From assembly GCA_947461145.1 (NCBI GenBank), contig CANHJD010000010.1, forward strand, positions 1 to 34,039: DNA of 34,039 bases, written 5' to 3'. Positions within the stretch are counted from its first letter, which is position 1; every line of letters begins with the position of its first letter. This DNA comes from Bacteriovoracaceae bacterium. Lineage in GTDB: Bacteria > Bdellovibrionota > Bacteriovoracia > Bacteriovoracales > Bacteriovoracaceae. The position numbers and the translations under genes were made by a program. The notes below the pieces were generated by a model. That model made no database searches. It was not told the DNA's origin and saw nothing but the letters and a program-made list of their open reading frames with translations. Shown here in pieces: positions 1 through 34,039 of the stretch.

Positions 1-105
1 ATCGAAAATCCCTAGAAATAAAGGCTAAATTTAAGCTGAAAAAAATTAACTCAGGAATCTTTCTTTGTATAGTGAACAATTAATATTGAAGTAACAGATT
101 TCGTC
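1..105. other. AT-rich leader with no recognised feature
   Basis: Short AT-rich stretch before the first promoter. I see no open frame, convincing hairpin terminator or repeat in it. It is probably the upstream intergenic region of the histone gene. Confidence 0.4.
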
Positions 106-134
106 TTGCCCAAAAGACCCCTTTAAAGCATAGT
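106..134 (+). promoter_or_regulatory. Predicted sigma70 promoter of the histone gene
   Basis: TTGCCC at 106-111, a 17-base spacer, and CATAGT at 129-134. The expected transcription start is near 141, which leaves a leader of about 30 bases containing the AAGGAG ribosome site at 160-165. Assigned from hexamer similarity and spacing only. Confidence 0.45.
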
Positions 135-171
135 TAACGTGTTTTCTACAAATCCAATGAAGGAGCTCCCT

Positions 172-567
172 ATGGAAAGCCTTATAGTTATCTCTAAAGT
201 TAAAAAATTTATCAAAGAGAAAGCAGATTTCAATACTTCAGCAGGTTTTTTTGAACCCTTAAACGCTGATATTATCAAAGCTTGCCGTGACGCAGCTACT
301 CATACACAAAAACTTGGGCGTAAAACTGTGATGGGCAAGGATTTTAACCTCTACATTGAAAATCCAAATATCAATGAAGCTTTGGTTGTTGCGTCAAAAG
401 TAAAGAAAATGATTAAGGATGAGACGGGACTCTCAACGTCGGCTCAGGCGATTGATCAATTAACAAATAGAGTCCAAACGATTTGTCTTAAAGCTATTGA
501 AAATGCCAAAGAAGACAAAAGAAAGACAGTAATGGATCGTGATTTTACTGCCCCAACAATCGCTTAA
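172..567 (+). CDS. Two-fold (doublet) bacterial histone, DUF1931-like
   Basis: A 131-residue protein made of two tandem histone folds. The halves align with a period of 67 residues: SKVKK(F/M)IK at 8 and 75, TSA at 22 and 89, and RKTVMxxDF at 50 and 117. RKTV followed by Asp resembles the end of the fold in archaeal histones, where the loop contacts DNA. Pseudodimeric histone-fold proteins of this size are known in bacteria (the DUF1931 family, with an Aquifex member of known structure), and Bdellovibrio is known to encode histones. A role as a DNA-binding nucleoid protein is inferred. The frame is open upstream to a GTG at 139, but AAGGAG at 160-165 sits six bases before the ATG at 172, which decides the start. 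The 3' end overlaps the convergent symporter gene by 4 bases. Confidence 0.85.
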   Translation: MESLIVISKVKKFIKEKADFNTSAGFFEPLNADIIKACRDAATHTQKLGRKTVMGKDFNLYIENPNINEALVVASKVKKMIKDETGLSTSAQAIDQLTNRVQTICLKAIENAKEDKRKTVMDRDFTAPTIA

Positions 568-1994
568 TCCAAATTGCTTGTGCCAGGAACTGCGGTTTCT
601 GGCACGATAACCTCTTCGGCAGAATTCGTCTTAAAAAATGCCAATGAGAGATAGTAACTTGTGCCACAGATGACAACAGTCATAATGATGGGAAACTTAC
701 TCTCTGTTAAATAATTTGCAATCGCCCATGTCACTAGACTCATTAAAATAGCAAAAATTGCATTTTTTGAACTTCCCTTTTTGGACCACAAAGCAATCAT
801 CGTCATCACAAGAATACTTGGGCCTCCCATACCTGAAGCAGTTTCAACAAGATCAGTAATTGACTCTGAAGAGAAAGCTATAAAATAGGCAATAACACCA
901 GATACAAGTGTGCCCCCTCGGGCAATACGAACTTTTTGCTTCTCTGTGAGACTCGGGAATGCTGGATAAATTAAGTTATGGCTGGCCAGTGCAGAAGAAG
1001 AAAGTAACGTCGTATCAACTGTAGAAAGGATTGCTGAAACCAACGCCCCAATAAAGATGATATAAAAAACGTAATTCAAGTGAGTCTTGGCCAAAAGAGG
1101 CATGAGTGTTTCTGAGTCAGTAAGACTAGGAAAATAATGAACTCCTAAGAGACCAATAAAAACAGGAACAAGACCGACAATAAGATAAATGGCTGCTGCC
1201 CTTAAAGAAGAGTTAAAAGCGACTTTTTCAGATCGGCTGGCCACCACTCGAGAGACAAGCTCTTGGGCCATCAGGGATCCAAGAATGGGAACCATCCAAA
1301 GCTCTAAGTTCCCAAGAAAACCCAGCTGCCTTGTTTCAGGTGTAGAAAAAGAAAGCTTATCTAAAGGAATATGGGCCAAAGTTGGACCAATCCCACCTAA
1401 ATCGACAACGACAGCACCCAACATAAAAAATAGGCCCACGATAACTGCAATACCTTGGATAAAATCATTATAGGCATCAGCTAAAAGTCCACCTAGCATT
1501 GTATAAGCAATCACAACTCCAGCAGCGACGGAGACTGCCATGGTGACACCGATATCAGTATTAGAGTGAATGATCTGTCCCAAGGCACGAATTTGAGCGG
1601 CAGCCCAAATAATACTTCCTGGGATTAATAAAATAGCCGCGAGTTTTTCAGTGTTGGGAGAAAAACGTTCACGAAAAAGATCCGGTATTGTTGTTATTTT
1701 TCTTCTCCAAAGAACTCTTGAAAAGAAAATGGCCATAATAAGAAGACAAAGACTATAGCCTAAAGGATCTGCATGAAGTGAAGATAGACCATGACGATAA
1801 ACGGCACCAGCTGTGCCCACGCAAGTTTCTGCGCCAAACCAAGTCGCAAAAATGGAGAATGTGGCAAGACCTGGTCCTAGGGAGCGACCAGCGAGAAAAT
1901 AATCATCTTGAGTCTTAATTTTTTTAGAAACCCATACGCCTACAAAAAGCATTGATAAAACGTAGAGGGAGATTCCAAATAGTTCCCAATTCAT
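564..1994 (-). CDS. Sodium:solute symporter (SSS family)
   Basis: A 476-residue inner-membrane transporter with about 13 hydrophobic segments. It carries family hallmarks: an N-terminal DDYFLAGRSLG loop after TM1, and GGLLADAYNDFIQG around residues 168-181, the SSS signature for Na+-coupled transport. The substrate (proline, sugar, carboxylate or other) cannot be read from the sequence. It lies 18 bases downstream of the DUF819 membrane protein gene on the same strand and is probably cotranscribed with it. Length is normal for the family. Its stop codon overlaps the stop of the convergent histone gene. Confidence 0.88.
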   Translation of the reverse strand: MNWELFGISLYVLSMLFVGVWVSKKIKTQDDYFLAGRSLGPGLATFSIFATWFGAETCVGTAGAVYRHGLSSLHADPLGYSLCLLIMAIFFSRVLWRRKITTIPDLFRERFSPNTEKLAAILLIPGSIIWAAAQIRALGQIIHSNTDIGVTMAVSVAAGVVIAYTMLGGLLADAYNDFIQGIAVIVGLFFMLGAVVVDLGGIGPTLAHIPLDKLSFSTPETRQLGFLGNLELWMVPILGSLMAQELVSRVVASRSEKVAFNSSLRAAAIYLIVGLVPVFIGLLGVHYFPSLTDSETLMPLLAKTHLNYVFYIIFIGALVSAILSTVDTTLLSSSALASHNLIYPAFPSLTEKQKVRIARGGTLVSGVIAYFIAFSSESITDLVETASGMGGPSILVMTMIALWSKKGSSKNAIFAILMSLVTWAIANYLTESKFPIIMTVVICGTSYYLSLAFFKTNSAEEVIVPETAVPGTSNLD

Positions 1995-2012
1995 CTTCTT
2001 TTGTTTCCCCTT

Positions 2013-3137
2013 TTACTTAATTAGGTAAGCCACTGCTACACCAACAAAATTCCCAAGAGCGATTCCCACAAGTCCTGTAGTCACTCCAGAAACTAAAATC
2101 GCCCGGTTCTTGAGAACCTGACTCATTGGAGCGACAAACGCAGGCCCAAAAATTCCTGCCATCGAAGTTATTATGGCAGTATCTCTATCAATTTTCAGAA
2201 AAAAACAACAGAGAAAATGTAAAAGAATACTTCCAAACATAATGAGTCCACAGAAGAGAAAATACCACCAGCTCCCGGACATGAGCTGGGAGCCATTTGC
2301 CAGAGATCCCACGGACAGGCAAAAAACCAACAAAAGATATTGTCCCAACTCTTGAGAACCTTCAAAGTGCCTGATTTTTTGATTGAAAGAAAACATCAGG
2401 GCCAGGGTTGTTAATCCGAGGATAATGATCCCAGGAACTTCCTCGCCGGTTAAAATCTTTGAAACTAGAATTGAAACACCTACGATCAATGCAGAAAGAA
2501 TCAATAGTAAAAGCGAGTGGCGAGCCTTTTGGGTTAAAGATAAACGACCCCAATGAATAAGATCATAATCTTCTTCTTTTGAACTATTATGATCAAAAGC
2601 AGGTAAAATTCGAGACAGAATTTTTACACCAAAAGACATGATAAAAAGCAAATAGAACCCACCAATGACAACGTCCACAGCATTAAGCATGACAAAGACA
2701 TCTTCCCGGACCCCCAAAATCTTACCTATGGCAGTTAAATTTGCTGTTCCCCCTACATAGACTCCAACAAGCATACCGGCCATTTTCCAAACTTCAGGAT
2801 CGTGATGTTTATAATAAATCCCTACAAAATAGCTAACGATCATCACTGAAAAAATCAGAATGAGAAATGAAACAATCGTTGTCTTTGCAAGCTTGAACCA
2901 CCCCAAAAGATCAACCGATAACAAAAGGAGAGGTAGGGCCATCAAAACACTAATTTCAGACATTGATCGAGCAAGCTTGGGATCCCAAATGGGGCCCAAA
3001 AGATTCCCCAGAAGAATTCCTGCTCCATAACAACAGACAACTGGACTCAACCATTCAATAAGTTTAAATCTTTTTTCAGACAAAATTATGATTATTGGCA
3101 GCAAAAATGAGACCGCAATTAACATGAGGTTAGGCAT
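2013..3137 (-). CDS. DUF819 family multipass membrane protein (YjcL-like)
   Basis: A 374-residue integral membrane protein with ten or more hydrophobic helices. GTANLTAIGKILG near residue 130 and a second re-entrant-looking segment near the C-terminus, GIFGPAFVAPMSQ, fit the DUF819 family, whose function is not established (a transporter is usually assumed). The frame is open five codons further upstream to 3152, but AAAGGA lies six bases before the ATG at 3137, so that start is preferred. First gene of a leftward pair with the sodium symporter. Confidence 0.75.
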   Translation of the reverse strand: MPNLMLIAVSFLLPIIIILSEKRFKLIEWLSPVVCCYGAGILLGNLLGPIWDPKLARSMSEISVLMALPLLLLSVDLLGWFKLAKTTIVSFLILIFSVMIVSYFVGIYYKHHDPEVWKMAGMLVGVYVGGTANLTAIGKILGVREDVFVMLNAVDVVIGGFYLLFIMSFGVKILSRILPAFDHNSSKEEDYDLIHWGRLSLTQKARHSLLLLILSALIVGVSILVSKILTGEEVPGIIILGLTTLALMFSFNQKIRHFEGSQELGQYLLLVFCLSVGSLANGSQLMSGSWWYFLFCGLIMFGSILLHFLCCFFLKIDRDTAIITSMAGIFGPAFVAPMSQVLKNRAILVSGVTTGLVGIALGNFVGVAVAYLIK

Positions 3138-3154
3138 AAAAATTCCTTTCATCT

Positions 3155-3183
3155 ATAAAATCTCGGGAAGCTTTTTCTGTAAA
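3155..3183 (-). promoter_or_regulatory. Predicted leftward promoter of the DUF819-symporter pair
   Basis: On the minus strand, TTTACA (3178-3183) and TTTTAT (3155-3160) with a 17-base spacer. It lies back to back with the rightward promoter at 3195-3223, as expected for a divergent intergenic region. Confidence 0.35.
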
Positions 3184-3194
3184 GATTTTTCCCT

Positions 3195-3223
3195 TTGCCC
3201 CCATGGCATATCTCTGTAAGAAT
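3195..3223 (+). promoter_or_regulatory. Predicted promoter giving a near-leaderless mRNA
   Basis: TTGCCC at 3195-3200, 17-base spacer, AAGAAT at 3218-3223. The expected transcription start is about 3230, next to the ATG at 3231. No good Shine-Dalgarno sequence precedes the gene. The same geometry is seen before the genes at 21144, 25164 and 28682. Confidence 0.4.
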
Positions 3224-3230
3224 AATGAAC

Positions 3231-4124
3231 ATGAAAAAGCTCATTCTCCTCTTGGCCCTTTACTCAACTCAAATCTTTGCATTTAATGAAACGCAAATGA
3301 CTCTCTATTTTATTCCCTCACCACTGGGAATAGACTGGACCACCCCATCGAGCCTAGCTTGGTCGGCCATTAAGAATAAAATAAGCTTTCAATCTCGATT
3401 TATGGGACATGTTTTTGTTGAGCTTGAGTGCGCCGGTGAGAAGCAAGTCACTGGTATGAAGGGAAAAAACTTCGACTATATCAGACAAGTTGTCTTCAAC
3501 AGTCGTGGACTTGGTGTGCTTTATCATAGCTTTGATGGAACTTTGGAAAACAAAGAAGAAGCTGAAGAGGAAATCAGGGACCTTTCTGAAAAGGGTGAAC
3601 GACTAAATTTTGTCCGCTTCAAATTAAATATGGATCAATGCCAACGAGCCTCTAATTATCTCAAAGAGTATAGAGAGAAAAATGTAGGCCGATATTATGG
3701 GCTAGCAAATCGACCTCTATATGCTGAAGGCTCTGGTTGCTCAGCGTTTGGGGCGAGTTTTGTTGAAGTGACTGGGGTGATGGAACAGGAGTTCAAAGAT
3801 GCGTGGTCACATACCGTGAATATACCACTTGAGTTTGCTGGCCCTCCCTTAAAACCTGAAGGTGTGAGCCTTTTAAAACTCATCATGAATGCATCAAAAT
3901 GGGCATCAGAAAAAGAATTACACAAGAAGCTTTTCTTCTGGAGCCCTGACTTAATGTTCACATGGGTAAATAAGAAGGTAGATAACGCAAAAAATGATAA
4001 ACACTATTCAGTTATTGAAATGGGTAAATCCAAAGGGATAGTATTTGATAAATCCATGCTTCCGGCACCGAAAGGCGCAATCTGGCAGCAACATTTGGAT
4101 ACAACACTCATTAAGAATAAATAA
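3231..4124 (+). CDS. Exported protein, possible circularly permuted papain-fold (NlpC/P60/YiiX-like) hydrolase
   Basis: A 297-residue protein with a cleavable signal peptide (MKKLILLLALYSTQIFA). The mature part has no family I can name with certainty. His60 in RFMGHVFVEL and Cys170 in GSGCSAFGASFVEV follow the order and local pattern of permuted papain-fold enzymes (YiiX/LRAT type: a GH motif followed much later by a Cys before a hydrophobic helix). That suggests a periplasmic amidase, peptidase or acyl hydrolase, but this is inference. In-frame ATGs occur at 3225 and 3231; the latter gives a standard signal peptide. Its stop codon directly abuts the stop of the convergent gamma-glutamyltransferase gene. 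Confidence 0.7.
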   Translation: MKKLILLLALYSTQIFAFNETQMTLYFIPSPLGIDWTTPSSLAWSAIKNKISFQSRFMGHVFVELECAGEKQVTGMKGKNFDYIRQVVFNSRGLGVLYHSFDGTLENKEEAEEEIRDLSEKGERLNFVRFKLNMDQCQRASNYLKEYREKNVGRYYGLANRPLYAEGSGCSAFGASFVEVTGVMEQEFKDAWSHTVNIPLEFAGPPLKPEGVSLLKLIMNASKWASEKELHKKLFFWSPDLMFTWVNKKVDNAKNDKHYSVIEMGKSKGIVFDKSMLPAPKGAIWQQHLDTTLIKNK

Positions 4125-5834
4125 CTAGAGACCGATGGCCAACCCCTCGCCCCTTGGATCGCTTACGCCATACCAAAGCCCGTTCTCCCTCTTGATGGCC
4201 TGAATTGAGCAGCCTAATTTTTCATGTGAAATATTGTGACCCATCACTTTTAACTTTTTCTCAACTTTTTCTGATAAGAATGGCTCCTCGATTTTTAGAA
4301 TGTCAGGTAACCACTGTTGATGAATACGAGTTGCGGCAACAGATTCAAAAAGTGGCATGCCAAACTCAACAGTATTAAGAATAGTTTGAGCTACACAGGT
4401 AATAATTCGTGTCCCGGAGGGAGAGCCAAGTGCCAAAAATGGCTTATCATTTTTGGTAATAATTGTGGGAGACATACTAGAGAGAGGACGCTTTTTTGCC
4501 TGAACTAAATTACGCCCTCCACCAACTGCACCAAAAAGATTTTGGGCGCCTACTTTTTGAGCAAAATCATCCATTTCATTATTCAAAAGAATACCTGTTC
4601 CTTGAGCTATTACTCCTGAGCCAAACCAACCATTAATCGTTTGGGTTGAGGCAACCATATTCCCTTCCCCGTCGGCAATTGAAAAATGAGTGGTATCAGA
4701 TGATTCATAAGGTAAAGAAATAGGCTTGATATCTTGCGCCCTGATGGCTTTTTCAGTCTTAATCTCTTTGGCAAGGGCAGATAGATATTTTTCATCTAGT
4801 AATTCTTTAACGGGCACAGATTGAAAGTCAGGATCCCCTAAATAAGTGGCCCGATCAACAAAGGCCCTTTGCATACTGTTTGCAGTTAAATGTACAGCTT
4901 CAATAGACTGTGGACCCATTTTTTTCAACTGATGGGGCTCAAGCATTTTGAGAATTTGTATGACATGAATTCCGCCAGAACTTGGAGGGGGCATTGAGAA
5001 AACTTTAAGCCCTTTATAATTTGAAAAAACGGGTGTTCGCTCTTTCATTTTATAATCTCTTAAATCTTTCAGAGTAAGAATGCCTCTTTTTGATCGTACT
5101 GTTTTAATAATGGCCTCGGCTACCTTACCTTTATAAAATCCATCTCGTCCCTTGTTTGCAATTTTTTCCAAGGTCATGGCCAAGTTTTCCTGTCGAATGA
5201 CTGTTCCCATTCTTGGGACGGAGCCATCAGACATCAAGAAAGTTTTTCTAGCTTCGGGATCTGCTGCAAGAAGGTGCTTGCGATCTTTGAGTGCTGTATG
5301 GAGATGGTCGTATAAAGGGAAGCCATTTCTTGCGAGATCGATGGCCGGGGCGATAATCTCACTCCATGGTAATCTGCCAAAGCGTTGATGAATATCAAAC
5401 AGACCGGCGACTAAACCTGGAGTCGCCACTGCGAGGGCCCCCTCTTGTGAAAGTAAAGACTGAACTTCTCCCTCTTTAGTAAGAAACATATCTGAAGTTG
5501 AGAGAATAGGAGCAACCTCTCGAAAATCAAATGCATAAACTTTATTTTCTGCATGATGATAATAAAGAAGAAATCCACCTCCACCGAGACCAGTGGAATG
5601 AGGTCTTTCAACCGAGATAGTAAATGAAGCCGTGACAAAGGCATCAATTATATTGCCACCCTTCTCTAGTATTGAAAGTGTTGCTTTTGATGTAGCCTCG
5701 CCTTGAGTTGCCACCATCGCTTTTGAAGCTTTCGCATCATATTTTGAACGATCAAAATGAGGAGCAGGAGAAACAATATTGACCTTATGGGAACAACCAA
5801 CAATTAATAATAATAATAAAAGAAAAGCACGCAT
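4125..5834 (-). CDS. ggt: Gamma-glutamyltransferase (glutathione hydrolase), lipoprotein
   Basis: A 569-residue Ntn-hydrolase that cleaves gamma-glutamyl bonds such as that of glutathione. The N-terminus is a lipoprotein signal with Cys14 as lipid site (LLIVGCSHK), so the enzyme is probably membrane-anchored on the periplasmic or outer-membrane side. The autoprocessing site is TTHFS, with Thr381 as the expected catalytic N-terminal Thr of the small subunit. GLGGGGF near residue 83, PPSSGG near 290 and PLSSMSPTI near 460 are substrate-pocket motifs of the family. Length matches full-length GGT. The start at 5834 has GGAG seven bases upstream. The gene is divergent from the carbinolamine dehydratase gene across a 50-base gap. 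Confidence 0.92.
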   Translation of the reverse strand: MRAFLLLLLLIVGCSHKVNIVSPAPHFDRSKYDAKASKAMVATQGEATSKATLSILEKGGNIIDAFVTASFTISVERPHSTGLGGGGFLLYYHHAENKVYAFDFREVAPILSTSDMFLTKEGEVQSLLSQEGALAVATPGLVAGLFDIHQRFGRLPWSEIIAPAIDLARNGFPLYDHLHTALKDRKHLLAADPEARKTFLMSDGSVPRMGTVIRQENLAMTLEKIANKGRDGFYKGKVAEAIIKTVRSKRGILTLKDLRDYKMKERTPVFSNYKGLKVFSMPPPSSGGIHVIQILKMLEPHQLKKMGPQSIEAVHLTANSMQRAFVDRATYLGDPDFQSVPVKELLDEKYLSALAKEIKTEKAIRAQDIKPISLPYESSDTTHFSIADGEGNMVASTQTINGWFGSGVIAQGTGILLNNEMDDFAQKVGAQNLFGAVGGGRNLVQAKKRPLSSMSPTIITKNDKPFLALGSPSGTRIITCVAQTILNTVEFGMPLFESVAATRIHQQWLPDILKIEEPFLSEKVEKKLKVMGHNISHEKLGCSIQAIKRENGLWYGVSDPRGEGLAIGL

Positions 5835-5884
5835 TTACGACTCCAGCAAATTAGAGGATACTTTTCGAGTCTAGGAGAAAAAAG

Positions 5885-6232
5885 ATGGATCTTAAAGACA
5901 AAAAATGCATTCCTTGCTCAAGCTACATACCCCCAATTTCTGTGGAGGAAAAAACGAAATTACTTTCGACTCTGGGAGATGGCTGGGAGCTCACTCAAGA
6001 CGGATCAAGACTAAGAAAAAGTTTTAAATTTAAAAATTTTAAAAAGGCACTTGAATTTACAAACGAAATTGGAAAGATAGCGGAAGAGGAAAAACACCAC
6101 CCTGAAATCCACTTGGGATGGGGACACTGTGATATTGAGACCTGGACCCACACCAACGATAATCTTCTAGAAAATGATTTTATTCTTGCTGCCAAAATTG
6201 AAGAAATATTTAAACGTCTTTTTCCTTCTTAA
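5885..6232 (+). CDS. phhB: Pterin-4a-carbinolamine dehydratase
   Basis: A 115-residue cytosolic enzyme that dehydrates 4a-hydroxytetrahydrobiopterin to recycle the pterin cofactor of aromatic amino acid hydroxylases. His71, His72 and His89 in KHHPEI and TWTHTND reproduce the three active-site histidines of the family with the correct 18-residue spacing, followed by the usual NDFILAAKIEEIF helix. AGGAG lies seven bases before the ATG. No phenylalanine hydroxylase gene is in this window, so its partner is elsewhere or it serves another pterin role. The last 23 bases overlap the convergent RimB-like gene. Confidence 0.9.
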   Translation: MDLKDKKCIPCSSYIPPISVEEKTKLLSTLGDGWELTQDGSRLRKSFKFKNFKKALEFTNEIGKIAEEEKHHPEIHLGWGHCDIETWTHTNDNLLENDFILAAKIEEIFKRLFPS

Positions 6233-6719
6233 TGGACTTAGACTGCTTGAGGTCTCTTAAGAAATTTTTCTGTTTTAGGTTTTTCCTTAACAGGTAAGAT
6301 TGTGATGGGTCTATATAGAATTGCTTTAGTGCCTCTCGCCCAATTAGCATTCTGTACTTCATTGTTTCACGATTTGTAAGAGTAAGTTCAATGGTTTTTT
6401 TTAATTGTCCCATTTGAATGGTCGTATGGATAACGTAGCGAAGCTCTTTGTGACCTCCAGAATCTGTAACAACTCGTCGATCTACCAACGGTGCACTACA
6501 AGCAACAACAACATCTAAATTCTTTTGGATGGGGTGAACTTTAAACTTTACGAAGGTTACACCACTTCTTTTAACTAGTTTAATATCAAACGCGTGCAAA
6601 CTTGATGTTTTTGCACCAGTATCAACCTTGGCCTTCAAGGCAACCAGTTCTAGATCTGGAAGCGATATCCATTCCCTAAAGCCGATGATAGTTGGATTTT
6701 TTTTATTATTCTCAGTCAT
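6210..6719 (-). CDS. RimB-like retropepsin (ATP-dependent zinc protease family, PF05618)
   Basis: A 169-residue single-domain protein. IIGFREWISLPDL at 11-23 followed by AKVDTGAKTSSLHA at 30-43 and LIGREAL near 140 is the pattern of the family once called ATP-dependent zinc proteases and now known to include RimB, a retropepsin-like protease that removes glutamates added to ribosomal protein S6 by RimK. Asp33 in DTGA would be the catalytic aspartate. No RimK-like glutamate ligase is visible nearby, so the substrate is open. The C-terminal tail is lysine-rich. The gene ends inside the convergent dehydratase gene. Confidence 0.8.
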   Translation of the reverse strand: MTENNKKNPTIIGFREWISLPDLELVALKAKVDTGAKTSSLHAFDIKLVKRSGVTFVKFKVHPIQKNLDVVVACSAPLVDRRVVTDSGGHKELRYVIHTTIQMGQLKKTIELTLTNRETMKYRMLIGREALKQFYIDPSQSYLLRKNLKQKNFLRDLKQSKSIKKEKDV

Positions 6720-6780
6720 AGGGGTATTTTAGTGAGAATTAAAAAAAAAGAAAATGGATGATTTTTCCTGTAGAGAATTC

Positions 6781-6808
6781 TTGCAATGAATCGACGGAAT
6801 GTTAAAAT
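6781..6808 (+). promoter_or_regulatory. Predicted promoter of the lytic transglycosylase gene
   Basis: TTGCAA at 6781-6786, 16-base spacer, TAAAAT at 6803-6808. The expected start is near 6815. A short perfect inverted repeat, GACAT-g-ATGTC at 6820-6830, lies just downstream of it and could be an operator. Because this promoter would lie inside any reading frame begun at 6786, it supports the internal ATG at 6852 as the start. Confidence 0.45.
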
Positions 6809-6851
6809 AAAAATAGTCCGACATGATGTCATATCGCGTGAGGTTCATTTC

Positions 6852-8486
6852 ATGAAGAAGTTTTCTTTTTACTTTACTGTTTCTCTCTCTCTTTTACCGC
6901 TTATAAGCTGCGGTCAGATTAAGAGGCATGCTAAACACAATCCTATTTCTGAAACTGTAACAGTGAACGAAACAATTGAACTTGAAAAAGATGATGTTCT
7001 CTTAAGAAAACCTGCCAAAGGTGAATATACCCACGAATTGGCAGAGGCAAATGCCGACGACAAAGAAATCACGCAAGAAATTGGTAGTGCTGAAATTGAC
7101 ATGGAACTTCCTGGATCAGAGTCCGATGCTATTCCGTACTCAAGAGATTTCTTAACTAAAAAAAATACTAAACGCATGCAATTCTGGGTTGATTACTTTA
7201 CCAAAAAAAATCGCGATCGTTTTCAGCGATTTATTAATAATGGCGAAGAATATCGTCACCACATTGAAAAAATCTTTCAAGACTATGGACTTCCTAAAGA
7301 ACTCTATTTCGTAGGCCTTATTGAGTCAGGCTACTACCTTGGTGCAAAATCACATGCCTCTGCAGTAGGACCATGGCAATTCATTAGGGCCACTGGCCGT
7401 CGCTATGGCATGAAAATCACTCATGAACTTGATGAGAGACAAGATTTGTTCAAGGCAACACATGGAGCTGCTCAATACTTTAAAGACCTTCATAATATTT
7501 TCTCAAGCTGGGAACTAGCTCTTGCTGCTTATAATGCAGGTGAAAATGGAATGATTAGACGTATTATGAAGTTTGGAACAAGAGACTTCTACAAGCTATC
7601 TAAAAACAAACAGCTTCCATCTGAAACCATTAACTATGTGCCTAAAGTTCTGGCTGCAATGCATATCGTAAATAATGCAAAGACCTATGGCTTTAATATT
7701 CCAGAAAAGAGGCATCGTCTTTTTGATCTTACAGAACTAACACCAGTAAAAAAGAATGTTGCTCTTAGTACCATCTCTAGTAGACTCAATGTGAGCTTAA
7801 AGCTCTTAAAGAAACTTAATCCTGAACTCAGAAGAGCAAGTACTCCACGCCATTTTGCAGGAACGTACATGCTTCGCATTCCAAAATCAAAATATGCTTA
7901 TGATCTTGATCAACTTCGCCCAACTGAAGTTGCAACAAGTCAGCCAACATTTAAGCTAGGCAAGCCAGAATCAAGAAAAGAACTTAATCGTCGTACGGCC
8001 CTAAATCGCCCAAATTTTCATAAAGTAAAAAATGGCGAGACAATCATGTCCATTTCTAGAAAGTATGAACTCTCACCAAGAGCGATTGCAAATTTCAATA
8101 ATTTTAATTCTTGGAAAACAAAGATTAGAGTTGGACAGACTATTTCATTAAGTGACTCTCAAGACACCCCAAAAGTGAAAATCACTAATAAACCTATTAT
8201 TTACAAGGTAAGCAAAGGAGATAATCTAAATGATATTGCTCGCCTTTTTAACTCTCCAATTTCCAAAATCAAAAAGGCAAACAATCTCAAGAAGGAAAGA
8301 ATTCTTGTAGGTCAAAAACTGGTTCTTCCAAACACTCAAAAAGGTATTTATACTGTTCAACGTGGTGACCGATTATCAAAAGTTGCTAAGGATTTTAATC
8401 TGACAGTTGAATCATTGATTAAACTCAATGCACTTAAAAGAAAATCGATTTATCCTGGACAAAAAATTATTGTGAATATGGACTAA
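6852..8486 (+). CDS. mltD: MltD-type membrane-bound lytic murein transglycosylase with three LysM repeats
   Basis: A 544-residue lipoprotein that cleaves the peptidoglycan glycan strand with formation of 1,6-anhydro-muramyl ends. The N-terminus (MKKFSFYFTVSLSLLPLISCG) is a lipoprotein signal. The SLT domain spans about 140-260: Glu158 in IESGYY is the catalytic acid, followed by SASAVGPWQFI-type and LAAYNAGENG motifs. Three LysM peptidoglycan-binding repeats follow at about 388-432, 449-494 and 498-543. The frame is open back to an ATG at 6786, but the lipobox, the TGAGGT site at 6839-6844 and the promoter favour 6852. The 3' end overlaps the convergent EEP gene by 20 bases. Confidence 0.92.
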   Translation: MKKFSFYFTVSLSLLPLISCGQIKRHAKHNPISETVTVNETIELEKDDVLLRKPAKGEYTHELAEANADDKEITQEIGSAEIDMELPGSESDAIPYSRDFLTKKNTKRMQFWVDYFTKKNRDRFQRFINNGEEYRHHIEKIFQDYGLPKELYFVGLIESGYYLGAKSHASAVGPWQFIRATGRRYGMKITHELDERQDLFKATHGAAQYFKDLHNIFSSWELALAAYNAGENGMIRRIMKFGTRDFYKLSKNKQLPSETINYVPKVLAAMHIVNNAKTYGFNIPEKRHRLFDLTELTPVKKNVALSTISSRLNVSLKLLKKLNPELRRASTPRHFAGTYMLRIPKSKYAYDLDQLRPTEVATSQPTFKLGKPESRKELNRRTALNRPNFHKVKNGETIMSISRKYELSPRAIANFNNFNSWKTKIRVGQTISLSDSQDTPKVKITNKPIIYKVSKGDNLNDIARLFNSPISKIKKANNLKKERILVGQKLVLPNTQKGIYTVQRGDRLSKVAKDFNLTVESLIKLNALKRKSIYPGQKIIVNMD

Positions 8487-9522
8487 ATTTAGGTACACCA
8501 ATTTGAAAACTTGCCCTAAGGGGTAAATGATCTGAAAGGGCCGAGGGTAAAACCTCGGCCCTTATCATTTTAAGGGATTTTTCATAGAAGATGTAATCTA
8601 GTCGTCGATCTGGAAGCGATGATGGATAAGTAAAATACATCGATTCGTTTTTGGCATAGATCTCATCAGGAATAACCTCAGCTAGATTTGATTTCATCAT
8701 CAATTCATAACTTGAATCATTCTCATAATTATCATCACTATTAAGAAACTTTGATCTTTTAATTGCACTCGTAGGAAGCATGTTAAAGTCCCCTACAACG
8801 ATGTCCAATTTTTCATCCTTTACAATTTTTACAAGGGATTCTATTTGCAATTTTCGATCGTCCTTATCAAAAGCCTCAAGATGCACATTAACTAAATTAA
8901 TCTTTTTTTCACCAAACTGAATTTGTACTTTCTGGAAATAACGATGAAGATAAAATAGGTTATACCACCATGGATTACTAAGAGGTTTTTTTAGTAACAC
9001 AACCTCATTTAAAATGATTGGATACTTACTGAGAACCGCTCCACCAGATTTCATTGCGCCAAAATTTCTAGAAATAGGCCAATAAGGAAAAGGGATATAA
9101 TTGGCATCCCAAGTGACAGCTTCTGCAACATAAGGATAGTTTGCCCTCAAGGCCAGGTACTTCGCTTGATTAATTTTTGCTGATCGAAATGATTCAAAAT
9201 CAATTTCCTGAAGGCAAAGGACATCGGGGGAAGAAGCCTTGATTTCTAATACAAGCTGAGAAAGTTTATCTTCGTAGAATTTTTTATCTCTGTGAATATA
9301 AGTTGTGCCTTCAGATCCTTCTCCATATAGAAAACCAAGATTCCAAGTTTGAATTTTAATTACTGAAGGAAACTCTTCATTGTTTACCATACCCTCTGGT
9401 TCGATATATGAAATTTCTGAAATCACTCTTTTCTCTTTCAAGCTCCAAGGGAAACTGCACCAAGCCAGAAGACCAACAAGTCCAAAGAAGATCATTCCTA
9501 TTAAAAAAAAGGATATTTTCAT
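8467..9522 (-). CDS. Endonuclease/exonuclease/phosphatase (EEP) family protein with N-terminal membrane anchor
   Basis: A 351-residue metal-dependent phosphodiesterase-fold protein. An uncleaved-looking hydrophobic segment at 4-22 precedes the EEP domain. Signature residues are present in order: KIQTWNLGF, LCLQEIDFES, VNVHLEAF, VVGDFNMLP and SDHLPLRASF. The family includes DNases, sphingomyelinases and phosphatases. Export and the anchor argue against intracellular DNA repair and suit an envelope phosphodiesterase, but the substrate is unknown. It is translationally coupled to the dihydroorotase gene by an ATGA overlap (9519-9522). Confidence 0.82.
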   Translation of the reverse strand: MKISFFLIGMIFFGLVGLLAWCSFPWSLKEKRVISEISYIEPEGMVNNEEFPSVIKIQTWNLGFLYGEGSEGTTYIHRDKKFYEDKLSQLVLEIKASSPDVLCLQEIDFESFRSAKINQAKYLALRANYPYVAEAVTWDANYIPFPYWPISRNFGAMKSGGAVLSKYPIILNEVVLLKKPLSNPWWYNLFYLHRYFQKVQIQFGEKKINLVNVHLEAFDKDDRKLQIESLVKIVKDEKLDIVVGDFNMLPTSAIKRSKFLNSDDNYENDSSYELMMKSNLAEVIPDEIYAKNESMYFTYPSSLPDRRLDYIFYEKSLKMIRAEVLPSALSDHLPLRASFQIGVPKFSPYSQ

Positions 9523-10790
9523 ATTTTTTTCCCACCAATGAAGAGGGCCTCAAGTCGTCCAGGAAAAGTTTCTCCAAGAAAAGGATTATGCTTAACCTTT
9601 GTTTTAAGATTATTTTTCGTCACTAGAAAAGGATCGTGACGTTTAATGATTGTGAAATTTGCACGATAACCAGGATCCAAAAATCCAAACCCTTTGCCAT
9701 AAATTCCCTTTTGATGAGAAAGCATACTCCAGGAATCAAGAAATCGATTAAAAAATTGACCTGGATTTTCTGCAGAAACTTTTGCCAAGAGCTGAGGGCC
9801 AATCCCTTGATCTAAAAGCCAGGAGACAAATGTCGCGTAAGTATCAAGTCCAGTTAAGCCTGATGTGCCCTTTATTTTTTCTTCAGTTGTATGAGGAGCG
9901 TGGTCTGTAGCTAAATACTGGATCTCACCCATTCGCAAAGCACCTAATAATGCTTCTCGATCCCAAGAAGAACGTATGGGCGGATTCATCTGAAAAGAAT
10001 TCCAATCATCTGGATTAATATGTTCGAGATCAAAATAAAGATGTTGCGGGGTGACCTCAATCTCAACTTCTACTCCCCGCTTACGCGCTTCTCGAATGAG
10101 CTTGAGCCCCTCACCAGATGAGTAATGGCAAAGCTTACCTTTGAGTTTATATTTTTCGATAAGTGATAATGCATCTCGAGTAGCAATTGATTCTGCTTCG
10201 ACAGGTCTTCTCTGATGATGGTGCAACTCTGCTTTGTGACTCTCCAAAATCTCTGGATCCTCACAATGAAAGCTAACAGACTGTCCTTGATAGTAAGAGA
10301 GTGTTTCATCAAGAGATTTTAAATCTTTAAAGAAGAGCTCTCCAATTGAAGGGCCCATATAGACTTTGTAAGGAATAGCGTAAGGTAATGGTCTTGTACC
10401 AGGTCCAATTCCAGCATAAAGCCATATGCATCCCTTGGCCTTCTTGGCGGCCAAGTCAAATTTGCTTTCATAGCTATGTTTATCAATCGGTGGGATAGGA
10501 TTATTTGGCATATCACCAGCATGAGTGAGTCCCCCATTTTTCATGGCCTCAAACGCTGAAAAGAAATCTTCTTTGTAATTATTTTTTCCAGAAACATCTT
10601 CTCGGGCATGAATGTGGACATCACCCATTCCGGCAAAAAGTAAACAAGAGTCATCAAAAAAATAGTCCACACCTTCTCGTGGTATTTTTAACTCTCCAAC
10701 TTCATGAATAAGACCAGTTTCATCGTTAAAGAGGATTTGTTTTCTTTCAACAAATTGAGAAGTGGCACAAATCGCTTCAATAACTTTCAC
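9519..10790 (-). CDS. pyrC: Dihydroorotase-family amidohydrolase
   Basis: A 423-residue cyclic amidohydrolase, best read as type I dihydroorotase (carbamoyl-aspartate to dihydroorotate, pyrimidine synthesis). Metal site and substrate motifs appear in order: DVHIHARED (His59, His61), GDMPNN, YKVYMG, SFHCED, CHYSSGEG, EVTPQHL, NPPIR and ATDHAPHT. The Lys in YKVYMG is at the place where related hydantoinases carry a carboxylated Lys. Dihydropyrimidinase or allantoinase activity cannot be fully excluded, and no other pyr gene is adjacent. The start is GTG, joined to the upstream SDR gene by a GTGA overlap (10787-10790). Middle gene of a coupled three-gene set. Confidence 0.85.
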   Translation of the reverse strand: MKVIEAICATSQFVERKQILFNDETGLIHEVGELKIPREGVDYFFDDSCLLFAGMGDVHIHAREDVSGKNNYKEDFFSAFEAMKNGGLTHAGDMPNNPIPPIDKHSYESKFDLAAKKAKGCIWLYAGIGPGTRPLPYAIPYKVYMGPSIGELFFKDLKSLDETLSYYQGQSVSFHCEDPEILESHKAELHHHQRRPVEAESIATRDALSLIEKYKLKGKLCHYSSGEGLKLIREARKRGVEVEIEVTPQHLYFDLEHINPDDWNSFQMNPPIRSSWDREALLGALRMGEIQYLATDHAPHTTEEKIKGTSGLTGLDTYATFVSWLLDQGIGPQLLAKVSAENPGQFFNRFLDSWSMLSHQKGIYGKGFGFLDPGYRANFTIIKRHDPFLVTKNNLKTKVKHNPFLGETFPGRLEALFIGGKKI

Positions 10791-11557
10791 TTCGAATTCC
10801 TAAATACTGTGGTTGGGGAACCTTGATCAGTTGGCATCGTAATAATTTCATCTATAACAACGTGCCGTGGCTGATCCAGCATAAACTGCATCATTCGAGA
10901 AATATCTTCCGCCATAAGCGGAGTCATTCCTTCATAAACCTTATCGGCTTGATTCTTATCACCTTTGAAGCGTGAAGTGCTAAATTCAGTATTAACCATG
11001 CCTGGAGAAATCTGCATCACACGAAGATTGCGGCCACAGGTTTCTTCGCGAAGAACTTTTGTGAAGGCATGAACGGCATGCTTAGTGGCGCAATAAACGG
11101 CTCCGCCAGGATAAGTATGAATCCCGGCCACAGAGCAAAGATTAATAATATCTCCACCACCATTTTGTAACATCCAAGGGACAACAAGGTGAACCATTTT
11201 AAAATTTGCCACCACATTGGTTGAGATCATTTGCTCCCAGTCAGAAAAAGATGATTTTTCAATCGTCTCTTTTCCAAGGGCAAGCCCAGCGTTATTAATA
11301 AGAATATCTATCTTCCCGCCAGAAACTTTTTCGATTCTTTGAGCTAGAGTATTATCATTAATATCTGAATCTATAATATCAATTTTTAATTTTGGAAATT
11401 CTTTGAGTAAGTCTGACTTTAATTGCTCCAGTCGATCAAGCCTGCGGGCAACAAGTAGTAAATCTAAACCTTTGGAGGCCAAAGACTTGGCCATGGCAAG
11501 ACCAATTCCAGAACTTGCACCAGTGATGAGGGCGTATTTAGGTTTAAAGCTGTTCAT
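10787..11557 (-). CDS. Short-chain dehydrogenase/reductase (YdfG-like)
   Basis: A 256-residue Rossmann-fold NAD(P)-dependent oxidoreductase. TGASSGIG at 12-19 binds the cofactor, ARRLDR after strand 2 suggests NADP preference, INNAG is the central-sheet motif, and the catalytic set is Ser in NLCSVAG with YCATK. The C-terminal stretch ending in ITMPTDQG resembles the YdfG/3-hydroxy-acid dehydrogenase branch. AAGG lies five bases before the ATG. First gene of the SDR-dihydroorotase-EEP set, 59 bases downstream of aconitase with a strong hairpin between. Substrate not predictable. Confidence 0.85.
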   Translation of the reverse strand: MNSFKPKYALITGASSGIGLAMAKSLASKGLDLLLVARRLDRLEQLKSDLLKEFPKLKIDIIDSDINDNTLAQRIEKVSGGKIDILINNAGLALGKETIEKSSFSDWEQMISTNVVANFKMVHLVVPWMLQNGGGDIINLCSVAGIHTYPGGAVYCATKHAVHAFTKVLREETCGRNLRVMQISPGMVNTEFSTSRFKGDKNQADKVYEGMTPLMAEDISRMMQFMLDQPRHVVIDEIITMPTDQGSPTTVFRNSK

Positions 11558-11579
11558 TATAAACCTTGTTAAAAGAGCC

Positions 11580-11610
11580 AGTAGGGTCTGTTAATAAAAC
11601 AGACCCTACT
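11580..11610 (-). terminator. Perfect 13-bp hairpin after aconitase, probable terminator or processing site
   Basis: Inverted repeat with arms 11580-11592 (AGTAGGGTCTGTT) and 11598-11610 and an AATAA loop. In the leftward direction the stem is followed by GGCTCTTTT, so the T run is offset by five bases. It may terminate only partly, lowering expression of the SDR set relative to aconitase, or protect the aconitase 3' end. Confidence 0.6.
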
Positions 11611-11616
11611 AAAAAT

Positions 11617-14310
11617 TTATGCGTTTAATTTTCTTAGAACGTAATGAAGAATTCCCGAGTTTTTATAATACTCAAGCTCATTGGCCGTATCAATACGTGA
11701 TTGAAGCTTAACCTTTGTCACTTCTCCATTCTTGCGTTTGATTTCAGCTTCAAGCACTGCTTTTGGCTTCATCTCAGTTAAACCATGAATGGTCACTTCT
11801 TCGCTTCCATCTAGATTAAGAGATTTTCGAGTTTGACCCTCGGTGAATACACAAGGAATAACACCCATACCAATTAGATTAGAGCGATGAATACGCTCAA
11901 AGCTTTCGGCCACAACGGCCTTAATTCCAAGAAGGCGAGTACCCTTTGCGGCCCAGTCACGTGAGGATCCTGTGCCATACTCTTTTCCAGCGAAAACAAC
12001 GAGTCCTTTACCAGCAGCTTGATATTTCATGGAAGCATCATAAATTGTGGTTTCTTCGCTTGTAGGAATGTAAGTCGTGTAGCCACCCTCTTTGCCAGAT
12101 TTCACCATTTCATTTTTAAGACGAATATTAGCAAAAGTTCCGCGAGTCATAACTTCATCATGTCCACGACGAGCACCATATTGATTAAAATCAGCAGGTT
12201 TTACACCGCGACCAACGAGATAAGCACCTGCAGGAGTTTCAGGTTTAAATGAACCAGCAGGAGAAATGTGGTCTGTAGTGATTGAGTCACCAAAAAGACC
12301 CAAAACATTTGCACCAACAATATCCTTCACAGCTTCAGGATCTTTTTTCATTCCTTTGAAGTAAGGAGGGTTATTGATGTAAGTTGAATTTGAATCCCAC
12401 GCAAATGTTTCGCCTTCTTTAACTGGAACTTTTTGCCAATCAGAGTCACCTGCAAACACATTTGAATAGCGGGACTTATACATCGCCGGAGTAATAGCTT
12501 TTGCCATCACATCGTGAATTTCTTGCGAAGTAGGCCAAATATCTTTAAGGAAAACATTGTTCCCCTTTGAGTCTTTGCCAATAGGATCTTTTGAAAGATC
12601 AAGTTTCACATTTCCAGCAAGAGCATAGGCAACAACCAATGGAGGTGAAGCAAGATAGTTGGCCTTTGTATCAGGTGATACGCGTCCTTCAAAGTTTCTG
12701 TTTCCAGAAAGAACAGCTGCAACGGCAAGATTTCCATCTTTAATAGTTTTAGAAAATTCAGTCGCAATTGGACCAGAGTTTCCAATACAAGTTGTACAAC
12801 CATAACCCACAAGATTAAATCCAAGCTTATTTAACTCTCCTTGAAGACCTGCAGCCTCAAGGTAATCAGTAACAACTTGAGAGCCCGGAGCAAGTGAAGT
12901 TTTAACCCATGGCTTAACTGTTAGGCCTAGAGCGTTTGCTTTTTTAGCAACGAGACCCGCTCCGATAAGAACAGATGGATTAGAAGTGTTGGTACAAGAA
13001 GTAATCGCAGCGATCATCACATCACCGTGAGTGAGTGTGAAATTCTTCCCATCAACGGCCTGAGTTTTGTTTACATCGTCTGAATTCACTTTGTAACCAG
13101 CTTCAGAAGTTAGATCTTTCATGAAGCCACTTGAAACGTCTGTAAGAGAGATTCTGTCTTGTGGACGCTTTGGACCTGCCAGAGAGGGAACGACAGTTCC
13201 TAAATCTAGTTCAAGAGAATCAGTGTAGATAGGATCTTTTGTATCATTTCTCCAGAACCCTTGCTCTTTAGCGTAAGCTTCAACTAATTGAACACGATCT
13301 TCATCACGCCCAGAGAATCGAAGATAATCAATTGTCTTTTCATCCACAGGGAAGAAGCCACAAGTGGCTCCGTATTCAGGGGCCATGTTTGAAATTGTTG
13401 AGCGGTCAGCAAGAGTCATATCTTTTAGACCTGGACCATAGAATTCAACAAATTTATCCACAACGCCTTTTTTACGAAGCATATTGGTCACAGTAAGAAC
13501 AATATCAGTAGCTGTTACACCTTCATTCACTTTGCCAGTAAATTTAAAACCAATAACTTCAGGAATAAGCATTGTCACGGCCTGACCTAGCATCGCTGCT
13601 TCGGCTTCAATACCACCAACACCCCATCCAAGAACTGAAAGACCATTCACCATTGTGGTATGAGAATCTGTTCCAACACAAGTGTCACAATAGGCAAGTG
13701 TCTTCCCGTTTTCTTCTTTCGTCCAAACAGTTTGGGCAAGATATTCAACGTTTACTTGGTGGCAAATTCCTGTTCCAGGAGGAACTACTCGAAAGTTTTG
13801 AAATGCTTTTTGACCCCATTTAAGAAAGTTGTATCGTTCAGCATTTCTTTCATATTCTAGGGCCTTATTTTTTTCGAAAGCTTCCTTGTTACCGAAGTAA
13901 TCAACAATCAATGAGTGATCGATAACAAGATCAACTGGAACAAGAGGATTAATCTTTTGAGGATTACCGCCCACAGCTTTCATGGCATCTCTCATCGCGG
14001 CCAAGTCAACTACTGCAGGAACACCAGTAAAGTCTTGCATTAAAACTCGCGCAGGATAGTAGTTAATTTCGCGAGTTGATTTTTTATTTTTTGTCCACTC
14101 ACCCATCGCTTTTATGTCATCGCCAAAAACAGTAAAGCCATCTTCATTTCGAAGAAGGTTTTCCATTAAAACTTTTAATGAATAAGGAAGATTATCAACA
14201 TCGCCTACTCCAGCATTTTGAGCGGCCTTAAGTGAGAAGTACTCATACGACTTCTTCCCAACTTGAAGTGATTTACGGGTTTTAAAAGAATCCAGCCTCT
14301 TTTCTGACAC
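11617..14310 (-). CDS. acnA: Aconitate hydratase A
   Basis: An 897-residue [4Fe-4S] enzyme of the TCA cycle that interconverts citrate and isocitrate. Cluster ligands are Cys439 ([10 protein letters not shown]), Cys505 and Cys508 ([13 protein letters not shown]), with the spacing of AcnA/IRP-type aconitases. [16 protein letters not shown] and [16 protein letters not shown] are also diagnostic, as is the C-terminal swivel domain with [12 protein letters not shown]. The start is GTG at 14310, with AGGAG six bases upstream. Full length. It is separated from the suc operon by two rightward genes, so it has its own promoter. Confidence 0.97.
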
Positions 14311-14345
14311 TTTGAACTCCTAAAGGTTAAAAAAAATAATGGCCT

Positions 14346-14374
14346 ATTGTATCGCTCTTAGAGGAAATCGACAA
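14346..14374 (-). promoter_or_regulatory. Predicted aconitase promoter
   Basis: Minus strand TTGTCG (14369-14374), 17-base spacer, TACAAT (14346-14351). The leader of about 30 bases carries the AGGAG site before the GTG start. GGCCTA occurs twice around the promoter, at 14341-14346 and 14382-14387, as a possible factor site. Confidence 0.5.
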
Positions 14375-14435
14375 AGGGAAAGGCCTAAAAAGGGGGGGTA
14401 TGAAATCACTCCGCACCGTACTAAATCAATCAAGA

Positions 14436-14464
14436 TTAAAACACCTTGAAAATTTCTTTATAGA
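14436..14464 (+). promoter_or_regulatory. Predicted promoter for the 14495-14896 gene pair
   Basis: TTAAAA at 14436-14441, 17-base spacer, TATAGA at 14459-14464. It leaves a leader of about 24 bases with GGGAG before the ATG at 14495. Both hexamers match consensus at four of six positions. Confidence 0.35.
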
Positions 14465-14494
14465 AGCCGAATAGGTCAATGGGAGTACTGAAAT

Positions 14495-14953
14495 ATGACA
14501 AAAGAAGAATTTAGAATCGGCCGAGAGAAGCATTTAGACCACATGGTAAGGGTAGTCCCCTTACTTGTCCTCGCCTATGGAATACAATGTTATTTCATTA
14601 TGAGTCATGGTCCTGAAGAATTTGCAAAAAATGGACTTTTCCTACTAGGTGCTTGCCTCGTTTTGATGATTTTGGGCTTTATTACATATGACTTGACTCA
14701 TGTCGTAAATTTTTCAAAAGATCAACTCACTATATCCGTGAGCTGGCTCCGCTATGCAAAAGAAATCTCTTATCAAGAAATAAAATCAATTCATGTTAAT
14801 GATCCAGGTTCAAATTTCTCGACTCTGCAAATTGAAACTATAAGAGGAAAAAAATATGGTTTTTACTTTGTGGACGATGCAGATAAAATTAAAGAATGGG
14901 TAGAACAAAAAAAGAAACAAAGTCAGCCTCAAGAATTCAATTCTGCTGCCTAA
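14495..14953 (+). CDS. Two-helix membrane protein with a PH-like C-terminal domain
   Basis: A 152-residue protein of unknown function. Two hydrophobic helices (about 19-37 and 48-68) form a hairpin, followed by a soluble domain from about 72 to 140. In that domain the strand pattern, with VVNFSKDQLTISVSW, ISYQEIKSIHV and a final WVEQKK helix, resembles bacterial PH-like (bPH) domains. The C-terminus is charged and overlaps the start of the FecR-like gene by 58 bases, suggesting translational coupling. The family assignment is by pattern only. Confidence 0.65.
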   Translation: MTKEEFRIGREKHLDHMVRVVPLLVLAYGIQCYFIMSHGPEEFAKNGLFLLGACLVLMILGFITYDLTHVVNFSKDQLTISVSWLRYAKEISYQEIKSIHVNDPGSNFSTLQIETIRGKKYGFYFVDDADKIKEWVEQKKKQSQPQEFNSAA

Positions 14954-15585
14954 TCCTGCTGGTTAGTCTTCCCATTTTCAAGGTCCATGCGAATACTCAT
15001 TTGGTTGGAAAATTCACCCAGATTTCAGGAGAAGTGACCTACTTTAATTTTACTGGTCTAAGAAAGGTTTCAACCATATCAAAAAAAGATAGTTTAACCA
15101 CTCAGGGATCATACCTTACTCAAGATGACTCATATTTTACGGCAAATTTAAATAATGAGGGTTGGTTAAGGCTTAGCCCAAGATCAAAAGTTGCATTAGA
15201 ATATCTGCCAGAGTCTAAGACACTTAAAATATCCCTTTTCACGGGCTCACTTAAAGTGCTCATTTCAAGCACTGATAAAATGTCCTTCCTCAATAGGGTC
15301 GTAGTCCAAAGCGCAGGTGCACTTTTTGAAGCAGTGGATGCGAAATTCACTGTCTCAAGAAATAATCTTGAAGATACTTCAAGTGCTTATGTTGAAAAGG
15401 GAGCTGTACTGGCAACTCAATACATTCAATATGAGAAAAAAGACTCTGAGATTCTTCATTCAAATGAAACGACTACGATAAATGATCGAGTTGAAGATAT
15501 AAGTTCCCCAAGAAAAATGACGAACAAAGAAATTAAATTTCTTCATCCGTCACAATACTTAAAAAACTCAAAAACTAATTTTTAG
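14896..15585 (+). CDS. Secreted FecR-domain-like protein
   Basis: A 229-residue protein. A charged N-terminus is followed by a signal peptide ending near residue 32 (FCCLILLVSLPIFKVHA). The mature part reads as a FecR-like beta domain: a G-x-v-t opening (VGKFTQISGEVTYF), a serine-rich strand region, NNEGWLRLSPRSKVALEY, and SLFTGSLKVL. Such domains in predatory and gliding bacteria are often free-standing envelope proteins rather than iron regulators. The only usable start in this frame before the signal peptide is the ATG at 14896, inside the preceding gene. It ends 4 bases into the convergent lpd gene. Confidence 0.72.
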   Translation: MGRTKKETKSASRIQFCCLILLVSLPIFKVHANTHLVGKFTQISGEVTYFNFTGLRKVSTISKKDSLTTQGSYLTQDDSYFTANLNNEGWLRLSPRSKVALEYLPESKTLKISLFTGSLKVLISSTDKMSFLNRVVVQSAGALFEAVDAKFTVSRNNLEDTSSAYVEKGAVLATQYIQYEKKDSEILHSNETTTINDRVEDISSPRKMTNKEIKFLHPSQYLKNSKTNF

Positions 15586-16985
15586 GCGTTTATCGCTTTA
15601 CCAGACCATGCCATTAATGACGCTTCTTTAAGGGCTTCAGAGTAGGTTGGATGTGCGTGGGAAATGCGACCGATATCTTCAGCAGAAGCTTTGAATTCCA
15701 TGGCGACAACAGCTTCACCGATCATGTCTGCTGTTCTTGGGCCAATCATATGAACGCCAATAACTTCATCCGTTTTTTTATCAGCAATCACTTTAACAAA
15801 ACCATCTTTCTCATTGGAAGCTTTTGCTCTTCCAGACGCCACAAAGCTGAATTTTCCAACTTTATACTCGATCCCCTTTGCTTTTACTTCTTGCTCTGTA
15901 AGACCAACGCCAGAAACTTCTGGCCAAGTATAAACAACACCTGGAATTAGATTATAATTTATATGAGGTTTTTGACCTGCGATAACTTCGGCCACGAAAA
16001 CACCTTCTTCCTCGGCTTTGTGAGCAAGCATTGCACCTTTAATGACATCACCAATAGCGTATATATGAGGCTCAGTCGTTTGAAGATGATCATTCACTGG
16101 TATGCGGCCTCTTTCATCTATTTTAAGTCCGGCGCTATCAAGATTAAGCCCCTCGGTAAAAGGTCTTCGACCCACGGCCATAAGAACATAATCACCAACG
16201 AGTTCAATCTCTGAGTTGTCAGCTTTTGCTTTGGCCTTAACAATAACTTCGCCGCCTTTTCGAGCAACTTCAGTCACACCATGTCCAAGATAAAACTCCA
16301 TCCCTTCTTTTTTAAGAACTTTATGAAGTTCTTTACCAAGGTCTAAATCCATAGCGCCAATAATTGAATCAGCAAACTCAACAACAGAAACTTTTGCGCC
16401 AAGACGTTTAAAAACAGAACCCATTTCAAGACCAATAACTCCACCACCAATAACAATCATATGCTTTGGCACTTCTTGAAGCTTTAATGCTTCAGTAGAT
16501 GTAATTATGCGCTCTTTATCAATTTTGACGTTTGGAAGAGTTGATGGCTTAGATCCAGTCGCAATTATTATATTTTTGCCCTTAATTTCCTGAATCCCTG
16601 TCTCTGTTTTAATTTGAATAGTATGCTTATCTTTGAAGGATCCATGACCTTGAAATACTGTTATCTTATTCTTCTTCATTAAAAAAGCCACACCACCAGT
16701 GATCTCGCTCACCACTTTCTGGACACGTTCACTCATCTTCTTCGGATTAAGTTTTACGTCTTTCACTTCAATTCCATGCACATCATGTGAGTGAACAGTC
16801 TCGAAGTAGCGCTCAGATGAATCAAGCCATGCCTTTGAAGGAATACATCCTACATTCAGACATGTACCACCAAGAGTTTTGTATTTTTCAATAATGGCGA
16901 CTTTAAAATTCAATTGAGCAGCACGAATAGCAGCTACATAGCCGCCTGGTCCAGAACCTATAACAACAACATCAAACTGTTCCAT
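15582..16985 (-). CDS. lpdA: Dihydrolipoyl dehydrogenase (E3)
   Basis: A 467-residue FAD flavoprotein that reoxidises the lipoyl group of 2-oxo-acid dehydrogenase complexes, reducing NAD+. GSGPGGY at 10-16 binds FAD, Cys42 and Cys47 in GGTCLNVGC form the redox disulfide, VIGGGVIGLEMG is the NAD site, and His445 with Glu450 in HAHPTYSE is the catalytic base pair. Third gene of the sucA-sucB-lpd operon, 14 bases after sucB, with AGGAA upstream of the ATG. It may also serve pyruvate dehydrogenase. Confidence 0.96.
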   Translation of the reverse strand: MEQFDVVVIGSGPGGYVAAIRAAQLNFKVAIIEKYKTLGGTCLNVGCIPSKAWLDSSERYFETVHSHDVHGIEVKDVKLNPKKMSERVQKVVSEITGGVAFLMKKNKITVFQGHGSFKDKHTIQIKTETGIQEIKGKNIIIATGSKPSTLPNVKIDKERIITSTEALKLQEVPKHMIVIGGGVIGLEMGSVFKRLGAKVSVVEFADSIIGAMDLDLGKELHKVLKKEGMEFYLGHGVTEVARKGGEVIVKAKAKADNSEIELVGDYVLMAVGRRPFTEGLNLDSAGLKIDERGRIPVNDHLQTTEPHIYAIGDVIKGAMLAHKAEEEGVFVAEVIAGQKPHINYNLIPGVVYTWPEVSGVGLTEQEVKAKGIEYKVGKFSFVASGRAKASNEKDGFVKVIADKKTDEVIGVHMIGPRTADMIGEAVVAMEFKASAEDIGRISHAHPTYSEALKEASLMAWSGKAINA

Positions 16986-16999
16986 AAATGTATTCCTAA

Positions 17000-18205
17000 T
17001 TAAAGATCAAGAAGCATACGTGAAGGATCCTCAAGTTGCTCTTTTACGGATTTAAGAAATGAAACTGATTCACGGCCATCGATAATTCGGTGATCGTAAG
17101 AAAGTGCGACATACATAATTGGCCGAATGACGACTTGGCCATTAACAGCGACTGGTCTTTCAACAATATTATGCATTCCTAAAATAGCAGACTGTGGAAT
17201 ATTAATAATAGGAGTAGAAAGCATAGAGCCGAAGATCCCACCGTTCGTTATCGTAAAGGTACCGTTTTGCATTTCATCAATAGAAAGCTTTCCATCTTTC
17301 GCACGACCAGCAAGTTCAATAATTTTTGATTCAATTTGAGCAAGTCCCATTGATTCTGCGTTTCTGATCACAGGAACGACTAAACCTCTAGGAGTAGAAA
17401 CGGCCACTCCGACGTCAGCATAACTATGGAAAACAAGCTCATTGCCGTCAATCATTGCATTGACAGCTGGAAACTGTTTTAAAGCGTTCGTGCAGGCCTT
17501 AGTGAAAAAACTCATGAACCCCAAGCCTACACCATGCTTTTCTTTGAAAGCATCTTTATATTTTTTTCTGATTTCCATGACTGCACTCATGTCAACCTCA
17601 TTAAAGGTTGTTAGCATGGCAGTGGTATTTTTTGCAGTTACAAGTCTGGTTGCTATTGTCTTACGAAGACCAGACATCTTTTCGCGCTTAATTTCTCTCG
17701 AAAAGGATGAGGCGATCGTTTGTTGAGCAAGAGACTTAAGGGAAGAGTCAGTTGAAACTGTAGCTGGAGTAGCTGATGCTCCCAAAGCATCCGCTTTAGT
17801 GATTCGCCCATCTTTGCCAGTTCCTTGAACAGCTGAGGCGTCGACCCCTTTCTCTGCGAGAATTTTTGCAGCAGAGGGAGAAGGAAAATTTTTATCAACA
17901 GAGGATTTAGATTCTTGAGCAGCTGTTGCAACAGGAGCGGCTACCGATATAGAAGCTGCAGAAGATGCTGTGGCAGTCTCATCGACTTCAGCGACTTTAA
18001 CTCCAATAGCAACCGTCTCACCCTCTTTAATAAGAATTTTTAATTTCCCTGCTTTTGGTGCAGCAATCTCTAGGGTTGCCTTATCAGACTCAATGGAGCA
18101 AATGGCTTCATCAAGCTTTACCATATCACCATCTTTTTTTAACCATGAAGCAATTGTTACTTCAGAAATGGACTCACCTACACTCGGAACTTTTACATCA
18201 ACCAT
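17000..18205 (-). CDS. sucB: Dihydrolipoyllysine-residue succinyltransferase (E2 of 2-oxoglutarate dehydrogenase)
   Basis: A 401-residue E2 core protein that transfers succinyl from lipoyl to CoA. One lipoyl domain at 1-75 carries Lys42 in [10 protein letters not shown]. An Ala/Ser-rich linker leads to a peripheral subunit-binding domain (about 105-142, ending in [12 protein letters not shown]). The catalytic domain has His372 and Asp376 in [11 protein letters not shown]. Length and single lipoyl domain fit SucB rather than AceF. AAAGGA lies six bases before the ATG. It follows sucA by 25 bases. Confidence 0.96.
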
Positions 18206-18230
18206 AACTTATCCTTTCTTAAATCTTTTT

Positions 18231-20978
18231 TTAAACTGCTTCAATTTTCTCAGCAAAAGCGCCATTCACAATCTTAGCTTGTTCAGCGGTATGGACACTT
18301 GCGTAACCTGTGGCCGGTGAAGCCGAAGATTTACGAGCAAGTAGTTTAAAATCATCAAACTGAACATAACGACGAAGGAAGGTGAATGCTCCCATGTTCT
18401 TAGGTTCTTCTTGGACCCACACTTTCTCAGCACTCTTATACTTCTCTAGAAGTTTCCAGCTTTGTTCTTCAGGCATCGGATAAAGTTGCTCTAGACGAAC
18501 AATGGCCACGTCTTTGCGCTTATCTTTTTGTTGTTTTGCTTTGAGATCAAAGAAGATTTTTCCTGTGCACATAATAAGACGCTTAACATCTTTAGCATTA
18601 ACAGATGAATCATCGATGATTTCTTGAAAAGATCCTTCGGTGAAGTCTTTAAGAGTTGAAATACATTCAGGGTGTCTCAAAAGAGACTTCGGTGTGAAAA
18701 TAATAAGTGGCTTTCTAAAATCCCACTTAACCTGACGACGAAGAATGTGGAAAATATTCGCAGGTGTCGTTAAATTAGCGACAACCATATTCCACTCAGC
18801 GGCGAGTTGGAGGAATCTTTCAGGACGAGCATTTGAGTGTTCTGGCCCTTGTCCTTCGTAACCATGTGGAAGCATCATGACAACACCACTTTGTCTTTGC
18901 CACTTAGACTCACCAGATGAGATGAATTGATCAATGATAGTTTGCGCCCCATTGGCGAAATCTCCAAACTGAGCTTCCCAGATATTCAAAGAAGCGGGAG
19001 AGCCAAGTGAGTAACCATACTCAAATCCAAGAACAGCATATTCAGATAGAAGTGAGTTATAGACTTTATACTTACCTTGCTTTTCAGCAACATTGGTCAA
19101 AAACAAATGACGAGTATTATTGATTTCATCTACGACACCGGCGTGACGATGAGAGAAAGTTCCTCGAATACAGTCTTGCCCTGACATACGAACAGTAATC
19201 CCTTCCTGAAGAAGTGATCCGTAGGCCATAAGCTCGCCCATCGCCCAGTCAAATTGGTCATCTGCAAAGCGCTTTTGTCTCTCTTCAAGAAGCTTTTCAA
19301 TTTTTTGAATCGGCTTAAAGTTTGCTGGGAGTGTTGTGAGGGCCTTTAGTGTTTTCTCCATGACATCTTTAGTAACTGAAGTTTTGGGAGAATAATCAAA
19401 GTCTTTTGGAGTTGAACGTCGAAAAGACTGCCACTGCTCTTCTGGTTTTTGGTAAAGATATGGAAGGGGTTTTTGCTTAACCATATTGAAGCGGTCTTGA
19501 AGTAAATTCTTAAACTGCTCTTCCATTTGCACAGCAAGCTGCGCCTCAATTTGCTTTCCTTCAATAAGTTTATCTTTATAAACTTCGCGAGGATTAGAAT
19601 GCTGAGAAATCAATTTATAAAATGAGGGCTGTGTAAAACGAGGCTCATCAGATTCGTTATGTCCATGTTTGCGGTAACAAACCATGTCGATAAAAATGTC
19701 TTTATGAAATTTTGCTCTGAACTCAGAAGCCAGCTCAACTGCATAAACAACCGATTCTGCATCATCACCATTCACATGAATAACAGGAACCTCTAGGACT
19801 CTTGAAATAGATGTTGAATAAATAGATGAACGTGCATCATCAAAATCAGTGGTAAAACCGATTTGGTTATTAATGACAAAATGGATTGCTCCCCCAACAT
19901 TATACCCACGAAGGCCTGACATCTGGACTGTTTCATAAACTATTCCTTGCCCGGCAACAGCAGCGTCTCCATGAATGATGATAGGTAAAATTTTAGTAGG
20001 ATCTTCATTATAAATTGAATCCCCTTGAGCACGTGAAAAACCTAAAACAACGGCATCAACGGCTTCCAAGTGAGAAGGATTTGGCATTAGTTTTAAGTAA
20101 ACTTTATGCCCACCACTCGTTGTAATATGAGACGAGTAACCCATGTGATACTTCACATCTCCGTCACCCATTGTTAAATCAGGAGTTGCCTGACCTTCAA
20201 ATTCATTAAAAATATATTCGTAAGTTTTGCCCATGATGTTTGCAAGTACGTTAAGGCGCCCACGGTGGGCCATACCAATAACAACTTCTTCAACGCCATG
20301 ATTTGCTGAAGAATTAATGATCGCATCAAGTGCCGCAATGGTGTTCTCACCACCTTCAAGTGAAAATCTTTTTTGACCAACATATTTTGTGTGTAAAAAA
20401 TTTTCAAAAGCAACAGCTTCATTGAGCTTTGTTAAGATGCGTTTCTTTTTTTCGATGGTAAAGTTTTTAGTTCTAGGACCATTTTCAAAAATTTGTTGAA
20501 ACCAATCACGGACTTCAACATCATTGATGTGCATAAATTCCACACCAATATTCCCGCAGTACAAATCTTTAAGATGAAAAATGATATCTTTTAATTTTCC
20601 ATTGGGTTTTCCAACGATTTCCCCAATAACAAAAGTTTCTTCAAGATCAGATGTCTTAAGTCCAAAATCTTCAAGTTCAAGATGAGGATAACGATTTTTT
20701 CTTTCTCTAATAGGATTTGTCGTAGAGATAAGGTGAGCACGGGCCCTGTAACCTTCAATGAGTCTATAAACTTTGAATTCCTTTCCTAAATTTGTGGAGA
20801 CAGATCCGGTAGTTTCAACCTGAACTTGCGGTTGACCTAAAGCAAACTCTACACCTTTAAAAAATTGTCTCCAAGATCCATCAACTGAATCTGGATTTCT
20901 TCGATAATCTGAATAAAGACTGTCAATGTAGGCATTGTCTGAAGAGGACACATAAGAAAAATCATGGGAAATAGTCAT
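18231..20978 (-). CDS. sucA: 2-oxoglutarate dehydrogenase E1 component
   Basis: A 915-residue thiamine diphosphate enzyme that decarboxylates 2-oxoglutarate and reductively succinylates the E2 lipoyl group. The N-terminal YIDSLYSDYRRNPDSVDGSW segment is the conserved E2-contact helix of SucA. IGMAHRGRLNVL, HGDAAVAGQG, NNQIGFTT, YRKHGHNESDEP and LPHGYEGQGPEHSNAR are all diagnostic. Full length. First gene of the leftward operon, which supplies a complete 2-oxoglutarate dehydrogenase together with sucB and lpd. No sucCD genes are in view. Confidence 0.97.
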   Translation of the reverse strand: MTISHDFSYVSSSDNAYIDSLYSDYRRNPDSVDGSWRQFFKGVEFALGQPQVQVETTGSVSTNLGKEFKVYRLIEGYRARAHLISTTNPIRERKNRYPHLELEDFGLKTSDLEETFVIGEIVGKPNGKLKDIIFHLKDLYCGNIGVEFMHINDVEVRDWFQQIFENGPRTKNFTIEKKKRILTKLNEAVAFENFLHTKYVGQKRFSLEGGENTIAALDAIINSSANHGVEEVVIGMAHRGRLNVLANIMGKTYEYIFNEFEGQATPDLTMGDGDVKYHMGYSSHITTSGGHKVYLKLMPNPSHLEAVDAVVLGFSRAQGDSIYNEDPTKILPIIIHGDAAVAGQGIVYETVQMSGLRGYNVGGAIHFVINNQIGFTTDFDDARSSIYSTSISRVLEVPVIHVNGDDAESVVYAVELASEFRAKFHKDIFIDMVCYRKHGHNESDEPRFTQPSFYKLISQHSNPREVYKDKLIEGKQIEAQLAVQMEEQFKNLLQDRFNMVKQKPLPYLYQKPEEQWQSFRRSTPKDFDYSPKTSVTKDVMEKTLKALTTLPANFKPIQKIEKLLEERQKRFADDQFDWAMGELMAYGSLLQEGITVRMSGQDCIRGTFSHRHAGVVDEINNTRHLFLTNVAEKQGKYKVYNSLLSEYAVLGFEYGYSLGSPASLNIWEAQFGDFANGAQTIIDQFISSGESKWQRQSGVVMMLPHGYEGQGPEHSNARPERFLQLAAEWNMVVANLTTPANIFHILRRQVKWDFRKPLIIFTPKSLLRHPECISTLKDFTEGSFQEIIDDSSVNAKDVKRLIMCTGKIFFDLKAKQQKDKRKDVAIVRLEQLYPMPEEQSWKLLEKYKSAEKVWVQEEPKNMGAFTFLRRYVQFDDFKLLARKSSASPATGYASVHTAEQAKIVNGAFAEKIEAV

Positions 20979-21016
20979 AATTTAAACTCAAATTTATAGG
21001 TTTTTTGATGAGTATG

Positions 21017-21044
21017 ATTATATTCCGAAAAAGGAGTTAGTGAA
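21017..21044 (-). promoter_or_regulatory. Predicted sucA operon promoter
   Basis: Minus strand TTCACT (21039-21044), 16-base spacer, and a consensus TATAAT (21017-21022). The leader is about 32 bases. It is the best -10 hexamer in the window, fitting a highly expressed TCA operon. Confidence 0.6.
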
Positions 21045-21106
21045 AATGCTAATCCTTGGAAAAATAATAAGTTGAATTATATTACTCGCTGCAAAATTCT
21101 TATCGA

Positions 21107-21135
21107 TTGACCGGCCCCCCTTTTCAGACTAGCCT
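21107..21135 (+). promoter_or_regulatory. Predicted promoter giving a near-leaderless mRNA
   Basis: TTGACC at 21107-21112, 17-base spacer, TAGCCT at 21130-21135. The -10 is weak (three of six). The expected start is about 21142, two bases before the ATG at 21144. No Shine-Dalgarno sequence is evident. Confidence 0.35.
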
Positions 21136-21143
21136 TGTCGGAT

Positions 21144-22142
21144 ATGAAAAATATGAAACTCCTTTTTTTAGGTCTCATTGTTTCTCTTTCCCCGCTTGCC
21201 CGAGCAGAAAACGCAATACATCAAGTAAGTCCAATTATTCAATATTTAGCACAGAACCAAGGGATAAAGAATTTTGCTTTCTTTAGCTTAATCGCGAAGC
21301 GTTGCAGCGACTTTTTGGTTACAGATTTTGACATCTATGCCTGCCAAGATGGTGTTGATCGAATGATTGAACTTCTTGATTCAGATATTTACTTCCCGCC
21401 TGACGCCGAACCAGTGAAGCAAGTATACACACCTAGAGAGTTTTTATTTGTCGCGTTTAAGAAAAATCTCATAGAAGCACTTTCCGATGAAGGTACCACA
21501 ATCTATCTCAATGACCTTCAATCTAAACTTAACGGTTACTTACTTGGGATGGAGAAAGAATTTAATCTTTGGGACTTCAGTTTAACCTATTTTGAAGGCC
21601 CTCTTGATACTTCCAAGGCGATTTCTGCCCTTTTTCAAGATACCTCAGCGACTAAGCTTCATCTGGCTTACCTTGAAAAACTTCAAGTCAGAGGGGGAGC
21701 TAACTTTAATCTCAATAAAGAACTCCTCAATAGAACAATTGATGTTATCAATTTAGTTTCAGATTATGCGGACACAAGATATCATGCCCTTTTTTATCCA
21801 AGTCACGTAAAATCTGGAATGAATAAAAGTCTTTATCATTTTTATGTCCCACTCTATCTTGCCATGAAATTAAAAGATGAGGGGTTTTCAAAGCAGGTTG
21901 CATCTGCTTCTCCATTTATGATGACTCTTACATATGAATTTATTACTGCCGCCAATGACTATCGCTATCTTTTTAAAAACCCAGAAACTGTGGCCAACGA
22001 ATGGAAAGCAAGAGACATCTTTGGTGGATTCCAGGGCTCAATGATGGGGTCTGGTAAGAAGAATCTCAAAGACTTCGCAATTTTTAGAGCAAGTTTTGCC
22101 ACTTCCACTACCGAAGCAGTGCGATCTATTATAAACAAATAG
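21144..22142 (+). CDS. Exported protein of unknown function
   Basis: A 332-residue protein with a signal peptide (MKNMKLLFLGLIVSLSPLARA). I recognise no family. The mature chain is mostly alpha-helical in character, with a Cys pair near the N-terminus (KRCSDF and YACQDG, likely an intramolecular disulfide) and no lipobox. ATGs at 21144 and 21153 are both possible; neither has a good ribosome site, and the predicted promoter suggests a leaderless message. Divergent from sucA and nearly abutting (4-base gap) the convergent esterase gene. Confidence 0.7.
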   Translation: MKNMKLLFLGLIVSLSPLARAENAIHQVSPIIQYLAQNQGIKNFAFFSLIAKRCSDFLVTDFDIYACQDGVDRMIELLDSDIYFPPDAEPVKQVYTPREFLFVAFKKNLIEALSDEGTTIYLNDLQSKLNGYLLGMEKEFNLWDFSLTYFEGPLDTSKAISALFQDTSATKLHLAYLEKLQVRGGANFNLNKELLNRTIDVINLVSDYADTRYHALFYPSHVKSGMNKSLYHFYVPLYLAMKLKDEGFSKQVASASPFMMTLTYEFITAANDYRYLFKNPETVANEWKARDIFGGFQGSMMGSGKKNLKDFAIFRASFATSTTEAVRSIINK

Positions 22143-22146
22143 AAAA

Positions 22147-22824
22147 CTACCTAAATTCTGAGAGAAATTCCTTCACTTGTTGAATGGTCTTGGCAGGAAT
22201 TTCATGGCCTCCCTCAAAAACATTTAAATGCCCCTGAAAATTTAACGACTGGAGCCTTTCCTCGAGAAGTTTTGCACCTTTCAAAGGTAGGATGGGATCT
22301 TTTGTTCCGTGGGATTGGTAAAAAGGCAAGCCCCTGGCGACTTTTGGGATTCGCTCTTCTGCAATTAGATTACCGGAAAGAAGAATAAGCCCGGCCAGAG
22401 GTAGATCGGGCTTGAGGGCAAGATGAAAAGCACACATGGCACCTTGAGAAAAACCACCTATAATTATTTTCGAATGTTTTTGGGCAAGCTCTCTTAGAAA
22501 ATTCTCCTGCTGAGTAAGAGTCAAGTCAAATTCAGGAGGGATTGAGTTCGCAAGATTTCTAAACTCACCTGTTCTTATGGCCCTATCGAGTGCCTCCATA
22601 TCAATTGAGAACCAGGCCCGACCTTCGTAGTACCCCATTGGAAGTGGAAGTATCCCATTAGGAAAATACCAATTTGTTTTTCCATCATCCCAAAGCTCCC
22701 ACAAAGGATATAGATCTTGCATGTTGGCGCCATAACCATGAAATAGCACGACTGCATTACTGGGATCTGAATTTTCAATACATAGTGATTCAATCCCAGA
22801 GATATTTTTAATTACGGGTTTCAT
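22147..22824 (-). CDS. Alpha/beta-hydrolase, carboxylesterase/lysophospholipase family (Abhydrolase_2)
   Basis: A 225-residue cytosolic serine hydrolase. LFHGYGANMQDL forms the oxyanion region, Ser126 in GGFSQGAM is the nucleophile, and Asp176 (HGTKDPILP) and His207 (GGHEIP) complete the triad. The overall pattern is that of the phospholipase/carboxylesterase family acting on short acyl or thioester bonds. No signal peptide. It overlaps the preceding gene by ATGA (22821-22824) and is the last gene of a leftward trio. Confidence 0.87.
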   Translation of the reverse strand: MKPVIKNISGIESLCIENSDPSNAVVLFHGYGANMQDLYPLWELWDDGKTNWYFPNGILPLPMGYYEGRAWFSIDMEALDRAIRTGEFRNLANSIPPEFDLTLTQQENFLRELAQKHSKIIIGGFSQGAMCAFHLALKPDLPLAGLILLSGNLIAEERIPKVARGLPFYQSHGTKDPILPLKGAKLLEERLQSLNFQGHLNVFEGGHEIPAKTIQQVKEFLSEFR

Positions 22825-23624
22825 TCTCTACCTAATTTTATTCGGATCCAGGGTGGAACGACTGTCACCCTTGGATGTTTAACTTGCTGCTGAAGCTCAT
22901 ATAGAACAAGCGCAGTTACTGGTATAACTCCAAACTTCACCTCATCAATTCTCAATGCAAAAGTTTCTCCTTCATCCTCGATTTGGGCAAATCCCCATAT
23001 CTTCAGATAGGCCGGAAGAAGAAGCTTGATTCTTAAAGAGGAATAAAATGTTCCATTCAATACAGACATGACAAAGTCATTTGCAGGAATATCTGTCTCC
23101 GCTGGTGACTCTGGAAGTTTTTCTGAAATAGACTGTAAAAAATGAATTGGTAATTCAAGATGAGTCACATGGGCATCAAGCTTTGCAAGACAATCTTCTT
23201 GAATCTTTAGCACAAGGTCTTCCTGAGTAGAGTCTCCTTTGCACTTAACACTTATATCCTCAAGTCTAAATTCTCCTAGGTTTGCCGGTTTAAATTTGAC
23301 TGTGTCCCCAGAAATCACATGATCCTCTCGATCTAATTTCAAATTGACCCCAGCAACTGAGGCTGACTCAAAATTATGAACAAATGCGAAGGGATTCACC
23401 CATTCAAAATTGGCAAAAGTTGAATCAATTTCAAAAGTTTTTTCGCGACGATAAATTAAGACAGGATACTTTTCCTCAAAAAGAGACCAACCAAAATTGA
23501 TCTTCTCAAAATCCCCCGTTCCCTCTGGAGCTAGGTAATTCAAATTAACATTTTTAAGGTGCAATTTCTCAAGACCTGCAAAGGCCGTATTGAGTAAAAG
23601 AAAAGTGAGAATTAAGTATGACAT
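22821..23624 (-). CDS. Exported protein of unknown function
   Basis: A 267-residue protein with a short signal peptide (MSYLILTFLLLNTAFAG). The mature chain is beta-rich with two Cys (KCKGD and EDCLAK) that could form a disulfide. Its C-terminal third, from LNGTFYSS to IRIKLGRE, has the look of a lipid-binding or AsmA-like edge domain, but I cannot assign a family. GGGA precedes the ATG by six bases. Middle gene of the trio, coupled to the esterase. Confidence 0.65.
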   Translation of the reverse strand: MSYLILTFLLLNTAFAGLEKLHLKNVNLNYLAPEGTGDFEKINFGWSLFEEKYPVLIYRREKTFEIDSTFANFEWVNPFAFVHNFESASVAGVNLKLDREDHVISGDTVKFKPANLGEFRLEDISVKCKGDSTQEDLVLKIQEDCLAKLDAHVTHLELPIHFLQSISEKLPESPAETDIPANDFVMSVLNGTFYSSLRIKLLLPAYLKIWGFAQIEDEGETFALRIDEVKFGVIPVTALVLYELQQQVKHPRVTVVPPWIRIKLGRE

Positions 23625-23649
23625 TGTTCATCCCTATTTTATGGATGAA

Positions 23650-24267
23650 CTATTTTCTTTTTTTTGCAGTGAAGTCGGCAAGGATCTTTTTGATCATTAA
23701 TACTTCTTGCTTCATATCCGGATGCTTCGCATTGATACGGACTAATAACTGGTTAATTTGATGGTCCATTAGCTTTACATCACTAAGTAGTTCACTCAAT
23801 AATTCAGTTTTAAAATCAGCAACCTGAACTTTCACGTCTGCGTCAAACTCCGCTTTACGCGCACGCTCTCTTAACTGAACAACTTCCTCGCTCTCAAAAT
23901 CATAATGCCCTTCCATCACCGGCTGAGTTTGTGACTGAAGAGCATTGGCCCCCACACTGCGAGCAGGCGAAGTCTCAACGGATCCTCTTGGTGCAGAAGC
24001 TACGGTTGTTGGCCGCTTTGCAGACTGAGCGGCCCTTGCATCATCAATTTTCTTAACTTGGGCCATTGGCTGAGACGTTTGAGCACGCTCCACCACTGGA
24101 GCCTGTGGAGGCTGCGGTGGTTGTGGAATAGAAGGTGAAGGTTTAGCTTTCTGAGCAACATCTTCAACATGGAATTCTAAATCGACATCCTGTTGAACGG
24201 CATCATTCTTCCGCTTTTTCGCTTCTTCTTCGTCTTCAAATTCGAGGTCTAGATCATCTAGCGCCAT
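23650..24267 (-). CDS. Acidic/proline-rich low-complexity protein of unknown function
   Basis: A 205-residue, probably cytoplasmic protein. Residues 1-40 are acidic with repeated DLEF elements (DLDLEFEDEEE and DVDLEFHVED). Residues 45-120 are a disordered Pro/Gln/Ala-rich linker. The C-terminal part from about 125 is a charged helical region, likely coiled coil, that ends in lysines. The layout suggests an adaptor or scaffold. The repeated D-L-E-F element could be a short docking motif. First gene of the leftward trio, 25 bases before the exported protein and divergent from the pseudo-receiver gene. Confidence 0.65.
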   Translation of the reverse strand: MALDDLDLEFEDEEEAKKRKNDAVQQDVDLEFHVEDVAQKAKPSPSIPQPPQPPQAPVVERAQTSQPMAQVKKIDDARAAQSAKRPTTVASAPRGSVETSPARSVGANALQSQTQPVMEGHYDFESEEVVQLRERARKAEFDADVKVQVADFKTELLSELLSDVKLMDHQINQLLVRINAKHPDMKQEVLMIKKILADFTAKKRK

Positions 24268-24428
24268 TAGTTTACATTCCTTTCCTTAGCCGACTTATCG
24301 GATTTTGGTGCTCTAACTTGAGTTTTTCTATTGGTTTTACTGGTGATTGCCTGTCAGTAGTTAAGTTTTCTGGGTTATGAGACGATAAGCTATCAGATTT
24401 TAAAGAACTTGCTAGATAAGGAGCCCAG

Positions 24429-24959
24429 ATGACGGGTCCAGACGAAGACGATAAGCCAACAGTAGTACTTGATCTTAATGCTCTAAAAAAAATGAAACTC
24501 AAGCAAGAAGAGGACCTCGCCAATATTGCAACAGAGCTGGAATTCAATGTCATTCCAGAAGAGATTCCGGAATCAACAATCGCCAAGAAATCAAACTTCC
24601 CCATTATTTTGTTTGATTTTGGTTCTGATATGTTTCAAGCATCAAATGCTCTTTTTCCAGATGGATTTAGCTATAAAATTATAAAAACACTTCCTGAATT
24701 AAACGAATGTCTAAAGCAAAAAAAATTTCAGATAGTCGTTTTCAATTATGATGCAAATCCCAAGGCAGTGAACCAGCTTTGTGCCCAAATTAAAGCGAAA
24801 ATGCCGACCACAAAAACAATGATCATTGCCAAAAATATCTCACCAGAAAAGGCCAAGGCCCATGCTCAAACGGCTTCAGGAGCTGCAGGATACTATCAGC
24901 TTCCCCTTAATGCGGAAAAAATTGAAACAGAATTTTTAAAAATCAAAACAAAAGCGTAG
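24429..24959 (+). CDS. Degenerate receiver (REC-like) domain protein
   Basis: A 176-residue protein. An acidic, charged N-terminal tail of about 55 residues precedes a receiver-like alpha/beta domain: FPIILFDFG (strand 1), FQIVVFNYDANP at 100-111 (strand 3), TKTMIIAKN (strand 4) and GYYQLPL at 153-159 (strand 5). The acid pair, the strand-3 phosphorylation Asp and the strand-5 Lys of true receivers are not in place (Asn106/Tyr107 and Leu158 instead), so phosphorylation is unlikely and it may act as a protein-interaction module. AAGGAG lies just before the ATG. No output domain. Confidence 0.65.
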   Translation: MTGPDEDDKPTVVLDLNALKKMKLKQEEDLANIATELEFNVIPEEIPESTIAKKSNFPIILFDFGSDMFQASNALFPDGFSYKIIKTLPELNECLKQKKFQIVVFNYDANPKAVNQLCAQIKAKMPTTKTMIIAKNISPEKAKAHAQTASGAAGYYQLPLNAEKIETEFLKIKTKA

Positions 24960-24960
24960 T

Positions 24961-25043
24961 AAAAAAAAAGGCCATCGCGGTCAAACGATGGCCTACTAAA
25001 TCTGGGAGGTGAAATCATGGCTTAAATGATTTCGGGTCCATTG
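24961..25043 (-). ncRNA. Candidate small RNA with intrinsic terminator
   Basis: On the minus strand this stretch reads as a compact sRNA. First comes a hairpin with 8-bp arms (25026-25033 with 25011-25018, GAAATCAT/ATGATTTC). An unpaired C-rich segment containing CACCTCCC (25003-25010) follows. Last is a terminator hairpin with 9-bp arms (24986-24994 with 24969-24977, AGGCCATCG) followed by a run of T (24961-24968). A -35-like TTGACG lies at 25064-25069 on the same strand, with only a poor -10 (TATTTC, 15-base spacing). No leftward gene ends here that would need this terminator. The CCUCC segment could pair with Shine-Dalgarno sequences of target mRNAs. Existence and ends are inferred. Confidence 0.5.
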
Positions 25044-25128
25044 AAATACAAAAACATGATTCACGTCAACCAACCAAAATTCTTTTTTTTTAACACTGAA
25101 TCCCAATCAGGATGTTAGAAAACGTCAC

Positions 25129-25157
25129 TTGACTGCTCCGGTCGGCTTAGAAATGAT
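25129..25157 (+). promoter_or_regulatory. Predicted promoter giving a leaderless mRNA
   Basis: TTGACT at 25129-25134, 17-base spacer, AATGAT at 25152-25157. The expected start is 25164, which is the A of the cytochrome gene's ATG. No Shine-Dalgarno sequence precedes that ATG. Confidence 0.45.
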
Positions 25158-25163
25158 TAAGCG

Positions 25164-26840
25164 ATGAAAAGCTTAAAACTTGTACAATATTTTTTATTTA
25201 CCGCCTCTCTTTCTGCCTTTGCACAGGACTGGAGCCGTGATGTTGAGGTTAATTATCCCCGAGAAAATATCTACCAACTAGAACAAAGAAGCTTTGATAG
25301 AAAAGTAAATGAGGGTCGAAAAGTCGCCCTCTTTTATCCAGTCACTGTAAGCGAACTGCTAATCCCGTATCGACCCCTGAAAACATTTTTTGAGTCATCA
25401 CCAAATGATCCAGTTAGAAAAATCATATTTGACCTTGCACGAGTGGTTTCACCATTTAAATCCATGCCTGAAGTATTTGAGTGGTTGGGTGTGCATGAGT
25501 TTCCTTGGACAACTCAAGAGGAGACACCAAATCAACTCCCAGAACTTTCGGCAGATGAAAAAGAACTTCCAATGGGTGCAACCCTCATAAAAACAGAAAA
25601 TGGTGAAGCGCTGACATTTGGATGTGCCGCTTGTCATGCTGCAGATCTTTTTGGAGTAAAAGTTCTAGGCCTAACAAATCGTTTTCCCCGCGCGAATGAA
25701 TTTTTCAGACAGGGTCAAAAACTTGCTCCCTATGTTAATTCATTTGTTTTTAAAGAAATTCTAAAAACAACTGAGGGCGAGCGCCTGATGATGTTAAAAG
25801 CAAAAAATGTCACGAAATGGGTTGGAGCAAAGCAGCCTGTGGTTTTAGGACTAGATACAAGTCTTGCCCAAGTCGCCCTCTCGCTTGCAAAAAGAGAGAA
25901 AGACCCCTACGCCACAAGAACATTCAAATCGGCGCTAAATCCTAGACCTAATAAACTTTCAACTGCCGTGGCCGATAGTAAGCCCGCAGTATGGTGGAAT
26001 GTGAAATATAAAAATAGGTGGCTATCAGACGGATCGATTGTTTCCGGCAATCCTGTTCATACAAACTTTCTATGGAATGAAATTGGTCGCGGAACAGATC
26101 TAAAAAAATTAGAAGAATGGATGAATAAAAGTCAGGATGAAATTGAAGCGCTGACTGCAGCCGTCTTTGCATCTCGAGCACCTCGCTACGAAAAATTTTT
26201 TGGTGTGGATTCTATAAATATTCAAAAAGCCAAGAAAGGGCAAAAGCACTACGTTCAATCTTGCCAAAAATGTCATGGAACGTATGAGAAAGGGTGGGAT
26301 CTTTTGTATGGAGATCTTTTGTCTAAAACAAAACAAATACAAAACATAAAAGTTATCTACCATAAGAAAACACCAGTGATCGATGTTGGAACTGACCCCG
26401 GGCGATATCTTGGGATGAAGGAATTTGCCCAAGATCTGAATGAATTACAAATTTCAAAACAATTGAATGCAATGGTTGAGCCTCAAAAAGGATATGTACC
26501 TCCTCCCCTAGATGGAATTTGGGCCCGTTGGCCTTATTTTCATAACAATTCAATCCCCAATTTATGTGCTCTTCTAACAAAGGCAGAAGAAAGACCTAAA
26601 ACATACTATGCTGGGAAGGCCATCGATAAAGAAAGGGATTATGATCAAGAATGTTTAGGTTATCCGATAGGAGAAAAAACTCCTGATGAGTGGAAGGAAA
26701 ACCTTTCTTTATTCTATGACACCAAGAAAGAAGGTCTTTCAAATGCTGGACATGATGAGAGAATTTTCATTAAAGATGGTAAGGAAATCTATTCAGGCCA
26801 GGAGAAGAGTGAGCTTATTGAGTTCCTGAAGACTCTTTAG
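25164..26840 (+). CDS. Exported dihaem c-type cytochrome, RoxA-like
   Basis: A 558-residue periplasmic protein with a signal peptide (LVQYFLFTASLSAFAQ). Two haem c sites are visible: CAACH at 154-158 and CQKCH at 367-371. The motif PPPLDGIWARWPYFHNNSIPNL near 450 is typical of the RoxA-like cytochrome family (rubber oxygenase and relatives; also resembling MauG/CcP peroxidase-like proteins). The haem spacing of over 200 residues fits the RoxA layout. Function here (oxygenase, peroxidase or electron transfer) is not determinable. Its last 26 bases overlap the convergent HTH gene. Confidence 0.85.
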   Translation: MKSLKLVQYFLFTASLSAFAQDWSRDVEVNYPRENIYQLEQRSFDRKVNEGRKVALFYPVTVSELLIPYRPLKTFFESSPNDPVRKIIFDLARVVSPFKSMPEVFEWLGVHEFPWTTQEETPNQLPELSADEKELPMGATLIKTENGEALTFGCAACHAADLFGVKVLGLTNRFPRANEFFRQGQKLAPYVNSFVFKEILKTTEGERLMMLKAKNVTKWVGAKQPVVLGLDTSLAQVALSLAKREKDPYATRTFKSALNPRPNKLSTAVADSKPAVWWNVKYKNRWLSDGSIVSGNPVHTNFLWNEIGRGTDLKKLEEWMNKSQDEIEALTAAVFASRAPRYEKFFGVDSINIQKAKKGQKHYVQSCQKCHGTYEKGWDLLYGDLLSKTKQIQNIKVIYHKKTPVIDVGTDPGRYLGMKEFAQDLNELQISKQLNAMVEPQKGYVPPPLDGIWARWPYFHNNSIPNLCALLTKAEERPKTYYAGKAIDKERDYDQECLGYPIGEKTPDEWKENLSLFYDTKKEGLSNAGHDERIFIKDGKEIYSGQEKSELIEFLKTL

Positions 26841-27693
26841 AGATAATTCTAAAATGGCACCCTAAGGATAAAGGTTGATGAGGTGAAATAAAAACGGCTT
26901 CAACCTTTATACCAAGCTGAAATTTAACCAAATTTTCGAGAGTAAATTTTCGATAAAGAATAAGCCACTGCTTAGTTTGCTCTGTAACATCCTTAATGGT
27001 TAAAACAACATGCTCTTTTGGTAAATAGGTGAAAATAAGGTTGCCCTCTCTGTCAGCAAGAGAAAGATCAAAATCGCCCTGAAAATATGGTTGCTGAAAG
27101 ATGTATTCAATTAATAGTTCTTTTACAGATTTAAATTTCATCCAGCCTCCAAAATAGTGATCCCAATAAATTGCATCTTGGCCGGTCTGAACAATCTGCC
27201 TAATTTGTGACTCTGTATCAATGCCTACCTTAATGAACAAATTAATTAAATCAACCACAAGCTGAAAACTTACAAGATTATCAAAATCTAAAAAAAAATC
27301 TGTCTCTAGTTTTGAATTTTTGAAGAATTCATTTATTAACTTTTGCTCATTTATAGAATCGAGGTAATTAATGAAAGGATAAATTTCTTTAACCTTTTGA
27401 GCACGATTTAAACGAAAACGTTTTGGAAGTCTTAAATCTTGGGCATCATTCATTAATACGCGAGTATGCCTGTCAATAATTCCAACTTCTATCGATTCTG
27501 GCGGAATTGCAGTGAACCGTGCAAACAAAAACCACTGCCAAGCATCGGGGAGTAAACGATTATGTTCCATTTTTGAGAGTGCACTCTGAGAACAGCCAAT
27601 AGCCTGGGCGACATCTGCCTGATTGAGATTTTTAAATTTACGGGCGGCCCTCATTAGTGGGCCTATATCCTGATGAGACGATGGGCCTGTCAT
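26815..27693 (-). CDS. XRE-type HTH protein with a large C-terminal domain
   Basis: A 292-residue putative transcription regulator. Residues 10-62 form a Cro/CI-type helix-turn-helix (LMRAARKFKNLNQADVAQAIG, then CSQSALSKMEHNRLLP). The remaining 220 residues match no domain I recognise and may be a sensor or dimerisation region. It starts 2 bases after the aldo/keto reductase stop and is cotranscribed with it. The likely targets are the local operons, but no operator was identified. Confidence 0.78.
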   Translation of the reverse strand: MTGPSSHQDIGPLMRAARKFKNLNQADVAQAIGCSQSALSKMEHNRLLPDAWQWFLFARFTAIPPESIEVGIIDRHTRVLMNDAQDLRLPKRFRLNRAQKVKEIYPFINYLDSINEQKLINEFFKNSKLETDFFLDFDNLVSFQLVVDLINLFIKVGIDTESQIRQIVQTGQDAIYWDHYFGGWMKFKSVKELLIEYIFQQPYFQGDFDLSLADREGNLIFTYLPKEHVVLTIKDVTEQTKQWLILYRKFTLENLVKFQLGIKVEAVFISPHQPLSLGCHFRIISKESSGTQ

Positions 27694-27695
27694 AA

Positions 27696-28625
27696 TTAAC
27701 TACTCCATCTGTTAAGAACCTCCGTGATTGTCTGAGAGGATAATGGACTCTGTAAATATGTCGTGAGTTCAATTAAGTCTTTATTATTTTTTAATCCGAC
27801 GAGGCAACATGATACGCCGTAATGATGAAGGTTAAAATTAAGGCAGAATTGAGTTAAAGAGAGATTGTAGTCATTAAGTATTGTTTTTAAGTTTTTAACT
27901 CGTTCGATTTTTTCGAGCACCTCTTTTTTATTCCACCATGGCGCCCAGGATCTGGCATCAGATGTGTCAAATTTCCTTTCCGATGTAACTCTACCGCTCA
28001 GGATCCCTTTGTCTAAGGTTCCCCAACTCATCGTGAAGTGATTTTTCCAAACTTCATTTAAGTCATCAAACGCCTGAGTTCTTAAAACATTCAACTCTGA
28101 TTGAAGAAATGATATCTCTCCAATTTCCTGAGCTAACTTTAAATCTTGTTGATTTGTGTTACAAAGACCGAGATGGGCTATGGCACCCTTTTCCTGATAC
28201 TTTTTTAAAATTTCCATTGGCCTTCTAATATCAATATTTTTATCAGGCCAGTGAATCATGTAGACATCAATTCTCTCTCTTTTTAACCTCTTTAAACTTT
28301 CAAGCAGCATTTTCTCAATAACCTGAGGGGAATTTGTCATATTTACCCTACGACTAGAATGCCAATCAACCCCACCCTTAGATACAAGGATGGCGTCTTT
28401 AGGTAAATATTTACCTAAGCGCTCTTCAGAAAGTCCAAAACCATAGATAGGAGCTGTATCGTAGAGATTAAGACCAGCTTCCCAGGTATTTTTCAAAAGC
28501 CTTTCTGCTGCTGCTTCATCTAAATCTCCAAAACCATACCCCCCACCTTCACCACTTAGAGCAGCTCCACCAAATCCTAGGACTGAAACAGGTCTTTGTA
28601 AGACGGAATTTTCTCTATAAAGCAT
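27696..28625 (-). CDS. Aldo/keto reductase
   Basis: A 309-residue TIM-barrel NADPH-dependent oxidoreductase. The N-terminal LYRENSV...VSVLGFGGAALSG, the catalytic segment NLYDTAPIYGFGLSEERLGKYL (Asp and Tyr), LVSKGGVDW (Lys) and YMIHWPDKN (His) give the AKR tetrad. The frame is open to a TTG at 28652, but family starts and an AAAGGA further upstream favour the ATG at 28625. First gene of a leftward pair with the HTH regulator, divergent from the nucleosidase operon; the two share a 56-base intergenic region. Substrate unknown. Confidence 0.85.
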   Translation of the reverse strand: MLYRENSVLQRPVSVLGFGGAALSGEGGGYGFGDLDEAAAERLLKNTWEAGLNLYDTAPIYGFGLSEERLGKYLPKDAILVSKGGVDWHSSRRVNMTNSPQVIEKMLLESLKRLKRERIDVYMIHWPDKNIDIRRPMEILKKYQEKGAIAHLGLCNTNQQDLKLAQEIGEISFLQSELNVLRTQAFDDLNEVWKNHFTMSWGTLDKGILSGRVTSERKFDTSDARSWAPWWNKKEVLEKIERVKNLKTILNDYNLSLTQFCLNFNLHHYGVSCCLVGLKNNKDLIELTTYLQSPLSSQTITEVLNRWSS

Positions 28626-28645
28626 AGGACTGAAGATCCTTTGAA

Positions 28646-28674
28646 TTGACAATTAGGCCCATAAAAAGCACATT
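28646..28674 (+). promoter_or_regulatory. Predicted promoter of the nucleosidase-SPL-oxygenase operon, near-leaderless
   Basis: TTGACA (perfect -35) at 28646-28651, 17-base spacer, CACATT at 28669-28674 (weak). The expected start is 28681, one base before the ATG at 28682. No Shine-Dalgarno sequence is present upstream of that ATG. Confidence 0.45.
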
Positions 28675-28681
28675 TTCTTAC

Positions 28682-29689
28682 ATGCATCTTATCACGATGG
28701 CACATCTTGGTGAAGCCCAGGGTGTCATAGAATATTTTAATCTGAAAAGAATCACACCTCACTATTTTGAGGGAGAATTACTGTGTTGCCTGATCACTGG
28801 GGAAGGCCCCTTTGAAGCAGCAACCACAACGTCCCATTATCTAGGTCAAAAAAAATTTAATTCCGTGATAAATCTAGGAATTGCCGGAACTCTTTCTGAT
28901 GATTTTAAAGTGGGTGAGATTTATGGTGTCAGATCCATTTACCTCATCATTGATGGAAAGCCACAATTTAAAAGCTTTAAATCATTTGAAAAAGGAGCTG
29001 ACTGCTTAACTAGCTTTGAAAGGATTGTCTCATCCCAAAAAGCCAACAAATTATCAGGGATAGGACATCTCGTGGACAGAGAAGCCTGGGGTGTCGCCAT
29101 GGCGGCAAAGACCTGCGGAGTCAGCTTCAAATGTTTTAAACTAATTTCTGATGTTGCAGGAACAATTGGTGCCTGTGAAATTGTTAGAGATAATGCTCAG
29201 AATGGTTCACTTCAACTTGCGCAGTTTCTCCAAAATATCATAGAGGATCGCCCTTCTGAAAAAAATCATACTGAACTCCAAGGCTTCCATTTCACAGTTA
29301 GTACACGCCATAAATTTGAGCAGATGCTTAAAAAAATCAGCATCCGAGAAGCGATCGAAATAGATGACGTTGCAGAACTGTTTAATCTAGATGAACTGAG
29401 AGAGCAAAAAATTCTTCCAAAGGACAGAACGCGCCTTCTTCTTAATCAAATGGAAAATAAATTGGATCCATTAAAAGAAAAACTTGAGAGCGGTCTTCAA
29501 AAATGGAAAACCCCTCTTGAGAGGGAAGGTATTTTTATTCAAACGGACTCAACTTGGGAGAGTGATGAAGTAAAATTAAGTTTTTCTGCCAAAACCCAAC
29601 TTGAATTAGAACAAAAAATCGAAATATTGAGAAATCTTAAGTTCAAACCTTTTGAAAATCTAAGAAATGGAAACTTCAATGTGGAATAA
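28682..29689 (+). CDS. Nucleoside phosphorylase/nucleosidase-fold protein with extra C-terminal domain
   Basis: A 335-residue protein. Residues 1-195 are a purine nucleoside phosphorylase/MTAN-like fold: HLGEAQG with Glu11, VINLGIAGTLSDDFKVGEI at 62-80, VDREAWGVAMAA with Glu134, and LISDVAG with Asp157. Glu11, Glu134 and Asp157 are the counterparts of the base- and ribose-binding acids of MTA/SAH nucleosidase. Residues about 200-335 are a charged domain that I do not recognise. Substrates could be 5'-deoxyadenosine, MTA/SAH, futalosine or a modified nucleoside. The frame is open to a TTG at 28646, but the ATG at 28682 gives the standard family N-terminus. The 3' end overlaps the radical-SAM gene by 11 bases. 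Confidence 0.78.
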   Translation: MHLITMAHLGEAQGVIEYFNLKRITPHYFEGELLCCLITGEGPFEAATTTSHYLGQKKFNSVINLGIAGTLSDDFKVGEIYGVRSIYLIIDGKPQFKSFKSFEKGADCLTSFERIVSSQKANKLSGIGHLVDREAWGVAMAAKTCGVSFKCFKLISDVAGTIGACEIVRDNAQNGSLQLAQFLQNIIEDRPSEKNHTELQGFHFTVSTRHKFEQMLKKISIREAIEIDDVAELFNLDELREQKILPKDRTRLLLNQMENKLDPLKEKLESGLQKWKTPLEREGIFIQTDSTWESDEVKLSFSAKTQLELEQKIEILRNLKFKPFENLRNGNFNVE

Positions 29690-30683
29690 AATCTATGTTG
29701 AAGAGCATCTGATACATAATCCTAGGGTGCAAAGCATTTTAGAAAAGCTAAAGCAGGTGCCCATTCTCATAACATCTTATGATGAAATTTGGGGCAAGAG
29801 TAAAAAACCCTATCTCCATAAGCGAGATTCTCTTAATTTATTTATTGCGCAAAAAAAAGGCCAACTCTTAAAACTCGCACCAGATGCTTATGGCCAGGCA
29901 GGTGAACCTCACTATTATTTCATCCATGCCTTTAATTGTATTTACGAATGTCAGTACTGCTACTTGCAAGGATATTTCAACACTCCTGACATTGTACTTT
30001 TTGTTAATCACGAAGAAATCTTAGAGGAGATGCAAAAATCCTTAGAGAGCTATCCGAATCAAAAAGTGTGGTATCATGCGGGAGAATTTTCCGATTCATT
30101 GGCCCTTACTCACCTAACGGGTGAGCTTGAACTTTATCATGATTTCTGCAAGAAAAATCCGCGGGCGACAATTGAACTAAGAACAAAATCAGTGAATATA
30201 AAAGAACTTATAAAACTTAGTCCCTTAAAGAATTTTATAATTAGCTTCTCACTGTCTCCCTTTTCAATGGGTAAGGTTATTGACTTAAAGACTCCCTCAT
30301 CTCTGAGTCGCCTGAAGGCTATGGTTGAACTAAAGAAAAATGGATATCAAATCGCTGCTCACTTTGATCCCATCATCTACCAAGATCAGTTTGATGAACA
30401 TTACAAGACTCTCCTTCAAACAATGAAAGATATGGAGCTGACGGACAATTTGAATTATCTCTCTTTGGGAGTTGTCAGATTCACCAAAGATGTTTATCGC
30501 GAAGTAGAAAGGAACTACCCTGACTCACCTATCCACTCCACACCAATGATAAAAAGTTTTGACAATAAAGTTCGCTACACCCATCCGATGCGAATGTGGA
30601 TGATGAATAAAGTTAAAGATGCCGCCATAAACGCTGGTGTTTCTTCAGAGTTAATTTATCTTTGCATGGAAGAAAATGATTAA
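29679..30683 (+). CDS. Radical-SAM protein of the spore photoproduct lyase (SPL) family
   Basis: A 334-residue protein. Cys87, Cys91 and Cys94 in CIYECQYCYLQGYF bind the radical-SAM [4Fe-4S] cluster, and CYLQ followed by VNHEEIL is the SPL-family signature. In Bacillus SPL the catalytic hydrogen donor is Cys141 in an EASCTSD motif; the aligned segment here is HAGEFSD, with Glu136 in that place (Bacillus sequence recalled from memory). The enzyme thus likely uses SAM radical chemistry on DNA, RNA or nucleotides but not by the standard spore-lesion route. ATGs at 29667 and 29679 are both possible; GGAA precedes the second by six bases. Overlaps both neighbours, so it is tightly coupled. Confidence 0.82.
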   Translation: MWNKIYVEEHLIHNPRVQSILEKLKQVPILITSYDEIWGKSKKPYLHKRDSLNLFIAQKKGQLLKLAPDAYGQAGEPHYYFIHAFNCIYECQYCYLQGYFNTPDIVLFVNHEEILEEMQKSLESYPNQKVWYHAGEFSDSLALTHLTGELELYHDFCKKNPRATIELRTKSVNIKELIKLSPLKNFIISFSLSPFSMGKVIDLKTPSSLSRLKAMVELKKNGYQIAAHFDPIIYQDQFDEHYKTLLQTMKDMELTDNLNYLSLGVVRFTKDVYREVERNYPDSPIHSTPMIKSFDNKVRYTHPMRMWMMNKVKDAAINAGVSSELIYLCMEEND

Positions 30684-31146
30684 AAGACCTGATCTTTTCA
30701 AATCAGGATTTCACGTAAGTTCTATTTCACTTTCAAGTGAAATAAATTATCTCGTTCATTCTGAAAAATGGAAAGAACTCGATCAAGAGTTCAAAAAATT
30801 AACGACAAAAGACGGCGAGCTTTTCAATTTCCTCCATAAATTTCATGATTTTGAATCGATAGAATTTATTATTAGCATTCGCGATGCTCAAAATGAGTGG
30901 GAAGAGGATGGAATCTGGCACGATGACGGCTCTCGTGTTTTTGCTTTTTCACTCTCTCTCACTGAAAATGCCATAGAGGGGGGACTTCTCGGATTCAGAA
31001 AAATTGGTGATGAAGAGTCGCAATTTATTCCCACACCAAAGTTTGGGGGTATCATTACTTTCCTAACAGGAGTCTATGGATACGAGCATAAAATCCACCA
31101 GGTAAAGAAAGGCCGCAGAGTGATTATTGCGGGTTGGTGTTCCTAA
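30676..31146 (+). CDS. 2-oxoglutarate/Fe(II)-dependent oxygenase
   Basis: A 156-residue single-domain double-stranded beta-helix oxygenase. His82 and Asp84 in IWHDDGSRVFAFSLSLT form the HxD iron motif. His138, with Arg148 ten residues later (YEHKIHQVKKGRR), gives the distal iron ligand and the 2-oxoglutarate-binding Arg. No signal peptide. The pattern is like the prolyl-hydroxylase/PF13640 type, which includes protein, nucleic-acid and small-molecule hydroxylases. It overlaps the radical-SAM gene by 8 bases and is the last gene of the operon, so its substrate is probably linked to that enzyme. Confidence 0.8.
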   Translation: MIKRPDLFKSGFHVSSISLSSEINYLVHSEKWKELDQEFKKLTTKDGELFNFLHKFHDFESIEFIISIRDAQNEWEEDGIWHDDGSRVFAFSLSLTENAIEGGLLGFRKIGDEESQFIPTPKFGGIITFLTGVYGYEHKIHQVKKGRRVIIAGWCS

Positions 31147-31215
31147 ATTTCAATAACTTAGTTCATTTCTTTAAGATTATTTTTTTTCCTACTGGATAAA
31201 CATCTCCTGCATAAT

Positions 31216-31233
31216 GCTGTCAAAGGGGACAGC
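31216..31233 (+). repeat. Perfect inverted repeat framing the ribosome-binding site
   Basis: GCTGTC (31216-31221) and GACAGC (31228-31233) flank AAAGGG, the core of the ribosome site, and the ATG follows at once. A CATAAT -10-like hexamer at 31210-31215 would start transcription near 31222. The repeat could therefore be an operator across the start site rather than an RNA hairpin. If transcription starts further upstream, it would present the ribosome site in a hairpin loop. Confidence 0.5.
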
Positions 31234-31554
31234 ATGAAGACACTTACTCTTGGATCACTTTTCATATTCTCAACATCACTTTTTGCAGGTGATTTATATA
31301 TGAACTGTGCACAAGCACCTGTTGATGAGGCCGAAGAATTCATTGCTAGCAGCTCAGTAAGTAAGGGCAGAGCTTATGTCGCTTTCAAAAATGGAAAGCA
31401 CAGTTACACAATAACTTTTGAAAATGGTAAATACGAATACTTAAAATCAAATTCTAATCTTGGAGGATTTGAAAGGGTCTCAAATGTATCAGGGTCCGGT
31501 AAGTATAAAGAAGCGAAGATTGTTGATGGATTTTATTGTCACATTAACGATTAG
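31234..31554 (+). CDS. Small secreted protein of unknown function
   Basis: A 106-residue protein with a signal peptide (LTLGSLFIFSTSLFAG) and a mature domain of about 88 residues. Two Cys (MNCAQA and FYCHIND) probably form a disulfide joining the ends. The alternating SYTITFENGKYEYLKS pattern suggests a small beta-sandwich. AAAGGGG lies five bases before the ATG. Monocistronic, with its own terminator at 31614-31641. No family recognised. Confidence 0.68.
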   Translation: MKTLTLGSLFIFSTSLFAGDLYMNCAQAPVDEAEEFIASSSVSKGRAYVAFKNGKHSYTITFENGKYEYLKSNSNLGGFERVSNVSGSGKYKEAKIVDGFYCHIND

Positions 31555-31613
31555 TTAAATAATTTTATTTTTCGACGAAAGTCGATAGTTAATGCTTTTT
31601 TCCTGTTTAGAGA

Positions 31614-31641
31614 GGGGGTACGGCCAATACCCCCTTTTTTT
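31614..31641 (+). terminator. Intrinsic terminator
   Basis: GGGGGTA (31614-31620) and TACCCCC (31628-31634) form a perfect 7-bp stem followed by seven T. It serves the rightward small secreted protein gene; the leftward cysteine synthase gene ends 4 bases beyond it. A second small hairpin, TCGAC-GAAA-GTCGA at 31572-31585, lies between, with a T run ten bases later. Confidence 0.8.
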
Positions 31642-31644
31642 ATT

Positions 31645-32562
31645 TTAATTTTCAAAAAGACCAGGGATAGAAAGATATCTCTCACCCGTGTCATAACAAA
31701 ATGTGAGCACACTCGCTTGAGCCGGAATGTCTTTAAGTTGTTTTGCAACTGCCGCAAGTGAAGCACCAGAAGAGATACCAATAAAAATCCCTTCCTCCTT
31801 TGCAGAACGTTGGGCCATTTCAAAGGCTTCATCTTTTGTCACAGTAATAACTCCATCAATTATCGAAGGATCAAGTATGGGCGGAATAAAACCAGCGCCT
31901 ATCCCTTGAATCGGATGAGGACCCGGATTTCCTCCAGATAGAACAGGTGAATCGGCCGGTTCAACGGCAATGATTTTTGTTCCAAACTTTTCCTTTAAGA
32001 TTTTTCCAACAGCACATAAGTGTCCACCAGTACCAACTCCAGTGACAAGGTAATCAAGACCATTCGGAAAATCTTTTATGATCTCAACAGCAGTAGTCTC
32101 GGCATGAATTTTAAGATTATCCTTATTTTCAAATTGCATAGGCATCCAAGAGCCGGGAGTCAAAGAAACTAATTCTTTGGCCTTCTCGATCGCACCTTTC
32201 ATGCCTTTTTCTCTTGGAGTTAACTCAAACTTTGCTCCATACGCGGCCATGATTTTACGTCGCTCAATCGACATGGACTCTGGCATAACCAATATAAGAT
32301 TATACCCCTTAACAGCGCATACGAGTGCAAGACCAATCCCAGTATTGCCTGAAGTTGGCTCAATTATGGTCGTGCCCGTCTTCAAGTCACCACGTTTTTC
32401 AGCTTCTTCTATCATTGATAGGGCAATTCGATCTTTAATACTTGCGCCTGGATTTTGCCGTTCAAGCTTTATCCACACTTCACCCTTGTGATCAGAGAAG
32501 AGTTTATTCAACTTAACATGAGGTGTATTACCGATCACGCCCAATATAGAGGAAACCTTCAT
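31645..32562 (-). CDS. cysK: Cysteine synthase (O-acetylserine sulfhydrylase)
   Basis: A 305-residue PLP enzyme that makes cysteine from O-acetylserine and sulfide. Lys43 in [10 protein letters not shown] is the PLP Schiff-base lysine, [10 protein letters not shown] is the substrate-binding Asn loop, GVGTGGHL binds the PLP phosphate, and [11 protein letters not shown] follows at the C-terminal side. Length is typical. Assignment to CysK rather than CysM or a cystathionine beta-synthase-like enzyme is by overall pattern. It starts 2 bases after the CsbD-like gene stop, so it is cotranscribed. Confidence 0.9.
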
Positions 32563-32564
32563 GG

Positions 32565-32876
32565 CTACTTCTTTGTTATCTTGTCTTTTACAACATCAAA
32601 AAGCGTATTAGCTGTTTCCAAAACTTTACCGGCCGTTGCTTCCGCCTTGCTTTTCAAGTCATGCTGATTAATTTTAGTTAAAATTTCTTCAACTTTTTTT
32701 TGAGCGTCTTCTTTGGAAACTCCGAGTTTTTCCTCAACTAAAGAAACCATCATATTGACGTTTCCTTTAACTTTTTCAAGTTCGGCTGCAGAAATTTTTT
32801 CATTAAAAGTTTTCTGAGCAAGAGTTGAGACTTCTTTCCATTTACCTATTAAAGCGTCTTTATCAAAATTCATCAT
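32565..32876 (-). CDS. CsbD-like stress-response protein
   Basis: A 103-residue hydrophilic helical protein. [13 protein letters not shown] near the start and [32 protein letters not shown] in the middle follow the CsbD pattern (DxxxGKW, then G-x-x-x-x-L-x-x-x-x-x-G). An extra lysine-rich tail of about 35 residues follows the usual CsbD end. CsbD proteins are abundant under general stress; their molecular role is unknown. AAGGA lies seven bases before the first of two adjacent ATGs. It sits between transketolase and cysteine synthase in one leftward unit. Confidence 0.7.
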
Positions 32877-32890
32877 GAATCCATCCTTCT

Positions 32891-34039
32891 TTAAAGTGAT
32901 TGAACCGCTTTAATGATAGCAGAAGAATCCATATGGTGCTTAGCATACAATTCATCGGCACTATAAGCACTTTGACCAAATTCCCCACTCACTGCAAGGC
33001 TCTTTACTTTAAATTCAGAACCTAAAAGTTTGAGTTGATGGATCAACTGTGACCCCATTCCCCCAATAAGTTGATGATCTTCAACAGTCACCACTTTTGA
33101 GCCTGATTCCTGAATCCATTTTGCAACTTGCGTAAAGTCTGAGTTGTTCACAAAGCTATGATTAATTACGGTAATGTCACCCATTGTCTCAGCCGCTTTA
33201 AGGGCGTGAGCAACAAGAGAGCCAGAGACAACTATCGCAGCTTTTTTTCCATCAGTTAGTTTCTGAGGCTTATGAAGATCATAATTAAGATTCTCTTTCA
33301 CTTCGAGTGCAAAATTTTCGCGTCCAATAAAAAAGATATAAGACTCGCCATCCTTACCAGCTTCACGCTCAACTGCAGTCTTCTTAATCGCAGCATAAAT
33401 ATATTCTTCAGCTTCTTTAGCGGAAGCGACATTTACAATATTTAAATGAGGGATACTTGCAAGTGCACTCATATAAGTTAAAGACTGATGACTTGCCCCA
33501 TCAGCAGCATCCTGAAAACCTGTGTGAGAGAAGATGGCCATCACCGGTGCTTGTGAAAGAGAGGCCATAATGAGTGGAAGATTTCCTTTGGTAACTCCAA
33601 AAGCAGCAAAGGTATCAACAAATGGAATGTAGCCAAGCTTAGAAAGACCAATCGCTGTTGATACCATGTTAGATTCAGCAACTCCGACATCAAGAAAACG
33701 ATCAGGACATTCAGTATGAAAAGCCTTTAGCCCTGTTGAACTTTGAAGATCTGAGGAAATTGAAAAGACTGGTAACCCCTCTTTGGCAGCTTTGATTAGC
33801 GCCTTGGCAACACCAATTTGGATCTTATCCTTCACCGGACCAGAGGAAGACTTTTTTTCTGGTTTTACAGTTAAATCTTTTGCCCAATTTTCAAGCTCTG
33901 CTGGAACGGATTCATCACCCCAAATTTCTTTCAGAAAGGCATGAATTCCTTCATCATGGGCCTTAAGTGGGAAACCATGCCCTCCAGAAGCACTATCAGC
34001 AGTCGCCTTCACTCCGTAACCTTTAATGGTCTTTAACCA
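32891..34039 (-). CDS. tkt: Transketolase, C-terminal part (5' end outside the window)
   Basis: The visible 382 residues continue past the window edge: the first codons read as TIKGYGVKATADSASGGHG, the end of the N-terminal thiamine-diphosphate domain, so the gene is cut by the window and not truncated. The pyrimidine-binding domain has DVGVAESNMVSTAIGLS, with the conserved cofactor-activating Glu, and HTGFQDAADGASHQSL. The C-terminal domain follows, with VVTVEDHQLIGGMGSQL. Transketolase moves two-carbon units in the pentose phosphate pathway. A GTG at 34012 is an internal codon, not the start. The CsbD-like gene follows after 14 bases. Confidence 0.9.
   Translation of the reverse strand, partial: WLKTIKGYGVKATADSASGGHGFPLKAHDEGIHAFLKEIWGDESVPAELENWAKDLTVKPEKKSSSGPVKDKIQIGVAKALIKAAKEGLPVFSISSDLQSSTGLKAFHTECPDRFLDVGVAESNMVSTAIGLSKLGYIPFVDTFAAFGVTKGNLPLIMASLSQAPVMAIFSHTGFQDAADGASHQSLTYMSALASIPHLNIVNVASAKEAEEYIYAAIKKTAVEREAGKDGESYIFFIGRENFALEVKENLNYDLHKPQKLTDGKKAAIVVSGSLVAHALKAAETMGDITVINHSFVNNSDFTQVAKWIQESGSKVVTVEDHQLIGGMGSQLIHQLKLLGSEFKVKSLAVSGEFGQSAYSADELYAKHHMDSSAIIKAVQSL

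Follow-up and report, generated by a model that had tools for sequence, protein, structure and literature searches.

In menaquinone synthesis, adenosylation by the radical-SAM enzyme MqnE is followed by removal of the adenine by MqnB. During formation of the hopanoid side chain, HpnH adds the 5'-deoxyadenosyl radical, HpnG then takes off adenine, an unidentified enzyme turns ribosylhopane into the tetrol, and HpnI attaches a sugar (PMC12583986). A radical-SAM enzyme also adenosylates arsenic in the synthesis of oxo-arsenosugars (PMC12159101). In the spore photoproduct lyase of Bacillus subtilis (SplB), Cys141 is the H-atom donor, and Tyr99 and Tyr97 return the radical, so that SAM is regenerated (PMC5368176).

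The locus described here encodes a radical-SAM protein of the spore photoproduct lyase fold (SPL), a nucleosidase-like protein (NUC), and an aldo-keto reductase (AKR). These three genes are interpreted, with a probability of about 40%, as the local form of a widespread radical adenosylation module that makes a small-molecule or lipid conjugate. As the sequence-only reading of this DNA had supposed, no system of such composition could be found in the open-licence papers searched, and looking there for SPL together with Bdellovibrio, Fusobacterium, a glycosyltransferase, or a nucleosidase turned up no account of the NUC-SPL pair.

Gene composition of the locus

The window, i.e., the whole stretch of DNA analyzed, comprises 34,039 nucleotides of a metagenome-assembled genome (MAG) of a member of the Bacteriovoracaceae (G000; 2.65 Mb, 86% complete). 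The sequence-only reading had delineated a three-gene operon with overlaps of 11 and 8 bases, and all three ORFs are present on the plus strand, encoding NUC (335 aa; positions 28682-29689), SPL (29679..30683), and a small 2OG/Fe(II) oxygenase (156 aa; 30676..31146). The SPL ORF opens at 29667; its likely start is at 29679, where the proteins of most relatives begin, and with that start both overlaps agree. The assignment to three enzyme families holds as well. The matches of NUC to PF01048 (PNP_UDP_1; 33.8 bits) and of SPL to PF20903 (81.9 bits) are above the cut-offs, and the match of the oxygenase to PF13640 (24.9 bits) is just below the threshold of 27, with an invariant HxD...H...R pattern. 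Its residues H82, D84, H138, and R148, which form the metal triad and the 2OG-binding Arg, are the same in 32 homologs, and sequence comparison with solved structures gave no useful match. The single promoter predicted for the three genes was not recovered: a scan for the sigma-70 consensus found none upstream of NUC, and promoter-like sites are fewer than in shuffled sequences.

On the minus strand, the AKR gene (318 aa; 27696..28652; PF00248, 146 bits) is divergent from NUC, with a gap of ∼30 bp between them; it had been overlooked in the sequence-only reading, although it is part of the unit. It is followed by the gene for a 292-aa protein with an HTH_3 match (26815..27693, minus strand).

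Boundaries of the cassette

The evolutionary unit at this locus is AKR-NUC-SPL (27696-30683) and not NUC-SPL-oxygenase. Among 129 genomes of the family, 93 with a short-type SPL were compared with 20 that have no SPL at all, using Fisher tests on genome counts that are not phylogenetically independent. With kinship among the Bacteriovoracaceae thus ignored, NUC is found in 91 of the 93 versus 1 of the 20 (p = 2e-18), AKR in 91/93 versus 4/20 (p = 6e-14), a family 2 glycosyltransferase (GT2) in 78/93 versus 3/20 (p = 6e-9), and the oxygenase in 76/93 versus 14/20 (p = 0.24). In both short-type-SPL genomes without NUC, SPL lies at a contig end. Nearly all short-type-SPL genomes of the family that were inspected have NUC directly 5' of SPL and AKR divergent from NUC.

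Six genomes of the same genus (G080, G088, G089, G091, G095, and G102) contain an empty site, where the 3-kb AKR-NUC-SPL block is missing, the HTH gene adjoins the oxygenase gene, and the flanks are homologs of the window genes at 31645-32562 and beyond. The HTH_3 protein and the oxygenase are therefore the borders, the former on the left, and AKR-NUC-SPL is a cassette. The number of its gains and losses can be read from the oxygenase tree only with weak support (4 changes on the best tree, of which 1 is forced).

That the three overlapping genes, oxygenase included, form one functional operon is very unlikely. They do overlap in the genus of the window, and the oxygenase gene is close to SPL in many Bacteriovoracaceae; however, it persists in 8 of 8 congeneric genomes that lack AKR-NUC-SPL, is separated from SPL in other genera by genes of opposite orientation (one of them trypsin-like), and has no counterpart beside NUC-SPL in the loci of other phyla. 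The empty sites and its retention in SPL-free genomes rule out the oxygenase as a pathway member. Of the proposed trio, NUC and SPL thus stand as a conserved functional pair with an independent neighbor, and the suggested order of radical chemistry, oxidation, and base removal loses its middle step.

Pairing of NUC and SPL in other phyla

An SPL-alignment scan of 84,980 species genomes yielded 521 confirmed loci, the best 80 of which were examined. Three of these (L120, L151, and L152) are cut by a contig end. In all 77 intact loci among these best 80 of 521, NUC is located immediately upstream of SPL on the same strand, a figure that is valid for this branch and not for all SPLs, as the scan favors query-like proteins; at L165, L166, and L170, NUC was recognized by reading the ORFs. 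Within the same set, the pair is found in Bacteriovoracia, Oligoflexales, Leptospiraceae and other Spirochaetes, Marinimicrobia, Simkaniaceae/Parachlamydiaceae/Chlamydia, Opitutia, and Coxiellaceae and other Gammaproteobacteria; the taxon labels of some MAGs (e.g., Calditrichaeota) are possibly wrong. The two proteins are fused in Fusobacterium vincentii, where a single 623-aa ORF encodes both; this is the strongest sign of their functional link. Of the three families, NUC and SPL are conserved side by side across phyla; the oxygenase is not co-conserved with them.

In the available gene tables, which are incomplete, no NUC is annotated beside splB of Bacillus or beside the SPL-family genes of Gloeothece, Nostoc, Deinococcus, Aureimonas, Streptomyces, and Granulicella, and no SPL relatives were found in viral contigs. 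Some genomes encode a different, longer SPL that is not linked to NUC; these retain an unlinked AKR-GT2 locus. In six genomes with such an SPL, NUC is ∼190-220 aa long and has no C-terminal domain, and nothing matches NUC in 6 of 16 genomes with an unlinked long SPL, which counts against the adenosylation module.

The SPL protein and spore photoproduct lyase

The SPL protein matches the structure of spore photoproduct lyase 4fhe over its full length (TM 0.81). Its CxxxCxxC motif for the 4Fe-4S cluster and SAM (C91/C95/C98; 29937..29960) is invariant in both SPL alignments, and the short-type NUC-linked SPLs also contain Y97 and Y99 of the radical relay. Its scores against the curated lyase families are 96.8 bits for TIGR04070 (cut-off, 400) and 72 bits for TIGR03886 (cut-off, 438). 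None of the 41 NUC-linked SPLs examined has the H-donor Cys141: alignment with SplB places Glu140 (30084..30086) at this position in the window protein, as in other Bacteriovoracia-type rows, and the other NUC-linked SPLs have Tyr. Among the control proteins, Cys141 is present in SplB and in the SPLs of Gloeothece, Nostoc, and Granulicella and absent in the other three. In the phylogenetic tree, a branch with a support of 100/98 sets the canonical SPL family apart from every other sequence, and the NUC-linked SPLs are united against the long type only weakly (82/21).

Without Cys141, the thiol step that regenerates SAM (PMC5368176) cannot follow its known route, and repair of spore photoproduct is unlikely. 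A candidate replacement thiol, or else a residue that could face the substrate, is Cys333 (30663..30665) in the C-terminal Y.CME motif, judging from its conservation: every short-type row (24/24) and every long-type row has it, and a C-terminal Cys is near-universal in the Chlamydia/Coxiella-type SPL rows as well.

The sequence-only reading had considered repair or modification of DNA or RNA, whereby SPL would act on a nucleic-acid lesion and NUC would remove the base or nucleoside. Such a role could draw on the full-length lyase fold, on the relay residues Y97 and Y99 in the short-type SPLs, on the photolyase or ligase genes that adjoin some SPL-family genes elsewhere, and on the predicted LexA control of splB in Alpha- and Betaproteobacteria (PMC3323433). 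It is weakened by the loss of the H-donor Cys from every NUC-linked SPL examined, by a TIGR04070 score far under the cut-off, and by the nature of the linked genes, which encode GT2 and AKR or SDR (short-chain dehydrogenase/reductase) proteins rather than repair enzymes. Moreover, the substrates of MTAN-fold enzymes, the group that NUC resembles, are free nucleosides and not polymers. Nucleic-acid repair appears improbable and is the least favored of three readings, the other two being adenosylation and clearance of 5'-deoxyadenosine.

The NUC protein

The predicted structure of NUC (AlphaFold [AF2], pLDDT 92.7) consists of an MTAN-fold N-terminal domain (residues 1-197; 28682..29272), to which PF01048 is assigned, and a helical C-terminal domain (residues 198-335; 29273..29689) with the motif [YF]xFTxSQ...L..L and no Pfam match. 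The best PDB matches of the former are MTAN and futalosine hydrolase structures (TMt up to 0.80, for CT263 of Chlamydia); by sequence, the only solved structures matched are those of MTANs, with E of 0.2-0.6. Residues E11, E134, S156, and D157 correspond to Glu12, Glu174, Ser196, and Asp197 of MTAN (E12, E174, and D197 in E. coli) and do not vary among the family rows (37/37); in 18 rows from elsewhere they are almost invariant. NUC misses the cut-offs of all curated nucleosidase families, including TIGR01704 for MTAN (18.0 bits versus 73.8).

The C-terminal domain is homologous to a shorter one in other phyla (pairwise hhalign P of 9e-6 in a single comparison). The long SPLs that are not linked to NUC carry an N-terminal extension, which compares with this domain at an hhalign P of only 0.013. 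One Leptospiraceae locus has a degenerate N-terminal domain and one gut contig a truncated one, which counts against the adenosylation module; the C-terminal domain is kept at the loci with a degenerate or truncated nucleosidase domain, L148 and L174.

The top NCBIfam match of NUC is futalosine hydrolase (TIGR03664), so that NUC could conceivably be a futalosine-type hydrolase in a branch of menaquinone synthesis, with SPL as a variant cyclase. This idea is hardly credible: the score of 41.7 bits is far under the cut-off of 124.7, and the absence of MqnA/MqnD (PF02621) from all 19 genomes searched, G000 included, rules out the futalosine pathway.

In the main rival to adenosylation, NUC would be devoted to 5'-deoxyadenosine and, by hydrolyzing it, would free SPL from product inhibition; AKR or SDR would then detoxify the 5-deoxyribose. 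SPL would then perform an unrelated H-abstraction and, in the absence of Cys141, consume SAM instead of recycling it. Such clearance is possible but rather unlikely. It would account for the MTAN fold and residues of NUC and for the missing Cys141, and the adjoining aldehyde reductase suits the disposal of 5-deoxyribose. On sequence inspection, moreover, G000 shows no canonical MTAN and only a PNP, an MTAP-like phosphorylase, and an AMP-nucleosidase-like protein. However, SPL-free genomes of the same genus are also devoid of NUC; as it disappears along with SPL, it is not required by ordinary radical-SAM enzymes. A disposal operon of its own is also rare for a low-flux enzyme, and clearance explains NUC and perhaps AKR but leaves GT2 without a role.

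Glycosyltransferase and reductase genes linked to the pair

In Coxiellaceae, Opitutales, Gammaproteobacteria, and Marinimicrobia, the GT2 gene is located upstream of NUC. In Oligoflexales it is divergent, and most Bacteriovoracaceae have it together with AKR. Its product retains the signature CEDY/F-D/E-LWL...GGHxDQLS and is 39-44% identical across phyla. Reading of the sequences identified one cluster of neighbors in other phyla as this GT2 and not as AKR. The gene is often missing in the genus of the window, including G000, so glycosylation cannot be essential there, which also counts against the adenosylation module.

As its oxidoreductase, the module has AKR in Bacteriovoracaceae, whereas several other groups have SDR. 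An SDR gene lies directly 3' of SPL in Gammaproteobacteria, Chlamydiae, Fusobacterium, and one gut contig, and it precedes the NUC-SPL pair in another gut contig.

A predicted radical adenosylation module

The conservation of the module is well supported. Its chemistry is what we infer by analogy, and this applies to the adenosylated adduct as the NUC substrate, the order of steps, and the acceptor. In the favored reading, the SPL-like enzyme would cleave SAM and add the 5'-deoxyadenosyl radical to an acceptor. NUC would hydrolyze adenine off the adduct; its C-terminal domain, or a fusion like that of Fusobacterium, would keep it close to SPL. AKR (or SDR) would then reduce the exposed ribose aldehyde, and GT2, where present, may glycosylate the product. 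The combination of a radical-SAM enzyme with a nucleosidase, a reductase, and a glycosyltransferase matches the logic of HpnH-HpnG-HpnI, of arsenosugar synthesis, and of MqnE/MqnB; adenosylation by SPL is favored for this reason. The position of SPL outside the HpnH, MqnE, and ArsS families counts against it. It is suggested, more tentatively, that this whole branch of the SPL fold acts as a 5'-deoxyadenosyl transferase that, together with NUC, a reductase, and often GT2, builds a ribosylated, reduced, and glycosylated metabolite or lipid. The bearers of such a pathway would include predatory bacteria, Chlamydiae, Coxiellaceae, Spirochaetes, Verrucomicrobia, and Fusobacteria.

The pairing bears on the role of SPL homologs outside spore-formers. 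One large branch of them can now be treated as a testable pathway, given its fixed partner, the natural fusion, the AKR/SDR/GT2 neighbors, and a clean cassette boundary, and these features argue against the automatic label “spore photoproduct lyase/DNA repair.” If adenosylation is the true function, the radical adenosyl transferases, which are few, would gain a new enzyme fold, and an undescribed metabolite or lipid would be predicted in predatory and intracellular bacteria.

Comparison with known systems

With SplB (TIGR04070) and TIGR03886 proteins, the module SPL shares the PF20903 domain, the radical-SAM motif, the full-length fold, and Tyr97/Tyr99, but it lacks Cys141, falls on its own side of the tree, and is paired with NUC, with no SplA. 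NUC has the fold of MTAN/Pfs and its catalytic Glu, Glu, and Asp, but is only 13-21% identical to solved MTANs, carries the extra C-terminal domain, and scores below the curated cut-offs.

The oxo-arsenosugar system (ArsS with a GT2 of TIGR04283) combines radical-SAM adenosylation with a GT2, as is proposed for the module. The module GT2 proteins reach up to 82.6 bits against TIGR04283 (cut-off, 182), and no protein of G000 is above the cut-off of the ArsS family TIGR04167 (best score, 18.9 bits), which rules out the arsenosugar pathway for this genome.

The MqnE-MqnB pair differs from the module in that the latter comes without MqnA/MqnD and its sequences are under the family cut-offs; the two would have in common that a radical-SAM enzyme adenosylates the acceptor before an MTAN-fold hydrolase acts, and the weaker fold matches of SPL include MqnE. 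The module also differs from HpnH-HpnG-HpnI in its radical-SAM family, and hopanoids are ruled out as a substrate source by the absence of squalene-hopene cyclase from all 19 genomes of relatives searched; what it shares with that pathway is the logic of a radical-SAM enzyme, a PNP-superfamily enzyme, and a glycosyltransferase.

Variant and fused forms of NUC-SPL

At L148:5060-5989, a Leptospiraceae homolog of the nucleosidase NUC has a degenerate nucleosidase domain but retains the C-terminal helical domain, which may have a role of its own together with SPL, the radical-SAM protein of the spore photoproduct lyase fold. NUC-SPL accompanied by an SDR, a reductase-type partner, is present in MT835770 (L173) and MT835514 (L174), unannotated “Bacteriophage sp.” entries from human stool that look like fragments of bacterial chromosomes. 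A fused NUC-SPL gene is located on the Fusobacterium vincentii SB055 “plasmid” NZ_CP084075 (L172), which at 2.1 Mb is chromosome-sized; the plasmid gene table has no entry for this gene.

Neighboring genes and the long SPL type

Locus L209 (G113:C45:2500-9500) lacks NUC-SPL and retains the aldo-keto reductase gene, with a 298-aa ORF of no assigned family between it and the Fe(II) oxygenase gene 2OG. Genes in the window itself encode a 558-aa cytochrome-c-like protein with two CxxCH heme-binding motifs (25164-26840) and a probably secreted 106-aa protein with 0 matches in the Pfam search (31234-31554).

In 16 of the 129 Bacteriovoracaceae genomes, the short-type SPL is replaced by a second, long type (loci L052-L065) of about 415-450 aa, which is not linked to NUC and carries an N-terminal extension whose sequence only doubtfully resembles the C-terminal domain of NUC. 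The long SPLs have additional Cys ahead of the cluster (CPVASxKTxCCN), and the motif position of Cys141, the H-donor of Bacillus subtilis SplB, is occupied instead by GQSSDSL.
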